Part shown: positions 1-64,000 of the stretch, piece after piece
Layout of the letters: every line of letters starts with the position of its first letter
How positions within the stretch are numbered: position 1 is the first letter of the stretch
Program-made: the position numbers and the translations under genes
NCBI GenBank assembly: GCA_013298145.1
Contig: JAAFJO010000001.1
Location: 682,001-746,000, forward strand
DNA: 64,000 nucleotides
Direction: 5' to 3'
From: Betaproteobacteria bacterium
GTDB lineage: Bacteria; Pseudomonadota; Gammaproteobacteria; Burkholderiales; Casimicrobiaceae
The notes under the pieces: model-generated
The model's input: the letters and a program-made list of their open reading frames with translations, nothing else
Told to the model about the DNA's origin: nothing
Databases searched by the model: none

Positions 1-45
1 CTCCCTCACCCGCCCTTTGGGCACCCTCTCCCAGAGGGAGGGTTT
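1..45. repeat. REP-like palindrome inside recG
   Basis: A G-rich/C-rich palindromic element of the form ccctctcccagagggag, with the flanking gggcgggtgaggg-type tail common to this repeat family. It is read in frame by recG in the loop after motif II. The left end is cut by the window edge. Confidence 0.75.
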
Positions 46-1276
46 TCGAGCGCAATTGCAACCGCTGCTCAACGCCAAATCGATGTTGTTCATCTACGAC
101 TACCAAGGCCAATCGTGCAAACGACACTTTCTTCTGAAATAGCGCATGGGTGCCGATAGCGATTTGCGCTTCGCCACGCTTGCACTTGTCCTGCGCGGCT
201 TTGAGCTCTGCCGTGGTGAGCGAGCCCGCGAGCCAGGTGAGCTGCACTGGTAGGTCTTTAAGCCAGTGTGTGAGTTTTCGGAAGTGCTGCTCCGCCAACA
301 ATTCGGTCGGCGCCATGAACGCGACTTGATAGCCCGCCTCGATACAGGCGAGCGCTGCCAGTGCGGCAACGATTGTTTTCCCGCTGCCGACGTCGCCTTG
401 AAGCAGGCGCGTCATCGGCACATCGCGAGTGAGATCGGCAAGCACATCGGAGACGGCGCGTTTCTGTGCGCTCGTGAGTGTGAACGACAGTCGCTGCATC
501 ATCAAGGGCGAGATGAGCTGCGTAGGCGTAATCGATGGCGAGCTCTCGGCGGCGCGAAGTGTTTTCGCATCCTTGAGCGCGAGTTGCTGCGCAAGCAGTT
601 CATCGAACTTGACGCGTCGCCACGCCGGATGATTTCGCGATTCCAGCGCGCCAATCGCGCTCACATCGGTGGGCTGATGGAGTGCTGCGAGCGCGTCGCT
701 CCACGAAAGTAGTTGCAACGATTCACGAAATGGCGCGGGAAGCAGCTCGGCTTGCCAATCCCGTACTTTGAGGGCTTTGGTGGCGAGCGTGCGCAATGCC
801 GCCTGCGGAATTCCGGCGGCAGATGGGTAAACAGCTGTAAGCGCTTCCCCCTCACTCGATTGAGGCTTAGCGTCCGTTTTCTTAAAAAGCGGATGAACTA
901 TTTCTAACCCGTTCCGCCCTTCTCTAATTTCGCCGAAGACCCGAATGCTGTTGCCAATAGTGAGCGCTTTGACGATGTTGGGATAGAAGTTGAAATAGCG
1001 AAGCGTGAGGCGAGGCGTGAAGTGCGAGCTGCCGTCGTCATCACTTGCGCGAATCAGCGCAACAAATTGCCGACGCGGTCGAAACTGCGTCTCTGCAAAT
1101 TCCACCACGCCCTCGACGACCACCGACTCGCCGACCATTAAATCGCGCAACGCCACAACTCGCGTTTGGTCCTCGTAGCGCATCGGCAAATGCAACAAAC
1201 AATCGCGCAAGTGCGCAATCCGCAGTTTGGCAAGCTTGGGTCGCAAAGCGGGCGGTAAATACGTCTCTTCGTTCAT
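1..1276 (-). CDS. recG: ATP-dependent DNA helicase RecG, N-terminal part (runs off window)
   Basis: RecG is a superfamily 2 helicase that remodels stalled replication forks and branched recombination intermediates. The frame reads from ATG at 1276 down to the window edge, giving the first 425 residues of a protein that is usually about 690. Visible are the N-terminal wedge/OB region, then the Walker A motif QGDVGSGKT near 380-400, MAPTELLAEQH, WLAGS, GTHALFQ and the DEQHRFG form of the DExH motif II. After motif II, where the family has a short variable loop before the SATPIPRT motif, the frame enters a palindromic repeat (bases 1-43) and reads KTLPLGEGAQRAGEG. The frame stays open there. The remaining helicase motifs lie outside the window, so integrity past this insertion is not shown. 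The identification itself is secure. Confidence 0.93.
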   Translation of the reverse strand, partial: MNEETYLPPALRPKLAKLRIAHLRDCLLHLPMRYEDQTRVVALRDLMVGESVVVEGVVEFAETQFRPRRQFVALIRASDDDGSSHFTPRLTLRYFNFYPNIVKALTIGNSIRVFGEIREGRNGLEIVHPLFKKTDAKPQSSEGEALTAVYPSAAGIPQAALRTLATKALKVRDWQAELLPAPFRESLQLLSWSDALAALHQPTDVSAIGALESRNHPAWRRVKFDELLAQQLALKDAKTLRAAESSPSITPTQLISPLMMQRLSFTLTSAQKRAVSDVLADLTRDVPMTRLLQGDVGSGKTIVAALAALACIEAGYQVAFMAPTELLAEQHFRKLTHWLKDLPVQLTWLAGSLTTAELKAAQDKCKRGEAQIAIGTHALFQKKVSFARLALVVVDEQHRFGVEQRLQLRSKTLPLGEGAQRAGEG

Positions 1277-1311
1277 GGACTTCGCAACTCGCTTAAGCGA
1301 GTTGCGACTGA

Positions 1312-1360
1312 TATCTCCCCTCTACCTCGGGGAGAGGGGTCGGGGGTGAGGGATGACCGA
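1312..1360. repeat. REP-like palindrome between recG and the A2M gene
   Basis: The element carries the arms ctcccctctacctcggggagagggg followed by the tail gtcgggggtgaggg (written here in two parts). It belongs to the same family as the copy inside recG and lies in the divergent recG/alpha-2-macroglobulin intergenic region (1277-1516). Nothing else is recognisable in that gap. Confidence 0.7.
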
Positions 1361-1516
1361 AGGGAATGGCGGTAGCGCTTTTCACGCGTGTGAGTTTATC
1401 CACACGTCATGTAAAGGTTCATTCAGACAGCTTGTGTTTGTATGCGCGTACAGATAGAAATCTCTAAATCAAAGAAAACTGTCGCGCACTTCGCGCCGCC
1501 GACTCCGGGAATCTCA

Positions 1517-4500
1517 ATGAACCGTCTATTTATTGCTGGCCTGCTTGCATTCGCGAGCATCGCCACGCCTTTCGCCAAACTCCCTGCGCTTGCTGAATCA
1601 CGCCCCGCACACGAGGCGATCAACATCGACGAACAGCAAGCCTTCCTAGTTCGCGCGAAAGGCGCGGTCACCGCGAAGGATTTTGTCGAGAATGTTTTCT
1701 GCGAAGTTGAAGGCGTTCGTTCGGTCAACACCGTCCGTGTGATCGGCGGCAAACGCAAAGAGGAATTGCTACAAGCCGCTGGAATCAGCAATCCAGAAAA
1801 CTGGATCGCATTCCGCTGCACGCAAAATTTTCCAAGCGGCGCGGATGTGATCATCCGTTGGGATTCGAAAGCAGACACCTTTCAAGCGGCTGACTATTTG
1901 CGCTTCAAAGTGCGCACTGGCGAATGGCTTGAATTCACCTGTATGCGCGAAAACCAGGGCGCCGACTGCAATCCGTTTGGCACGGCATCGTTTCAGTTTC
2001 GCGATCGCGCGGTGGATCCCGAAGATCGAAAGCGCTTCCGGCTGCGCGATGATGCGGGCAAGCTCTACCGACCCGCGCCGCTGGATGAGTACAGCGAATC
2101 CGTCGATTTCAAAGGCTTGCCGCCTGAGACGCGCTATACGCTCGTCCTCCCGCCAAATTTGAAGGAGGCGGGCAGCGGTACGGCGCTTACGTTGAAATCG
2201 CCGATTTCGTTCCGCACAAGTGCGTACCCGCCGCTCGTCAAGTTCGCGCGCAGCTTCGGCATTCTCGAAAGAAATGCTGACCCAGCGCTGCCGATCACGG
2301 TGCGTAATCTTGAGCCCGCAACTGGCGGCACGGGTGCGGTAATCCGCAAGCTCCGCGTCACCAGCGAACAAGACATGATTCGCTGGTACGCGCGTACGGC
2401 GGGTTTGCAGAAGCGTGATCGCTCGACCGATGATGATGAATACGATGGCTTTGGCGACGAGGTAAAGTCCGCGGACAACGAAGACTTACGCGCACGTTCC
2501 CTGCTGAAAGGCAACGCGCAAGCGCAAACGCTGCCGCTGCCAAAGCCGGGTGGTGCGAAGGAGTTTGAAGTTGTCGGTCTGCCGCTGCCCGAGCCAGGTC
2601 TTCATATCGTGGAAGCAGAATCGACGGCACTTGGCGCATCGCTCCTTGAGAAGAAGGGCTCGATGTTCGTTCGCTCAATCGCGCTGACGACCAACCTCGC
2701 GGTGCACGTGAAAACGAGCCAAGGCAATGCGTTTGTCTGGGTGACGCGATTGTCGGATGCCGCCGTCGTCGCCGATGCCAGCGTACGTATTCGCGATTGC
2801 AAAGGCGTAGAACTCGCTGCCGGAAAAACAGATAAAGACGGCGTGACGAAGCTCACTTTCCGAACACCGAAAAACCGTGATTACGAGTGCCCGAACTTCG
2901 TATTCGCCGCGAGTGGCGATGACACCGCATTCACGCGAACCGATTGGACGCGCGGCATCGAATCGTGGCGTTTCAATTTGCCTTACGACTACGAAGATTA
3001 CGAAGGCGATGGTGTTGTCGCGAAAGTCTCAACTCACACGATCCTCGCAAGAAACTTGTTGCGCCCCGGCGAAACGGTGCACATGAAGCATTTCGCGCGC
3101 GAGAAAAAGCGCTTCGGCACGGCTGCGCCCGACGTGAGCAAGCTCGCCAAAACGCTCGCCGTGGTGAACGAAGGCAACAACGAACGCTCTTCGCTCAACT
3201 TGACTTGGTCGGCGCGCGGTAACGCCGTGACAGAACTCCGCCTGCCTGCGAATGCGAAGCGAGGCCAATATCGAATTGAAATCGCAGGTCGCACGACCGC
3301 CCGTTTCACCGTCGCCGATTTCCGCTTGCCTGTCTACAAATCGACGGTTTCCACGCCACGCGCGGATGTCGTCACGGGTGACAAGGCAGAGGTTGATGTT
3401 CGCCTTGAATTCCTCTCGGGCGGCCCGGCGTCCGGCGACATTGTCACGGTGCGTTCGCGGTTTGACCCGCGCACCTGGGGCGGTTTCGAGCAGTGGCCCG
3501 ACCACAGCTTCAATCCGCCGTACGAATATGATGAGCAAGGCAATGTAAAACGTGACCGCGACGCGAAACAGCCCGAAGGTTCGGATGAAACCGTGGGCTT
3601 GTCGCAAGCGGGCAGCGCGCGCGTCTCCATCGCGACCCCCAAGGTTGCAAAGCCTCACACCATGATCGCGGACGTGGAATACAGCGATCCCAATGGCGAG
3701 ATCTATACCGCACAAACGCGTCTCACGGTGTGGCCCGCTGCGACGCTGATCGGCATCAAAACGACCGACTGGGCGATGTCGCGCGAGCGCTTGAGCTATG
3801 AAATCGTGACCACCGATGTCACGGGCAAAGCCGTTGGCGGCGTCAAATTCAAAGTGAAGGGCACGCATCGCGATTGGAATAGCTATCGCAAGCGAAACAT
3901 CGGCGGCTTCTACAGTTACGAATCGACCGAGAAAAAAAGCGATCTGGGTGTTCTGTGCGAGGGCACGACGGATCGAAGCGGCAAGTTCATGTGTACCAGC
4001 AGCGTGAAAGTGTCTGGCGAAGTGCAACTGAACGCGGAAGTGGCCGATGACAAAGGTCGAGTGGCGGTCGCTGGCACGTCAATGTGGGCATCCAACGGAG
4101 ACGACTGGATGTTCAGAAGCGAAAGCTCAGATCGCATCGATTTGTTGCCCGAGAAGAAACGCTATGAGCCGGGCGAGAAGGCGCGCTTCCAAGTGCGCAT
4201 GCCGTTCCGCGAGGCGAACGTGTTAGTGACGGTGGAGCGAGAAGGCGTCGTGCTATCCAACTTCGTCACGCAGCTCTCGGGCAAAACGGCCGTACTCGAA
4301 GTGCCGATGAAAGAAGAGTGGGCGCCGAATGCTTATGTCTCGGCTCTCCTCGTGCGTGGGCGCGTGGGTGAACCAAAGCCAACGGCGCTCGTCGATCTTG
4401 CGAAGCCTGCGTTCAAACTCGGCATTACAAACGTTGATGTGAACTGGCAACGCTATTCGCTCGATGTGAAAGTGACGACCGACAAGCCGGAATACCAAAC

Positions 4501-6790
4501 ACGGGAAAAGGCGCAGGTGAAGATCAAGGTCGAGCGGGCGAACAACAAGCGCCCTGGGGACAACACGGAAGTAGCCGTGTTCGCGATCGACGAAGCGCTG
4601 CTCGAATTGCAAAGCAACAACACGTGGAAATTGCTCGATACGATGATGCGTCGTCGCGGTCATGATGTGACGACGGCCACGGCGCAAATGCAGGTGATCG
4701 GCAAACGTCACTTCGGCCGCAAAGCCTTGCCGCCGGGTGGTTCAGGTGGACGTGGTGCTGGAACGCGTGAACTCTTCGATACGCTCATCTTCTGGAAAGC
4801 CGATGTGATGACCGATGCGTATGGTGAAGCAACGGTCGAAGTGCCGCTCAACGATTCGCTCACACGCTTCCGAATCGTCGCCGTCGCCGAGCGCGCACAA
4901 CAAAACGAAGCCGATCGTTTCGGCACCGGCGAGACGAGCATTCGCACCACGCGCGATCTACAACTCTTTTCGGGTTTGCCCAAAGTAATGAGGCATGGCG
5001 ACGATTTCAGGGCAACCGTGACTTTGCGTAATTTGACGACTCGCCCCGTCATTACAGAGGCGATCGCGGAAGTAGACGGCAAGCCATTGCAGAAACGCGA
5101 AATGCGTATCGCAGCTGGCGAGAGCGCGCTCATCTCGTGGGATGTCAAGGCCGCTGCGGTGGGCGCGGAAAGCGTTTGGAAATTTGATGCGAACGAGCGA
5201 GGCAATGCGCGCGGCGATTCGCTGCGCGTGAAGCAAGCGCTTGTCACGCCGCTGCCGATTCGCACGGTGGCCGATGCGACCGCAGAGGTCAAAGGCCGTG
5301 CGTCGATGTCGCTTAAGCCTGACGCCACCGTGGGCGCAATCAAAGACGGCGAACTGTTGGTTTCGCTCGCTCGTACGTACGGCGCTGACACCAGTGGCAT
5401 TCGCGCTTATTTCCTGCGCTACCCTTTTGCGTGTTTAGAGCAGCGAACGACGAAAGCGCTTGGCCTCAAGGACGACAACCTCTGGAACATCATCAGCGAA
5501 TCGCTGCCGACCTATCTCTCCGCCAATGGACTTGCGAATTACTACCCCGGCGCAACGGAAGAGGGCTATCCAGTGCTGACAGCCTTCGTGCTCTCAGGCG
5601 CGCATGAAGCCAGTTGGAAAATCCCCGACGAATCGCTCAACAAAATGCTGTTCGGACTTGAGCGCTATGTGTCGGGCGAACTCAAAACGCAACGCTCGTG
5701 GCTTCCGAACGATAGCCTTTATCTGCTTTCGGAAAAACTGATCGCGCTGGAAGCGCTGTCTCGCTATGGGCGCGCATCGAAGCGGCTCTTGGATACGGTG
5801 CGTGTCGATCCGGTGAAACTTACCGCGGCCTCGCTCGCCGACTGGATCGAGATATTGAATCGCGCGAAAGATGTACCGAATCGTGACGCGTTGCGCGCTG
5901 CGGCGATCAAAGAGCTGCGCGATCAGATTCGAGTGACGGCGAATGTCGCCAACGTTGCGCGCGCCGATGATCGTTGGTATTTCATGCGTAGCGAGGATTA
6001 CACCGTCGCGCGCATGTTCCGCTTGAGCCTTGACACGAACGAACTCTCAACGTTCAAAATGCCATTGTTGCGCCAACTCAATTCACGCATGCTTCGCGCA
6101 GGACATTTCTACTCGACGCAAGCGAATATTTGGACGGCCTTCGCAATTGAACGACACGCGAAACAAGCGAGCGCAGACGGACGCACACGGATCAGCTTCC
6201 GTGGCGAAACAAAAGAAGTCGTTTGGGATGCTGGCCTCATCGATGGCGAGGTCAAATTTGCATGGAACGGTGCAGCGGCGCAAGCGGGCGAAGTCGCCAT
6301 CGAACATCTCGGCAAAGGTGAGCCGTGGAGCCGCGCACAACTGCGTGCCGCCGTGCCGCTTACCGGCACCCAGAACAACGGCATCGCGCTCACCAAGAGC
6401 TTTAAGCCTGTGCAGCAAAAGACGCGCGGCAAATGGAGCGTGGGTGATGTGTTGCAAGTCACGGTGACGGCGAACAACAGCGCCGATCTCGGCTGGCTCG
6501 CGATTGATGATCCGGTGCCGACCGGTGCCACCGTCCTCGGCGGCCTTTCAAAGCTCGGCGAAGTGTCTGACCCCCCGAAAACCTGGCAAGGCTATCGCTA
6601 TATCGAGCGCACGTTCACCAATGTGCGCTCATCATTCGAGTACGCGCGCAAAGGCCAACACAGCTTCACCTATGAAATTCGCCTGACGACACCGGGTCGA
6701 TTTGCGCTGCCACCCACGCACGCGGAAGCGATGTACGCGCCGGAAGTGAATGGTCAACTTGGGAACGAAGTGTTTGTGATTGAGCCGTGA
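1517..6790 (+). CDS. Bacterial alpha-2-macroglobulin family protein (YfhM-like)
   Basis: Predicted periplasmic protease trap of about 1757 residues, in the usual range for bacterial alpha-2-macroglobulins (1500-1900). The frame is open from 1442, but ATG 1517 is preferred because it begins a clean signal peptide (MNRLFIAGLLAFASIATPFA, then an Ala-rich cleavage region). No lipobox cysteine is seen, unlike the E. coli lipoprotein YfhM. The middle has repeated beta-rich MG-type segments and an MG2-like stretch. The thioester motif CLEQ is intact with Cys near residue 1306, followed by the alpha-helical thioester domain and a C-terminal receptor-like domain ending FVIEP. Its stop overlaps the GTG of pbpC, the classical A2M-PBP1C pairing in which the inhibitor is thought to protect the cell when the wall is breached. 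Family assignment is firm; target proteases are unknown. Confidence 0.92.
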   Translation: MNRLFIAGLLAFASIATPFAKLPALAESRPAHEAINIDEQQAFLVRAKGAVTAKDFVENVFCEVEGVRSVNTVRVIGGKRKEELLQAAGISNPENWIAFRCTQNFPSGADVIIRWDSKADTFQAADYLRFKVRTGEWLEFTCMRENQGADCNPFGTASFQFRDRAVDPEDRKRFRLRDDAGKLYRPAPLDEYSESVDFKGLPPETRYTLVLPPNLKEAGSGTALTLKSPISFRTSAYPPLVKFARSFGILERNADPALPITVRNLEPATGGTGAVIRKLRVTSEQDMIRWYARTAGLQKRDRSTDDDEYDGFGDEVKSADNEDLRARSLLKGNAQAQTLPLPKPGGAKEFEVVGLPLPEPGLHIVEAESTALGASLLEKKGSMFVRSIALTTNLAVHVKTSQGNAFVWVTRLSDAAVVADASVRIRDCKGVELAAGKTDKDGVTKLTFRTPKNRDYECPNFVFAASGDDTAFTRTDWTRGIESWRFNLPYDYEDYEGDGVVAKVSTHTILARNLLRPGETVHMKHFAREKKRFGTAAPDVSKLAKTLAVVNEGNNERSSLNLTWSARGNAVTELRLPANAKRGQYRIEIAGRTTARFTVADFRLPVYKSTVSTPRADVVTGDKAEVDVRLEFLSGGPASGDIVTVRSRFDPRTWGGFEQWPDHSFNPPYEYDEQGNVKRDRDAKQPEGSDETVGLSQAGSARVSIATPKVAKPHTMIADVEYSDPNGEIYTAQTRLTVWPAATLIGIKTTDWAMSRERLSYEIVTTDVTGKAVGGVKFKVKGTHRDWNSYRKRNIGGFYSYESTEKKSDLGVLCEGTTDRSGKFMCTSSVKVSGEVQLNAEVADDKGRVAVAGTSMWASNGDDWMFRSESSDRIDLLPEKKRYEPGEKARFQVRMPFREANVLVTVEREGVVLSNFVTQLSGKTAVLEVPMKEEWAPNAYVSALLVRGRVGEPKPTALVDLAKPAFKLGITNVDVNWQRYSLDVKVTTDKPEYQTREKAQVKIKVERANNKRPGDNTEVAVFAIDEALLELQSNNTWKLLDTMMRRRGHDVTTATAQMQVIGKRHFGRKALPPGGSGGRGAGTRELFDTLIFWKADVMTDAYGEATVEVPLNDSLTRFRIVAVAERAQQNEADRFGTGETSIRTTRDLQLFSGLPKVMRHGDDFRATVTLRNLTTRPVITEAIAEVDGKPLQKREMRIAAGESALISWDVKAAAVGAESVWKFDANERGNARGDSLRVKQALVTPLPIRTVADATAEVKGRASMSLKPDATVGAIKDGELLVSLARTYGADTSGIRAYFLRYPFACLEQRTTKALGLKDDNLWNIISESLPTYLSANGLANYYPGATEEGYPVLTAFVLSGAHEASWKIPDESLNKMLFGLERYVSGELKTQRSWLPNDSLYLLSEKLIALEALSRYGRASKRLLDTVRVDPVKLTAASLADWIEILNRAKDVPNRDALRAAAIKELRDQIRVTANVANVARADDRWYFMRSEDYTVARMFRLSLDTNELSTFKMPLLRQLNSRMLRAGHFYSTQANIWTAFAIERHAKQASADGRTRISFRGETKEVVWDAGLIDGEVKFAWNGAAAQAGEVAIEHLGKGEPWSRAQLRAAVPLTGTQNNGIALTKSFKPVQQKTRGKWSVGDVLQVTVTANNSADLGWLAIDDPVPTGATVLGGLSKLGEVSDPPKTWQGYRYIERTFTNVRSSFEYARKGQHSFTYEIRLTTPGRFALPPTHAEAMYAPEVNGQLGNEVFVIEP

Positions 6791-9345
6791 GGAACATTCG
6801 AGCATTTTTACGGTGGGTCATTCCCGCGAAAGCGGGAACCCACAGCCCGCGTGACACCTGTGTTCGCACGAAACAATCAGCGTTGAGTTTCAATCAGTGG
6901 GTCCCCGCTTTCGCGGGGATGACAGGCGGTATAGCGATCACTCTCGCGACAAGTTTGGCGTTCGCATCGCCACCGTCATTCGACTCAATCCGCAGCCAAT
7001 ATTCCCCCAGCGACCGCTACCTCCTAGACCGCAACGGCGAGCCGATACAACGCATCCGAACAAACAACAAAGTCCGCCGCAGCGAATGGGTGAAGCTCGA
7101 CGACGTCTCGCCTGCGATGGTCGAGGCCGTGCTCGCCTCCGAAGACAAACGCTTTTTCGATCACGGCGGCGTCGATTGGCGCGCTGCTGCCTCTGCGGCG
7201 ATTACGAATTTGCGTAGCGGCGAAGTGAAGCGCGGCGCGAGCAGCATTTCGATGCAGGTGGCCGCGAGTTTTGATGCTTCACTCGCGCGTGCGAACGCGG
7301 GCAAAGATGCGCGCACCATGAGTCAAAAGATCGACCAAGCGCAAGCCGCGTGGCAGCTCGAGCGCGCGTGGTCGAAAGAGCAGATTCTTGAGACCTATCT
7401 CAACACAATTTATTTTCGCGGCGAATTGCAAGGCATCGGTGCCGCGTCAGAGCAGCTTTTTGGCAAAGCCGCACACGGATTGGATCGCATCGAGTCGTCA
7501 ATTCTCGCCGCGCTCATTCGCGCACCGCAAGCGCCGCGCGTGAGCGTTGAACGCCGCGCATGCGAAGTTTTGCGCTCGTTCGAGAACAAAGCCGATTGCG
7601 CGCCGATTGCGTACGCGATTGACCGATGGGGCAGCGTTCGCAACTTGCGTGACGACGCTGAATCGATTGCGCCGCATGTGGTTAAGTATTTGACCCCCTC
7701 CCCTTCAACGGGAGCGGAATTTACGGCTCCCCCCCCTTCAACGGGAGCGGAATTTACAGCCCCCTCCCCTTCAAGGGGAGGGCGGGGGTGGGGATGGGGT
7801 TCCCATGAAACTAGGACCACCCTCGACCGCTCCCTCCAACTGGCCGCGCGCGACGCCATCCGCAAACACCTGCAAGTGCTCGCTGGCCGTAACGCGCATG
7901 ACGCAGCGGTTGTCGTGATCGACCACGCGACGGGCGAAGTGCTCGCCTATGTCGGCTCGTCAGGGCAGCTTTCCGAAGCGGGGGATGTCGATGCCGCACG
8001 CGCACCGCGTCAGGCCGGCTCAACTTTGAAGCCGTTCATCTACGGTCTGGGGATCGAGAAGAACCTCTTTACCGCAGCGACCTTGCTCGACGATTCGCCA
8101 TTTTCAGTAGACGTTGGCGGCGGCGCTTACACGCCGCAAAACTACGCGCACGAATACGTCGGCCCGGTGAGCGTTCGTACCGCGCTCGCAAGCTCACTCA
8201 ACGTGCCCGCGATCCGCGCGCTCACGCTCGTCGGCGTTGCGCCCACGCACGCATTGCTCAAGCGCGCAGGGCTGACCACGCTCGTGAATGACCCCGAGCA
8301 TTACGGCTACTCACTTGCACTCGGCAGCGCGGACGTGAGCTTGATTGAACTGACGAATGCTTATCGAGCGATTGCGAATGGAGGGATGGTGAGTGGCGCT
8401 CGCTTCCATCGAGGCTCTACTCCCTCTCCCCTCGAGGGAGAGGGCGGGGGAGAGGGGGCGAAACTTCAGACGAAGTTGGTTATGACTCAACCTTCCCCCT
8501 CTCCCTTAATCCCTCCCCCTCCAGGGGGGAGGGAAACGAAAATCTTCTCCGAACAAACCGCCTGGCTCGTCGCGAACATGCTCTCCGATCGCGGCGCGCG
8601 CTACGTCACGTTCGGTTTTGATAGCCCCCTCTCGCTCTCGCATTGGTCCGCCGTCAAAACCGGTACCAGCAAAGATATGCGGGACAACTGGGCGATTGGG
8701 TTCAATACCCGCGTCACCGTCGGCGTGTGGGTTGGCAATGCACGCGGCTTGCCGATGCACGGCGTCACCGGTGTGTCGGGCGCTGGCCCGATCTGGGCGG
8801 ACGTGATGGAAGCCGCGGCAGCGCGCTTTGGCGCGGGTGCACCGCCCAAAGCGCCCGCGAGCATCGTGCGGCAGCGCGTTGAATTCGCAAGCAGCGATTC
8901 GCGCATCGAAGCCAGTCGCAGCGAATACTTTGTTCGCGGCACCGAACCCACGCCCGGCGCATCGCGAATCACCATCGCGGCGCGTGAAGCCAATTCGCAA
9001 GGCGCACGCATCGTCTCGCCAACCGACGGCGCAATCATCGCCATCGACCCTGACATCCCAAACGACAACCAACGCATCACGCTCGCGAGCGGTGACGCGA
9101 AACAAGCGGGGTGTTGGGAAGTGAACGGCGAATCCCTTGGCTGCTCAGAGACGCCGATCACCTGGTCGCATGTTTCGTACGCCGAAGGTGCAAAAAACAC
9201 TGTGCAGCGCAGCGCAGAAATCCGCCTTCTCGATCACGAAGGCGTCGAGCGTGATCGTGTTTCGATCATGTTGCGAACGTCGCTCAAATCGCCTTCGCTT
9301 GCGGCGAGAAAGAGTATGAAGAGCGATAACGGCGTTATCGATTAA
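6787..9345 (+). CDS. pbpC: Penicillin-binding protein 1C with three in-frame repeat insertions
   Basis: Bifunctional peptidoglycan glycosyltransferase/transpeptidase of the PBP1C class, about 852 residues from GTG 6787. The glycosyltransferase (GT51) motifs EDKRFFDHGG (from E119) and GASSISMQ are present. The transpeptidase has S412-T-L-K415, a SLN motif and K624-T-G-T, and the protein ends with the BiPBP_C-type domain. Three stretches do not belong to the family: residues about 11-45 (reading VIPAKAG and WVPAFAGMT), about 303-338 (an 11-residue repeat ending STGAEF) and about 543-584 (SPLEGEGGGEG). All are translations of palindromic repeats and none breaks the frame. The first separates the basic start MRNIRAFLR from a hydrophobic GIAITLATSLAFA segment, so it may split the signal anchor; ATG 6919, inside the repeat, is an alternative start. 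Active-site motifs are all intact. Confidence 0.93.
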   Translation: MRNIRAFLRWVIPAKAGTHSPRDTCVRTKQSALSFNQWVPAFAGMTGGIAITLATSLAFASPPSFDSIRSQYSPSDRYLLDRNGEPIQRIRTNNKVRRSEWVKLDDVSPAMVEAVLASEDKRFFDHGGVDWRAAASAAITNLRSGEVKRGASSISMQVAASFDASLARANAGKDARTMSQKIDQAQAAWQLERAWSKEQILETYLNTIYFRGELQGIGAASEQLFGKAAHGLDRIESSILAALIRAPQAPRVSVERRACEVLRSFENKADCAPIAYAIDRWGSVRNLRDDAESIAPHVVKYLTPSPSTGAEFTAPPPSTGAEFTAPSPSRGGRGWGWGSHETRTTLDRSLQLAARDAIRKHLQVLAGRNAHDAAVVVIDHATGEVLAYVGSSGQLSEAGDVDAARAPRQAGSTLKPFIYGLGIEKNLFTAATLLDDSPFSVDVGGGAYTPQNYAHEYVGPVSVRTALASSLNVPAIRALTLVGVAPTHALLKRAGLTTLVNDPEHYGYSLALGSADVSLIELTNAYRAIANGGMVSGARFHRGSTPSPLEGEGGGEGAKLQTKLVMTQPSPSPLIPPPPGGRETKIFSEQTAWLVANMLSDRGARYVTFGFDSPLSLSHWSAVKTGTSKDMRDNWAIGFNTRVTVGVWVGNARGLPMHGVTGVSGAGPIWADVMEAAAARFGAGAPPKAPASIVRQRVEFASSDSRIEASRSEYFVRGTEPTPGASRITIAAREANSQGARIVSPTDGAIIAIDPDIPNDNQRITLASGDAKQAGCWEVNGESLGCSETPITWSHVSYAEGAKNTVQRSAEIRLLDHEGVERDRVSIMLRTSLKSPSLAARKSMKSDNGVID
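6813..6925. repeat. Inverted-repeat element (VIPAKAG/WVPAFAG type) at the pbpC N-terminus
   Basis: Two inverted ends, cattcccgcgaaagcggga near 6819 and tcgcggggatgac near 6912, flank about 60 bases of unrelated sequence. This is the widespread proteobacterial repeat whose translations read VIPAKAG and WVPAFAGMT. It lies in frame within the start region of pbpC. Confidence 0.8.
7693..7801. repeat. 33-bp tandem repeat plus REP-like palindrome inside pbpC
   Basis: The core ttcaacgggagcggaattta recurs at 7704 and 7737, and a diverged ttcaaggggaggg unit begins at 7770. The spacing is exactly 33 bases, which keeps the frame and gives an 11-residue protein repeat. The third unit runs into the ggcgggggtggggatgggg tail of the REP-like family. 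Confidence 0.85.
8418..8536. repeat. Pair of REP-like palindromes inside pbpC
   Basis: Two inverted copies face each other: ctccctctcccctcgaggga with a gggcgggggagaggg tail from about 8420, and a C-rich reverse copy ending ccctccaggggggaggga at about 8534. About 40 bases separate them. The whole block is translated in frame between the transpeptidase SLN and KTG motifs. Confidence 0.8.
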
Positions 9346-9420
9346 GTCCCAATTTAATTGGGGCTGCGAGTATTAAATGCTTGTTATCGAAAATAGAAAA
9401 GATGCCTATCTAGTCGTTAT
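9346..9420. repeat. GCCC-hairpin dispersed repeat, copy 1
   Basis: The element holds the palindrome CCCAATTTAATTGGGG (9348-9363) followed by an AT-rich stretch with gaaaatagaaaa. It belongs to a dispersed family also seen near 16.0, 31.5, 34.97, 40.5, 45.88 and 55.2 kb. It directly follows the pbpC stop. Confidence 0.6.
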
Positions 9421-9457
9421 TTAATTTGGCCGTGGCTGGCAATGTTGACCATCGCAA

Positions 9458-9575
9458 TGCGGATGCTCACATCCGGGTTTTCGTAGTCTCGTAGCCGCGA
9501 TGCAGTGAAACGGAATCGAGGCACTTGTTGCGTCACTGGCCCTCGATCCCACTTCGTTTCATCGCGGCTACGGCC
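9458..9575. repeat. Long hairpin element (GTAGCCGCGATG family), copy 1
   Basis: Arms of 31 bases at 9491-9521 and 9541-9571 both begin or end with GTAGCCGCGATG and match with a few transition differences, enclosing a 19-base loop. A smaller palindrome, GGATGctcaCATCC, lies just upstream at 9460-9477. A second copy of both parts is at 49.4 kb. No gene is seen in 9346-9567. Confidence 0.8.
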
Positions 9576-10038
9576 GTTCGGCACACACAATACGAATCGC
9601 CCACGCAGGTTCCGTTGACGCGACTTTCTTGACGCCGTACGAGACCGATTTGCAAACTTGGGTTTCCAAGCGCGCAGGGCAAGACCGTGTAGGGAATATG
9701 CGGCCACAAGGCGAACTGTCGTAGCTTATCTTGTGAACGACCCCGGCCCCATCGCTCACGACAGCGCTCGCCACTTTCGAGTCGATCCCGATGTGATCGA
9801 CAACAGCGAAGAGAGCTCTACGCTCTCGTAGAGCGCTTTCTGAGCAGAGGATTACTCTCGACGGGTCGTCGCTTTCGGTAGCACGCCCGCAGTTGATCGC
9901 AGACGCACCGGCGAGCAATTTGGACCGTGCGATAAAGTCCGCGTAGCCGTGAAACGTTGGCGCAGTAAGCCAGTAGGCGAACCCTCCGATGGCCGCAACG
10001 GCAACGATCAGGGAAAATCGCTTGGTACCGCGTGTCAC
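9568..10038 (-). CDS. Small single-pass membrane protein, unknown function
   Basis: No family is recognised. From GTG 10038 the product is about 156 residues: a basic start (VTRGTKRF), one hydrophobic segment of about 20 residues (SLIVAVAAIGGFAYW), then a soluble domain of about 120 residues with several cysteines, probably periplasmic. The frame is open further upstream to TTG 10092, which would overlap the ftsY end by 20 bases; GTG was chosen because it starts just before the membrane segment and has AAGG upstream. It follows ftsY on the same strand after about 35 bases, so co-transcription is likely. The compact membrane-plus-domain layout argues for a real gene. Confidence 0.5.
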   Translation of the reverse strand: MTRGTKRFSLIVAVAAIGGFAYWLTAPTFHGYADFIARSKLLAGASAINCGRATESDDPSRVILCSESALRERRALFAVVDHIGIDSKVASAVVSDGAGVVHKISYDSSPCGRIFPTRSCPARLETQVCKSVSYGVKKVASTEPAWAIRIVCAERP

Positions 10039-10072
10039 TCGGTAACCTTGTTCACGATTAGTCCTCTCCGAC

Positions 10073-11209
10073 TCACACCAACGCCTCCGCAAACTCCCGC
10101 GCCGAAAACGGCCTTAAGTCATCAATCCCTTCACCCACGCCGATGAATCGCAACGGCACGGGTCGCTCTTTCGCGATCGCGCAAATTACGCCGCCTTTGG
10201 CGCTGCCATCAAGTTTGGTCATGATGAGGCCGGTGAGCTGTAGCGCTTCGTCGAACGCTTTGACTTGCGTGAGCGCGTTTTGCCCGGTGGTGCCGTCGAG
10301 CACAAGCAGCGTTTCGTGCGGCGCACCGTCCATCGCTTTGCCGATCACGCGTTTGGCCTTTTTGAGTTCGTCCATCAAGTTGAGTTGCGTCGGCAAACGA
10401 CCTGCGGTGTCGCACATCACCACATCGATGCCGCGCGCTTTGCCCGCGTTCACCGCGTCGAACATCACGGCGGCGGGGTCACCTCCGGCTTGTTGAATCA
10501 CCGTGACATTGTTGCGCTCACCCCAAATCGCGAGCTGTTCGCGCGCGGCTGCGCGGAAGGTGTCGCCCGCGGCGAGGAGCACGCTTGCACCCGACTGCTG
10601 TAAATGCTTCGCGAGCTTACCGATGCTCGTTGTTTTTCCCGCGCCGTTCACGCCCGCGATCATTACCACGAACGGCGTCTCTGTTCGCTCAGGGAACGGT
10701 TTTTCAAGCGGCGTTAACAAATCAGTGAGTGCATCGACGAGCATCGCGCGCGGATCGCCTTCGCCGCCCGCTTGCTTCCAGCGTTTGCGCAGATCGTCGA
10801 GCAAGTGCTGCGTAGCGGGCATGCCGCAATCGGCCATCAGCAATTGCGCTTCCAGTTGTTCGAGCGTGTCTTCATCGAGTTTGCTCGCGAAGATGGCTTG
10901 AAGGCCGAGCTTGTTTCGCGTGGCAGACAGACCCGTTTTGAGTTTGTCGAACCAGGAAGTTTTCTGCGTGTCAGTCGCCGTCGGTGCGGCGAGCGCGACG
11001 GCTGGTGTGGGTGTTACTTCCACTGTCTCCGCTGTATCTGCTCCATCGGCTCGGTTTTCATTGGGCGTTTCGACGCGCGCTATCTCTGCAATCGGCACGG
11101 GCGCTTCTGGCAGCGACGACTCCGTGGGCAGTGCGTTTGGCTCAGCGGCTTTGTCAGCTAGAGCCACTTGCGGCTCGTCGCCGAACTTTTTCTTTAACCA
11201 GCCCCACAT
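10073..11209 (-). CDS. ftsY: Signal recognition particle receptor FtsY
   Basis: GTPase receptor that docks SRP-ribosome complexes at the inner membrane for co-translational insertion. It has 378 residues. The first 85 or so form the acidic, Ala/Pro/Glu-rich A domain that begins MWGWLKKKFG, typical of proteobacterial FtsY. It is followed by the N helical bundle and the G domain with GVNGAGKTTS (G1), DTAGRL (G3), TKLDGSAKGG (G4/G5) and the closing GVGEGIDDLRPF. Length and motifs are normal. It is divergent from rsmD; the 168-base gap between them is mostly an inverted pair of REP-like repeats. Confidence 0.97.
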   Translation of the reverse strand: MWGWLKKKFGDEPQVALADKAAEPNALPTESSLPEAPVPIAEIARVETPNENRADGADTAETVEVTPTPAVALAAPTATDTQKTSWFDKLKTGLSATRNKLGLQAIFASKLDEDTLEQLEAQLLMADCGMPATQHLLDDLRKRWKQAGGEGDPRAMLVDALTDLLTPLEKPFPERTETPFVVMIAGVNGAGKTTSIGKLAKHLQQSGASVLLAAGDTFRAAAREQLAIWGERNNVTVIQQAGGDPAAVMFDAVNAGKARGIDVVMCDTAGRLPTQLNLMDELKKAKRVIGKAMDGAPHETLLVLDGTTGQNALTQVKAFDEALQLTGLIMTKLDGSAKGGVICAIAKERPVPLRFIGVGEGIDDLRPFSAREFAEALV

Positions 11210-11261
11210 GGCGGGTGCTTTCTGTTTTGATTGATAGAGAATTCCATTTTAGTTTCGATAC

Positions 11262-11366
11262 GATTCCCTCCCCTTCAAGGGGAGGGTTAGGGTGGGGATG
11301 GGTTTTGCACTCGAGCACAACCGAACCCCATCCCCCTCCCTGCCTCCCCCTTGAAGGGGGAGGAGA
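11262..11366. repeat. Inverted pair of REP-like palindromes between ftsY and rsmD
   Basis: Left unit: cctccccttcaaggggaggg at 11269-11288 followed by ttagggtggggatgggt. Right unit: its reverse, ccccatccccctccc then a palindrome ending ttgaagggggaggag at 11365. The two face each other across about 25 bases. The right end supplies the purine run GGGGGAGGAG upstream of the rsmD start. Confidence 0.85.
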
Positions 11367-11377
11367 AATCAGCGCCA

Positions 11378-12456
<1,079 letters not shown>

Positions 12457-12719
12457 TTCGATTTGCCGCGCGAACTTTATACACTTTCGTTTTCGCAAGC
12501 TAATAGCTTGAGAGGCTTCCTACGATGTTCATTTCAAAACAGTGCTAACGCGGGCAATCTTGCCTGCACGACATCAGCATCGCTAAACCCGTAACTCGCG
12601 TTTCGATTTCCGCGCTTCGTCGCGGCCTCTTCGTTACAAGCACTCAAGCGGTTTAGCCTTTCACTTAGAACAGGTTGTGCAATTCGGGAACGAATTGCCT
12701 CCGCTATTGGAAAACAAAC

Positions 12720-14918
12720 ATGAATAAGAACATCGTTCGCACACTTGCGACGGTTGCGATTGCGTTGGGGATGGCATTAGCTTGTACGAACCTCCAAGCG
12801 CTACAGGCGACTCGCGCAACTCAGCCGATACAACTTGACGGCAAACTCGACGAATCCGATTGGCAGCGCGCAGCTGTACAAGATAAATGGGTTGAGAACA
12901 TGCCGAATGAAAAAGCCGCGCCGCGTGTGAAAAACGAAGTGCGCGTTCTTTTTGACAAGGATGCGCTCTACTTCGGAATCAAAGCGTTCGATCCAGATAT
13001 GTCGCGACTCAATGCACCCTTCGTTCGTCGCGATAAGGTATTTGGCACCGCGGACAATCTCATCATCTGGATTGATCCCACAGGTGCGCGCAAGTTCGCG
13101 CAATTTTTCCGAATCAATCCGCGTGGGATATTGGCGGATGGTTCGTGGACGGAAGATACGAGCAACGAAGACTTCGCACCCGATTACGACTACGAGGCCG
13201 CAGCCCATATCGGCGCCGATCATTGGAGCGCTGAATTCCGTATTCCGTGGACATCGCTTCGGATACCGCATCCGGTGCCGGAAAAGCTCACGTTCATTGT
13301 GTTTCGCAACATGCCTCGCGAGACTCGTATTCGCATGAGCACCGCAACACTGGGGCGTGATCCGAACTGCTTTCTCTGCGCTGCAGAAGAACTCACCGGT
13401 ATCAGCGATATCCCGAAGACATCGGGAATTACGGTAACGCCCTACGTATCTGGCAATTTCCGACAAGACAAGACCGGCAGCGCGAAATATGATGAATCGA
13501 AGTTCAACGCAGGCGCAGACCTGAAGTGGCGGCCCACGTCAGAGTGGGTGATAGACGCCACGTTGCGGCCAGATTTTTCACAGCTCGAACTTGATCAACC
13601 GCAGCTTCGCAGCAATACGCGATTCGCGCTTTTCGTGCCGGAGAAGCGACCTTTCTTCTTGGAAGGAAACGATCTCTATTCATTGCCGGACACTTCGATT
13701 TACACGCGATCAATCACCGATCCACTGTGGGGTACGCGAGCGACCTATCGCAGCGCAGCGATTGACGCCACGGCAATCACCGTAGCTGATCGCGGCGGTG
13801 GGTTCGTCGTACTGCCGAACACGTTTTTCTCTGACTTTAAGGAGCAGGGCAAATCACAGGTCACGCTCGCACGCGTACGCCACGCGTACTCATTCGCGGG
13901 TACGGGTAGCGTTGGTGCATTGCTCTCGGACCGAAGCTACGAGAACGGCGACAGTAATCGCGTGGTTTCTTTCGATGTAACGCACAAGCCCGATGATCCA
14001 ACGCGCATGCGCTCGCAGTTGTTGTTGAGCCAAACGCATGACGGCGATGTGCGCACCACGGGACACTATCTCTACCTCGATGCGAATCGAGATTCTGGGC
14101 CGCATCGCTACGGCGCTTACTATGCCGAAGTCTCGCCAAAGTTTCGCTTTGACAACGGGCTCGTCGGTCAGAGTGGTTTGCGGGCGATTGGTGGCGACTA
14201 CCGCTACTGCGTGAATCGCTCCGAAGCGTTCTTCGATAACGTGTGCCCAAACGTTGCGGCGCGCGAGTCGCGAACTTGGAACAATGTCGCGCTTCAGCGC
14301 TGGGTGACACCCGGCCTCTACATGAATGGCGCGAAGAATTCGGAGTGGAACTTTCAACCGCGATTCATTAACTACCGTCGCGCTCAAGAGGGCGGCAAAT
14401 GGCACCACACGCCGACTGCCTACTTTTTCGCTAACGGTAATCCCGGCAAGACGATCACCTACACCTTCTTCGAAACCGAACTCGGGCGAAGCATTGACGT
14501 TGCGACAGACACGCTCGCGAACCTTTCGTTGGTCGCGACCGGAATCAACTTGCGACCTGTTGAGCGATTCGAACTCGAAACCTCGGTGACTGATTATCGA
14601 TTGTTCAACACCGATGATCGCCAATGGCGCTTGCTTGAGCGCAATGCTTCTGTGCTCGGCATTGGTCACATCACAGCGCGAGATACGCTCAGGCTCATCG
14701 CACAGTACACGCTATCGAAGCGCAATCAAGCGGCTTATTCATTCACCGTCGATCCGCGCACTGAGACGCGTGCTCTCTCGCTCGTGTACGCACACAAGCG
14801 CGGGCTGGGTCGAGAGTTCAATTTGGGGCTGACGCGCGGTAACGCGAACGCGCTAGGTCAGCCCCGGGAAACGACCACTGAACTTTTCGCCAAGATGAGC
14901 TGGGCGCTCTCGCTGTAG
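12720..14918 (+). CDS. DUF5916-domain outer-membrane protein with CBM9-like domain
   Basis: About 732 residues. A signal peptide (MNKNIVRTLATVAIALGMALAC, with cleavage near ALQA) precedes a carbohydrate-binding-module-9-like sandwich at about 30-220 (QPIQLDGKLDESDW, then ALYFGIKAFDP and FRIPWTSLRI). The rest matches the DUF5916 type, rich in alternating aromatic/polar strands, with FVPEKRPFFLEG, and ends in a strand-like KMSWALSL with a hydrophobic C-terminus, as for a beta-barrel. ATG 12720 starts the signal peptide; upstream in-frame residues do not fit. Substrate is unknown. It is a monocistronic gene between coaD and sbtA. The family call rests on domain order; the barrel is inferred. Confidence 0.8.
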   Translation: MNKNIVRTLATVAIALGMALACTNLQALQATRATQPIQLDGKLDESDWQRAAVQDKWVENMPNEKAAPRVKNEVRVLFDKDALYFGIKAFDPDMSRLNAPFVRRDKVFGTADNLIIWIDPTGARKFAQFFRINPRGILADGSWTEDTSNEDFAPDYDYEAAAHIGADHWSAEFRIPWTSLRIPHPVPEKLTFIVFRNMPRETRIRMSTATLGRDPNCFLCAAEELTGISDIPKTSGITVTPYVSGNFRQDKTGSAKYDESKFNAGADLKWRPTSEWVIDATLRPDFSQLELDQPQLRSNTRFALFVPEKRPFFLEGNDLYSLPDTSIYTRSITDPLWGTRATYRSAAIDATAITVADRGGGFVVLPNTFFSDFKEQGKSQVTLARVRHAYSFAGTGSVGALLSDRSYENGDSNRVVSFDVTHKPDDPTRMRSQLLLSQTHDGDVRTTGHYLYLDANRDSGPHRYGAYYAEVSPKFRFDNGLVGQSGLRAIGGDYRYCVNRSEAFFDNVCPNVAARESRTWNNVALQRWVTPGLYMNGAKNSEWNFQPRFINYRRAQEGGKWHHTPTAYFFANGNPGKTITYTFFETELGRSIDVATDTLANLSLVATGINLRPVERFELETSVTDYRLFNTDDRQWRLLERNASVLGIGHITARDTLRLIAQYTLSKRNQAAYSFTVDPRTETRALSLVYAHKRGLGREFNLGLTRGNANALGQPRETTTELFAKMSWALSL

Positions 14919-15030
14919 GGAAACTTAGCTGCTAGAAATTGCGAACGAAAATGCCACCCATGAAAGCGCTTGAACAAGTGCTGCGTGAGCGGCATACGCC
15001 TGCGTAAAGCGCGCCGCAATCGTTGTACCC

Positions 15031-15046
15031 ACTCTTCTAGAAGAGT
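15031..15046. promoter_or_regulatory. Perfect 16-bp palindrome upstream of sbtA
   Basis: ACTCTTCTAGAAGAGT is a perfect inverted repeat 33 bases before the sbtA start. It could be a regulator-binding site or a leader hairpin. No known consensus is matched, so the role is open. Confidence 0.4.
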
Positions 15047-15078
15047 CTTGCCGTGTCACGGGTACCTAAAATGCCCGT

Positions 15079-16014
15079 ATGGCTATCGATCCCGTTGTTC
15101 TCTTTTTCGTGCTCGGTCTTATCGGCGGTTTTCTCAAGAGCGATCTTGAGTTGCCGAAACCGTTTCTCGAAGCGCTCACGATTTTTCTCCTGCTGTCGCT
15201 CGGCCTCAAAGGCGGCGTAGCGATTTCGAAGAGCGATCCAACCACGCTGATCATTCCCGCGATCGCGTTGATCGTTGGCGCGCTCGCGCTCGCATTTGTC
15301 GCGTTTCAGATTCTGTTTCGTGTGGGGCGTTTATCACGCATTGATGCGGCGGCGACCGCGGCGCACTATGGGTCGGTGAGCGTGATTACCTTTGTCGTGG
15401 CGCAAACGTATCTCATCAAGATTGGGCAACCTTTTGGCGCGCAGATGGCGTTTTATCTGGCGGTTCTCGAAGTGCCTGCCTTGATTCTCGCGGCGGCGCT
15501 CGGAAAACGCGATGAGGCGACGCCTGGCTCGTGGGCAGAGTTCACGCGTGAGTTGATTTTCGGGAAAAGCGTGTTGTTGCTAATGGGCGGCATGGCGATT
15601 GGGGCGGTCGCAGGCGAGAAAGGCGTTGAGCCATTTGCGCCGCTCTTCTTCGATCTGTTCAAAGGCGTTGTGTGTTTCTTGCTGCTCGAACTCGGCGTCA
15701 CGACCGCGCGGCAGTTTCCAGAACTTAAGCGAAGCGGCGTGTTCCTGGGGGTGTTCGGAATTGGCTTCCCACTCGCGGCCGCTGTGTTCGGCGCGGTCAT
15801 CGCCAAACTCATGGGCTTCACGCTCGGTGATCAAACCTTGGTGGCCGTGCTTTTCGCAAGCGCCAGCTACATCGCAGCGCCGTCGGCCATGCGTGTGGCG
15901 CTCCCGCACGCGAACTTAGGCGTTGCAATCGCGCCGGTGCTCGCAATCACGTTCCCGTTTAACGTGATCTTCGGAATCCCGCTTTATCACCATTGGGTTT
16001 CGCTGCTCAATTAG
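15079..16014 (+). CDS. sbtA: SbtA-type sodium-dependent bicarbonate permease
   Basis: Integral membrane protein of 311 residues in the PF05982 family (sodium-dependent bicarbonate transporter, DUF897). It starts MAIDPVVLFFVLGLIGGFLKSDLE and has about ten hydrophobic segments in two inverted halves. The GLKGG segment after the second helix and SASYIAAPSAMRVALP near the end match the family's conserved positions. Cyanobacterial SbtA is longer (about 370) because of a cytoplasmic loop; heterotroph homologues are near this size. No PII-like SbtB partner gene is adjacent. Transport substrate in this organism is inferred from the family only. Confidence 0.85.
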   Translation: MAIDPVVLFFVLGLIGGFLKSDLELPKPFLEALTIFLLLSLGLKGGVAISKSDPTTLIIPAIALIVGALALAFVAFQILFRVGRLSRIDAAATAAHYGSVSVITFVVAQTYLIKIGQPFGAQMAFYLAVLEVPALILAAALGKRDEATPGSWAEFTRELIFGKSVLLLMGGMAIGAVAGEKGVEPFAPLFFDLFKGVVCFLLLELGVTTARQFPELKRSGVFLGVFGIGFPLAAAVFGAVIAKLMGFTLGDQTLVAVLFASASYIAAPSAMRVALPHANLGVAIAPVLAITFPFNVIFGIPLYHHWVSLLN

Positions 16015-16027
16015 CTACGGCGTTTAT

Positions 16028-16124
16028 GCTAAAGCCCCTATCCTATTGGGGCTGACGATTATTTAACCGCGGTAATGAGAAAAAGCGAAAATAGGCGCTA
16101 GCCCAACGTGAATGTGGGCGAACG
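16028..16124. repeat. GCCC-hairpin dispersed repeat, copy 2
   Basis: AGCCCC (16033-16038) pairs with GGGGCT (16048-16053), followed by an AT-rich core with gagaaaaagcgaaaatagg. A second hairpin, GCCC (16101-16104) with GGGC (16116-16119), is preceded by gcgctagccc. This copy and copy 3 show the full two-hairpin layout of about 90 bases. Confidence 0.65.
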
Positions 16125-16201
16125 GCTGAATGTTTATGGTTCAACTTACGTGCATATGCGCTCGCAACAGCAACCGCCAAAGCACGCACGAAAGTTCGCG
16201 C

Positions 16202-16224
16202 AAAAAGTCGCGCTACGCCGCGAC
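16202..16224 (-). terminator. Rho-independent terminator of gshA
   Basis: On the minus strand GTCGCG-GCGTAG-CGCGAC is followed by TTTTT. The six-base stem straddles the gshA stop codon (16213-16215), which lies in the loop. Confidence 0.65.
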
Positions 16225-17511
16225 GAGCGAGCGATCTTCCACCTGTAGCGCCAGCGTCTCAAGCTCTCGTGCGGCAGCCAGTTGCGCCATGCGAGCGACC
16301 ACGCCGTATGAGTAGAAACGATTCGGCGCGCACCCCCCTGCGGCCTGCACATCAGGCGTGCAGGGCTTTTCAAATGCGAGCGGCACAAACTGGGCACCCG
16401 GCGCGTTCAAGCTCTCGTCAATCGCACGATTGGCGTGTACGCGATAAAAGCCACCCACGACAAACCGATCGACCATGTACACAACCGGCTCCGCGATACT
16501 CTCGTCCACGCGCTCATTGGTGTAAACGCCTTCCTGAATGATGACCTCGTGCACCTCTAGGCCTTCTTTCACCACGGCCATCTTCTTGCGCGCATCGCGA
16601 TTGAGTGATGCAATTTCTTCGGCAGAGCGCACCGTCATGATGCCCATGCCGTACGTCCCCGCATCCGCTTTCACGATCACGAAGGGCTTGTCGGTAACGC
16701 CGTACTCATCGTATTTCGTCTGAATTTTCGAGAGCACTTTTGCCACGTTCTTTTGCAGGCACTCGAGCCCCGTTTGTGCCTTGAAATCAACTTGACCGCA
16801 CTGTTCGAAATACGGATTGATGAGCCACGGATCGATCTTTAGGAGCGCAGCAATTTCATCAGCGACCGAATCGTACGCTTTGAAGTGTTGCGACTTGCGA
16901 CGATTCGTCCATCCGGCATACGGCGGCGGCACCATCGGCTGCGACACGCCTTTAAGAATATCGGGAACGCCGCCTGAAAGATCATTGTTCAGCACGATCG
17001 CACAAGGATCAAAGTCTTGAATCACGAGGCGATCGCCGCGTCGCTCAATGGGTTCTAACGTGAGCACACGCCCGGAAGGGAGTGTGATCGGGGTGGCTTC
17101 CTTCAAATCCGGGATCAGTGAGCCCACACGTACGCGCACCCCCGCTTGCTGCATGAGCCCGATCAAGGTCATCACGTTTTCGAGGTAGTACGTATTGCGA
17201 GTGTGATTCTCAGGAATCAGCATCACGCTCTTCGCGCTACAGCCAAAGCGCAAGACTGCGCTCATCACCGCCTGCACGACTAGTGGATGAAACTGAGGGT
17301 TCAAGTTATTGAATCCTGCAGGAAACAAATTGGTGTCAACGGGCGCGAGTTTGTAGCCAGCGAAGCGAAGATCAACACTCGCGTAGAAGGGTACGGCATG
17401 CAATCCCCACTGCTGTCGGAAGTACGCCTCCAGCTCGGGCTGAGCGTCAATGAAAGTGCGCTCCAATGCAGCGAGCGGGCCAGAAAGTGCGGTGGTGAGA
17501 TGCGGAACCAT
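16213..17511 (-). CDS. gshA: Glutamate-cysteine ligase, proteobacterial PF08886 type
   Basis: First step of glutathione synthesis, joining glutamate and cysteine with ATP. The 432 residues match the GshA family first described from Acidithiobacillus (PF08886), not the E. coli type: LAPVDTNLFPAGFNNLN near 55-72, PENHTRNTYYLENV, an ATP-grasp-like VIVKADAGTYGMGIMTV, and VVYMVDRFVVGGFYRVH. Length is typical. gshB is not next to it; the neighbours are unrelated. The hairpin around its stop should end transcription. A glutathione-degrading chaC is found at 38 kb, so the organism both makes and turns over glutathione. Confidence 0.93.
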   Translation of the reverse strand: MVPHLTTALSGPLAALERTFIDAQPELEAYFRQQWGLHAVPFYASVDLRFAGYKLAPVDTNLFPAGFNNLNPQFHPLVVQAVMSAVLRFGCSAKSVMLIPENHTRNTYYLENVMTLIGLMQQAGVRVRVGSLIPDLKEATPITLPSGRVLTLEPIERRGDRLVIQDFDPCAIVLNNDLSGGVPDILKGVSQPMVPPPYAGWTNRRKSQHFKAYDSVADEIAALLKIDPWLINPYFEQCGQVDFKAQTGLECLQKNVAKVLSKIQTKYDEYGVTDKPFVIVKADAGTYGMGIMTVRSAEEIASLNRDARKKMAVVKEGLEVHEVIIQEGVYTNERVDESIAEPVVYMVDRFVVGGFYRVHANRAIDESLNAPGAQFVPLAFEKPCTPDVQAAGGCAPNRFYSYGVVARMAQLAAARELETLALQVEDRSLVAA

Positions 17512-17626
17512 GGGCTGAGTTTAGGGGCAAAGGAGAAAACTTCAAGAGACAGCGGCCCTCATTAAGGCCGAAATATTCTCGCGATTGACTGCGGCGATTG
17601 AAGTCTTGATTGCTAGTGGATCGAAT

Positions 17627-18229
17627 TTAATCGCCACGCTCACAGAGTGAGGCCGCATGTTTGAGTGCGAGAGAAAAGGGCGCGACGCTTTGTTGCGCCT
17701 GGGCGATCATTGCGCCGCCCTCAAGCAGCATCACAACGGTCGCAGCGCGCTCTTTCGCTGCGCGCGCGGCAAAGCCATCTTGCTTGAGTCGCGCCTCGAT
17801 GGCGAGCGTCATTTCAGCGTAGGCGCTTGCGACGGCCTCGCCTAGCTTCGGCGAAGCGCTACGCTCTGCGAGAAACGCAGTGAAGAGCGTGCAAATCTCG
17901 TGATTCGTGCGCTCGATGGTCGCCGACATCTGCTCGCCTACGTGCATCAATACAGTCGATGTTTTCTTCGCGCGACTTGCGCCGAAGAGCGAAAGAATGC
18001 CGCGCGTGATTTCGGCAACGACTGCGACGCCAATTTCTTCTTTACCGCCGGGGAAATGGTGGTACAGCGAGCCCTTGGGCGCGCTCGCAGCAGCCAGGAT
18101 GTCGTTTAACCCAACGCCGTGATAGCCATGCTTACGAAACAGCCGAAAAGCAGCAGACAATATCCGCGATCGCGTGTCAATGGGCTGGTTTTCGCCGGAA
18201 GCTTTCGTTTTGTCATCGCCATGGGCCAT
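17627..18229 (-). CDS. TetR/AcrR family repressor
   Basis: 200 residues. The N-terminal helix-turn-helix spans about 20-65 (TRSRILSAAFRLFRKHGYHG, then GLNDILAAASAPKGSLYHHF), followed by GGKEEIGVAVV. The PKGSLYHHFPGGKE signature is that of the LmrA/YxaF-like TetR group. The C-terminal ligand domain is Ala-rich and uncharacterised. The gene is divergent from an alpha/beta hydrolase across 119 bases that contain a TAGACCGACCGGTCTA operator, so it very probably represses itself and the hydrolase. The inducer is unknown. Confidence 0.92.
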   Translation of the reverse strand: MAHGDDKTKASGENQPIDTRSRILSAAFRLFRKHGYHGVGLNDILAAASAPKGSLYHHFPGGKEEIGVAVVAEITRGILSLFGASRAKKTSTVLMHVGEQMSATIERTNHEICTLFTAFLAERSASPKLGEAVASAYAEMTLAIEARLKQDGFAARAAKERAATVVMLLEGGAMIAQAQQSVAPFSLALKHAASLCERGD

Positions 18230-18289
18230 ACCCGAATGCTAGCTGAGCCGCGCCAAAGGAGACGACTCGCGTTTCAAACATTTCAAGAA

Positions 18290-18305
18290 TAGACCGACCG
18301 GTCTA
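18290..18305. promoter_or_regulatory. TetR-type operator TAGACCGACCGGTCTA
   Basis: Inverted repeat with 7-base arms TAGACCG/CGGTCTA around AC, between the divergent tetR and hydrolase genes. It resembles operators known for LmrA/YxaF-type TetR proteins. A TATAGT -10-like hexamer lies at 18314-18319 on the plus strand, so the operator would cover the -35 region of the hydrolase promoter. Confidence 0.8.
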
Positions 18306-18348
18306 GAGAATGCTATAGTGCAACTCTGGAACATTCAAAGCAAACTCA

Positions 18349-19212
18349 ATGAGCTCCCACGTTCTTAAGCATGCTGCACTCGACGGCTACCCCCTTGTTA
18401 GCACTGTTTACCCAGCCTCATCTGATGAATACATTGTGCTCGCCGGGGCGACGGCGGTGCCGCGCGGCTTCTATCGACGATTCGCCGAGTTCGCCCAGTC
18501 GCGCGGGATCAATGTGATCACTACTGATTATCGAGGGATTGGGGATTCGAAGCACGCGCCGTTGCGTGGATTCGAAATGGACTACGCAGATTGGTCTCGA
18601 TACGATCTCGCCGCGAGTGTTCAATGGGCCAGTGAGCGCGGACGTGTTTGGATCGTAGGCCACAGCCTTGGCGGGCACGCGATTGGTCAACTACCGGATC
18701 CAAGTGTGGTGCGGGCCGCTTACGTATGTGGTGTGGGCGCGGGCTGGCATGGTTGGATGCCACAACCCGAGCGGATCAAAGTTTGGGTGCTATGGAATCT
18801 CTTGGGGCCTGTCGTTACGCGCGTGCTTGGATATATGCCGATGAGTAAGCTCGGGATTGGCGAAGATCTACCGATGGGCGTGTATCGTGATTGGAAAAAA
18901 TGGTGTGCCTTGCCGCACTACTTTTTTGACGACCCCAATGCAAAAGCAATCACGGATCGATTTGTGAAAGTAACGCTTCCGATCGCCGCGAACGTAAGTA
19001 CGGATGATCTGTGGGCGCCGCCACAATCGCGAGACGCTTTCTTCTCGGGCTACACCGGAACGAAGGTTGAAGCCGTTGATATCTCACCGCAGCAATTGGG
19101 CGTGAAAGACATCGGGCACATGGGCTATTTCCGAGCGCACGTGGGCGAAAAGCTTTGGCCGCAAATGCTTGAGTGGTTCGGTAGCAAAGGAATGCGGGCT
19201 CGCTCACCATAG
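18349..19212 (+). CDS. Alpha/beta hydrolase
   Basis: 287 residues, soluble, no signal peptide. The fold is indicated by TTDYRGIGDSKH (oxyanion/strand 4 region), the nucleophile elbow GHSLGGH with Ser near residue 106, Asp in NVSTDDLWAPP and a C-terminal His in DIGHMGYFR, which complete a Ser-Asp-His triad. It is similar to the predicted hydrolases of COG4757. The gene is divergent from a TetR regulator and follows its operator, so it is likely induced by a compound it helps to remove or use. No specific substrate can be read from the sequence. Confidence 0.85.
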   Translation: MSSHVLKHAALDGYPLVSTVYPASSDEYIVLAGATAVPRGFYRRFAEFAQSRGINVITTDYRGIGDSKHAPLRGFEMDYADWSRYDLAASVQWASERGRVWIVGHSLGGHAIGQLPDPSVVRAAYVCGVGAGWHGWMPQPERIKVWVLWNLLGPVVTRVLGYMPMSKLGIGEDLPMGVYRDWKKWCALPHYFFDDPNAKAITDRFVKVTLPIAANVSTDDLWAPPQSRDAFFSGYTGTKVEAVDISPQQLGVKDIGHMGYFRAHVGEKLWPQMLEWFGSKGMRARSP

Positions 19213-19359
19213 CTCTGCGGTGAATGGATAGCACACGCCCACCGCGTTGGCCCCTCGCCTCACGTTGCTGCGATTAAGCGTTTCGAAGAGGACGCTGGCG
19301 CGTTGAACGCTTGAGTGCGGCGCTAAACTTGCGGTTTATCGATTGCTCCTTGCTCACTC

Positions 19360-20397
19360 ATGGAAAAACGCCCACTCTTCCACGCAAATCTCAATGTGTC
19401 AGTCATTTGCTTGGGCACGATGACGTGGGGCGAACAAAACACGGAAGCTGACGCTCACGCGCAACTCAACTTTGCCGTGCAGCACGGTATCAATTTCGTT
19501 GACACGGCAGAGATGTATCCCGTGCCGCCACGCGCTGAAACTGGCACGCGAACCGAAACCATTCTCGGCAGTTGGCTCGCCATTCCCGGCAATCGCGAGA
19601 AAATTATTCTCGCGAGTAAGGTCGCAGGTCCGGGCCGCTACGACTGGTTGCGCGAAGATACGCGCCTCACCAAGAAAAATATTCTTGCCGCGTGCGATGC
19701 CTCGCTCAAACGTCTTCGCACGGACTACATCGATCTTTATCAGATTCACTGGCCAGATCGAAACGTTCACGCGTTTGGATCATGGCAATTCAATCCGAGT
19801 CTCGAGCGTGAATACATTTCCTTTGCCGAACAGATCGAGGCGATGCAGGAGCTGATTAAGGCGGGGAAGATTCGTGGCTATGGTCTCTCGAACGAGACCT
19901 CTTGGGGAGTGACGCAGTTCTGCCGCGTTGCTGAAACCTTAAGTGCACCAAAGCCTGCGTCCATTCAAAACGCTTACAGCCTCGTCAATCGTTCATTCGA
20001 GGGCGACCTTGCGGAAGTCACTTACCGTGAGCAGGTCCCACTACTTGCGTACTCACCGCTCGGGATGGGGTTGCTCACAGGCAAATACGCAAAGGGCGCG
20101 ATGCCGCGCGGTTCACGCTTCGAGAAATTCAAAGAGTTCGGCGGCCGTTATCGTCGCCCGCTTGCAATGCTCGCAAGTGAGGAATATTGCGCACTGGCAA
20201 AGAAAGTTGGAATGTCGCCACTGGAGCTCTCGCTCGCGTTCGTTGTGAACAAGTGGTTCGTTGGTAGTGCCATCATTGGCGTAACGAGTGTGCAGCAGCT
20301 TCAACAGATCTACAACGCCTACTTTGCGAAGCTGCCAGAAGAGGTTGCAGCGCAAATCGAATCGATCAGCGCGCGATACTTGCATCCTGCCGCATAG
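19360..20397 (+). CDS. tas: NADP(H)-dependent aldo/keto reductase, Tas type
   Basis: 345 residues, close to the 346 of E. coli Tas. It is a TIM-barrel oxidoreductase with the catalytic tetrad in DTAEMY (Asp, Tyr), ILASKVAG (Lys) and QIHWPD (His). The extended loops FHANLNVSVICLGTMTWGEQN at the start and YSPLGMGLLTGKY later are typical of the Tas/YajO branch. Tas was named for suppressing tyrosine auxotrophy in E. coli, but its physiological substrate is not established. It is likely monocistronic. The 180-base gap after it (20398-20577) shows no feature apart from the next gene's ribosome binding site. Confidence 0.9.
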   Translation: MEKRPLFHANLNVSVICLGTMTWGEQNTEADAHAQLNFAVQHGINFVDTAEMYPVPPRAETGTRTETILGSWLAIPGNREKIILASKVAGPGRYDWLREDTRLTKKNILAACDASLKRLRTDYIDLYQIHWPDRNVHAFGSWQFNPSLEREYISFAEQIEAMQELIKAGKIRGYGLSNETSWGVTQFCRVAETLSAPKPASIQNAYSLVNRSFEGDLAEVTYREQVPLLAYSPLGMGLLTGKYAKGAMPRGSRFEKFKEFGGRYRRPLAMLASEEYCALAKKVGMSPLELSLAFVVNKWFVGSAIIGVTSVQQLQQIYNAYFAKLPEEVAAQIESISARYLHPAA

Positions 20398-20577
20398 GCG
20401 ACTGTCGCGAGCGCGGAGTCGCTCCCACCGTTTGCAACGGAACTAATCGCAACCCAGCGCGTCTACCGTGGCTCCGCCGCATGCGAACGCCTCGCATGCA
20501 TCCCTCAATCGAGATCGTTCCAGTGCTACCGCTAAAAATCGGTAGGTATTGTTTCGATGCAGACCAAAGGAGCCACC

Positions 20578-22179
20578 ATGAGCGGCATTCAAGAATCATG
20601 GGAGAGTGTGCGCGACAATCTCCAAAAGGGCATTGATCGCGCCTGGCGAGCAACCGTCGTAGCGTTGCGCGCAAACGAAAAGCGTGGCCACAACGCTGAT
20701 CGATCAGCAGTCGAACCCACACTTGCGCAAATGACGCCTCGCGCGAATGTGTCGGTTGTGATTCCCGCACTCAATGAGGCTAGACACATCGCAAGCGTCG
20801 TCAGTTACGCATGGGCTGATCCCGCAACTGCAGAGGTCATCGTAATCGACGATAGCTCGATTGACGACACGGCGGACCTTGCGCGCGCGGCTGGCGCGAA
20901 AGTCATTCGAAGCACGATGCTCGGCAAAGGCGAATCGATGCGCGATGGCGCGAATGCCGCACAGGCGGATATCGTCGTCTATCTCGACGGCGATTTGCAC
21001 GAATTGAAGCCAGGCATCATCAGCGAACTGAGCGCGCCGATCAGCGTGGATGGCGCAGACTTTGTGAAAGCGAAGTTCGGGCGATCCGGTGGCCGAGTCA
21101 CCGAGTTGACAGCAAAGCCCATGCTCCGCATTTTCTTCCCAGAGCTGAGTCACTTTTCGCAACCACTCGGCGGCATCATCGCAGCACGGCGTGCGCTGCT
21201 GAAGACGATGAAATTCGAGCGCGATTACGGCGTGGATATCGGTTTGCTGGTTGACGCTCATCGCGCTGGTGCCGAAATCGTTGAAATCGATATCGGTTCG
21301 TTGCGGCACGAGAGCCAAACGTTAAACGCATTGGGAAACATGGCACAGGAAGTGAGTCGAACAATTTTCGAGCGAGCAAAGGATGCAGGCCGTTTAAGCG
21401 TCGATCAAGTCCTCTCAGTCTATGAAATGGACCGCCAGCATCGAGGTGATATTGACGTGATTCAGGAGCGCCTGCAGGGAGCAACCAAAGTCGCACTGCT
21501 GTGCATGGACGGGATCATCACGAAAGACGAGTATCTCGCGACACTCGCGAAATCCACGCGCACGTTTGCTGAGCTTCATACAGTACAAAAGGAAGGCTCG
21601 AAATCCGACGAGTCGTGGCATGTGCGCGTCTCAGAAGTATTTCGCTTTCTTCATCGAAAAACATTTGAGCGAGTCGCGCTCGATATGCCGCTTCGCGATG
21701 GCGTTATCGAATGCGTGAATCAACTTAAGCGACTCGGCTATCAGGTAGGCGTTGTCAGCGATTCTTACTTCATCGCCGCAGATATTTTGCGAAGAAGAGT
21801 GTTCGCGGATTTCGCGATCGGCAACTTCATGCAGTTTGAAGGCGGTGTCTCGCAAGGAAAAGTTCGCGTGAACCGTGCTTACGCGCACGAGGAGGGCTGC
21901 CGCCAGCACCTTATTTGCACCAGCAATCTGGTATTTCATCTTAAGCAGAGCGGTGCGCTCGCGCCAACTGCGCAAATCATTGCGGTTGGCGGGCGTTCTG
22001 ATGATCGCTGCTTGCTGCTGCAAGCCGATTACGCTTTTGCTATTTCAAGCAGCGAAGCATCTCTCGCGAACGAACCCGGCATTGCGCACGTCGCCTCGCT
22101 CACTGAAGTCGTCAGCGCAGCGCGCTTGCTAGCTCGCGAAGAACGGCAGCGCGAATCGCGCGAGATGGCGCATGCGTAG
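20578..22179 (+). CDS. GpgS-like glycosyltransferase fused to a degenerate HAD domain
   Basis: 533 residues from ATG 20578, which has AAGGAG six bases upstream; an in-frame ATG at 20557 lacks one. Residues about 45-290 form a GT-A glycosyltransferase resembling glucosyl-3-phosphoglycerate synthase: SVVIPALNEARHI, D137-G-D139 for metal and sugar nucleotide, then GRVTELTAKP, QPLGG and YGVDIGLLVD. Residues about 300-510 resemble a SerB-like HAD-IB phosphatase, with VSDSYF as motif II. However, motif I reads C309-M-D311-G instead of DxDG, and motif IV reads GGRSDD (471-476) instead of GDGxND, so the nucleophile and one metal aspartate are missing. A synthase-phosphatase fusion would suit glucosylglycerate (compatible solute) synthesis, as in the Dehalococcoides mannosylglycerate enzyme. 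Here the phosphatase half looks inactive or altered. Confidence 0.75.
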   Translation: MSGIQESWESVRDNLQKGIDRAWRATVVALRANEKRGHNADRSAVEPTLAQMTPRANVSVVIPALNEARHIASVVSYAWADPATAEVIVIDDSSIDDTADLARAAGAKVIRSTMLGKGESMRDGANAAQADIVVYLDGDLHELKPGIISELSAPISVDGADFVKAKFGRSGGRVTELTAKPMLRIFFPELSHFSQPLGGIIAARRALLKTMKFERDYGVDIGLLVDAHRAGAEIVEIDIGSLRHESQTLNALGNMAQEVSRTIFERAKDAGRLSVDQVLSVYEMDRQHRGDIDVIQERLQGATKVALLCMDGIITKDEYLATLAKSTRTFAELHTVQKEGSKSDESWHVRVSEVFRFLHRKTFERVALDMPLRDGVIECVNQLKRLGYQVGVVSDSYFIAADILRRRVFADFAIGNFMQFEGGVSQGKVRVNRAYAHEEGCRQHLICTSNLVFHLKQSGALAPTAQIIAVGGRSDDRCLLLQADYAFAISSSEASLANEPGIAHVASLTEVVSAARLLAREERQRESREMAHA

Positions 22180-22195
22180 GGCGCGTTTATATGTC

Positions 22196-22846
22196 CTAGT
22201 GCTTCGTACCAAAAATGCGATCGCCCGCATCGCCAAGGCCTGGAACGATGTAGGCGTGATCGTTCAGATGCGAGTCAAGCGACGCAGTAAAAATGCGTAC
22301 GTTAGGATGGGCCTTCAGAACCACCTCTACGCCCTCAGGCGCGGACACGAGTGAAAGAAAACGAATTTGCTCGTCGGCAACGCCTCGGCGTTTCAACACG
22401 TCAATCGCGTGAACGGCAGAGTTGCCAGTGGCGAGCATCGGATCGCAGAGAATGAAGAGGCGACCGTCTACTTCCGGCAAGCGCACGTAATATTCCACGG
22501 GTTTGTTATCCGGTCCACGGTACACACCGATGTGCCCCTGTCGAGCGCTAGGGATCAATTCCATCAGTCCATCGGCCATGCCTAAACCAGCGCGCAACAC
22601 CGGTACGACTGCGATCTTTTTGCCCGCAATCACGGGCGCATCAAACTCGGTGAGCGGCGTTTTGATGCGCTCGGTCGTCATCGGCAAATCGCGAGTGATT
22701 TCGTAGCCCATCAATAAGGTGAGTTCTCGAAGCAGCTCTCGAAAGGTGCGCGTGGAGGTCTCGATGTCCCGCATGTGCGAAAGCTTATGCTGCACGAGCG
22801 GATGATCGACGATGGAGAGATTGGGGAAGCGCGGGTCGGTTTTCAT
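22196..22846 (-). CDS. upp: Uracil phosphoribosyltransferase
   Basis: Converts uracil and PRPP to UMP in pyrimidine salvage. It has 216 residues from ATG 22846 ([22 protein letters not shown]). Conserved are [13 protein letters not shown], the PRPP loop in [13 protein letters not shown], and [16 protein letters not shown] at the C-terminus. The frame is open to 22933, but that extension translates a dispersed repeat and lacks family residues. It is last in the minus-strand pyrimidine block: cytosine deaminase (23.1-24.4 kb) would supply its uracil. About 240 bases of repeats separate the two genes. Confidence 0.97.
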
Positions 22847-22852
22847 GGCGGT

Positions 22853-23090
22853 GCTTTTTTGACGCAGATTACGCTGATTATTCTCTCTTGCGCTCACGTG
22901 ATCGCTCTCGACAAGATTTCGGATTTTTGCCACAGATTTACACAGATGAACACAGATTCATTTGCTTCGTTCTAGGCTCACACAATTTGCTGAATGCGGT
23001 GGGTAGGCTAGGTTTTTTGACGCAGATTACGCTGATTTGTTTTGATCGCCTCAATCTGTGTTCATCTGTGTAAATCTGTGGCAAAAATCA
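22853..23090. repeat. Cluster of CAGATT-type dispersed repeats between codA and upp
   Basis: Two copies of ttttttgacgcagattacgc (22855 and 23015 on) alternate with two mutually inverted copies built on tttttgccacagatttacac (22924 on, and reversed at 23052-23090). These belong to the widely scattered 'ctgcgttaatctgcg' repeats found in many bacteria. They lie between two co-oriented genes and abut both the codA stop and the upp start. Confidence 0.75.
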
Positions 23091-24383
23091 CCGTGCAAAC
23101 AAAAAGCCCGTCGTATTCGGACGACCCGGCAAATTCAAATTAGCTGTATTCGGCGCGGTCTCCGCGATCACTTTACCGCGACGGATCACTTTGAGTCGCG
23201 TTGCTCGGGTGCGGATCGCTTCAATCGGGTCGTGCGCTTGCAGTATGACGAAGTCTGCGTTGCAGCCTTTCTCGATACCGTAGCCCTCAAGGCCCAAAAT
23301 TTTCGCAGGTGTTTTTGTTACGGAATCGAAGCACGCGCGCATCGCGGCTTGCCCTGTCATCTGCGCGACGTGCAGGCCCATGTGTGCAACCTCCAGCATG
23401 TCGGCTGAGCCGAGCGAATACCAAGGGTCCATCACGCAATCGTGACCCAACGCCACATCAACGCCAGCCGCCATGAGTTCCGGCACACGCGTCATACCGC
23501 GGCGCTTCGGATAGGTGTCGTGCCGCCCCTGAATCGTGATGTTAATGAGCGGGTTCGCCACGGCGCTCACACCTGATTCACGAATCAGCGGAATCAGTTT
23601 GCTCACGTAATAGTTGTCCATCGAATGCATCGAGGTCAGATGCGACCCATTAACGCGGTCTTGCATTCCCAAGCGTTGTGTTTCGTAGGAGAGCGTTTCG
23701 ATGTGACGCGACGTGGGATCGTCCGTCTCATCGCAATGCATATCAACGCGAAGCCCGCGCTTTGCTGCTTCCTCGCAAAGTAGCTTCACGCTTGCCGCAC
23801 CTTCGCTCATCGTGCGTTCAAAATGCGGAATGCCTCCTACGACATCAACGCCTTTATCCAGGGACAAGCGCAACAAATTAATGGCTGTTGCGTTTCCGCT
23901 TTTATCTTTCCATCGCCCGATTCCGTCTTGGGGAAACGCAACAAGCTGTAGATCAATATAGGGCTTAACGCGGCGCTTCACTTCCAGTAGCGCTTGCACC
24001 GCGAGCAATCGTTCATCACAGATATCGACGTGCGATCGAATGGCGAGCAAGCCTTTTGCAACGGCCCAATCGCAGTACGCGAGCGCGCGCTCCACGAGCG
24101 CATCAAAGGTGAGATGAGGTTTCAGTTCACCCCAAAGCGCGATGCCTTCGAGCAGCGTGCCGCTTTCGTTCACGCGCGGCAAGCCATACGAGAGTGTTGC
24201 GTCCATGTGGAAGTGCGCGTCAACAAACGGTGGCGAAACCAGATGACCACTCGCATCGATAGTTTGCTCTGCCTCGGCGACAAACCCAGGCAATACATCT
24301 GTGATTTGCCCTGCATCGACAATGATCGACATGTCGGTGCGACCATCGGGAAGCGCAGCATTTTTGACGAGCAAGTCAATCAT
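23088..24383 (-). CDS. codA: Cytosine deaminase (amidohydrolase family)
   Basis: Deaminates cytosine to uracil and ammonia. The 431 residues follow E. coli CodA closely: metal ligands in FVDAHFHMD, Glu/His in MHCDETDD (His and the catalytic Glu region), SHLTSMHS, ANPLINITIQGRHDTYPKRRGMTRV (key pieces ANPLIN and GRHDTYPKRRG) and the metal Asp in GHDCVMDPW. It overlaps the preceding Na/Pi gene by 4 bases (ATGA), so the two are translationally coupled. Downstream upp would complete cytosine to UMP. Related amidohydrolases act on isoguanine or other azines, so substrate range is not fixed, but gene context favours cytosine. Confidence 0.9.
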   Translation of the reverse strand: MIDLLVKNAALPDGRTDMSIIVDAGQITDVLPGFVAEAEQTIDASGHLVSPPFVDAHFHMDATLSYGLPRVNESGTLLEGIALWGELKPHLTFDALVERALAYCDWAVAKGLLAIRSHVDICDERLLAVQALLEVKRRVKPYIDLQLVAFPQDGIGRWKDKSGNATAINLLRLSLDKGVDVVGGIPHFERTMSEGAASVKLLCEEAAKRGLRVDMHCDETDDPTSRHIETLSYETQRLGMQDRVNGSHLTSMHSMDNYYVSKLIPLIRESGVSAVANPLINITIQGRHDTYPKRRGMTRVPELMAAGVDVALGHDCVMDPWYSLGSADMLEVAHMGLHVAQMTGQAAMRACFDSVTKTPAKILGLEGYGIEKGCNADFVILQAHDPIEAIRTRATRLKVIRRGKVIAETAPNTANLNLPGRPNTTGFLFAR

Positions 24384-26062
24384 TGAACTGGCTCCACAAT
24401 CGTGACGTCGCGGTCGTGCGCAACTTTTCGCAGGCGACTTTCAGAGAGCACGCCCGCAGTCTCCAGAATGGGATAGGCCACCGAACAAAAATGCGAATTG
24501 ATGCGCTTGAGATCTCGCATCAAATCGAGATGCAGCGAGCTTGTCTCAAGGCTTTGAACCGTTTGCTCTGCAAGTCGAGCGAGATGCTTCTCATAGTTCT
24601 GCATTTCGAGTTCACGGAACTTGACTTTCTCTGCAACGAGTCGCTGGGCGTCTTGCACGTCGCTATTGAGAAATACGTTCATCGCGAGGCCCAAGTTACT
24701 CCGCAGGCGGTCGTGCAAGTCGATGAGCTCTGCGAGCCCAGCAGGAGAAAACGAGCGCTGGCGATCAAGATTTTTTTCGACCACATCATTCGCACACTTC
24801 TCGATGATGTCGCCTACCTGTTCCAAATTTATCGTGAATGAAATGATGTCGGTCCAGCGCCGACTTTCAGGCTCTGTCATCGGTGATCGACTCACCTGTG
24901 TGAGATAGAGCTTGATCGCTTTGTAGAGCGAATCAACCGTGTCATCGAGCTGACGAATGTATTCCGCTGCGCTTCGATCTTGCTCTTTGATGAGTCTGCC
25001 CAACGCGGTCAGCATCTCGTTCACATAGTCGCCAACCCGGAGCGCCTCTCTTGCGGCATTCGCAAGCGCGAGCGAAGGCGTGGAGAGCGTTTGCGCGTCA
25101 AGATATTTTGGTTGGCTTGCGTTATCGATCGCGTTGGCTTGAGCGGGGATCAGTGATTCTGTAAGCCGCGCGACGAGCGTTACGCAGGCGATGCCAACGA
25201 CCGCGAGTGCGATGTTGAAACTCAAATGAAACAACACCACCGAGAGCGGCAACGAAACGCTCTGGATTGAAATCCATTCAATCAGCGGCTTGATGAATGG
25301 CAAGGCAAGCGCTACGCCAACCAGCTTAAAAATCAAATTCCCAAGCGGCACGCGGCGCACATCCGGCTTTGCCTTCATCGTCATCAATACCGCAAGCACC
25401 CCGCTGCCGATGTTTGCGCCGAGCACGAGAGGCAATGCTGAATCAAGCCCGATGACTTGCGAAGCAACGAGTGCCGACGTGAGCAGCACAACGGCGAGAC
25501 TCGAATATGCGATCACTGCGAATACTGCCGCGAACACCACATCGAGCAGCGGATCGCCCGAGAGCGAGCTGAAGAGCGCCTGCGCGCCTGCGTTTTGTGT
25601 AAGCGGTTTGGTCGCGGCGACCACGAGCTTGAGCGCCAAGATCATCAAGCCGAGCCCAATCATGGCCCGCCCAATGTGCTCAGCATGGCTGCGTTGCCGT
25701 GAAAGAAACACGATCACACCGACAAAGATCAACAGCGAAGAGACCGCGCTGAGATCACGTGAAAGAAAGAGCGCGGCTAGCGCGGTGCCGACATCCGCGC
25801 CAAGCATGATGGCTAGCGCCGAGTGGGTAGCGATGAATCCGCTGCCGGTGAAAGACGTGGTCAGAAGTGCAGTTGCGGTGGAGCTTTGCAGCACACCCGT
25901 TACGGCGAGACCGCAGCCAAGCGCGACGAAGCGATTACTCGCGTTTTGAGTCAAAAACCGACGCAGCTGCGCGCCATATACCCGCAGTACACTGGACCGA
26001 ACGAGATACGTACCCCACACAAGCAGCGCGATACCCGCGAGAAGATTCAATAACGTGGTCAT
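24380..26062 (-). CDS. Na/Pi cotransporter family protein with PhoU-like domain
   Basis: 560 residues. The N-terminal half (about 1-310) is membrane-embedded with the two QSS-containing repeats typical of PF02690: GVLQSSTATALLTTSF and a second hydrophobic repeat near LGANIGSG. The C-terminal half (about 340-550) is helical and PhoU-like (AREALRVGDYVNEML, FTINLEQVGDIIEKCANDV). Members resemble NptA and the E. coli YjbB exporter and move phosphate with sodium. It lies between the ABC permease and codA, 16 bases after the former and overlapping the latter by 4, so it is in the pyrimidine-salvage operon. Phosphate handling alongside phosphoribosyl transfer is a possible link but is inference. Confidence 0.88.
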   Translation of the reverse strand: MTTLLNLLAGIALLVWGTYLVRSSVLRVYGAQLRRFLTQNASNRFVALGCGLAVTGVLQSSTATALLTTSFTGSGFIATHSALAIMLGADVGTALAALFLSRDLSAVSSLLIFVGVIVFLSRQRSHAEHIGRAMIGLGLMILALKLVVAATKPLTQNAGAQALFSSLSGDPLLDVVFAAVFAVIAYSSLAVVLLTSALVASQVIGLDSALPLVLGANIGSGVLAVLMTMKAKPDVRRVPLGNLIFKLVGVALALPFIKPLIEWISIQSVSLPLSVVLFHLSFNIALAVVGIACVTLVARLTESLIPAQANAIDNASQPKYLDAQTLSTPSLALANAAREALRVGDYVNEMLTALGRLIKEQDRSAAEYIRQLDDTVDSLYKAIKLYLTQVSRSPMTEPESRRWTDIISFTINLEQVGDIIEKCANDVVEKNLDRQRSFSPAGLAELIDLHDRLRSNLGLAMNVFLNSDVQDAQRLVAEKVKFRELEMQNYEKHLARLAEQTVQSLETSSLHLDLMRDLKRINSHFCSVAYPILETAGVLSESRLRKVAHDRDVTIVEPVQ

Positions 26063-26078
26063 AAGATTGCAACCAAGT

Positions 26079-27002
26079 TTATCGTGAACCTTTCACGTAG
26101 GGTTGCATCAGTGCCTGCGGGTACGCGGCCTTCCTCGCAACCAACACCAGCGCAACGATGGATAGCACATACGGAAGCATCAAATAGAGTTGGTACGGCA
26201 GCGCGCCGCCGCCCGATTGCTGCAAGCGAAGTTGCGCGGCATCGAAGAAGGCGAAAAGTAGCGCGCCCAAAAGCGCTTTGCCCGGCCGCCAACTGGCGAA
26301 CACAATCAACGCGACGCAAATCCAGCCGCGCCCGTTCACCATATTGAAAAAGAACGAGTTGAATGCCGAGAGCGTAAGAAACGAACCCGCAACGCCCATG
26401 AGCGCAGAGCCCGCAACGACGGCTCCTGTGCGTAAGTGCATCACGTTGATCCCTTGCGCCTCCACTGCATGCGGCGATTCACCGACCGCGCGAATTGCAA
26501 GTCCAAGCGGTGTCCGTGTGAGTACGTACCAAAGCGCTGGGACGAGTAGGATCGCAAGCAATGTGAGCGGTGTTTGCGCAGAGAGGATCGGTAGGCCCAA
26601 CCACTCCATCGGTTGAAATGGCTCAATCTTCGGCGGCGAGTCTACTTTGGGGAAGACTACGCGATACGCGAAATATGAAAGGCTGGTGGCGAAGAGCGTG
26701 ATGCCAAGTCCTGCAACATGCTGCGATAGAGGCAAGCGCACGACAAGCAGCGCGTGAAGCGCGCCCAGTACGCCACCGGCGATCGCTGCAACGAGTACGC
26801 CCAACCACAATCCGCCACCGCTATAGACGGTGAGCCAACCCAGGAACGCACCTGCAACCAGGATGCCTTCAATGCCGAGATTCAACACACCCGCTCGCTC
26901 GCAAAGCAACACGCCAAGCGTGCCGAAAATGAGCGGCGTTGCGATGCGAAGCACCGCAATCCAGAACTCAGCATCGCCAAGTAGAGTGAGGAATTCGTTC
27001 AT
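26079..27002 (-). CDS. BMP-type ABC transporter permease (second subunit)
   Basis: 307 residues from ATG 27002 (MNEFLTLLGDAEFW); upstream in-frame codons overlap the preceding gene. It is a hydrophobic permease of the branched-chain/BMP class with TPLIFGTLGVLLCERAGVLNLGIEGI, the signature segment of nucleoside and nucleobase ABC importers such as YufQ/NupQ. It overlaps the other permease by 4 bases (ATGA). It works as a heterodimer with the next permease, powered by the 514-residue ATPase. The operon context with cytosine deaminase and Upp suggests cytosine, uracil or their nucleosides as cargo. Confidence 0.9.
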   Translation of the reverse strand: MNEFLTLLGDAEFWIAVLRIATPLIFGTLGVLLCERAGVLNLGIEGILVAGAFLGWLTVYSGGGLWLGVLVAAIAGGVLGALHALLVVRLPLSQHVAGLGITLFATSLSYFAYRVVFPKVDSPPKIEPFQPMEWLGLPILSAQTPLTLLAILLVPALWYVLTRTPLGLAIRAVGESPHAVEAQGINVMHLRTGAVVAGSALMGVAGSFLTLSAFNSFFFNMVNGRGWICVALIVFASWRPGKALLGALLFAFFDAAQLRLQQSGGGALPYQLYLMLPYVLSIVALVLVARKAAYPQALMQPYVKGSR

Positions 27003-28082
27003 CGCGAACCTCCAGGAACCTTCGGGTTTCGCCAAACGACTCGGTAACGTGTGAGCAACCCCGCAACGAGCACAGCAAGCAAAGCCGTTGCCACAATCAC
27101 ATCTGCGATATAGGTCGGCACGTTCACCGCGCGACTCATTGCGTCAGCCCCGACGATCGTTCCGCCCACAAAGACCGCAGCAAACACAACGCCAATCGGA
27201 TTGAGTCCAGCCAACATCGCAATCACAATGCCGCTGTAACCGTATCCGGGCGACATGTCGAGCGTGACATAACCCGTACGTCCAGCGACTTCGCCCACGC
27301 CTGCAAGCCCAGCAAGCGCGCCCGAGATGAGCGCTACTTTGATGAGCGTGAAGTTCACGCCCACACCAGCGAATCGCGCCGCTTGTTCATTTGCGCCAAC
27401 GGCGCGCATGGCGAGGCCGAATCGCGTGAACCGAATTACGAACCACAAAAGGATGGCGAGCCCAATTGCCATGAGCAAGCCGGTGTGAACACGCGCTCGA
27501 TCGAGAAGTTTGGAAAACTCAAGCTCGCTCGGCAGCGTTGGCGATTGCGGCCACCCCATCGCGGCGGGGTCTTTGAGCGGTCCGTCGAGCAAAAGCGATA
27601 CGAACAAGAGCGCGATGAAATTCAACAGCAGCGTCGTCACCACTTCATCCACTTTGAATCTTGTTTTGAGTAGCGTAGGGATGAGTAGAAGCGCCGCACC
27701 CGCTGCCGCACCCGCCGCGATCATCGCTGCGAACGCCATGGGCGCGGGTAGCGCCAGTTCGTTGGCCTCGTTCATCATCAGCGTGCTCGCGGCCACGGCA
27801 GCGATTGCGCCCATGTAGAGCTGACCCTCTGCGCCGATATTGAATAGTCGAGCGCGGAACGCGATCGCGGCAGCAAGCCCGGTCAAGATCAGCGGTGTCG
27901 CGCGTGTGAGCGTTTCGGTAATGGCAAATCGCGATCCCAGTGCGCCTTCGAAAATAGCCTTATAGGCTGAAAGCACGTCGGCGTTCGCCCAAAAAATAAG
28001 TAATCCAGATACAGCGAGAGTGAACAAAATCGCGCCGATGCCCGAATAAAGCGGGGCGATACGAGAAACAGCCGTTCGTGAT

Positions 28083-28093
<11 letters not shown>
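26999..28093 (-). CDS. BMP-type ABC transporter permease (first subunit)
   Basis: 364 residues from ATG 28093 (MRLESRTAVSRI), which overlaps the ATPase gene end by 11 bases; an ORF start at 28138 would extend further into that gene. About ten membrane segments are visible. LTGLAAAIAFRARLFNIGAEGQLYMG holds the conserved NIGAEGQ loop of the YufP/NupP type, and GLAMRAVGANEQAARFAGV matches the cytoplasmic coupling region. It pairs with the overlapping permease below it on the same strand. Confidence 0.9.
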
Positions 28094-29627
<1,534 letters not shown>

Positions 29628-29634
29628 TTCGCGC

Positions 29635-30069
29635 TCAAGAAACGAGGGGATTGCTCGATTTCAACCCCTTGAATTTTGCGAAGTCGCGGTCCGCTGTCCA
29701 AAGTTCTTTCACACCGTTTTCAATACAGATAGCGGCGATGCGGGCGTCGTGAACTGCGCCGCCGACTGCGCCGCTACGTGTAAGAACTTCGTGTAGCGTG
29801 TGCCAATGGTCATTGGTGGTGGTGAGCATTTGCAATGAGGGGCAAGCGAACCACTCATCGAGTTGACGCTTCACCTGCGTGAGCGTGCTCGGCGGGTTGA
29901 ACGCACGTGGATTAGTCACCGTTGCGACAAACTCGTGAACGCAAGGCCAAGGAATTCCCCAAGGCGCGTTTGAGTTTGCTACGCGTTGAAGCGTTGCAAA
30001 GGCGAGTTCATGAAAGGCAAGCTCTTCGCGATGCGCGTAGACAAGAATGTTTGTGTCAACTGCAATCAC
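29635..30069 (-). CDS. vapC: PIN-domain toxin, VapC family
   Basis: Predicted RNase toxin of a type II toxin-antitoxin pair, 144 residues. The acidic PIN residues are visible: Asp in MIAVDTNILVYAH, Glu in WPCVHEFVATV, then Asp in AVHDARIAAIC and in LWTADRDFAKF. Its ATG overlaps the vapB stop by 4 bases, the usual coupling. It sits 7 bases ahead of the ABC ATPase gene, so the toxin operon may read through into the transporter genes. Confidence 0.9.
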   Translation of the reverse strand: MIAVDTNILVYAHREELAFHELAFATLQRVANSNAPWGIPWPCVHEFVATVTNPRAFNPPSTLTQVKRQLDEWFACPSLQMLTTTNDHWHTLHEVLTRSGAVGGAVHDARIAAICIENGVKELWTADRDFAKFKGLKSSNPLVS

Positions 30070-30341
30070 TTCTTGCCGCCGACCGCATAGTCGAACCCGC
30101 GCTCGTTTGCAACATCACGAATCGCAGACATGCCGCCCATCGCAATCAATTCCGGCGTCATTCCACGGCCTTTCACACTCGCCTTCTTCAATTGAAATGG
30201 CTTGGACCGCGCTGCTTTGCTATCGCGCAGCACTTGCAGCAAGCCTTGTTCAACAAGACTGCGCAGCGTCGTGTTTTCTTTTTGCGCAAGTGCTTTCGCC
30301 TTGGCAAAAAGTGGATCAGAAATTTCGATGGTGGTTTTCAT
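30066..30341 (-). CDS. vapB: Antitoxin of the VapB type
   Basis: 91 residues from ATG 30341; the frame opens earlier but the upstream part covers the operator. The N-terminal 45 residues (MKTTIEISDPLFAKAKALAQ, then TTLRSLVEQGLLQVL) fit a ribbon-helix-helix DNA-binding fold. The C-terminal part (GRGMTPELIAMGG) would wrap the toxin. It directly precedes and overlaps vapC. A perfect palindrome just upstream is the expected autoregulatory site. Confidence 0.85.
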   Translation of the reverse strand: MKTTIEISDPLFAKAKALAQKENTTLRSLVEQGLLQVLRDSKAARSKPFQLKKASVKGRGMTPELIAMGGMSAIRDVANERGFDYAVGGKK

Positions 30342-30347
30342 ATGGCG

Positions 30348-30369
30348 ACCCATATTGCGCGATATGGGT
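30348..30369. promoter_or_regulatory. vapBC operator palindrome
   Basis: ACCCATAT and ATATGGGT form a perfect inverted repeat with a 6-base GC-rich spacer, 7 bases upstream of vapB. On the minus strand a TACAAT -10-like hexamer lies just upstream (about 30373-30378), so binding here would block transcription start. Autoregulation by VapBC is inferred from the family. Confidence 0.7.
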
Positions 30370-30378
30370 GTATTGTAC

Positions 30379-30402
30379 AAAAAAGGGCGCATGACGCGCC
30401 CT
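30379..30402 (-). terminator. Rho-independent terminator after the BMP gene
   Basis: Minus-strand AGGGCGC-GTCAT-GCGCCCT followed by TTTTTT: a perfect 7-base stem, 5-base loop and U-run. It should stop transcription of the BMP gene before vapBC. Confidence 0.85.
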
Positions 30403-30422
30403 TGATCGATAAGCCAATTCGC

Positions 30423-31415
30423 TTATTTCGCGGTGCTCTTCGGCTCGTTGTCGTTCACTTTAACGGTGAACTTGCCGCCCAAAATCGCCGCTTGCTTGTC
30501 GGCCACTTTCTTCTTGATATCCGCAGGGATCTTCGCGTCGAACGTGCCGTACGGCGAAAGCTCAGAGCCCTTGTGCTTCATCATGGAATAGTGGCCGTAA
30601 TCTTCGGCCTTAAACGTTCCAGCTTTCACGGCTTTAAGCGCGGTGTCGATGGTGGGCTCCATGTTCCAGAGCGCTGACGCCACGACGGTGTCTGGATAGT
30701 CTTTCTGCGTATTGATCACGTTGCCGATGGCGAGTACACCTTTTTCTTTCGCTGCATCGCTCACGCCGAATCGCTCTGCGTACATGATGTCTGCGCCCTT
30801 GGCGATTTGTGCGAGCGCCGCTTCTTTAGCCTTTGGTGGATCAAACCATGAACCGATGAAGGTGACGTAGAACTCTGCCTTCGGATTGACTTCCTTCGCG
30901 CCCGCCATGAAGGCGTGCATCAAACGGTTCACTTCAGGGATGGGGAAGCCGCCAACCATGCCGATCTTGTTCGATTTGGTCATACCGCCAGCGATCATGC
31001 CGGTGAGGTAGGCAGGCTCCTGAATGTAGTTGTCGAACACGCTGAAGTTAGGTGCTTGCGGCTTGCCGCTCGAACCCATCAGGAAGGAGACTTTCGGATA
31101 TTGCTTCGCTACCTTGCGCGCCGCCGCTTCAACCGCAAACGATTCGCCGACGATAAAGGTATTGCCTTTTTCCGCGTACTCACGCATCACGCGTTCGTAG
31201 TCTGCATTCGCGACTTTCTCGCTAAACACGTATTCGATTTCGCCACGATCTTTTGCGGCGTTGAGCGCTTTGTGAATACGCGACACCCATTGCTGCTCAA
31301 CCGGCACGGTGTAGATTGCCGCGACTTTAATTTTGGATTGCGCAAACGTGGGCAGTGAAAGCGCCGCGCTTGCGATAAGTGCGGCAGCGGCGGTGACGAG
31401 TGAACGTCTTTTCAT
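30423..31415 (-). CDS. BMP family ABC transporter substrate-binding protein
   Basis: 330 residues from ATG 31415, which has AGGAGATCAC just upstream; earlier in-frame codons are not needed. The signal peptide MKRRSLVTAAAALIASAALS ends at FAQ. The mature part is a periplasmic-binding fold of the PF02608 (Med/BMP) family: KVAAIYTVPVEQQWVSRIHK, then YPKVSFLMGS and KIGMVGGFPIPEVNR. In the Gram-negative periplasm it would deliver nucleosides or nucleobases to the permeases at 26-28 kb. A strong terminator follows it, and vapBC separates it from those genes. Confidence 0.93.
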   Translation of the reverse strand: MKRRSLVTAAAALIASAALSLPTFAQSKIKVAAIYTVPVEQQWVSRIHKALNAAKDRGEIEYVFSEKVANADYERVMREYAEKGNTFIVGESFAVEAAARKVAKQYPKVSFLMGSSGKPQAPNFSVFDNYIQEPAYLTGMIAGGMTKSNKIGMVGGFPIPEVNRLMHAFMAGAKEVNPKAEFYVTFIGSWFDPPKAKEAALAQIAKGADIMYAERFGVSDAAKEKGVLAIGNVINTQKDYPDTVVASALWNMEPTIDTALKAVKAGTFKAEDYGHYSMMKHKGSELSPYGTFDAKIPADIKKKVADKQAAILGGKFTVKVNDNEPKSTAK

Positions 31416-31523
31416 TCTGTGATCTCCTAGTGTGACTGACTTATAAAAGTGACCAAACTCTGGAATTGTGCAGCAAGATTGATTCCCGTTTTCGCAACGG
31501 GAGTAGAAATGCAAAAAAACTTC

Positions 31524-31618
31524 TATAGCCCAATATAGATTGGGGCTAGCGTCTAGTTTTATTTAAGAAAGAGAAATACGTAAAGAAGGCGCTAGCCCGT
31601 ATTTACTCTGGGTCTAAA
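31524..31618. repeat. GCCC-hairpin dispersed repeat, copy 3
   Basis: AGCCCAAT (31527-31534) pairs with ATTGGGGCT (31539-31547). The AT-rich core has tatttaagaaagagaaatac, then gcgctagccc begins a second hairpin closed by GGGTCT (31610-31615). The layout is the same as at 16.0 kb. The far end reaches the stop of the following EamA gene. Confidence 0.7.
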
Positions 31619-32576
31619 TAGATCTGTTAACCGTTCGGCGCATCGAAATCAGAGACACACCCAGCAGCACCAGCGCAGCCCCGAGCATTTGCAGAAGCGA
31701 AATGCTCTCGCCCAAAAACACGACGCCCAGGCCGATGGTGACAATCGGCCCAACCGAGCCAATCATCGATGCATCGTTTGCACCGAGTCGCTTCAAGGCT
31801 TCGGCCATCATCCAAACGGGTGCTGCGGTTGAGAAGACGGCAAGCCCCACGCAATACACGTACACCTGCATCGGTAGATCGAGCGCTGACAGGGGCCGAA
31901 TCGCGAAGAATTGCGCGAGCACGAACACGGTGGCGATCAACATCATGTAGGCGGTGAAGCGCGTGGAGCCGATGCGCTTTGTAAGCTGACCGCCGAGCAA
32001 AAGATAAATGGCATAGGTGAGCGCTGCACCAAGCACGAGCAGGGTGCCCTTCACCAGTGCGCCGGTGTCGTCCGCGATCCGCAGATCGTGCCAGTACGCC
32101 AACACCAATCCGGCGTAGCTCACCACCAAAGCAAGCGCTACCCGTCGCGTAATGCGAACAGACAGGAAGAGCGCGGAGAGCAACACGACAAAGGTGGGGT
32201 TGGTGAACAGAATCAGTCGCTCCAGCGCCGCGCTGATGTATTGCAAACCCCAGAAATCGAGAAAGCTCGATAGGTAGTAACCGATAAACGCAAGAAAGAG
32301 AACCAGCCACCAATCACGCTTCGTGAGCGGTGCGGCAGGGGTGTCGCCCGCTTGTCGCCGCGCCCACCACACCATCAGCAGAAAAAAAGGCAGAGAAAAA
32401 ATCATTCGTAGCGCGAGCAATGTCACCGCATCAAGCGTTGGATAGGCCGCGTAGGCCAGTTTGATAAAGATGGCTTTGGCGCCAAAACCAAATTGCGCGA
32501 GGATCGCGAGCCATGCGCCTGTCGAGAGATGTTTCACAGATTTATTGTAGGCGCGAGGCGCGACGAGATTGACCAC
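31614..32576 (-). CDS. EamA/DMT family transporter
   Basis: 320 residues with about ten transmembrane helices in two EamA repeats: WLAILAQFGFGAKAIFIKLAY opens the first, and YCVGLAVFSTAAPVWMMAEAL with VFLGESISLLQMLGAALVLLGV closes the second. Members export metabolites or amino acids; the substrate is unknown. The first codon is GTG 32576. A second GTG at 32540 (reading KHLSTGAWLAIL) would start nearer the first helix and is equally possible. The C-terminus ends within a dispersed repeat. Confidence 0.85.
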   Translation of the reverse strand: MVNLVAPRAYNKSVKHLSTGAWLAILAQFGFGAKAIFIKLAYAAYPTLDAVTLLALRMIFSLPFFLLMVWWARRQAGDTPAAPLTKRDWWLVLFLAFIGYYLSSFLDFWGLQYISAALERLILFTNPTFVVLLSALFLSVRITRRVALALVVSYAGLVLAYWHDLRIADDTGALVKGTLLVLGAALTYAIYLLLGGQLTKRIGSTRFTAYMMLIATVFVLAQFFAIRPLSALDLPMQVYVYCVGLAVFSTAAPVWMMAEALKRLGANDASMIGSVGPIVTIGLGVVFLGESISLLQMLGAALVLLGVSLISMRRTVNRSI

Positions 32577-32921
32577 GAGCAGGTGACTGACACTGCAGCT
32601 GTGGCCTTGCGAAAGCGATTCGAAGGTCGCAGTTTGATTGTGCTCTTCGATTTGTAGACGCGGACTTGGCTGCGCTGTGCGTGCATTGCAGTCGTTGGAA
32701 AAGCGACGCCACGTCGTCGCCTACATCGTCGCGTGATTTCAAAAATCTATGCCGACTCAAAAACTGAGTCGTTCTAAAACACGCGAACTTCCCTGATCGA
32801 GGTCAAGCAGGCGCTTAGAGCATGATTGCGAGCCGTGCTTGTAGGGGCTGATTGCGTATTTCGCAGCCAAGCCCGCGAATTCCTCAGCAGCGATTACTGG
32901 TCTGGCAACGATAATTTAGCA

Positions 32922-33899
32922 ATGACTTTTTCAAAACAAACCGTAGGCATTTTCTACGCAGTCGTCACGGTTTCCATCTGGGTTTCGTTCATCGTCGTCG
33001 CGCGCGCGATGGCGCACAAGACGCTGACACCGTTCGACATTGGTTTCGTACGTTTCATTGCCGCGGCGTTGGTGCTCGTGCCTTGGGGCATCTACCTTGT
33101 TCGAAAGCAGCGCGTTGAGAATCCAAACCAGGAAACCTGGCTCGGCGTTTCGCCGCTTTCGTTCAAAACTTCAGCGATTATTGGCCTGTTCGCAGGAATC
33201 GGTTACTCCTGTTTTGCCTACAGCGGTTTTTTCTACGCGCCCGCTGCACACGCATCCGTGTTGATGCCCGGCATGTTGCCGCTCTGGACTGCGATGCTCG
33301 CGTTCTTTTTTCTGGGTACGCCGATCACCGGGCGGCGCGCGATCGGCCTTGCGCTGATCGCAATCGCCGCGCTGCTCGTCGGCGGCACGAGCGTCGTCAA
33401 AACGCTCGGCACGGGCGACACGTGGAAGGGCGACATCCTGTTCCTTTGCGCCAGTTTTTGTTGGGGAACGTACACGATGCTCGCTCGCAAATACCAGCTC
33501 GGTGCGATCCAAGCGACGATTGCGGTGTCCGTATTCGCGTTGGTGACGTATGTTCCGATCTACGGCGTGCTCGCGTTCACAAAGACGATTCACACACAAT
33601 TGTTCGCCGCGCCTTGGAGTGAAATTCTGTTGCAAGGCTTTTTGCAAGGCATCCTCTCGGTCGTTATCTCAGGTATCACGTTTGTGAAAATGGTGGAGAC
33701 ATTTGGCCCGGTACGCTCGACGATGATTACCTCGGTAACGCCTCCGCTCTCGGCGCTCGGTGCAGTGGTATTTCTCGGCGAACCACTTGGTTGGACACTC
33801 GTGCTCGGTCTGGTGCTCGCCACGGTGGGAATCGTGTTCGGCGTAAAAAGTGTGGCGCTTCCAACGCCTGTACCTGCGAACGCTGCTACTCAGCGCTAG
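32922..33899 (+). CDS. EamA/DMT family transporter
   Basis: 325 residues from ATG 32922 (MTFSKQTVGIFYAVVTVSIW); the open frame before it is hydrophilic and not family-like. Ten predicted helices form two EamA repeats, with PFDIGFVRFIAAALVLVPWG and TPPLSALGAVVFLGEPLGWT as conserved pieces. It is not closely similar to the neighbouring EamA protein. The substrate is unknown. The gap 32577-32921 between the two divergent exporters shows no recognisable feature beyond possible promoters. Confidence 0.85.
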   Translation: MTFSKQTVGIFYAVVTVSIWVSFIVVARAMAHKTLTPFDIGFVRFIAAALVLVPWGIYLVRKQRVENPNQETWLGVSPLSFKTSAIIGLFAGIGYSCFAYSGFFYAPAAHASVLMPGMLPLWTAMLAFFFLGTPITGRRAIGLALIAIAALLVGGTSVVKTLGTGDTWKGDILFLCASFCWGTYTMLARKYQLGAIQATIAVSVFALVTYVPIYGVLAFTKTIHTQLFAAPWSEILLQGFLQGILSVVISGITFVKMVETFGPVRSTMITSVTPPLSALGAVVFLGEPLGWTLVLGLVLATVGIVFGVKSVALPTPVPANAATQR

Positions 33900-33998
33900 A
33901 GGCAGCGATCACCTTCGTCGACGACATCGTGCGACGCTCAGATCGTCAATCTCAGTTGAGCGATACGTCCACGTGCATTTCGTTATATGATGATCTAG

Positions 33999-34043
33999 TG
34001 GGTTGTTAGCAGAACCCATTGACTGCGCGGCGCTGACCGCGCA
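33999..34043 (+). other. Two adjacent hairpins in the leader of the chromate genes
   Basis: TGGGTT (33999-34004) pairs with AACCCA (34013-34018), and TGCGCGG (34024-34030) pairs with CCGCGCA (34037-34043). They lie 55-100 bases before the first gene of the pair. They might be a leader structure or only incidental; there is no U-run. Confidence 0.3.
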
Positions 34044-34096
34044 CGTTCTGACGGTGTCCCGTCCAATCTGCAGAATTTTTCTATGAAAGATTTTCT

Positions 34097-34918
34097 ATGG
34101 ACACCGTGACTCAATCCATTGCCCCTTCCGAACTTGCCACAATCGTTGGTACGCATCGTGCGCCACTCATCATCGATGTGCGCAAAGCCGAGGCGTTTGC
34201 GGAAAGCGAATATTTTTTACCCGGCTCGGTTCGTTGGGATTACCACGCGGGCGTCGCGATGCCACCTGAAGTTTCGCGCGCTAAACGCGCTGTCGCGTAC
34301 TGCGTGAAAGGTGCTGAGGTCGGCATCAACGGCGCAGCGCTTCTCGCGAAAGAAAATCTCGAATCGCGCTACCTACAAGGCGGACTGCGTGATTGGCGTG
34401 AAGCGGGATTGATCACGGTCAAGAAGCGCTCTGATCTCGGCGTGGATGGCGAACGCGTGTCGCGATGGGTCACGCGAGCGCGCCCAAAAATTGATCGCAT
34501 CGCATGTCCGTGGCTTATCAAGCGATTCATCGATCCACGCGCGGAATTTTTTTACGTCCCTAAGTCTGACGTGTTTACGTTTGCTGAAACTAACGACGCC
34601 GTCCCCTACGATATTCCCGCCGCACCTATCGAACACAGCGGCGAGCGCTGCTCGTTTGATGCGCTGCTTCACGCGTTTGAGATCAATCATGCGCCACTCA
34701 ATCGCCTGGCGCTTATTGTGCGCGCAGCCGACACTGACACGCTTGAACGCGCGCCCGAAGCCGCGGGATTGCTCGCCGTCTCGCTCGGCTTCTCACGCAT
34801 GATTGCCGACGATTACGCGATGTTGGAGGCAATAATGCCAGTCTATGATGCGCTCTACGAATGGGCGATCAGCGCAACAGAAGGTGAAAGCGAACGTCAT
34901 AATTGGATTCCATCATGA
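34097..34918 (+). CDS. Rhodanese-ChrB fusion, chromate resistance protein
   Basis: 273 residues in two parts. Residues 1-110 are a rhodanese-like domain with an active-site loop Cys in AYCVKGAEVG and RYLQGGLRDWREAG. Residues about 120-270 match the C-terminal domain of ChrB: RVSRWVTRARPKIDRIACPWLIKRFIDP, then EHSGERCSFDALL. ChrB proteins sense chromate and control chrA. This form lacks the N-terminal DNA-binding part of classical ChrB and has rhodanese instead. The stop overlaps the chrA start (ATGA), so the two are coupled. Precise biochemical role is not known. Confidence 0.85.
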   Translation: MDTVTQSIAPSELATIVGTHRAPLIIDVRKAEAFAESEYFLPGSVRWDYHAGVAMPPEVSRAKRAVAYCVKGAEVGINGAALLAKENLESRYLQGGLRDWREAGLITVKKRSDLGVDGERVSRWVTRARPKIDRIACPWLIKRFIDPRAEFFYVPKSDVFTFAETNDAVPYDIPAAPIEHSGERCSFDALLHAFEINHAPLNRLALIVRAADTDTLERAPEAAGLLAVSLGFSRMIADDYAMLEAIMPVYDALYEWAISATEGESERHNWIPS

Positions 34919-36270
34919 ATATGGGCGCGAACGAAGAAAATAATAAAGGCGAGATTAAAAAAGAATTGACGCTAGCCCCAGTTTCATTGGGAGAAGCCAC
35001 TAAGTTTTGGTTAAAGCTTGGCTTCATCTCGTTCGGCGGCCCTGCCGGGCAAATCGCAATCATGCGACAGGAATTAGTGGAGCGTCGGCGCTGGATTTCC
35101 GAGAAGCGCTTTCTCCACGCGCTCAACTACTGCATGCTCTTGCCAGGCCCAGAAGCGCAACAACTCGCCACCTATATCGGCTGGCTGATGCATCGAAAGC
35201 TCGGCGGCTTCATCGCGGGCGGGCTCTTCGTGTTGCCCGGCGCGCTATTGATGATGGCGCTGGCGTGGGCGTATGTGAACTTTGGCAACACCTCATTCAT
35301 GCAATCGTTGCTTTGGGGCATCAAACCTGCGGTTGTTGCAATCGTGGCGTTTGCGGTGTATCGGATCGCGAGCAAGTCACTTAACCATGTCCTGTGGTGG
35401 GTAATCGCCATTTCTGCGTTTGTTGCAATCGCGGTGTTTAAGATTGGATTTCCGTGGGTCGTGCTCGGCGCGGCGATTGCGGGATGGTTAGTCGGCAAAC
35501 TCCATCCCGATTGGATCGCGGGCGGTCATGCGAGCACGAGCAGCGGGGCTGCACACACGCGAGCGCTGATTGATGATGACACGCCAACGCCTTCACACGC
35601 GATGTTCTCTCTGCCGCGCTCACTTTTGCTCGTCGCAGTATTCGTGACCGTCGCACTGCTCGTATATCTCGCGCTACCCAACACGGCGCTAAAAAGCATG
35701 GCGCAGTTCTTCACGCAAGCGGCGCTCGTCACCTTTGGAGGCGCATACGCGGTATTGCCGTACGTAACTCAAGCGAGCGTTGAAAAATTTCAATGGCTCA
35801 CCACTGCGCAGATGATCGACGGACTCGCGCTTGGCGAAACAACGCCGGGACCACTCATTTTGATTCTCACATTCGTCGGCTATCTCGCCGGCGTGAAAGA
35901 AGCGGTCGCAGCCAGCCCGCTTGCGAGCGGAATCTTCGCTGCGAGCGTGGTCACGTTCTACACCTTCCTGCCGAGCTTCATGATGATTTTTGCGGGTGCG
36001 CCGTTTATCGAAAGCACGCGAAAGTCATTGAAACTCCAAGCGCCGCTCACTGGCATCACCGCTGCGGTCGTCGGCGTGATTGCATCGCTCGCGGTGTTTT
36101 TCGCGCAACACACGTTTTGGCCAACCGGCCTCGCGGGTGCTATTGACTGGTTTGAAGTTGCGCTCGCCAGCGCTGCGTTTATTGCGCTTGTGAAGTTTAA
36201 GCGCGGTGTGATTGAGGCGATAGCGGTGTGCGCGGTGATTGGTGTGATTGCGAAATTTATTGCGAGTTGA
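34915..36270 (+). CDS. chrA: Chromate transporter ChrA, repeat-derived N-terminus
   Basis: Efflux permease for chromate, 451 residues, with the two homologous halves of the long-chain CHR family. The first half contains FGGPAGQIAIMRQELVERR and LLPGPEAQQLATYIGWL; the second has FGGAYAVLPYV and LALGETTPGPLILILTFVGY. ATG 34915 overlaps the upstream stop. The first 20 or so residues before the family start (EATKFWLKLGFISFGG) are unusually charged (NEENNKGEIKKE) and coincide with a dispersed GCCC-hairpin repeat, so this N-terminus is probably repeat-derived. The membrane core looks intact. Confidence 0.93.
   Translation: MNMGANEENNKGEIKKELTLAPVSLGEATKFWLKLGFISFGGPAGQIAIMRQELVERRRWISEKRFLHALNYCMLLPGPEAQQLATYIGWLMHRKLGGFIAGGLFVLPGALLMMALAWAYVNFGNTSFMQSLLWGIKPAVVAIVAFAVYRIASKSLNHVLWWVIAISAFVAIAVFKIGFPWVVLGAAIAGWLVGKLHPDWIAGGHASTSSGAAHTRALIDDDTPTPSHAMFSLPRSLLLVAVFVTVALLVYLALPNTALKSMAQFFTQAALVTFGGAYAVLPYVTQASVEKFQWLTTAQMIDGLALGETTPGPLILILTFVGYLAGVKEAVAASPLASGIFAASVVTFYTFLPSFMMIFAGAPFIESTRKSLKLQAPLTGITAAVVGVIASLAVFFAQHTFWPTGLAGAIDWFEVALASAAFIALVKFKRGVIEAIAVCAVIGVIAKFIAS
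34930..34994. repeat. GCCC-hairpin dispersed repeat, copy 4, inside chrA
   Basis: The end of the element is present: AT-rich gaagaaaataataaaggcg followed by gacgctagcccca and the complementary ttggga at 34987-34992. It is the same as the right half of the copies at 16.0 and 31.5 kb, and is translated as the start of ChrA. Confidence 0.55.
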
Positions 36271-36279
36271 CGCGTGGTT

Positions 36280-36480
36280 CTTTTGACGCAGATTAACGCT
36301 GATTCAACGCAGATTTCTTGCTGTCAGCCAGCTCGCTGATCAAATCTGAGCAGGAGAAAAATCTGCGCGAATCCGCGTGAAATCAGCGTTAATCTGCGTC
36401 AAGAAAGAAAGCATCGAGTGGCGCGCCGCCGACAGTGTGGCGGTCTCGCTAAAGCGCGGTCAAGCCCGCGCCTACAACTC
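36280..36480. repeat. Long perfect inverted repeat plus GCGCGGTCAAG repeat
   Basis: A 22-base arm starting ttgacgcagattaacg (36283-36304) is exactly reversed at 36381-36402 (ending taatctgcgtcaa), with about 76 bases between. At 36454-36476 lies gcgcggtcaagcccgcgcct, a separate repeat found also at 52.55, 52.64 and 56.64 kb. The region lies between chrA and uppP stop codons and has no gene. Confidence 0.8.
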
Positions 36481-36485
36481 GGCGA

Positions 36486-37319
36486 TCACGGCGACCAACG
36501 AATCCAACCAAAGTATCCACTAGCCAGGATCAACACGCCGAACACGATTCGGTACCACGCAAATACGACCAGCGTGTTGGTCGCTACAAATCGAATCAAC
36601 CAGCGTATGACCACCAGCGCCACCACAAAGGAAACGATCAACCCAATCGCGAAGTGCGGAAGGTCCTGCATAGAAAGCAGCGCGCGATCTTTCCAAAGTG
36701 AATAGAGGCTCGCCGCAGCAAGTGTCGGTACGCCCAAGAAAAATGTGAACTCGGTCGCAACGTTTCTTGAGAGGCCAAACAACATGCCGCCGACGAGCGC
36801 CGAGCCCGAGCGTGACATACCGGGGATCAAGCCGAAGCATTGCGCAAAGCCGACTTTCAGCGCATCAAGCACCGTCATGTGATCCACATCGCGCACCCGC
36901 GCCTCTACCGATCGGTCGACGCGCCGCGAGGGACGTTCCACCCAAAAAATAACTAACGCACCAATGATCGAGGCCGCCGCTACACCGTACGCATTGAACA
37001 AATACAGCTTGATGTACTTGAGGAATAACAGCCCAACAATTGCCGCCGGTAGAAACGCCACAAACAAATTGATAAATAAGCGTTGCGCATTCTCAACGCG
37101 CGTTACGCCTTTGATTGCACCATTGAACCGCGTGCGATAGGCCCAGATTACGGCAAAGATCGCACCGATTTGAATCGCGATTTCAAAGGTCTTGACTTTG
37201 GCCTCGCCGTGGATACCGAGCATGGAGGCGGCAACGATCAAATGCCCAGTCGAAGAAATCGGCAAAAATTCTGTAATGCCCTCGACAACGCCAAGAATGG
37301 CTGCGTCAACTAAGTTCAA
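36486..37319 (-). CDS. uppP: Undecaprenyl-diphosphatase UppP (BacA)
   Basis: Recycles undecaprenyl diphosphate to the monophosphate lipid carrier used in cell-wall synthesis. It has 277 residues and is a polytopic inner-membrane protein. Both catalytic motifs are present: EGITEFLPISSTGH at about 13-26 and PGMSRSGS near 170, with an Arg and Ser expected in the active site. Length is normal. A terminator lies between it and the yidB-like gene upstream on the same strand, so it has its own promoter. Confidence 0.96.
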   Translation of the reverse strand: MNLVDAAILGVVEGITEFLPISSTGHLIVAASMLGIHGEAKVKTFEIAIQIGAIFAVIWAYRTRFNGAIKGVTRVENAQRLFINLFVAFLPAAIVGLLFLKYIKLYLFNAYGVAAASIIGALVIFWVERPSRRVDRSVEARVRDVDHMTVLDALKVGFAQCFGLIPGMSRSGSALVGGMLFGLSRNVATEFTFFLGVPTLAAASLYSLWKDRALLSMQDLPHFAIGLIVSFVVALVVIRWLIRFVATNTLVVFAWYRIVFGVLILASGYFGWIRWSP

Positions 37320-37358
37320 TTCGCGCTCTCCCTACCCAATCAGGGTCACTCAAAACAA

Positions 37359-37381
37359 AAAGGCGGCATAAAGCCGCCTTT
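37359..37381 (-). terminator. Rho-independent terminator of the YidB-like gene
   Basis: Minus strand AAAGGCGGC-TTTAT-GCCGCC followed by TTTTTGTTTTG. The stem of at least 7 GC-rich pairs lies 58 bases after the YidB-like stop and before uppP. Confidence 0.85.
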
Positions 37382-37439
37382 GAATTGTAGGGAAGGGCTG
37401 AACCGGGCAGCGTGGACGCTGAACCGTGTTCGCGCTTTC

Positions 37440-37976
37440 CTAACGCCCGATATTTTTCAGCACGCTGCCGAGCACGTTCTGCAGCATATCGCCAGAGTGG
37501 TCCTGAACTTGTCCGCCTGGCGTCATACCGTCGAGCACTTGCGGAAGCGCTTTCGCGAGCAAATCACCGAATTGACTTTGGTCCATGCCAGACTGGGCAA
37601 GAATCTGTTCGAGTCCGCCCATTGAGCCTGCTTGTGGCGCTTGCTGCGCGCCACCCAGTAGGCCGCCTAGCATGCCACCCAAACCGCCCGCCGCGCCGCT
37701 CGATGATTGTGCCGCCGCGCCACCGCCCATCACGCTGCCGAGCACTTTCATGATGTCCGCGCCGCCAATCGGCAAATTTTGACCCGTGCTTTGCCACGAA
37801 TCGGCTTGCTGGCCGTAGCCCGCTTTGCGAAACGTGTCCAACAAACCGCCTGCGCCACCGCTTTGATTGAGTAGGCCACCAATGACGCTTCCAATCAAAT
37901 CTTGCTGACTATTCCCACCGCCACCGCCGAGGCCCTTTGACAACACGGCTCCCAATACTGAATTCAACAAACTCAT
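37440..37976 (-). CDS. YidB-like DUF937 family protein
   Basis: 178 residues from ATG 37976, with GGGAGAT six bases upstream. The start MSLLNSVLGAVL and the segment GGLLDTFRKAGYGQQADSWQSTGQN (key part AGYGQQADSW) identify the YidB/DUF937 family. The body is very rich in Gly, Ala, Gln and Ser. The C-terminal LLAKALPQVLDGMTPGGQV is also family-typical. Members are small soluble proteins of unknown function. A strong terminator follows the gene. Confidence 0.88.
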   Translation of the reverse strand: MSLLNSVLGAVLSKGLGGGGGNSQQDLIGSVIGGLLNQSGGAGGLLDTFRKAGYGQQADSWQSTGQNLPIGGADIMKVLGSVMGGGAAAQSSSGAAGGLGGMLGGLLGGAQQAPQAGSMGGLEQILAQSGMDQSQFGDLLAKALPQVLDGMTPGGQVQDHSGDMLQNVLGSVLKNIGR

Positions 37977-38112
37977 TTTCATCTCCCACGAAAAAACTTG
38001 AACGACCACCGATCGAGTAGTCGCAACAGGCGCGACGCTAGCACACCACCACGCGGATTGCTACGGCGAAAGTTCTTAACGCTGAAATCAGTTCAGCATT
38101 TCCTCCGCGCGT

Positions 38113-38829
38113 TCAGCCGCAAGGAATCGGGCCGCAATCGGGTTCGAAATGCCGCGCGGCGAGCAGGTCGCAGAGTTGATCGAGATGACGATCTTCAATA
38201 CCTGCCGCTCGGAGCGCGGCGGCCGTTTGCGCAAGATAGTCAGCGCCAGAGCCGTAACGCCCGCTAGAGGTGGCAAGCTTTTCCACCACTTCACGGTCTG
38301 AGAGTTTGCCCGCATACGCAGCAGACTGATGATTGATTACAAAACCGATTGCATTCACGACGCCTTCTTCGGTGTGCGCCTTGAGCCAACGCGCGACGTA
38401 GCTGCCACCAAACATCTCGCGTCGCCACAGCAGTTCGAGTTCGCTTCGCGCAATGCTTGCATCAAGCCTGAAGAGAATGCCGCGAACCGCGCCGCCAAGA
38501 TCAAGCCCCAACACTAAGCCGGGGTTTTCAGGCGTGCCGCGATAGACATTGCTCCACAAGCAAAACCGTCGGTGATAGCCGCGCACCGTGCCCACCAATC
38601 GGCCGCTGTGTTGCATGCATGGGTTCCAGATCAGCGAGCCATAACCGAACACGAAAACATCGTCGCGACCGTTCCAGTCCGCGAGCATCGCATCGAGCGA
38701 ACGCTGCATTTCGTCTTCGCTCAAAAGGCGTGAAGCGTGAGGCGAATTCATGATCGCCTCGCGCGAGGCATCACGTTCAATGTCTTCGCGCGTGATCCCT
38801 GTAAGCGCGCCTTGTGAAGTTTGGCGCAA
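38113..38829 (-). CDS. chaC: Glutathione-specific gamma-glutamylcyclotransferase, ChaC family
   Basis: Cleaves glutathione to 5-oxoproline and Cys-Gly. The product has 238 residues; the core starts at FVFGYGSLIWNP (the YGSL substrate loop) and continues with GYHRRFCLWS, LELLWRREMFGG (catalytic Glu in WRRE) and VNAIGFVINH. About 50 residues precede the core; the start at 38829 is the longest and an internal Met would give about 212. It begins 4 bases after the fbp stop, so the two form an operon. The first glutathione synthesis gene is at 16 kb. Confidence 0.92.
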   Translation of the reverse strand: MRQTSQGALTGITREDIERDASREAIMNSPHASRLLSEDEMQRSLDAMLADWNGRDDVFVFGYGSLIWNPCMQHSGRLVGTVRGYHRRFCLWSNVYRGTPENPGLVLGLDLGGAVRGILFRLDASIARSELELLWRREMFGGSYVARWLKAHTEEGVVNAIGFVINHQSAAYAGKLSDREVVEKLATSSGRYGSGADYLAQTAAALRAAGIEDRHLDQLCDLLAARHFEPDCGPIPCG

Positions 38830-38832
38830 GTG

Positions 38833-39837
38833 CTATTTCTCCGCGTGATAGCTCGTGACGCGTTCCACCTCGTTCTTGCTGCCGAGGATCACGCTCACGC
38901 GCTCGTGTAATTTCTTTGGGCGTACATCGAGAATTCGCTGCAAACCGTTGGTAGAAGCGCCACCGGCTTGCTCAACGATGAAACTCATCGGATTGGCTTC
39001 ATACATGAGACGCAGTTTGCCAGGCACGTCTGGCGTGCGCGCGTCGCGTGGATACATGAAGATGCCGCCCCGAGTGAGAATGCGATGCACATCAGCGACC
39101 ATCGAGGCCACCCAGCGCATATTGAAATCTTTGCCGCGCGGGCCTTCTTTGCCCTGTAGCAATTCATCGATGTATCTGCGCACTGGCGGCTCCCAGTGGC
39201 GCATGTTGCTCATGTTGATCGCGAATTCTTTGGTCTCTTCGGGGATCATCATGTTGGATTGCGTGAGCACCCAGGAGCCCATTTCGCGATCCAGCGTGAA
39301 GCAATGCACGCCCGTTCCAACGGTGAGGACAAAAAGCGTCGTAGGCCCGTAAACCGCATAGCCCGCAGCCACTTGCGACGTACCCGGTAACAGGAACGAA
39401 TCTTCATTCACCTTGCCGAGCTCGTCATTTGTTTTGAGCACGGAGAAGATCGTCCCGATCGAGACGTTCACATCAATGTTCGACGAACCATCCAAGGGAT
39501 CGAACAGCAGCAGATATTCGCCTTTCGGATAGCGATTCGGAATTTCGTGAATCGTTTCCATCTCTTCACTCGCCATACCTGCGAGATGGCCGCCCCACTC
39601 GTTCGCCTCCATCAGAATTTCGTTCGAGATGACGTCGAGCTTCTTCTGAACTTCGCCTTGCACGTTTTCCGTGCCCGCGTTGCCAAGCATCCCCGCCAGC
39701 GCGCCTTTGCCAACGTTCACCGCAATGGCTTTACACGCTCGCGCCACTACTTCAATCAGCAGCCGAAGCTCAGGCTTAATGGCGCGCGCCGAACGCTGCT
39801 GTTCGACGAGAAATTGAGTGAGCGTAGTGCGGCGCAT
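38833..39837 (-). CDS. fbp: Fructose-1,6-bisphosphatase, class I
   Basis: Gluconeogenic phosphatase that turns fructose-1,6-bisphosphate into fructose-6-phosphate. It has 334 residues, as expected. The metal site is visible in [16 protein letters not shown], with an upstream Glu pair at [23 protein letters not shown] near residue 275 is the family's substrate-binding segment, and the N-terminus has the [12 protein letters not shown] start. It is followed by chaC 3 bases later. The gene is likely constitutive; there are no special signals nearby. Confidence 0.97.
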
Positions 39838-39960
39838 GCGGAAACTTTTCGAACCTAGCTAGAACTACATGATTCTACAAACCAGAGTTTGAAACAGGAT
39901 TCGAATCGGGTGAGAATCGGGATGGAATCCTCTATCTGTCGTTTATCGAGAAAGCCCATC

Positions 39961-40470
39961 ATGAATATCGATCAAACACTTCACATGCTGTTTCGCCAGA
40001 AAGCCTGGGCTAACGTTGATTTGTTCGCCGCCGTTGCGACGATTGATGCAAATACTCACGCAGACGCGCGCCACACCGCGATTCGCTTGTTGAATCATGT
40101 TTTTACCGTGGATCAAATTTTTCGCGCGCACTTGACCGGTGTCGAGCACGGTCACAACGCTACCAACACGGTTGATACGCCGACACTCGAAGCGCTGCAG
40201 ACGAGCGTGCAAGCGCTCGACGGCTGGTACGTCAACTATGTCGCAACAACGCCAAGCGCAGCGCTGACTGAAGAAATTGAGTTCACCTTCACCGACGGCA
40301 AACCCGGTCGAATGAGTCGATCAGAAATGCTGCATCACGTAGTTCTTCACGGCAGCTATCACCGGGGCGCGGTCGGGCGAATCATTGTGCAGGCAGGCGG
40401 TCCGCCGCTGCCCGACTCAATAACCAGCTTTCTGCATAGATCGGAGCCGGAGTGTAGGCAACGCGCATAG
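39961..40470 (+). CDS. DinB family protein
   Basis: 169 residues from ATG 39961 (MNIDQTLHMLFRQKAWAN). It is a four-helix-bundle protein of the DinB/YfiT class with three metal-binding histidines: one in LLNHVFTVDQIF and two in MLHHVVLHGSYHRG. Members are metal-dependent thiol transferases or of unknown activity. The product ends at 40470, where a dispersed repeat begins. It is divergent from fbp across 123 bases that show no further feature. Confidence 0.87.
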   Translation: MNIDQTLHMLFRQKAWANVDLFAAVATIDANTHADARHTAIRLLNHVFTVDQIFRAHLTGVEHGHNATNTVDTPTLEALQTSVQALDGWYVNYVATTPSAALTEEIEFTFTDGKPGRMSRSEMLHHVVLHGSYHRGAVGRIIVQAGGPPLPDSITSFLHRSEPECRQRA

Positions 40471-40540
40471 AAAAAGCAGCTTGATAAATGAAAAAAATAG
40501 CTGCTTAGCCCTGTATTTATATGGGCTTAAGCTATAAAGG
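40471..40540. repeat. GCCC-hairpin dispersed repeat, copy 5
   Basis: AT-rich gaaaaaaatagctgcttagccc, given here as gaaaaaaatagctgc then ttagccc, followed by GGGCT at 40523-40527 forms the hairpin AGCCC...GGGCT. It matches the right half of the other copies and immediately follows the DinB stop. Confidence 0.6.
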
Positions 40541-40604
40541 CTTGCGTTTATTTGGCTGCCGTACGAGCTGTCCAACGTTCACCAGAGTCGCAGTTAAGCA
40601 ATGC

Positions 40605-40898
40605 TCAAGGGACGACACTACCGCCAGTGAGCATCTCAAGTCGTTCAATGAATTTCATGGCGTGTGATCGCGTTTGCGCCAGATCCTCGCTCGCGCCACA
40701 CATTTCTTCCGATGCCTGAAGGCTCGCGCACACAAGCGGGCGACGCGGATCGCCAAAAATCTTGCAGCGATTTTCAGCATCAAGCTGCACGCAGCGAACG
40801 CCCGCCGCCTTTCCATTTGGCATTCCAGGAATCGGCGAAGAAATCGACGGCGCAATGCAACATGCGCCGCAGCCCGGGCGGCATTGGGGTGCAATCAT
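40605..40898 (-). CDS. YkgJ family cysteine-cluster protein
   Basis: 97 residues. The N-terminal CRPGCGACC motif with a later Cys in [14 protein letters not shown] and another in RRPLVCASL fits the YkgJ/UPF0153 zinc- or iron-binding cluster (CxxxCxxCC form). Function is unknown; homologues are scattered in bacteria. Its ATG (40896-40898) overlaps the reverse transcriptase stop (40895-40897), so it is probably made from the same transcript. Whether it takes part in retron function or is merely a downstream gene cannot be told. Confidence 0.85.
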
Positions 40899-42310
40899 GG
40901 CGCTGTCGGGCTGGCTGATTGATTCGGTAATGATGAAATGAGTTTGCTCCGCAACTTATCGGCTCGGTGCGGCGAATTTTGTCGGAGCCACGCAATGCGA
41001 CCAAGCAGTTTCGAAACTTCCTCACTCGTTGAGCGAAGCGTCGCGCGATGAACCGCTGCTTTTAGTTGGTCGTAGTCACAACGCGGGAGATTGATTTTCT
41101 CGTTCACCACTAGCCCAGCGAATGCTTGTCGCGCGCTCTTACGCATGATGCGCGTCTTTTCGGTGTTCAGCTGAAATCCTTCGTCGGAAACGATCGCTCT
41201 GGCGAGGCACACGAACTCTCTCGGCTCAGAAGCAATGCCTTCATCGCCGGAGAATACGAGGTCGTCGGCATAGCGGGTGTAGGTTGCGTTGAAGGATTCT
41301 GCGAGCGCGTTCAGTCGCACGTCGAGCGAATGCGCGCAGAGATTCGCAAGCGCCGGCGACGTCGGTGCGCCTTGTGGCAAATGATTCGCTGAAAAGCGTT
41401 CAAAAAACGCGACGTGTGCCGCGCCCAGCGCGCGCCGAAGCGATGCACGAGATTGTGAAGCCACACAAAGCGCGGTCAACACGTTTGCGATATTCGCCGC
41501 GAAGCCGAGACTCCGGAACAAAAGAAAAACACGAGCGCCTTTGATGCTCGGAAAGAAATCTCGCAGATCGAGCCGCACAACCATTTCGCGCCCAACGTGT
41601 TGGGCGGCGTGCGTGTGCGCCGAGCGTGTCCGCACGTAGGCATGCGCGGCTGCGTGCGGCGAGATACGATCAAGCAGGCGATGCAATACTCGCCGTTGCA
41701 GCACGCGTAACGACTCTGGCGGTATCTCAATCAGACGCGTGCCGCCGCTCGGTTTTGCATGCACTCGCAATCGGTAGCGCCTGTTAGCCATCGCCGCGTC
41801 GAATTCTTCCGGGGAAACGTCTAGCCAGCGCGCGAGATCGACCACCGTAGCGAAGCTCGGCGAGATGAGCCTTGCTTCGCGAAGCCATTCAGCGCCGTTC
41901 TGGGGCGGCGGTAGCCACGCCGCAAGCGAAGCGGCATCGGCAACGCGCCGCGCCTGCGCGCTCCGTAGATCGAGAAGCGCATCGTCATCGAGAAACCAAT
42001 AGTCATCCTCGACAAAGGGCGCAACGAGTTCTTCTAACGCGGAGGAGTCTAGGATTCGCTGCGCCAAGGTTGTAGGCGGCAAATCACACCAACCCGCAAC
42101 GTCGTCGATGACTTCGCGAATGATTGCGCACACCAAGTAGTCATGTCCACCAAAGTGACGCGTCGCTCGCGCCCTGAGCGCAGACACGCTAAGCTGGAAG
42201 CCTTCGCGATGGGAGTAAAGCAGAAACTCCGCGATGCTTCGTGCGAATCGCTCAAACGCGAGCAGCGGCGTTCGCGAATCGTCGGGTGAAGTGTCTTCGT
42301 TAGCGCTCAT
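40895..42310 (-). CDS. Retron-type reverse transcriptase with N-terminal extension
   Basis: 471 residues from ATG 42310 ([11 protein letters not shown]). The first 165 or so form a helical extension with no recognised domain, as in some myxobacterial retron enzymes. The polymerase follows: [26 protein letters not shown] (motif with the first catalytic Asp), [18 protein letters not shown] at 347-350, GFQLNTEKT and [12 protein letters not shown]. Retron hallmarks are recognisable but altered: the NAxxH region reads HAAQH and the VTG of region Y reads FAG. The open frame continues to 42394, but that part overlaps the presumed msd hairpin. The 320 bases upstream look like the msr-msd RNA. The stop overlaps a YkgJ gene. 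Catalytic residues are intact, so it is presumably active. Confidence 0.9.
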
Positions 42311-42329
42311 CGGTCGGTTTGAAATCAGT

Positions 42330-42496
42330 GAACGGCGTTCGCGTCTACCGCGTGTCGGATCGCGGTTATGTGTGCGGCGAAGACGCACCGCCAACCGCGC
42401 CGGGAAAGTATCGATAAGTTGTCACGCGGGGTAACCCCGCGCGTCCGCAATGTCATCGAAGAATCGATTGCAACAAAGCTAGACACGAAGCCGTTC
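42330..42496 (-). ncRNA. Putative retron msr-msd RNA
   Basis: This is a candidate template/primer RNA directly before the reverse transcriptase, with its 3' end 20 bases from the start codon. Read on the minus strand: GAACGGC and CGTGTC (42496-42482), then UAGC at 42481-42478 with the candidate branch G at 42479. Hairpin 1 (42471-42447) has GCAAT/ATTGC and inner ATCGA/TCGAT. Hairpin 2 (42441-42425) has CGCGGGG/CCCCGCG with a 3-base loop. Hairpin 3 (42399-42361) has CGCGGTT/AACCGCG and inner GTGCG/CGCAC. Then come GACACG (42356-42351) and GCCGTTC (42336-42330). The last two segments can pair with the first two, as a1/a2 do. No covariance test was possible. Confidence 0.6.
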
Positions 42497-42633
42497 GTCG
42501 ATAAGCATACGTTGCGCGTTCGAATTGTCCAAGCGCGGCCTAGATGCCAATCGCAAAACGCGCCATTCCTTGAATCAGCTCCTAAGCAAGGCGTCAACTT
42601 TCGCGCTGCAGCTGGGAGGACATGAAAGGTTGT

Positions 42634-43584
42634 TCATCGCTGCATCTTCTTTGTGCGCGATGGACGAATTGCCTGCTCACCCTCTGTTGCTTTCTTTATT
42701 AAATGGTCGCGTAGCAGGGTCGCCGCCGAAGTTAGCGCGTCGGCGCGATGACAAAGCGCGAACCGTCGCTCCGCCCAATCATCGGTCAGTGAAATGGCAC
42801 GCAACGACCAGGTCGCGACATAGGGCTCCGCCACTTGCTGCGGCACGACCGAGAGCGCAAGATTCGCTCTCACAGCGCGTAACGCCGCCTCAAAGTTGGA
42901 CACCACAACACGATGCTGCACGCGGCGATTGATCGACGCCGCGGCGCGCGCCAACATGACTTGCACCGCGCTACTCGGCGGCATGCTCACTTGTTCGAAA
43001 TCAAGCGTATCGATGAATGACAACTTCTTCGCTTTAGCGAGTGGGTGCGCTGGATGCACGACGACGATTAAGCGATCTGAGCGATAGCGATGCGTGACAA
43101 GTTCGCCGAAAGCGGCAATGTCCCAACAAATCCCTAGCGCTGCATTTCCATCGCGCACGCCGCGCACGACGTCGGGCGACACGCGCTCATCGATGGAGAC
43201 GCGAATATCGGAGTGAGCAGGCGAGGTTAAAAATTCTGCGACATCATCGGCGAGCGATTCGGCGAGCACTGAGGCCGTCGCGAACACTCGTACTTCACCT
43301 GAAACGCCTGCGGCGTAGCCGCTCATTGCGCGCTCGATCCGCGCCTGCGCCGCGAGCATGTCACGCGCGTGTTCGAGCAAGGTTTGTCCCGCAGCGGTGG
43401 GGCGAACGCCCCAGCGATAGCGGGAAAGCAAACTCACCCCAAGCTGTGACGAGAGCTGCATCATCCGTTTACTCGCGGCAGACGGCACGACCGCGAGGCG
43501 ATCCGCAGCGCGGGCCAAATTGCCTTCTTCGCAGACGGCAACAAACAGGCGAACACTGGTGAGGTCGAGATCGCGCACTAACAT
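42634..43584 (-). CDS. LysR family transcriptional regulator
   Basis: 316 residues. The winged helix-turn-helix at 1-65 contains LFVAVCEEGNLARAADRLAVVPSAASKRM (core: LARAADRLAVVPSAASK). It is followed by a type-2 periplasmic-binding-like effector domain (ALGICWDIAAFGELV, LIVVVHPAHPLAK, NLALSVVPQQV). It is divergent from the HMG-CoA lyase/CoA-transferase/Bug receptor genes with 101 bases between, so it probably regulates that catabolic cluster. The retron RNA region follows 3' of its stop on the same strand. The effector is unknown. Confidence 0.92.
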   Translation of the reverse strand: MLVRDLDLTSVRLFVAVCEEGNLARAADRLAVVPSAASKRMMQLSSQLGVSLLSRYRWGVRPTAAGQTLLEHARDMLAAQARIERAMSGYAAGVSGEVRVFATASVLAESLADDVAEFLTSPAHSDIRVSIDERVSPDVVRGVRDGNAALGICWDIAAFGELVTHRYRSDRLIVVVHPAHPLAKAKKLSFIDTLDFEQVSMPPSSAVQVMLARAAASINRRVQHRVVVSNFEAALRAVRANLALSVVPQQVAEPYVATWSLRAISLTDDWAERRFALCHRADALTSAATLLRDHLIKKATEGEQAIRPSRTKKMQR

Positions 43585-43685
43585 TCCAATCAGGAAACTT
43601 AAAAGAGATTATCTTTCAGTTCGTTACGTTACGGCAACTTTACAATCGTGCTGTTTTCGTAGAAAAAAGTGGCATTCACCGAAAG

Positions 43686-44627
43686 GTGCGCCCGTTCCTC
43701 AGCTTGAATTCATTCGTGACACTTCGCGACGTCGGCCTTCGCGACGGCCTGCAAAGCATTCAAACGATTCTGCCCACTGAGAAGAAGTGTGATTGGATCG
43801 ATGCCGCGTACGCAGCAGGTGTGCGCCACATGGAAGTGGGCTCATTCGTGCCCGCGCACTTGATGCCGCAACTCGCCGACACAGCATCGGTGGTCGCGCA
43901 TGCAAAGCGGTACGCGGATTTGCATATTACTGTGCTGGTGCCAAATTTGAAAGGCGCGGAGCGGGCTATTGAGGCGGGGGCGGATGCGCTGCTGCTGCCG
44001 ATTTCGGCAAGTGCTGCTCACAGCGCAGCCAACGTGAAAAAAACACCAGATCAGATGCTGGAAATACTCGCAACGATTGATAGCGCGCGTAAATCGGCCG
44101 GCTCATCGATCACCATCGATGTCGGCATTAGCACTGCGTTTGGTTGCACGATTCAAGGCGATGTGCCCGAATCAGAAGTAGTGCGTATCGCGAAAGCGGC
44201 AGTTGACGCGGGCGCGGACGAAATTGGATTAGCCGACACGGTGGGTTATGCCGATCCCGCGCAGGTAAAGCGGCTGTTCACCAAAGTACAAGCTGCAATT
44301 GGCGCGCGCTGTCGAACCGCGCACTTTCATGACACACGAGGGCTTGCACTCGCCAATACCGTTGCCGCGCTCGACGTCGGAATCCGCTATTTCGACGCCT
44401 CGCTCGGCGGTATTGGCGGCTGCCCACATGCGCCCGGCGCAAGTGGCAATGTGTCGACGGAAGACGTGGTTTATCTGCTGGTTCGTATGGGCTTTGAAAC
44501 CGGCATTGATCTGGATAGATTGCTCGTTCTTCGAAAGCAGGTATCGCAGTGGCTCGTGAACGAACAATTTAACGGCTATATCTGGCGAGCGGGCGCTGCA
44601 AAATCATCGGCTTTTTTGCATCAGTGA
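43686..44627 (+). CDS. Hydroxymethylglutaryl-CoA lyase family protein
   Basis: 313 residues from GTG 43686. It is a DRE-TIM metallolyase: RDVGLRDGLQS carries the catalytic Arg and the metal Asp, EVGSFV and VPNLKGAERA follow, HFHDTRGLALAN has the metal histidines, and GGIGGCPHAPGASGN bears the catalytic Cys loop of HMG-CoA lyase. It cleaves a 3-hydroxy-3-methyl acyl-CoA to acetoacetate or an analogue. It ends one base before the CoA-transferase ATG, so the pair can activate and split a branched dicarboxylic acid. The exact substrate is uncertain. Confidence 0.9.
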   Translation: MRPFLSLNSFVTLRDVGLRDGLQSIQTILPTEKKCDWIDAAYAAGVRHMEVGSFVPAHLMPQLADTASVVAHAKRYADLHITVLVPNLKGAERAIEAGADALLLPISASAAHSAANVKKTPDQMLEILATIDSARKSAGSSITIDVGISTAFGCTIQGDVPESEVVRIAKAAVDAGADEIGLADTVGYADPAQVKRLFTKVQAAIGARCRTAHFHDTRGLALANTVAALDVGIRYFDASLGGIGGCPHAPGASGNVSTEDVVYLLVRMGFETGIDLDRLLVLRKQVSQWLVNEQFNGYIWRAGAAKSSAFLHQ

Positions 44628-44628
44628 A

Positions 44629-45831
44629 ATGATGAGTCACGCAAATAAATCACTCCCACTCTCCGGTCTTCGTGTTGTTGAATTCACGCATATGGTGATG
44701 GGGCCGACGTGCGGCATGGTGCTCGCCGATTTGGGCGCAGAGGTCATCAAAGTCGAACCGGTGGAAGGCGATCGCACGCGGCATTTGCTCGGCTCAGGCG
44801 CGGGTTTCTTCCCGATGTTCAATCGCAATAAAACCTCGATTGGCATCGACTTACATCAACCCGAAGGCGCGGCGATTGCGCGAAAACTCGCGCTGACAGC
44901 GGATGTTGTGGCGGAGAATTTCAAACCAGGCACGATGAAGAAGTATGGCCTTGATTACGCGAGTCTTTCGCAGGAAAACGAACGCGTGATCTACGTCACC
45001 TGCAAGGGCTTTCTGCCAGGGCCGTATGAGCATCGCACCGCGCTCGACGAGGTTGTTCAGATGATGGGCGGCCTCGCCTACATGACCGGTCGCCCCGGCG
45101 ATCCGCTGCGCGCGGGCACCAGCGTGAACGACATCATGGGCGGCATGTTCGGCGCGATTGGTGCGCTAGGTGCGCTGATTCAACGAGGCATCACCGGCAA
45201 GGGCCAAGAGATTCAATCAGCGCTTTTCGAGAACAATATCTTTCTCGTTGGCCAGCACATGCTTCAGTACGCGATCACCGGCAAAGCGGCAGAGCCGATG
45301 CCCAATCGCATCTCCGCGTGGGGCGTGTACGACGTGTTCACCGTGAAAGATGGTGAGCAAATTTTTCTCTGTGCCGTCTCTGATGCGCAATGGAAAACGT
45401 TCTGCGAAGCGCTCGGCTTGCAGCATATTCAGCATCTGCCCGAATATGCCGACAACAACAAGCGCGTTGAACGTCGACCGCAACTGCTTGCAACGCTGCG
45501 TGAGCATTTAGCGACGTGGTCCGCACAGGAATTGAGCGAGCTTTTCGAGCGCGTCGGACTGCCCTACGCGCCGATTCGCGCGCCGCATGAATTGCTTGAC
45601 GATCCGCATTTGCTCGCAACAGGCGCGCTCGCCGACATCACGTTGCCCGACGGCAAAGGCGCCGACACGAAGATCAAAACCACGCTTCTGCCGCTCACGA
45701 TGAACGGTGAAATGCTCGGCGTTCGGCGCGACCCGCCGAAGCTAGGTGACGGCACGAATGAGGTGCTGACGCAATTGGGATACGACGATATCGCAATTCA
45801 AAAATTGATTGAAAAACGAATAATTGCTTAG
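44629..45831 (+). CDS. CaiB/BaiF family CoA transferase
   Basis: 400 residues, a class III CoA transferase. The N-terminus has LPLSGLRVVEFTHMVMGPTCGM and DLGAEVIKVEP; the catalytic Asp is expected in SVNDIMGGMFG near 167. The rest forms the interlocked dimer domain, ending RIIA. It is adjacent to an HMG-CoA-lyase-like gene and a Bug receptor, which together suggest uptake, CoA activation and cleavage of a carboxylic acid. The acid cannot be named from sequence. Its stop lies 31 bases before the receptor start. Confidence 0.92.
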   Translation: MMSHANKSLPLSGLRVVEFTHMVMGPTCGMVLADLGAEVIKVEPVEGDRTRHLLGSGAGFFPMFNRNKTSIGIDLHQPEGAAIARKLALTADVVAENFKPGTMKKYGLDYASLSQENERVIYVTCKGFLPGPYEHRTALDEVVQMMGGLAYMTGRPGDPLRAGTSVNDIMGGMFGAIGALGALIQRGITGKGQEIQSALFENNIFLVGQHMLQYAITGKAAEPMPNRISAWGVYDVFTVKDGEQIFLCAVSDAQWKTFCEALGLQHIQHLPEYADNNKRVERRPQLLATLREHLATWSAQELSELFERVGLPYAPIRAPHELLDDPHLLATGALADITLPDGKGADTKIKTTLLPLTMNGEMLGVRRDPPKLGDGTNEVLTQLGYDDIAIQKLIEKRIIA

Positions 45832-45862
45832 GCAACAGCCAGAAAACGAGGAGGAATCGAAA

Positions 45863-46831
45863 ATGACTAATTTTAAGCGTATCGCCCAATTTATTGGGGC
45901 GATAGCGATTGCAGCTGTATCCGCACAGAGCGCGTTTGCACAGCAAAAAATTACCAAGCTGATTCTGCCGGTCGGTGCAGGCTCGGGGGTGGATGTGATC
46001 GTGCGCTCGGCCAGCAAGGCGCTCGAAACATCTCTCGGCACGGCGGTCGTGGTCGAAAACCAGCCCGGCGCGGGCGGCATCGTGGGCACGCAAGCTATCA
46101 CCAAGGCCTCGCCAGATGGATTGACGCTGGGCGTTGTTTCGAACAACCACGTCATCAACCCAAGCGTTTACAAGTCGCTTCCGTTTGATCCGATCAAAGA
46201 CATCACGCCGATTGCCGTCATCGGGCAATCGTCGATGATCTTGGTCGTCAATCCGAAGCTCGGCGTGAGCGATGCGAAGTCGCTCGCCGCAGCGCTTCGA
46301 GCAAAGCCCGATGCGTACAACTTCGCATCTTCCGGTAACGGCACCATTCTGCATTTGGCCGCCGAAATGTTCTTGTCAGAAGCCAATGTGAAAGCGAAGC
46401 ACGTGCCGTATAAGGGCGTCGGCCCGATGGTGACCGATCTGCTCGGCGGGCAAGTGGAGTTCGGCGTGCTCGCGTTGCAAGCCGTGCAGCCTCACTTAAA
46501 GAGCGGCGCACTCAAGGCCATCGGCGTTGCTTCGAAAGAGCGCAATCCCGCCGCAGCAGACATTCCGACATTCGCCGAGCAGGGATTTCCAAATTACATC
46601 GCAGACGGCTGGTTCGCGGTGATTGGCCCGAAAGGTATGTCAGCGGCCGAGGCGAAACGCGTACAACTAGCGTTCGCTGCTGCGTTCAATACGCCCGAGG
46701 TGAAAGACGCAATGGCGAAACAAGGCAACACCATCGCCGTGCAAACGCCTGAATTCACGGCGAGCTTCTTTGTGAGCGAGATGGAGAAGTACGCCAAACT
46801 CGTAAAGCAAGCGGGCGTTAAGCTCGATTAG
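45863..46831 (+). CDS. Bug family tripartite tricarboxylate transporter receptor
   Basis: 322 residues from ATG 45863, preceded by GAGGAGGAAT. The signal peptide (MTNFKRIAQFIGAIAIAAVS, ending AFA) overlaps a palindromic repeat. The mature protein is a TctC/Bug periplasmic-binding protein: ITKLILPVGAGSGVDVIVR, VVVENQPGAGGIVGTQ and KHVPYKGVGPMVTDLLGGQV are the family's ligand-loop segments. No tctA/tctB membrane genes are in the window, which is normal since Bug receptors greatly outnumber permeases in these bacteria. It belongs with the preceding lyase and CoA transferase. Confidence 0.93.
   Translation: MTNFKRIAQFIGAIAIAAVSAQSAFAQQKITKLILPVGAGSGVDVIVRSASKALETSLGTAVVVENQPGAGGIVGTQAITKASPDGLTLGVVSNNHVINPSVYKSLPFDPIKDITPIAVIGQSSMILVVNPKLGVSDAKSLAAALRAKPDAYNFASSGNGTILHLAAEMFLSEANVKAKHVPYKGVGPMVTDLLGGQVEFGVLALQAVQPHLKSGALKAIGVASKERNPAAADIPTFAEQGFPNYIADGWFAVIGPKGMSAAEAKRVQLAFAAAFNTPEVKDAMAKQGNTIAVQTPEFTASFFVSEMEKYAKLVKQAGVKLD
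45874..45905. repeat. GCCC-hairpin-like palindrome inside the Bug signal sequence
   Basis: ATCGCCCAA (45881-45889) pairs with TTGGGGCGAT (45894-45903) over a 4-base loop. The sequence resembles the dispersed GCCC-hairpin family and is translated as the hydrophobic part of the signal peptide. It may also hide translation-initiation signals in RNA. Membership in the family is probable but not certain. Confidence 0.45.
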
Positions 46832-46864
46832 TCTTTTGCATGTCGTCGCGAAGACGATGCGGCG

Positions 46865-47500
46865 CTACGGTGCCAGTCGCTCGATATGCCAGCCACCAAA
46901 CTGGCGCTGAAACACAAGTCGATCATGTAGTCGCGAGCGACGGCCTTGCCAGAATTCCACCATCTCGGGCACGATCACGTAGCCGCCCCAGTGCGCGGGA
47001 CGTGGCGGATTGTCGCCATACTTGGCTTCAACTTCCGCGAACGACTTTTCGAGCGCTTCACGGCTTTCAACCTTCTCGCTTTGCGCGGAAGCGATCGCGC
47101 CAATGCGAGACTTCACCGGACGCGAATTGAAATATTCGTCTGACATCGCAGCGTCGACTTTCTCGACATGCCCTTCGATACGAACTTGTCGCTCAAGCTC
47201 AACCCAATGAAAGGTGAGCGCCGCCCATTGCGACTCGGCGAGTTCACGGCCTTTGCGACTTTCGTAGTTCGTATAGAAGACGAAGCCGCGCTCATCTACG
47301 CCTTTCAAAAGCACGATACGGGCGGAAGGTCGCGCGTTCGCGCCTACCGTCGCTAAACTCATCGCCGTCGGCTCCGGGATCTCAGCCGTGATCGCTTCAT
47401 CGAGCCACTTCTTGAACTGCGTCAGCGGATCAGCCGCGAGATCGCGTTTTCCGAGCGAGGCGAGTTTGTAATCTTTGCGAAGGTCGGCGATGGAGGTCAT
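46865..47500 (-). CDS. pdxH: Pyridoxine/pyridoxamine 5'-phosphate oxidase
   Basis: FMN-dependent last step of pyridoxal 5'-phosphate synthesis and salvage. It has 211 residues from ATG 47500 ([16 protein letters not shown]); the frame is open upstream to 47728 but those residues overlap another gene. Present are [35 protein letters not shown] (core [11 protein letters not shown]), [10 protein letters not shown] and the C-terminal [10 protein letters not shown] and WHIERLAP. All are typical. It is divergent from the small CcdA-like ORF and moxR. Confidence 0.96.
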
Positions 47501-47539
47501 CCCCGGAATATACTGGTCGGCCAAAAGTCCTGCACGAAT

Positions 47540-47713
47540 ATGAACGAAAAATCCGCAGCGCATGAATGGTTGACCCAAAACGCGAGGGCGCTTGATCAAC
47601 ATCGCCAACGGGTTGAGCAACATGGCACGTTTGGCGATCGTCTCAGATCGTGGAAACGAAAACAGCTTGAGGATGCGGCTGCATCGAAACAAATAGGCAC
47701 AGACGATGAATAA
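47540..47713 (+). CDS. 57-residue CcdA-antitoxin-like ORF overlapping moxR
   Basis: ATG 47540 to TAA 47711-47713. The peptide begins [20 protein letters not shown] and continues [18 protein letters not shown]. The pattern WL..NA.A...(R)VE.HGTF.D.LRSW is that of the C-terminal toxin-binding segment of CcdA-family antitoxins, which normally has a ribbon-helix-helix domain before it. That domain is absent here and no CcdB is adjacent. The stop overlaps the moxR start by 8 bases, hinting at coupling. No clear ribosome binding site. It could be a real small protein or a remnant. Confidence 0.5.
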
Positions 47714-48551
47714 TAAATTCCAAGGCACCGATTCCTATATCGCCACCCCCGATTTGCTGCTTGCCGTGAACGCGGCGATCACGTTGAAGCGGCCGCTTCT
47801 CATCAAGGGCGAACCAGGCACCGGAAAAACGCTTCTCGCCGAAGAGGTGGCGCGGGCGCTCAACTGGCCGCTCTTGCAATGGCACATCAAGAGCACCACC
47901 AAGGCGCAGCAAGGTTTGTACGAATACGATGCGGTGAGCCGTTTGCGCGATTCGCAATTGGGCGACGAAAAAGTCAAAGACATTAAAAACTACATCAAGC
48001 ACGGCGTGTTGTGGGAAGCGTTCTCAAGCGAGGTGCCCACCGTCGTGTTGATCGATGAAATCGACAAAGCGGACATCGAATTCCCGAACGATTTGCTGCG
48101 CGAATTGGATCGGATGAGTTTTGATGTGTACGAAACTCATGAAACGATTGTCGCCAAGCATCGGCCGCTTTTCATCATCACCAGTAACAACGAAAAAGAT
48201 TTGCCCGACGCCTTTTTGCGCCGCTGCTTCTTCCACTACATCAAATTCCCCGAGAAAGCGACGATGAAGCAAATCGTCGACGTGCACTATCCGGGGATCA
48301 AGCAAGAGCTCGTCTCCGCCGCGCTCGAAGCATTTTTTGATCTGCGCGAAATGCCGGGTTTGAAGAAAAAACCGTCCACGAGCGAGTTGATCGACTGGAT
48401 CAAATTGCTACTCGCCGAAGACGTTGACCCTGCCGTGCTGCGCGAAAAAGATCAGCGCAAAGTGCTCGCGCCGTTATATGGCGCGGTCTTGAAGAACGAA
48501 CAGGATACGGAGCTGTTTCAGAAGCTTTTGTTTATGGCACGGAGGGGGTAG
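47706..48551 (+). CDS. MoxR family AAA+ ATPase
   Basis: 281 residues. Walker A is at [14 protein letters not shown], Walker B at [11 protein letters not shown], sensor 1 at [18 protein letters not shown] (arginine finger in FLRRC) and a helical lid follows. This is the MoxR subgroup that acts as a chaperone in metal-cofactor or complex maturation, usually next to a von Willebrand factor A (CoxE-like) gene. Here no VWA gene follows; an HNH-like gene and repeats occupy the place. It starts within the end of a CcdA-like small ORF. Confidence 0.92.
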
Positions 48552-48590
48552 GCGAGCAGCGTCGCTGCCGACGTGCGAGCCCTAGAGACG

Positions 48591-49295
48591 ATGGTTGCAG
48601 CACGTACTTGCTGGATGTGTTCTGGGATCGCGATTACATCGGAGCATCGCCTGAAGAAATCCGATTTGCGTCGCTTATATGGAGAAGGGCCGTTTTCAGG
48701 TGACGATAGGCTTCACCATATTCGAGGGGATTCGCGTACGCGCATCTCGGGCGCAAACTCGAAGGTCGTCAAATACGAGAAAAATATTTGTTTGGCGTGC
48801 AACTCGAAGCGATCGCAGCCATACGACATGGCGTACGATAGATTAATTCATTGGCTTCTGGAAAACGAATCAGACGTTTTACGGAAAAGATTTCTGAACT
48901 TCGCAGATGTCTACGGCTACACTGAGTTTGAGGCTAGCCAACGAAATTTGTACAAGTACTTTGCGAAAAGTTTTGGTTGCCGTGTGAACGAGGCATCACG
49001 AGTTGTGCCATCCGATGTTTGCGAGCTCTTTGACAAAGAGCGATTCGAGACAGGTTTACGAATTACATTTTCGGTAAATGAACAGGTCGCGGCAAACGAA
49101 TATCCGCGTACCGTCGGGAACGGTCCTCTGCATGAATGGCAATCCCCGGATACCGGTGATGCGAGGCCTGGGTACACATGCTCACAGTTCTTTTCTTGGT
49201 TTACTGTGTACTTTTGGTATTGCATAGAACCAGATGGCAATCTTGGATCAACCTGGGTCGCCAATTCGCAGCACGTCTATCTCGGTAGCTTATAG
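48591..49295 (+). CDS. HNH-like zinc-finger protein, possible nuclease
   Basis: 234 residues from ATG 48591; an upstream in-frame start at 48573 has less support. The N-terminal 95 residues carry CWMC, SEHRLKKSDL and CLACNSKRSQPYDMAYDRL. This is the pattern C-x2-C...EH...SDL...C-x2-CN...SQP.D.AY of an HNH-like family with two Cys pairs. The C-terminal 130 residues are not recognised (rich in Tyr, Phe and Trp). Codon usage looks more AT-rich than the neighbours, suggesting later acquisition. No restriction or phage partner is nearby. Nuclease activity is only inferred. Confidence 0.65.
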   Translation: MVAARTCWMCSGIAITSEHRLKKSDLRRLYGEGPFSGDDRLHHIRGDSRTRISGANSKVVKYEKNICLACNSKRSQPYDMAYDRLIHWLLENESDVLRKRFLNFADVYGYTEFEASQRNLYKYFAKSFGCRVNEASRVVPSDVCELFDKERFETGLRITFSVNEQVAANEYPRTVGNGPLHEWQSPDTGDARPGYTCSQFFSWFTVYFWYCIEPDGNLGSTWVANSQHVYLGSL

Positions 49296-49767
49296 ACCTA
49301 GTTGAAACAAACCCGTAACCCAGTTGCCCGCAACCGGGTTCCCGTTATTCATCACGAGCGATCCGTTCTCCGGCGCTCGTAGCCGCGATGCAACGAAGTG
49401 GAATCGAGGGCTGGAAAGAATGCCTCGATTCCGTTTCACTTCATCGCGGCTACGTCCGACACGAATACCCGGATGCGAGCATCCGGGCTACGGTTCGCAT
49501 GCGCCGATCAGCTATTTCGGTTGTCCGAATAGAAAATTGGGGCTTTGCGGGGTATTTGTTTAGTTACGAATAATTAAAAAAATATGTTCTTGCCCAGATG
49601 GAAACGGGACTAAGACGAGCGTGCCACTATCCCATGCACGCCCGAGCCTAAACCTCGCCTAGCTAATCCAGAGGACAAATCGGACTAGCTTGTCCCAAGA
49701 AGAACTGCGCGCTAAGATTCGTCTCGTTGGCGGGGGCTAACAACGCGTTCGAAAAGGAGCCCCAGCC
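49296..49767. repeat. Long hairpin element (GTAGCCGCGATG family), copy 2, in a gene-free gap
   Basis: Arms of 31 bases at 49379-49409 and 49423-49453, ending GTAGCCGCGATG / CATCGCGGCTAC, form a near-perfect hairpin. Next to it is CCCGGATG-cgag-CATCCGGG at 49468-49487. Both parts are also in the 9.5 kb copy but in the opposite order. The rest of the 472-base gap shows no gene or other recognisable feature. Confidence 0.8.
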
Positions 49768-50724
49768 ATGCGCGAGGGTATTAAATGTCTTGGTGCCGCA
49801 GCCGCGTTTGCTGCGATTTGCACGTTTCTCTATAGCGCCAACGCTGGCGCTGAACTCCGCTTCTACAACCATACGGTGAAATTCGCCTCGTCCGTGCCTG
49901 CGCGCATCGATGCGAAGGCGTATGAATCAATTGATCTCACCGTGGTGGGCAATCGGCAAGAGCTTTCCGCGCTCTACCTGCCCGATCCGCTGGATCCGCG
50001 CTTGCAATACATCATGCAGCCGACGCAAGAAATCATCGCGGAATACATGAATCAGGATATGACCTCGGTCGTCGCAACGCCGTCGCCGCAAACGACGAGC
50101 GCGCTGCGCATCCCCGGTTTGGCACCCGGTAAATATCGCGTTCGCTTGATGTACCCGAAAGGCGAGATTTTCGATTCGCGCGAAATCATGGTGACCGGCA
50201 CCGGAAATCCGGTGGTGGTGACGTCGATCGGCGTGAACGGACCGAATCAATTTGCGCTTTCATGGTTTGCCACTGCGCCAAGCGCGTCGCCTCAGGCATC
50301 GACGCCGTTCCCAGGCGTAGAAGATCGCCGCCGCTTTGGTGCGTGGATGGCGACGGCCGATGCGCCGAAGGACACTGTGCCGCTTTATTGGCTTTCAAAC
50401 ACGGTAGCTGGTGCGACGCTGAATTACTACACCGTGGATGAACCGACGAAGAGCCTGCTGCGAAACGCGGGCTGGCAAGATAACGGAGTATTCCTGCGCG
50501 TTCTGCGTGACACCGGCGGTACGTGTCCGGCAGGCAGCGAGCCGGTGTATCGCGCGTTTCGTCCAGCAAAGGCGGGCCAGTGGGGGGCGACCCATCGCTA
50601 CACCGCTGACCCGACCGCCTATCGCAATTGGTTGCAAAGCGGGAACTGGGCAGGCGAGGGCGTGGCCTTTTGCGGGCGTGTGGTGACCGAACCGCTCGCT
50701 GAAACGCTGAGCGCAAACGGTTAG
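49768..50724 (+). CDS. Secreted protein with DUF5648-like C-terminus
   Basis: 318 residues with a signal peptide (MREGIKCLGAAAAFAAICTF, cleavage near NAGA). Residues about 30-165 are unassigned and beta-rich, with VRLMYPKGEIF. Residues about 185-310 resemble DUF5648 repeats: PLYWLSNTVAGATLNYYTVDE and PVYRAFRPAKAGQWGATHRY, closed by NWAGEGVAFCG. Such repeats occur in extracellular bacterial proteins. A ribosome site (AAAGGAG) lies 9 bases before ATG 49768. It is probably exported; its role is unknown. Confidence 0.65.
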   Translation: MREGIKCLGAAAAFAAICTFLYSANAGAELRFYNHTVKFASSVPARIDAKAYESIDLTVVGNRQELSALYLPDPLDPRLQYIMQPTQEIIAEYMNQDMTSVVATPSPQTTSALRIPGLAPGKYRVRLMYPKGEIFDSREIMVTGTGNPVVVTSIGVNGPNQFALSWFATAPSASPQASTPFPGVEDRRRFGAWMATADAPKDTVPLYWLSNTVAGATLNYYTVDEPTKSLLRNAGWQDNGVFLRVLRDTGGTCPAGSEPVYRAFRPAKAGQWGATHRYTADPTAYRNWLQSGNWAGEGVAFCGRVVTEPLAETLSANG

Positions 50725-50735
50725 CCACCTGATCG

Positions 50736-51188
50736 CTATCCGCGATTGATGCGCTCGGCGAGCACCACAGACGTGTTCGTTCGCGTAACGCCATCAATCT
50801 CGCCGATTTCGTCGAGTAGTGCATCGAGCGCGTTCGGCGAATCGGCGCGCAGCCAGGCGACGTAATCAAACTCGCCACTCACGCTGCACACAAGCTTGAT
50901 TTCGGGCATCTTGGCGAGACGTTTCAACACGTCGCGCCCTGCTTTCGGCTCTACTGAAAGCCCAACATACGCCTGCAGCGATCTCTCAAGCGCTGCTTGA
51001 TTCAAGCGCACGCTATAGCCCGTGATCACGCCCGATTGCTCAAGCCGCGCCATGCGCGCGAGCACGGTCGTGCGCGCGACACCGAGCTTCTTCCCGAGCG
51101 TCGTCACGCTCTCTCGTGCGTTGGTTTGCAAGAGCGCGACCAAATTGCGATCAATCGAATCCAGTGAGGATTCGTTCATCACTTTCAT
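50736..51188 (-). CDS. Lrp/AsnC family transcriptional regulator
   Basis: About 150 residues from ATG 51188 (longer start at 51236 possible). The helix-turn-helix covers about 10-60 (LDSIDRNLVALLQTNARESV, then LGKKLGVARTTVLARMARLE). It is followed by a RAM ligand domain with GYSVRLNQAALER and CSVSGEFDYVAWL. It is divergent from a lysine/saccharopine dehydrogenase gene with about 190 bases between, so it most likely controls the lysine-degradation pair and responds to lysine or a product. The effector is inferred. Confidence 0.9.
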   Translation of the reverse strand: MKVMNESSLDSIDRNLVALLQTNARESVTTLGKKLGVARTTVLARMARLEQSGVITGYSVRLNQAALERSLQAYVGLSVEPKAGRDVLKRLAKMPEIKLVCSVSGEFDYVAWLRADSPNALDALLDEIGEIDGVTRTNTSVVLAERINRG

Positions 51189-51380
51189 CGCGCTCTGCGA
51201 AGTACGCTTGGTTTGAATGGTCATACGAAACGTCAAGCTGAGAATACAAATCGTATGAAATATTACTCCAAAGCGTCAATATAGGAATGTATTTCGTCAA
51301 CTGCACTTCCTAAAATTCGTCTAAACGTGCTCGCGGTTAATCAACCACTTAGCGAGTGCAGCGAACACTTAGGAATCGTT

Positions 51381-52481
51381 ATGAAAGTTGCATTGCTGGG
51401 CGCGGGTCACATTGGCCACACCATTTCTCACTTGCTCGTGAATTCGGGCGACTACACGGTCACGGTTGCGGACCAATCACAGGCGTCACTCGATAAGCTC
51501 GGCGCGCTCAAAGTCAACCGCGTGTTGATCGACACCGAAAAGGCGGGCAGCATTGAGGCCGTTATCAAAGGGCACGATGCTGTGATCAACGCGCTGCCGT
51601 ATCACCTCGCGGTGAAGGTGGCGAGCGCCGCCAAAGCCGTTGGTTGTCACTATTTCGACTTGACCGAAGACGTGGCGGCGACGAAGGCGATCATGGCGCT
51701 CGCGAAAGACGCGCCGACTGCGTTCATGCCGCAATGTGGACTCGCGCCGGGCTTTATCGGCATCGCCGCGTACCACTTGGCAAAGCAGTTCGACACCATC
51801 GACGAAATCAAGATGCGCGTCGGCGCACTGCCTGCCTTCCCAACCAACGCGCTCAAATACAACTTGACCTGGAGCGTTGATGGCCTCATCAACGAATACT
51901 GCCACCCGTGTGAAGCCATTCACGAAGGACGGACAACGGCGATGCTGCCGCTCGAAGGCTTGGAGCATTTCTCGCTCGATGGGGTTGAGTACGAGGCCTT
52001 CAATACATCCGGCGGCTTGGGAACACTTTGCGAAACGCTGAACGGCAAAGTGCGCAACCTTGACTACAAGAGCGTGCGCTATCCGGGTCATCGCGATTTG
52101 ATGCAGTTCCTGTTGTCGGATTTGCGTCTTTCAGGCGATCAAGAAACGCTCAAAGACATCATGCGCAAGTCAGTGCCAACGACGATGCAAGATGTGGTGC
52201 TTGTGTTCATCACAGTAAGCGGCATGCGCGCAGGTGCGTACGTGCAAGAAGTGTTTACGCGAAAAATTTTCGCGCAGCGCGCCACTGCCAACGACGCACC
52301 GCTTTCTGCGATTCAGATTACGACCGCCGCGGGCATTTGCGCAGCTGTTGACTTGTTCCGCGAAAAGAAGCTTCCGCAACGCGGCTTTGTGCGGCAGGAA
52401 GAAGTGGCGCTACCGGATTTCCTCGCCAATCGTTTCGGGATTGCCTACGAGCAATCGCGTCGAATCGAATCGATTTCCTAA
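51381..52481 (+). CDS. Saccharopine dehydrogenase-fold lysine dehydrogenase
   Basis: 366 residues from ATG 51381 (MKVALLGAGHIGHTISHLL), where the GxGxxG-type Rossmann motif is at the very start. Later segments CHYFDLTEDVAATKAI and MPQCGLAPGFIGIAA are typical of saccharopine dehydrogenase-like enzymes, and the length is close to lysine 6-dehydrogenase (about 385). Either activity would yield alpha-aminoadipate semialdehyde from lysine. The next gene is an ALDH7-type dehydrogenase that oxidises this semialdehyde, which supports the assignment. A divergent Lrp regulator lies upstream. Which of the two reactions it performs cannot be told. Confidence 0.85.
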   Translation: MKVALLGAGHIGHTISHLLVNSGDYTVTVADQSQASLDKLGALKVNRVLIDTEKAGSIEAVIKGHDAVINALPYHLAVKVASAAKAVGCHYFDLTEDVAATKAIMALAKDAPTAFMPQCGLAPGFIGIAAYHLAKQFDTIDEIKMRVGALPAFPTNALKYNLTWSVDGLINEYCHPCEAIHEGRTTAMLPLEGLEHFSLDGVEYEAFNTSGGLGTLCETLNGKVRNLDYKSVRYPGHRDLMQFLLSDLRLSGDQETLKDIMRKSVPTTMQDVVLVFITVSGMRAGAYVQEVFTRKIFAQRATANDAPLSAIQITTAAGICAAVDLFREKKLPQRGFVRQEEVALPDFLANRFGIAYEQSRRIESIS

Positions 52482-52719
52482 ATCTAAGTTTCTCCGCTGC
52501 TGGCACTCTCTTCCCGGCAGCGGGGAAAATCTCCAGAACACAATGCAGGCGCGGGCTTGACCGCGCTGAGCGTGTGCGAACGAACACCATCCCCACCCAG
52601 CGCTGCGCGCTGACCCCCCCTTGAAAGGGAGGTGGGCGCGGTCGAGCCCGCGCCTACACGCAAAACCAATCTGCGTTAATCTGCGAAATCCGCGTAATCT
52701 GCGTCAAAAAGTTACCCCT
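52482..52719. repeat. Stack of three repeat families before the ALDH7 gene
   Basis: In order: gcgggcttgaccgcgct (52551-52567); a REP-like cccccccttgaaagggagg region (about 52612-52632); the inverted gcgcggtcgagcccgcgcct (52635-52654); and the ctgcgttaatctgcgaaatc family (52671-52711), which ends 8 bases before the ATG. The gap has no gene. Confidence 0.75.
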
Positions 52720-54243
52720 ATGAAACAACGCGCACTCGAACTTCTTTCTAAACTCGACACATCACTCCCGACCAGCAACGACGCTGGGTCCATCCCCGCG
52801 CGCACACCGATCACAGGCGAAGTGATTGCTAAGCTCGCCGTCACGCCGTCAAACGAGGTCGATTCGATTATTGCCAAGAGCCGCGACGCTTTTCTCGAAT
52901 GGCGAACCATTCCCGCGCCGAAGCGCGGTGAACTCGTACGCCTTTTCGGCGAAGAACTTCGCGCGAACAAAGACGCGCTCGGCGAATTGGTTTCCATTGA
53001 AGCCGGAAAAATTCTGCAAGAGGGTTTGGGCGAAGTGCAAGAGATGATCGACATTTGCGATTTCGCAGTCGGTCTCTCTCGCCAGCTCTACGGCCTCACG
53101 ATTGCGTCCGAACGCGCCGATCATCGCATGATGGAAACGTGGCATCCACTAGGCCCGACGCTCATCATCAGCGCGTTCAATTTTCCGGTGGCGGTGTGGG
53201 CGTGGAATTCCGCGCTCGCGCTGGTGTGCGGTAACTCGACGATTTGGAAACCGTCGGAGAAAACACCGCTCACCGCGCTTGTGACGCAGTCGATTTTCGA
53301 GCGCGCGGTAAAGCGTTATCGCGAAGCGGGAAACGTCGCCCCAGAAGGTCTTTCATTCGTCGTGTTGGGTCGCGCGGATACGGGCGCGCAGCTTGTGAAC
53401 GATTCGCGCATTCCGCTCGTGTCCGCGACGGGTTCGACGCGCATGGGTCGCGCAGTCGGAGAAGCCTGTGCGAAGCGCTTCGCGAAATCGATTCTTGAAT
53501 TGGGCGGCAACAACGCCGCGATTGTTGCGCCAACGGCAAACCTTGAGATGGTTGAGCGTGCGGCTGTGTTTTCGGCGGTGGGCACGGCAGGGCAGCGCTG
53601 CACGACCCTGCGCCGCTTGATCGTGCATGCGGATGTGTACGACAAGCTCGTGCCAAAGTTGAAAGCGATCTACGGAAAACTTCGAATTGGCAACCCCACC
53701 GATGCGGGAACGCTGGTCGGCCCGTTGATCGATCAACTTGCCTTCGATGCGATGCAGAAGGCGCTGGCCGATGCACGCGCCGAAGGCGGGCAGGCGCAAG
53801 GCGGCGAGCGCGTGCGCGAGGACTTGGGTGCCAATGCGTTTTACGCGCAGCCGGCGATAGTTGAGATGCCCGCGCAGTGCGATGTGGTGTGTCGCGAAAC
53901 GTTCGCGCCGATCCTCTACGTGATGAAGTATGAAGGCGGCATCGAAAACGCGATTGCACTTAACAACGCCACCATTCACGGCCTCTCTTCCGCCGTGTTT
54001 ACCAATGACATGCGCGAGATGGAGCGCTTCGTCAGCCCGGCAGGCAGCGATTGCGGCATTGCGAACGTGAACATCGGCACCAGCGGCGCTGAAATCGGTG
54101 GCGCGTTCGGCGGTGAAAAAGAAACCGGCGGCGGGCGCGAATCCGGCAGCGATTCGTGGAAAGCCTACATGCGCCGCGCAACGAACACGATCAACTACGG
54201 ATCGCAGTTGCCGTTGGCGCAGGGGATTCGGTTTGACGTCTAA
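52720..54243 (+). CDS. Alpha-aminoadipic semialdehyde dehydrogenase (ALDH7 family)
   Basis: 507 residues from ATG 52720. It oxidises alpha-aminoadipate semialdehyde to alpha-aminoadipate with NAD. Conserved are ISAFNFPVAVWAWNSALAL, the NAD loop STIWKPSEKTPLTA, the catalytic Glu in ILELGGNNA, the catalytic Cys in GTAGQRCTTLRRL and the C-terminal GGAFGGEKETGGGRESGSD, which is specific to ALDH7. It lies after a saccharopine/lysine dehydrogenase. Upstream in-frame codons translate dispersed repeats. No clear Shine-Dalgarno is seen before the start, since a repeat runs nearly up to it. Confidence 0.93.
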   Translation: MKQRALELLSKLDTSLPTSNDAGSIPARTPITGEVIAKLAVTPSNEVDSIIAKSRDAFLEWRTIPAPKRGELVRLFGEELRANKDALGELVSIEAGKILQEGLGEVQEMIDICDFAVGLSRQLYGLTIASERADHRMMETWHPLGPTLIISAFNFPVAVWAWNSALALVCGNSTIWKPSEKTPLTALVTQSIFERAVKRYREAGNVAPEGLSFVVLGRADTGAQLVNDSRIPLVSATGSTRMGRAVGEACAKRFAKSILELGGNNAAIVAPTANLEMVERAAVFSAVGTAGQRCTTLRRLIVHADVYDKLVPKLKAIYGKLRIGNPTDAGTLVGPLIDQLAFDAMQKALADARAEGGQAQGGERVREDLGANAFYAQPAIVEMPAQCDVVCRETFAPILYVMKYEGGIENAIALNNATIHGLSSAVFTNDMREMERFVSPAGSDCGIANVNIGTSGAEIGGAFGGEKETGGGRESGSDSWKAYMRRATNTINYGSQLPLAQGIRFDV

Positions 54244-54436
54244 CAGCTCACCTCCCCTTCAAGGGGAGGTCGGCGCGAAGCGGCGGGTGGGGATGGTTTT
54301 CTTCGAGAAGAAGTTTCTTCGTTGCGGGGAGGTCGGCGCGAAGCGGCAGGTGGCGATGGATGTCGCCGAGCGTTAACGTCGTCGAACCCCATCCCCCTCC
54401 TAGCCTCCCCCTTGAAAAGGGAGGGAGTGTCACGCT
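54244..54436. repeat. REP-like repeat cluster between ALDH7 and ugpQ
   Basis: A forward palindrome cctccccttcaaggggaggt at 54250 is followed by cggcgcgaagcggcgggtgg; a second partial unit (ggggaggtcggcgcgaagcg) is at 54326, and an inverted unit ends ccccttgaaaagggaggg near 54426. The two outer units face each other as at 11.3 kb. No gene. Confidence 0.8.
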
Positions 54437-54451
54437 CCTACAATCCGTGGC

Positions 54452-55198
54452 ATGAAATTACCGCCCTGGCCCTACCCGAAAACCATTGCCCACCGCGGTG
54501 CCGGAAAACTTGCGCCCGAGAACACGCTCGCCGCGATTCGATTGGGAGTTTCGTTTGGCTATCGCGCCTGCGAGTTCGATGTGAAACTCTCGCAGGACAA
54601 CGTGTTGCTGCTCATGCACGACACAGATCTAGATCGCACGTCGAACGGCAAAGGCGCGGTTGCGGCACACCCGTGGACGCTCCTCTCGCAGCTTGATGCG
54701 GGCGCGTGGCACTCGCCCGCGTACGCAGGCGAAGCGATCCCCACGTTTGAAAACATCGTGCGCTACTGCAACGCAAACGACATCGCGATGAACGTGGAGA
54801 TCAAACCGAGCCCTGGGCTCGAACGCGAGACTGGCGCAGCGGTCGCTCTGGCAAGCGCTGCGTGGTGCTCGAACTCAAATACACCGCCCGTGCTCTCGTC
54901 CTTCTCGACCGGTGCGTTACTCGCGGCCAAAGAAGCAGCACCGCAACTCCCGCGCGCCCACTTGTTTCAAGATCCGCTGCCCGATGATTGGCTGGAGAAA
55001 TGCAAGCTCGTCGGCGCAGTCGCGCTGGATGCCAACTGGAAATCCTTGAGCCAGGCCATCGTGAAGCAGGCCCACGAGAACGGTCTTCGCGTCGCGTGCT
55101 ACACGTGCAATGAGATGGCTGACGCGGAAAGGCTCTGGGCGTGGGGCGTTGATAGCGTGATCACTGATGCCGTGGATCGAATTGCGTTTAGGGCCTGA
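54452..55198 (+). CDS. ugpQ: Glycerophosphodiester phosphodiesterase
   Basis: Hydrolyses glycerophosphodiesters to glycerol-3-phosphate and an alcohol. It has 248 residues and is cytoplasmic (no signal peptide). It is a GDPD TIM barrel: IAHRGAGKLAPENT holds the catalytic His and Arg, EFDVKLSQD the metal Glu and Asp, and LMHDTDLDRTSNG the second His. The Glu in MNVEIKPSPG is also present. It ends ITDAVDRIAFRA. Its product links to glycerol metabolism; glpK is 4 kb away on the other strand. Confidence 0.94.
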   Translation: MKLPPWPYPKTIAHRGAGKLAPENTLAAIRLGVSFGYRACEFDVKLSQDNVLLLMHDTDLDRTSNGKGAVAAHPWTLLSQLDAGAWHSPAYAGEAIPTFENIVRYCNANDIAMNVEIKPSPGLERETGAAVALASAAWCSNSNTPPVLSSFSTGALLAAKEAAPQLPRAHLFQDPLPDDWLEKCKLVGAVALDANWKSLSQAIVKQAHENGLRVACYTCNEMADAERLWAWGVDSVITDAVDRIAFRA

Positions 55199-55225
55199 TC
55201 TCCGGAATCCACTAGCAACTTTTCA

Positions 55226-55330
55226 CCTTAAGCCCAGTTTCTATGCGGGCAAGCGCAGTGTTCGTCCTTTACGGAAACACTGTAAAAGTGATCGTTAACC
55301 CAAATAAAACAAGGCTAAGGGCAAAAAACC
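55226..55330. repeat. GCCC-hairpin dispersed repeat, copy 7 (partial)
   Basis: AGCCC (55231-55235) and GGGC (55247-55250) form a short hairpin, followed by AT-rich sequence and further hairpin-like segments (agtgtt...aacact). It fills the gap between ugpQ and the YafY-type regulator, which are convergent. Confidence 0.45.
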
Positions 55331-56029
55331 CTAAGCGGCATTGATCTCGTGCGGCGCCCCCTGTTTCGCCAAGAAATCTGAGAGCCGCTTCCCCGCTTCA
55401 TCCTGAAACACTCGACCGCTCGCTTTCAGACGGATGATTCGATCAATGCGAAAACTGCGGAAATCATTGCGAAGTTCACACCACGCGCCGAGCGTCCAAT
55501 GCTCGCCCCAAAAATAGAGTGAGAGCGGGCGAACGCTGCGGCCGGTGAGCTGCCGCTTGTCGTCGGCGTACACGAACTCCATCACCGTCCGCTCGCGAAT
55601 CGCGTGACGCAGCTTCTCGAAGCGCTCACCAATTTGTTTTGGGATGTGCATCGTCGGCACGTACGCTCGCGAGGTTTCGAGCCAACGCCGCCGATCCGCA
55701 GGCAAGGCACTCGCCACTTTCGCAAGCGCTGACATCGCCGCCGCGCCCAGCTGCGGGCCGCTCCACGCCTCCACCATGCGCGCGCCGAGCACGATGGCTT
55801 CGATCTCTTCCAACTCGAATTGCAGCGGGGGCAAATCCATGCCGCCTTTCAATCGATAGCCGACACCGGCTTCGCCCTCAATCGGCGTGCCAGTCGTCGC
55901 CAGATCACGAATGTCGCGATAGATGGTCCGCTCGCTCACCTGTAACCACTGCGCCAATTGCTGCGCGGTAGTCAAGCGACGACCGCGCAGAAACTGAACG
56001 ATGCGAAAGAGGCGATCAGCGCGGCGCAC
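55331..56029 (-). CDS. YafY/PafC-type HTH-WYL transcriptional regulator
   Basis: 232 residues. An N-terminal HTH_11 winged helix is at 1-60 (MRRADRLFRIVQFLRGRRLT, then VSERTIYRDIRDL), and a WYL-type domain follows at about 130-225 (MEFVYADDKRQLTGRSVRPL, LYFWGEHWTLGAWCEL, FRIDRI). WYL domains sense nucleic acid or other ligands; this branch includes YafY-like regulators. It starts 7 bases after a VOC-family gene, so the two are one operon; such pairing is common. The effector is unknown. Confidence 0.9.
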   Translation of the reverse strand: MRRADRLFRIVQFLRGRRLTTAQQLAQWLQVSERTIYRDIRDLATTGTPIEGEAGVGYRLKGGMDLPPLQFELEEIEAIVLGARMVEAWSGPQLGAAAMSALAKVASALPADRRRWLETSRAYVPTMHIPKQIGERFEKLRHAIRERTVMEFVYADDKRQLTGRSVRPLSLYFWGEHWTLGAWCELRNDFRSFRIDRIIRLKASGRVFQDEAGKRLSDFLAKQGAPHEINAA

Positions 56030-56036
56030 GACCCCA

Positions 56037-56405
56037 TCAACCCATCGAATGAAGTCCTACTCGATTGCCCTCGCTATCTTGCATATGCGCAAAAAAGCCC
56101 ATGCCGGGTGGGAGCGCCGTTTTTGGCACCAGAACCTTGCCGCCGTTTTTCGCGGCACGATCCAGCAATGGCTGCAAATCACTGCCCGCATTGAGATAAA
56201 TCGCTGCGCCGGTGAGTGACGGTTCGTAGCCTGGCTGCGGCGCGACAACAGCACCATTAGTCATCGACTCATCGCCCGGAAAAATAGCCATATCACCGCC
56301 AATATTTTCGCGTTTCAAGGTGAGTTGAAACACGGCTTCATAAAACTTCACCGCACGCTCGAAACTCGTAGACGGAATCTCGAACCAAGTTGCGTTACCA
56401 GACAT
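56037..56405 (-). CDS. VOC family (glyoxalase/bleomycin-resistance-like) protein
   Basis: 122 residues from ATG 56405 (MSGNATWFEIPSTSFERAVK). It has the beta-alpha-beta-beta-beta repeats of the vicinal oxygen chelate fold: FYEAVFQLTLK in the first half, and IYLNAGSDLQPLLDRAAKNG with FAHMQDSEGNRVGLHSM in the second. The metal ligands of true glyoxalase I are not evident from the sequence alone. A regulator gene follows at once. The 264 bases upstream (56406-56669) hold only a repeat. Confidence 0.88.
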   Translation of the reverse strand: MSGNATWFEIPSTSFERAVKFYEAVFQLTLKRENIGGDMAIFPGDESMTNGAVVAPQPGYEPSLTGAAIYLNAGSDLQPLLDRAAKNGGKVLVPKTALPPGMGFFAHMQDSEGNRVGLHSMG

Positions 56406-56634
56406 GATTACTTCCCCTTTTTGGGTGTTGAACAAGTTGACATTGTTGTCAGGGTCTGCTGACAGCATTGTGTCAGGAGTGTTTCCATGCCCCTATCGAT
56501 CCGATACGTAGTTGTTTCATCCTCGCCTGACTTACGTACTGTCGTCGTTGTTGCGCCTCGTCTCGAATCGATCTGGACATGGAAGGTGTCGCACATTCTG
56601 TTTGACGATCCCGGGCAGCTAAACCGGACACGAT

Positions 56635-56660
56635 GTAGGCGCAGGCTTGACCGCGCTCGG
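56635..56660. repeat. GCGCGGTCAAG-type dispersed repeat, inverted copy
   Basis: tgtaggcgcaggcttgaccg followed by cgctcgg is the reverse of the repeat at 36454 and 52635, and parallels 52547. It lies just beyond the stop of the following amidohydrolase gene. Confidence 0.65.
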
Positions 56661-56669
56661 CGAGTACTT

Positions 56670-57551
56670 CTAGCGCAAGCTCAGCCCAAACATCCGCCCA
56701 CCGTTTTTATAGGCAATCTGTTCCGCTTTCTCTTTCGGCAGCTCCGCGAGCCACTTGCGGTAGTAACTCATCAACTCATCGTACTGCGCCCAACGCTCGG
56801 TAACCCAGCAGTCCGACCCGAGCAAGAAGCGATCAGCATGCGCGGTGAAGAGCGCGCGCCACGGTTTCGAAAGCTTGCCGCCCTCCGTGATGTCATTGCG
56901 ATACGAAAGCTCGCCCATGAGTCCTTTGTGAGCGTTCATGAGCGCTGCAACTTTCTGAGTGGCAACACTAAAGCCGGTGTGCGCCCAAATCACCTTTGCG
57001 TCCGGGTTGAGCTGAAAGATCGTCGCGAGCGCGGCCTCGTCGGTGTGCGCGTGAAGCCACAAATCATGCTTCTTCGCGAACTCAACGATTTGCGCGAATT
57101 CTTTCGATTTCGCCTCGTCACCGTAGAGATGAAATTCACCAATGCCGCGCACTTTACCTTTGAAAAATCCGTTCGTGAACTCACGCTCGATCATCGCGAC
57201 GATCTCGGGATTTCGGTGCCACGTGCCGTAATCGGCGCGGTCACGATACACGCGGATGAACGGCGCAAATTGCAAATCGGGCGACTTGCTCGGCGCCAAC
57301 TTCGCGAGCAGCTCCGAGCCTTCATTCGGCCGCGAATTGGCAAGGACTCCGCGCACATTATTGCGCTTGAAAATCTCAAGCACTTTCTCTGGCGGGTACT
57401 CGACGCGCGCCTCAATGTTGTAATGCATGTGGGCGTCGAAAATAGGTAAACGAGTTTCTGCGTGGATCAGCGCTACAACAAACATTGCGGCTAACGCGCC
57501 GATTGTTGAAGCGACTACCCGAGATACAGAGCTACGCTGCCTTTTTTTCAT
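56670..57551 (-). CDS. Exported amidohydrolase-related TIM-barrel protein
   Basis: 293 residues from ATG 57551 (MKKRQRSSVSRVVASTIGAL), which has AAAGGA six bases upstream; a longer frame to 57722 overlaps hipA. A signal peptide ends at IHAE. The mature domain is of the amidohydrolase 2 type (PF04909): FDAHMHYN (metal His pair), GEFHLYG, LHAHTDEAA, WAHTGFS and GSDCWVTE (metal Asp). It acts in the periplasm. Substrate is unknown; members include decarboxylases and lactonases. Confidence 0.83.
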   Translation of the reverse strand: MKKRQRSSVSRVVASTIGALAAMFVVALIHAETRLPIFDAHMHYNIEARVEYPPEKVLEIFKRNNVRGVLANSRPNEGSELLAKLAPSKSPDLQFAPFIRVYRDRADYGTWHRNPEIVAMIEREFTNGFFKGKVRGIGEFHLYGDEAKSKEFAQIVEFAKKHDLWLHAHTDEAALATIFQLNPDAKVIWAHTGFSVATQKVAALMNAHKGLMGELSYRNDITEGGKLSKPWRALFTAHADRFLLGSDCWVTERWAQYDELMSYYRKWLAELPKEKAEQIAYKNGGRMFGLSLR

Positions 57552-57598
57552 AGAAATCCTTTCCCGAGGTTGTGTGCGATGCGGCGACGAGCGCGAAG

Positions 57599-58789
57599 CT
57601 ATTTCAACTTCGCAATCGCATTCTGTTGCTGGTGCCAAACGTGTGCCGCCTGCTGCGGTCGATACTGCGCAACAGCTTGCTGGATTCGGTGAATTACTTC
57701 TGCGGGTTGACTCACATGGCATGTTTCACGACCGAACTTGATGAGCGCCTGGAGGTTTGGCCACTCACGACTTCTGTGCAGATTCAGTGCCATCCGATCG
57801 TTTGGTAGGTGTAGTGTTGTTGTTACTACATCGTAGAGCGGGGAAAGTCGGCAATCGTCGCTAGTTGGGTCGGTATAGAGCAAGCCGAAGTTTTTCAGAT
57901 GAGCATCGCCGTTTCTTAGCAAGGTTGAGAGCACGACTGATTCGTAAAGCGTTCTCAGGGACGTGGCGCGATAGGCTGGGGACGCGTTGAGCGCGATTGC
58001 CTTCGCGATGCCTTCATAGCTGCCCTCGTATTTGTCTGCATTTTGTTTGCCTTGCAAACTCACCATGTCTTCAAAGCCGAGCGGAGCACCATCGACGCGA
58101 TCAAAGCGTGAAATGACAAGCCGCTTCTCGTCTTCGGAGAGCCAGAATTCAGGTACGTCGAGCCCGGCCGCCCGTGCAATCGAGAGGCAATGAAACTCGT
58201 TCGAAACTAGATGTGGGAGTTCTGGTTCTCCAGCCTTTACGATGTAGTCACCCGTCTTGACGGCGGCGCGAGCGGCGAGGCTTAGCTTGTCGGGGGCGGG
58301 TTCGCACGGCTCGAATTCTGTCGTAGCGGTCAACAACACCTTCGGGTGCACGCCTGCCACTGCAGAGCTGAACAGGTAGCGTTCACAGAGATCATCAAAG
58401 AGCGCGCGATTACCTTGATCGGCAAGCAGCTCACGCAAGGCGATGTTTGCCGGCCGACTCGCGTCGCGCTGATCTACGCTTACGCGAAGCCGCCCGATTG
58501 CGTCGCCGCTGGAGAGCGCGAGCAACGCCATGTCGTTGATTTTGAATGTTTTCCCGAATCTGTCGCGTAGCCGATTCGCGACGAATCCTTCTGGCAAAAA
58601 AGTTTGCAGCGCGGGAAGCATCAGCGTGTGTTCGTAACTCGCAAGTCGAACGGGCATGGTGAGCGAAATCGCCGCGCTTGGCTGATGCAAGACTGCTGGG
58701 TCATACGCGAAGACATGGCGACCGTGTTGCTCCAATCGCCCCGACACAGCGTTTGGGGTTCGAATGAATAGTCGGTTGATGCGCTCCAC
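57599..58789 (-). CDS. hipA: HipA-type toxin kinase
   Basis: 396 residues. HipA kinases phosphorylate glutamyl-tRNA synthetase or similar targets and cause persistence. The N-terminal subdomain runs to about residue 110 (LPALQTFLPEGFVANRLRDRFG). It is followed by GVHPKVLL (P-loop-like), YIVKAGEPELPHLVSNE, the catalytic LLRNGDAHLKNFGLLY and the metal-binding LSPLYDVV. All are conserved. It begins 3 bases after the hipB stop. Unlike some relatives no extra domain is present. Toxicity is inferred. Confidence 0.9.
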   Translation of the reverse strand: MERINRLFIRTPNAVSGRLEQHGRHVFAYDPAVLHQPSAAISLTMPVRLASYEHTLMLPALQTFLPEGFVANRLRDRFGKTFKINDMALLALSSGDAIGRLRVSVDQRDASRPANIALRELLADQGNRALFDDLCERYLFSSAVAGVHPKVLLTATTEFEPCEPAPDKLSLAARAAVKTGDYIVKAGEPELPHLVSNEFHCLSIARAAGLDVPEFWLSEDEKRLVISRFDRVDGAPLGFEDMVSLQGKQNADKYEGSYEGIAKAIALNASPAYRATSLRTLYESVVLSTLLRNGDAHLKNFGLLYTDPTSDDCRLSPLYDVVTTTLHLPNDRMALNLHRSREWPNLQALIKFGRETCHVSQPAEVIHRIQQAVAQYRPQQAAHVWHQQQNAIAKLK

Positions 58790-58792
58790 TAA

Positions 58793-59038
58793 TTAGCGCT
58801 CGTCGTAGGTTGCAGCGAGTTGATCAAGCGTGGGTCGCAAGGTTGGCGCAACAGACAGCGTCGCGCCGAGCGACGCCAGCACGGTCATCACACGACCGAT
58901 TGGTGCGCTTGGATCGCCGGCCTCCATCCGCGTTAGGCTCCGCGCGGGAATGCCAGTTCGCGATGACAGCTGCACAAGCGTAAGCCCAGCGTTTTTACGC
59001 AGCGTTTTGATTTCTTTCGCGAGCGTCCGAGCATCCAT
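58793..59038 (-). CDS. hipB: HipB-type XRE antitoxin
   Basis: 81 residues. A Cro/C1-type helix-turn-helix spans about 8-60 (IKTLRKNAGLTLVQLSSRTG, then IPARSLTRMEAGDPSAPI). It would bind the operator and neutralise HipA, whose gene follows 3 bases on. Two identical GCCAAATATGGC boxes upstream are likely its binding sites. Length and order match hipBA operons. Confidence 0.88.
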   Translation of the reverse strand: MDARTLAKEIKTLRKNAGLTLVQLSSRTGIPARSLTRMEAGDPSAPIGRVMTVLASLGATLSVAPTLRPTLDQLAATYDER

Positions 59039-59062
59039 CTCAGCAAAGTCTAGCCGAAAAAA

Positions 59063-59114
59063 GCCAAATATGGCGTAAAAACGTCTTTATTTTTTAAAAT
59101 GAGCCAAATATGGC
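59063..59114. promoter_or_regulatory. Twin GCCAAATATGGC operators upstream of hipB
   Basis: Two identical 12-base copies with inverted GCCA/TGGC ends, at 59063-59074 and 59103-59114, lie 40 bases apart (about four helical turns). They sit between the glpK stop and hipB, and the outer copy reaches the glpK stop codon. Cooperative HipB binding is likely. Confidence 0.75.
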
Positions 59115-60610
59115 TATCTTTCCCAGTTCTTACTGCGCTCAACCGCTTCTGCCCATCGCGCCATTTGCGCTCTCGCGCGATCACGCGAAAGCGTCGGCTC
59201 GAAGCGACGATCCATCTGCCAATTGGCGGCAATATCGCCGGGGTCGCGCCAGAAGCCGGTGGCCAAGCCTGCGAGATAGGCCGCGCCAAGCGCCGTGGTC
59301 TCAAGCACCTTCGGCCGCACGACCGGTACGCCCAGCAAATCGGCCTGAATTTGCATCAACAGATTATTGGCAGTCGCCCCACCGTCGACGCGCAACTCCG
59401 TGAGTTTGAGCGCTGCATCTTTTTCCATCGCAATCAGCACTTCTGCAGATTGAAAGGCGATGGATTCCAACGCCGCGCGAGCGATGTGCGCGATGGAGCT
59501 ACCACGCGTGAGCCCAAACATTGCGCCACGCGCATATTGATCCCAATGCGGCGCACCAAGTCCGGCAAACGCGGGCACCAGATAAACACCACCCGAGTCG
59601 GGCACCTCCGCCGCGAGCGCTTCCACGTCCGCCGCGGTCTTGATGGCGCGTAAGCCATCGCGTAGCCACTGCACGACCGCGCCGCCGATGAATACAGAGC
59701 CTTCTAGGGCGTACTGCGGTTGCTCGTGTTCAAGCTGCCAGGCGGTGGTAGTGAGCAAATTGTTTGTCGACGCAACCGCTTGCGAGCCCGTATTCAAAAG
59801 CAAAAAGCAGCCGGTGCCGTAAGTGTTCTTCGCCATTCCGGGGGAGTGGCAGGCCTGGCCGAAGAGGGCGGCTTGTTGATCGCCGGCAACGCCAGTGATG
59901 GGTATCTCAACGCCATCAATGTTCGCGACGCCAAAGTCGCCAGAGGACGGACGAATCTCAGGCAATACCGAACGCGGAATATGGAAGAGCGCAAGCAGTT
60001 CATCATCCCACGCATTGGTGTGGATGTTGAAGAGCAGCGTGCGACTCGCGTTGGATGGGTCGGTGGCGTGAACCCGCCCGCCGGTAAGTTTCCACACGAG
60101 CCAGGTATCGATGGTTCCGAACGCGAGTTCTCCGCGTTCCGCGCGAGCGCGCGCGTTGGGCACATGATCGAGCAGCCAGCGAAGCTTGGTGCCTGAAAAA
60201 TAGGCGTCGAGAACCAGCCCCGTGCGTTGCTGAATCAGTGCGGCGTGCCCCGCTTTTTTGAGTTCATCACAGAAGGCTGCGGTGCGCCGATCCTGCCAAA
60301 CGATCGCGCGGGCGAGCGGCTCGCCGGTCTTTCGATCCCAAAGTACGGTGGTTTCTCGCTGATTCGTGATCCCAATTGCAGATACGGCCTCAAGCGCTAT
60401 CGCCTGATTCAATTGGGACAAGCGGATCGTTTCTAATTGAGTCGACCAGATTTCATTCGCATCATGCTCAACCCGGCCAGGTTCAGGAAAATGCTGTTTG
60501 AACTCACGCTGGGCGGACGCAGCCAGCTGTCCGGCGTAATTGAAGAAAATGCTTCTCGAACTGGTGGTGCCTTGATCGAGAGCGAGTACATACTTTTTTT
60601 GCGTGGCCAT
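59114..60610 (-). CDS. glpK: Glycerol kinase
   Basis: Phosphorylates glycerol to glycerol-3-phosphate. It has 498 residues from ATG 60610, with GGAGGAG upstream; an open frame to 60808 is not needed. FGGY-family motifs are intact: [17 protein letters not shown] at the start, [33 protein letters not shown], the metal/glycerol Asp in [13 protein letters not shown] and the ATP-binding [15 protein letters not shown]. Full length. No glpF or glpD is adjacent. It is followed downstream on the same strand by hipBA. Confidence 0.97.
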
Positions 60611-60789
60611 GGTGTAGCTCCTCCAGTCGATGCGCCTGCTGCGCTGCCGCATGCTGACGGCTGAACCCAGTAGAATCGGGTTTTCTGTCGAGTCTATCGC
60701 GCTTGGGACTGCTCTGTAGCCCCGAAGCTCGCAACCGAAATCGAATTCGTCTGCGCTCACGCCTCCGTGCGTCGCGCCCTCAGCCCACG

Positions 60790-61365
60790 ATGCCTTTGTC
60801 TGCCCCACAGCCGCGCGAACGCCTGCATCTCCGTCGGGTGAGCTATGAAGGTTTCCGTCGTACCGATGGCTTGTTTGATATCGATGCCACGCTTGTCGAC
60901 AGCAAGGATCATGACTATCCGCTCGCGATGGGAATGCGTGAAAAGTCAGTGCCTGTGCACGAAATGCGCGTTCGGGTCACGATCGACACTCGTTTCAACG
61001 TGCTCGACATTGAAGCGACCACTGAAAACATGCCCTACCCAGGCCATTGCAACACGATCGGGCCCGATTACAAAAAGCTCATCGGCGCGAACCTGATGAA
61101 GGGCTTTCGCAAATCAATTGCTGAGCACATGGGCGGCGTGAAGGGTTGCACTCATATTTCCGAGCTCTTGGGCTATTTGCCGACGGCCGCAGTGCAAACC
61201 TTTGCGGGGCTCAAGCGCGAAACCGAAGGCTGGGGCGACAAGAAGCCTTTCCAACTTGATGCCTGTCATGCACTCGACACGCGTGGCGAGGCGGCCCGAC
61301 TTTACTATCCAAAGTGGTACGCGGGCGCGGAGCTAAGTTCTTTGGCAGTGACGAGTGACGAGTGA
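60790..61365 (+). CDS. DUF2889 domain protein
   Basis: 191 residues from ATG 60790 ([20 protein letters not shown]). The DUF2889 family is found mainly in proteobacteria, and its conserved segments are visible: [56 protein letters not shown] and [16 protein letters not shown]. Function is unknown. It is divergent from glpK. The last residues (VTSDE) are encoded within a short tandem repeat that also supplies the stop codon. Confidence 0.85.
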
Positions 61366-61380
61366 CGAGTAACGAGTGCG
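61346..61380. repeat. Short gtgacga tandem repeat at the DUF2889 stop
   Basis: The unit gtgacga occurs three times in a row, then as gtaacga. Complementary segments (cgtcactggtcac) lie about 75-100 bases on at 61453. The stop codon of the DUF2889 gene is inside the array. Confidence 0.7.
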
Positions 61381-61513
61381 CAAGCGCAATCGATAGTCGA
61401 GACTAGTTACCAATGGCGATCAATGGGTGTGCAGCGACGAATCGATAGGTTCGTCACTGGTCACCCATCAGTCATCACTTTTTCCGTTATTGAATAACAA
61501 AGGGGTCACGCAA

Positions 61514-63430
61514 GTGAAAATCCACGAGTACCAAGGTAAACAAATTCTTCGCGAGTTCGGCGTTCCCGTGCCGCGCGGCATTCCGGCGTTTAGCGTCGAT
61601 GAGGCGGTGAAAGCGGCTGAAGAGCTGGGCGGTCCGGTGTGGGTCGTGAAGGCGCAGATTCATGCAGGCGGTCGCGGCAAAGGCGGCGGCGTAAAGATTG
61701 CAAAATCGATCGAGGAAGTGCGCGAAAAGGCATCGCAAATTCTCGGCATGCAATTGATCACGCATCAAACCAGCGCCGAAGGCCAAAAGGTGCGTCGCCT
61801 CTTCATCGAAGAAGGTGCGAACATCGCCAAAGAGCTCTACGTATCGATGGTCGTTGATCGTGGCAGCCAGCGCATCGCGCTTCTCGCATCAAGCGAGGGC
61901 GGCATGGATATCGAAGAGGTCGCGCACAAAAATCCTGACGCGATCAAGAAAATTTTCATTGATCCGGGCAAGGGCCTGACTGATGTCGAGTGTGATGAGA
62001 TTTCCGGCGCAATCGGCATTCCTGCCGCATCGTTCGGCGAAGCGCGCAAATGTCTGCAGGGCCTCTACAAAGCGTTCATCGAAAAAGATGCATCGCTGGC
62101 CGAAATCAATCCGCTGATCGTTGCGGGCGACGGCAAAGTGATCGCGCTCGATGCGAAATTCAATTTCGATTCGAACGCGCTCTTCCGTCATCCAGAAATC
62201 GTCGCTATGCGCGATTTGGATGAAGAGGATCCGGCTGAGATCGAGGCCTCGAAATTTGATTTGGCCTACATCTCGCTCGACGGCGATATTGGCTGTTTGG
62301 TGAACGGTGCAGGCCTTGCGATGAGCACGATGGACACCATCAAGCTCTACGGCGGCGAACCGGCAAACTTCTTAGACGTCGGCGGTGGCGCAACCACTGA
62401 GAAGGTGACCGAAGCCTTCAAGATCATGCTCAAAAACCCGAATCTCAAAGCGATTCTGGTCAACATTTTCGGCGGCATCATGAAGTGCGACACCATTGCC
62501 GAAGGCGTGGTTGCTGCGTCGAAAGCAGTGGGGCTTAAAGTGCCACTAGTCGTGCGCATGAAGGGTACTAACGAAGAGCTCGGCAAAAAGATTCTCGCCG
62601 AATCAGGTTTGCCGATCATCACCGCAAACAATATGGGCGAGGCGGCGGAAAAAGTCGTCGCCGCAGCGAAGAGTTTTGCGACGCAAGCCCCACTTGCTGC
62701 AGGCGTTGCAGCGTTAAGCGGTGCCGCAGTGGCGGCCGCCTCGGGGGCTTCAAGCACGGCAGGTTCCGCAGCGTCTGCAGTTGCGTCTAGCGCAGCAAGC
62801 ACTGCTGCGAGCGGCGCTGCGGCTGCGTCTCGCGCGCTTGAGCCCTCTGCACCCATCGCTGGGTGGATGAAATGGCTCGGTTTAATTGTTGGCGCGATTG
62901 CCGCGGCCTACCTGTTGAAGATCTTTTCGCAGCCAAAGGAAGCCGCGAAACTTGCTGACAAGCCCGCTGTGAGCACCGCCCCTGCCGCGACGCCAGCACC
63001 GGCTACACCACCCGCAGCGCCAGCAGCAGTTGTTACCGCGCCTGCACCCGCCGCCGGCGCACCTGTCATGAGCGCCGCCGAGGCGTTCAAAGCGGGCGCA
63101 AAATCGTTCAAGCTCGATGTTGAATTCGATACCGGCAGCGCGAAGATTCGTGGCGAAGCGGTGAAAGATTTGAACGAACTCGCTGAGCTAATTAAAGACG
63201 GCAAAACCAAAGGCGAAATCGCAGGACACACGGACAACGTGGGCGACGCTGCCGCGAACCTGAAGCTCTCCCAAGCGCGCGCCGAAAGTGTGGTCGCGTA
63301 TCTCATCGGCAAGGGCGTTCCCAAGGACGCGCTCGCCGCCAAAGGCTACGGCGACACCAAGCCGCTCGGTCCGAACGACAGCGACGCCAACAAGCAACGT
63401 AATCGTCGTGTTGAATTCAACGCGCTGTAA
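61514..63430 (+). CDS. sucC: Succinyl-CoA ligase beta subunit fused to a membrane helix and OmpA-like domain
   Basis: A single 638-residue frame from GTG 61514 (AAGGGG upstream). Residues 1-386 are a full Suc[23 protein letters not shown]-grasp [46 protein letters not shown], ending at [18 protein letters not shown], where SucC normally stops (about 387). The frame then goes on: an Ala/Ser-rich linker (387-450), one transmembrane helix (about 451-472: [18 protein letters not shown]), a Pro/Ala linker (473-520) and an OmpA-type domain (about 531-638). That domain shows the expected [20 protein letters not shown] and [13 protein letters not shown]. No stop or shift separates them. With sucD 23 bases on, it forms the ligase that makes ATP or GTP in the TCA cycle. 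The tail would tether it to the membrane and maybe to peptidoglycan. Confidence 0.9.
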
Positions 63431-63453
63431 GTGATAACGAAGGAATAAAAAAC

Positions 63454-64000
63454 ATGTCGATCCTCATCAACAAAGACACCAAAGTCATCACCCAAGGCAT
63501 CACCGGCAAAACCGGGCAATTCCACACACGCGGCTGCGCTGCGTATGCAAACGGAAAGAACGCGTTCGTCGCGGGTGTGAACCCGAAAAAAGCAGGCGAA
63601 GATTTCGAAGGCATCCCGATTTACGCGAGCGTGAAAGAAGCGAAAGCGCAAACCGGCGCCACGGTCAGCGTGATCTACGTGCCGCCGTCAGGCGCAGCCG
63701 CTGCGATTGACGAAGCGGTAGACGCAGAGCTCGATCTTGTGATCTGCATCACCGAAGGCATCCCGGTGCTCGACATGATGAAAACGCGCTACAAAATGCA
63801 GGGCAAGAAAACGCTTTTGCTCGGACCCAACTGCCCAGGCCTCATCACGCCCGATGAAATCAAAATTGGCATCATGCCCGGCCATATTCACAAGAAAGGC
63901 CGCATCGGCGTCGTCTCACGCTCGGGCACGTTGACTTACGAAGCGGTGGGTCAACTCACTGAACTCGGCCTCGGTCAATCAAGCGCGGTCGGCATCGGTG
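63454..64000 (+). CDS. sucD: Succinyl-CoA ligase alpha subunit (truncated by window end)
   Basis: Partner of the upstream sucC product in the succinyl-CoA synthetase heteromer. The first 182 codons are present from ATG 63454, with GAAGGAAT upstream. The start [20 protein letters not shown] and the CoA-binding [11 protein letters not shown] are typical, followed by [20 protein letters not shown] and [13 protein letters not shown]. The catalytic histidine (about residue 246) lies beyond the window. It appears normal, with no fusion seen so far. Confidence 0.96.

Follow-up and report, generated by a model that had tools for sequence, protein, structure and literature searches.

A succinyl-CoA synthetase beta subunit with a conserved C-terminal helix and a lineage-specific OmpA-type domain: a candidate membrane-anchored enzyme

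Introduction

The beta subunit of succinyl-CoA synthetase (SucC) is a textbook soluble enzyme. In the window analysed here, a stretch of 64,000 nucleotides from a little-known betaproteobacterial genus, sucC continues in frame into a hydrophobic helix and an OmpA-type domain. Judged from its sequence, this fusion is probably the working succinyl-CoA synthetase beta subunit of the organism in a membrane-anchored form. The enzyme would, with similar likelihood, be anchored in the inner membrane by its C-terminal tail and secondarily tethered to peptidoglycan. This article describes the parts of the fusion, its distribution, the selection acting on it and the readings that compete with this proposal.

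The Fusion Gene and Its Surroundings

The fusion occupies positions 61514-63430 of the forward strand, opens with a GTG codon and translates without a stop into 638 amino acids. A Shine-Dalgarno-like AAGGGG is seen in the sequence 8 bases 5' of this start (61500..61505, forward strand). The frame has an alternative longer open start at 61427; in complete relatives homology begins at residue 1 of GTG 61514, and their starts were set there too. Residues 1-387 (61514..62674, forward strand) make up the SucC part, delimited by profiles and alignment, with the Pfam domains ATP-grasp_2 (residues 2-202, 254.9 bits) and Ligase_CoA (residues 262-382, 110.2 bits). It is followed on the same strand by a fast-changing, Ala/Ser-rich linker 1 (residues 388-441, 62675..62836), by a conserved segment in which the motif L-x-PSAP-x-x-GW leads into a hydrophobic helix (residues 442-470, 62837..62923; hydrophobic window at residues 448-468, 62855-62917) and by a Pro/Ala linker 2 (residues 471-527, 62924..63094), the place of a BON-type region in five relatives. 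The OmpA-type domain (residues 528-638, 63095..63427; Pfam OmpA at residues 538-631, 74.2 bits against a cut-off of 27.2) completes the protein before the TAA stop codon (63428..63430). The preliminary description had proposed one uninterrupted frame of SucC, Ala-rich linker, helix, Pro/Ala linker and OmpA domain with TDxxG and NRRVE motifs; translation, Pfam and NCBIfam bear out this layout, and both motifs are present in the OmpA part of the translation. The structure prediction for the full-length fusion was poor and unusable (mean pLDDT 49.2).

The alpha subunit gene sucD starts 23 bases past the fusion stop and extends beyond the window end (63454..64000, forward strand; 292 aa in the related locus L037). 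Upstream of the fusion lie a DUF2889 gene and a divergent FGGY-type kinase gene, read as glpK. A tandem repeat of AGTGACG (4.6 copies, 61347-61378) is found close 5' of the fusion. Beside the glpK-like kinase, a HipA-like gene (HipA_C 148 bits) and a HipB-like HTH gene occupy 57599-59038 of the reverse strand and are a possible toxin-antitoxin pair.

Conservation in the Genus and Absence From the Outside Samples

The fusion was searched for in 40 relatives and then in 64 genomes for the family. A complete sucC occurs in 13 of the 17 genomes of the genus, and all 13 genes carry the in-frame tail with PSAP-x-x-GW and the helix, which answers the question of conservation in related genomes that the preliminary description had raised. 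The other four genomes are uninformative for the tail: the SucC matches of G005 and G013 (91 and 274 residues) run into contig ends, and no SucC match was obtained from G002 or G007. With the OmpA-bearing tails as queries, nine loci were recovered, eight of them genus records and the ninth a Vibrio OmpA-type match with 36% identity. The eight genus records, separately titled MAGs, correspond to G001, G003, G006, G009, G010, G012, G014 and G015 and are not extra genomes.

An assembly error, missed stop or frameshift that merges two genes would be the simplest dismissal of the fusion. Thirteen genomes show the tail joined in frame, eight of which are available as separately titled records, and the single-contig genome G004 holds the fusion in a helix-only form; the chance of such an artefact at the junction is practically nil, and chimera, missed stop and frameshift were ruled out as candidates by these separate assemblies.

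Outside the genus the tail is absent from the samples compared. The C-terminal ends comprised 136 distinct sequences, 13 from the genus and 123 others, after exclusion of segments no longer than 150 aa, of matches that stop short of residue 350 and of those with E > 1e-40. None of the 123 distinct SucC-like ends from other organisms showed a tail with helix, as judged by length and by eye: 121 stop fewer than 15 residues past the usual end, one extends by 18 and one by 45 residues. The longest, L081 (G164, same order), adds to SucC about 45 Lys/Pro/Ala-rich residues that resemble a histone tail and lack a helix. In the order and class samples, no non-genus SucC among the matches listed was stop-free past residue 400; the phylum-level search used SucC alone as query, so that tails are not visible by themselves. 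Of 399 genomes of the order sampled for an exact motif search, six belong to the genus; five of these gave one hit each, in sucC, and G016 was missed because its Leu codon is CTC. A motif match in G084, from another genus, was rejected as chance, having a stop within the motif frame and a long ORF in a different frame. Among viral contigs, 193 pattern matches included no relative.

The SucC Part as an Enzyme

The NCBIfam equivalog for SucC (NF001913) matches residues 2-386 of the window fusion with 582.6 bits against a cut-off of 370, whereas the malate-CoA ligase model stays below its cut-off (533.3 versus 604). Residues 2-386 align to residues 2-386 of the structure 1jkj_B. The nucleotide, Mg and substrate positions of E. 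coli SucC, which we take to be K46, G53-G55, E99, E107, N199, D213, N264 and G321-M323, are invariant in all 13 fusions. The SucC part is complete and motif-intact, as had been claimed. The fusion thus resembles ADP-forming SucC (NF001913, TIGR01016) from end to end over residues 2-386, in the downstream sucD and in these active-site positions, and differs from it in the helix (13/13) and OmpA domain (7/13) added past residue 388.

A sucD-type start is present 3' of the fusion in every one of the 13 genomes, at a distance of 14-27 bases in ten and of 379-397 bases in L002, L003 and L005. In G006, the genome of L002, a GIY-YIG nuclease-type frame (L038 4721-5041, reverse strand; 55.6 bits) lies between fusion and sucD. 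In G004, two tandem proteins sharing their last 25 residues adjoin sucD (L039 2179-5829, reverse strand), and one of them is a DUF5122 beta-propeller by profile scan.

In each of the 13 genomes the fusion is the only SucC match at E <= 1e-40; in five of them a second match row stems from the fusion's own OmpA part. G014 holds an additional 62-residue SucC-like fragment on another contig (G014:C57:16119-16304, 94% identity, E 4.3e-32), which could be strain mixture or contamination. SdhA and SucB each score above cut-off in 16 of the 17 genus genomes, and sdhA and sucB are near each other on one contig, for example in G000 (C18) and G016 (C83), with sucC on another. Their presence makes an ordinary TCA cycle likely, and as the only full SucC seen in such a cycle the fusion must function as an enzyme. 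Among 14 full-length SucB matches above cut-off there was no sign of a similar tail, the frames being ordinary (423-472 aa). With SucB ordinary and the exact helix motif present once, in sucC, in each of the five genus genomes that gave a match, nothing points to a larger TCA assembly at the membrane.

Tail Architectures

The 13 fusions range from 500 to 734 aa in length, with 112-346 residues past residue 388 (250 in the window), and take three forms. In six (L006, L009-L013) the helix is followed only by a Pro/Ala-rich tail, in five (L003, L004, L005, L007, L008) by a BON-type region and the OmpA domain, and in two, the window and L002 of G006, by OmpA without BON. The preliminary description had read the fusion as anchoring a TCA-cycle enzyme at the inner membrane and perhaps to the cell wall. 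A real, conserved and selected fusion stands from this reading; however, its constant part is the helix (13/13) and not the OmpA domain (7/13). The trait shared by all would therefore be membrane anchoring; wall binding would have been added in particular lineages and, with OmpA absent in 6/13, is not essential to it.

All seven OmpA parts have an Asp and an Arg spaced by 15 (in the window D574, 63233-63235, and R589, 63278-63280, forward strand). These are putative diaminopimelate contacts, assigned by motif and spacing; in Acinetobacter baumannii OmpA, according to a passage in PMC5974059, Asp271 and Arg286, which have the same spacing, bind diaminopimelate. A tblastn search for OmpA remnants in 12 loci, ten from the six helix-only genomes and two from the outgroup, gave one weak piece, in L009 (E 0.061).

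The BON assignment varies in strength: two of the five long forms exceed the Pfam BON cut-off of 27 (L007 34.5, L008 30.9), L004 has a BON_like match below its cut-off, and L003 and L005 have no BON match. All five align throughout, with 75-93% identity to L007. A model of the L007 tail, built from five sequences, has a mean pLDDT of 55.6. Its first BON unit, at residues 71-110, reaches 83-90 by 10-residue blocks, and a second stretch with elements in BON-like order is predicted with lower confidence.

Helix, Charges and Topology

Each of the 13 proteins has a single hydrophobic helix, located near residues 448-468 in the window. Since SucC needs access to SucD and nucleotides on the cytoplasmic side, the helix would have to run from an N-terminus inside to a C-terminus outside. 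SucC homology extends from residue 1-2, so that no N-terminal signal is seen, and the layout is that of a C-tail, with one hydrophobic helix past a predicted cytoplasmic domain; where OmpA is present, this domain stands between the helix and the extreme C-terminus.

The main weakness of this topology is charge. By Lys/Arg count the positive-inside rule points against N-in, C-out in all 13 proteins. The 25 residues flanking the 21-residue helix window hold 3-5 Lys/Arg after it versus 0-2 before it in 13/13, in a count that excludes Lys/Arg in the first residues of the helix window itself (present in 11/13); L007 and L008 become ties if these are counted as lying before the helix, and in terms of net charge L007 is a tie while L008 shows the opposite direction. 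The preliminary description had already remarked on denser lysines after the window helix, and the remark extends to Lys/Arg in the whole set. Both scores used also rank the window helix lowest in hydrophobicity among the 13, and shuffled window tails give an equally hydrophobic 19-mer in 22 of 500 cases, versus 0-7 of 500 for the other 12 proteins.

These charges, the weak window helix and the Ala-rich linkers would all fit a tail that is merely tolerated, with an uninserted helix and an extension that stays in the cytoplasm and has no envelope role. Such a tail is quite unlikely, as the motif is conserved in all 13 proteins and purifying selection on helix and OmpA exceeds that on the linkers (see below).

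The helix begins with Met-Lys/Arg in 11 of the 13 proteins, L010 having Met without a basic residue and L013 Leu. This resembles a signal-peptide start and suggests another arrangement, in which cleavage or an internal start would yield a soluble SucC and a separate helix-OmpA protein. By eye, however, none of the 13 sequences has an AGGAGG-like site at the usual spacing before the Met codon, which is directly preceded only by the G-rich Gly-Trp codons. L010 and L013 depart from the pattern, and six forms would release a helix without recognised domain; separate products are accordingly very unlikely. Eight of the 13 proteins have [RK]QC after the helix, a sequence at odds with the standard lipobox rule; that its cysteine might join tails by a disulfide is no more than a thought.

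Comparison With Known Systems

The membrane-anchored reading has its closest layout in 'evolved' or 'specialized' TssL (ImpK), described in passages of PMC3426401 and PMC8253398 as a cytoplasmic domain with a C-tail helix and an OmpA-type peptidoglycan domain. The former account has TssL C-tail-anchored by one helix of moderate hydrophobicity that is inserted by YidC, and an extra predicted peptidoglycan domain in ImpK (PMC3426401). The layouts are alike, but the cytoplasmic part of the fusion is a metabolic enzyme and not a subunit of a secretion complex. The TssL profile matches only the OmpA part of the window fusion, with 65.3 bits against a cut-off of 139.8, and the fusion is thus not a TssL member.

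For the L007 tail model, the best PDB match by Foldseek was Rv0899/OmpATb (2l26; 263 columns, E 2.3e-9, 29% identity), with low TM-scores (0.29/0.35) and an rmsd of 12.4 on a weak model. BON+BON+OmpA is a listed architecture that includes betaproteobacterial members (Table 1 of PMC7806268). Rv0899/OmpATb and the BON+BON+OmpA proteins stand alone, whereas in the fusions the module forms the SucC tail, and the window fusion lacks BON.

A separate PDB match is the chain 7f4v_aB, the photosystem I apoprotein A2 (PsaB), with an OmpA-like stretch at residues 758-862 (E 5.9e-15). The chain is presumably from Gloeobacter. Like the fusion, it is a bioenergetic protein with a C-terminal OmpA-like tail, but PsaB is a polytopic membrane protein. 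A literature search on this tail gave no paper. By analogy, the chain suggests that OmpA-like tails can join bioenergetic proteins.

Selection and Evolutionary History

Rates were estimated by region with the Nei-Gojobori method in ten pairs, the helix covering only 28 codons and several dS values being saturated. Between the window and G006, dN/dS is 0.018/0.629 for SucC, 0.036/0.992 for OmpA and 0.111/2.8 for the helix segment, versus 0.651/2.4 and 0.342/saturated for the two linkers. Between L007 and L008 it is 0.033/0.497 for the helix, 0.032/0.480 for OmpA and 0.108/1.004 for linker 1. Over the pairs, dN is 0.10-1.08 in linker 1 versus 0.03-0.25 in the helix, and 0.03-0.14 for OmpA in the six pairs with OmpA on both sides; even in linker 1, dN stays under dS wherever the latter is estimable, and what stands as linker 2 in BON-BON pairs is the BON part, also conserved. 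SucC, helix and OmpA are clearly under purifying selection and the linkers change faster. The constraint on helix and OmpA argues for a function at the protein level in this frame.

In a tree of the SucC part with 30 rows (13 from the genus and 17 chosen as outgroup), the genus is set apart at 100/99 and its four deepest branches are helix-only forms. Parsimony on this tree needs three changes for OmpA and three for BON. It favours an order in which the helix came first, followed by one BON-OmpA gain and later losses, with moderate node support (93/77 at the key node for the gain; 71/30 for the pair of L010 and L013). On the simplest account, BON would have been lost before the window clade, L006 would have lost OmpA, and L009 both.

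Several genomes of the genus also encode a stand-alone helix-BON-OmpA protein (261-268 aa in the copies read), including that of the window (G000:C20:32676-33473, 54% identity to the G010 copy). Such a module was thus at hand in the genus; its OmpA is clearly different, and for this reason the protein is not claimed as the donor. In L134 (1396-2751, reverse strand), as well as in L135, L137 and L138, the gene next to that of the stand-alone protein encodes a membrane-type protein whose helix-hairpin-helix match is weak and below cut-off, and the pair recurs in several genus genomes.

The free-standing protein, together with an OmpA constraint that nearly equals that of SucC within close pairs, would also be expected if SucC were a mere vehicle, the selected function being an envelope tail that links inner membrane and wall while the enzyme gains nothing. 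We consider this unlikely, given that 6 of the 13 proteins, the four deepest among them, carry the helix without recognised envelope domain (three of these six tails were profile-scanned).

Proposed Mechanism

In the proposed membrane-anchored form, SucC would fold and pair with SucD in the cytoplasm, as the intact sequence and the neighbouring sucD suggest. The Ala-rich linker would lead to the single helix, inserting with its N-terminus inside and its C-terminus outside. In the window species the OmpA domain would then be periplasmic and may grip the diaminopimelate of peptidoglycan, to judge from the kept contact positions, and this grip would fix SucC at the envelope. The likeliest gain might be an ATP- and succinate-making step placed beside membrane-bound succinate dehydrogenase or other membrane ATP users. 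The helix would be the earliest element in evolution, with the BON-OmpA module added later and lost again in parts. The chances are about even that a TCA-cycle enzyme is in this way permanently tethered to the wall via the inner membrane, on a genus-wide anchor with peptidoglycan-binding modules gained and lost.

Significance

The fusion is a new combination of known modules on an unexpected enzyme. Open-licence PMC text, searched by case-insensitive and noisy matching of 'sucC', turned up no SucC anchored to membrane or wall; the preliminary description likewise knew of no described form. Reports of a mitochondrial Krebs metabolon that possibly contains complex II are cited in a passage of PMC10238741. 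If true, the proposal would be an instance of bacterial central metabolism whose spatial organisation is genetically hard-wired, and a lineage with a TCA enzyme fixed in this way at the membrane would allow such organisation to be tested directly. The fusion also shows that nature can attach OmpA-type modules to an enzyme of core metabolism, and it is a candidate component for positioning enzymes at the cell wall.
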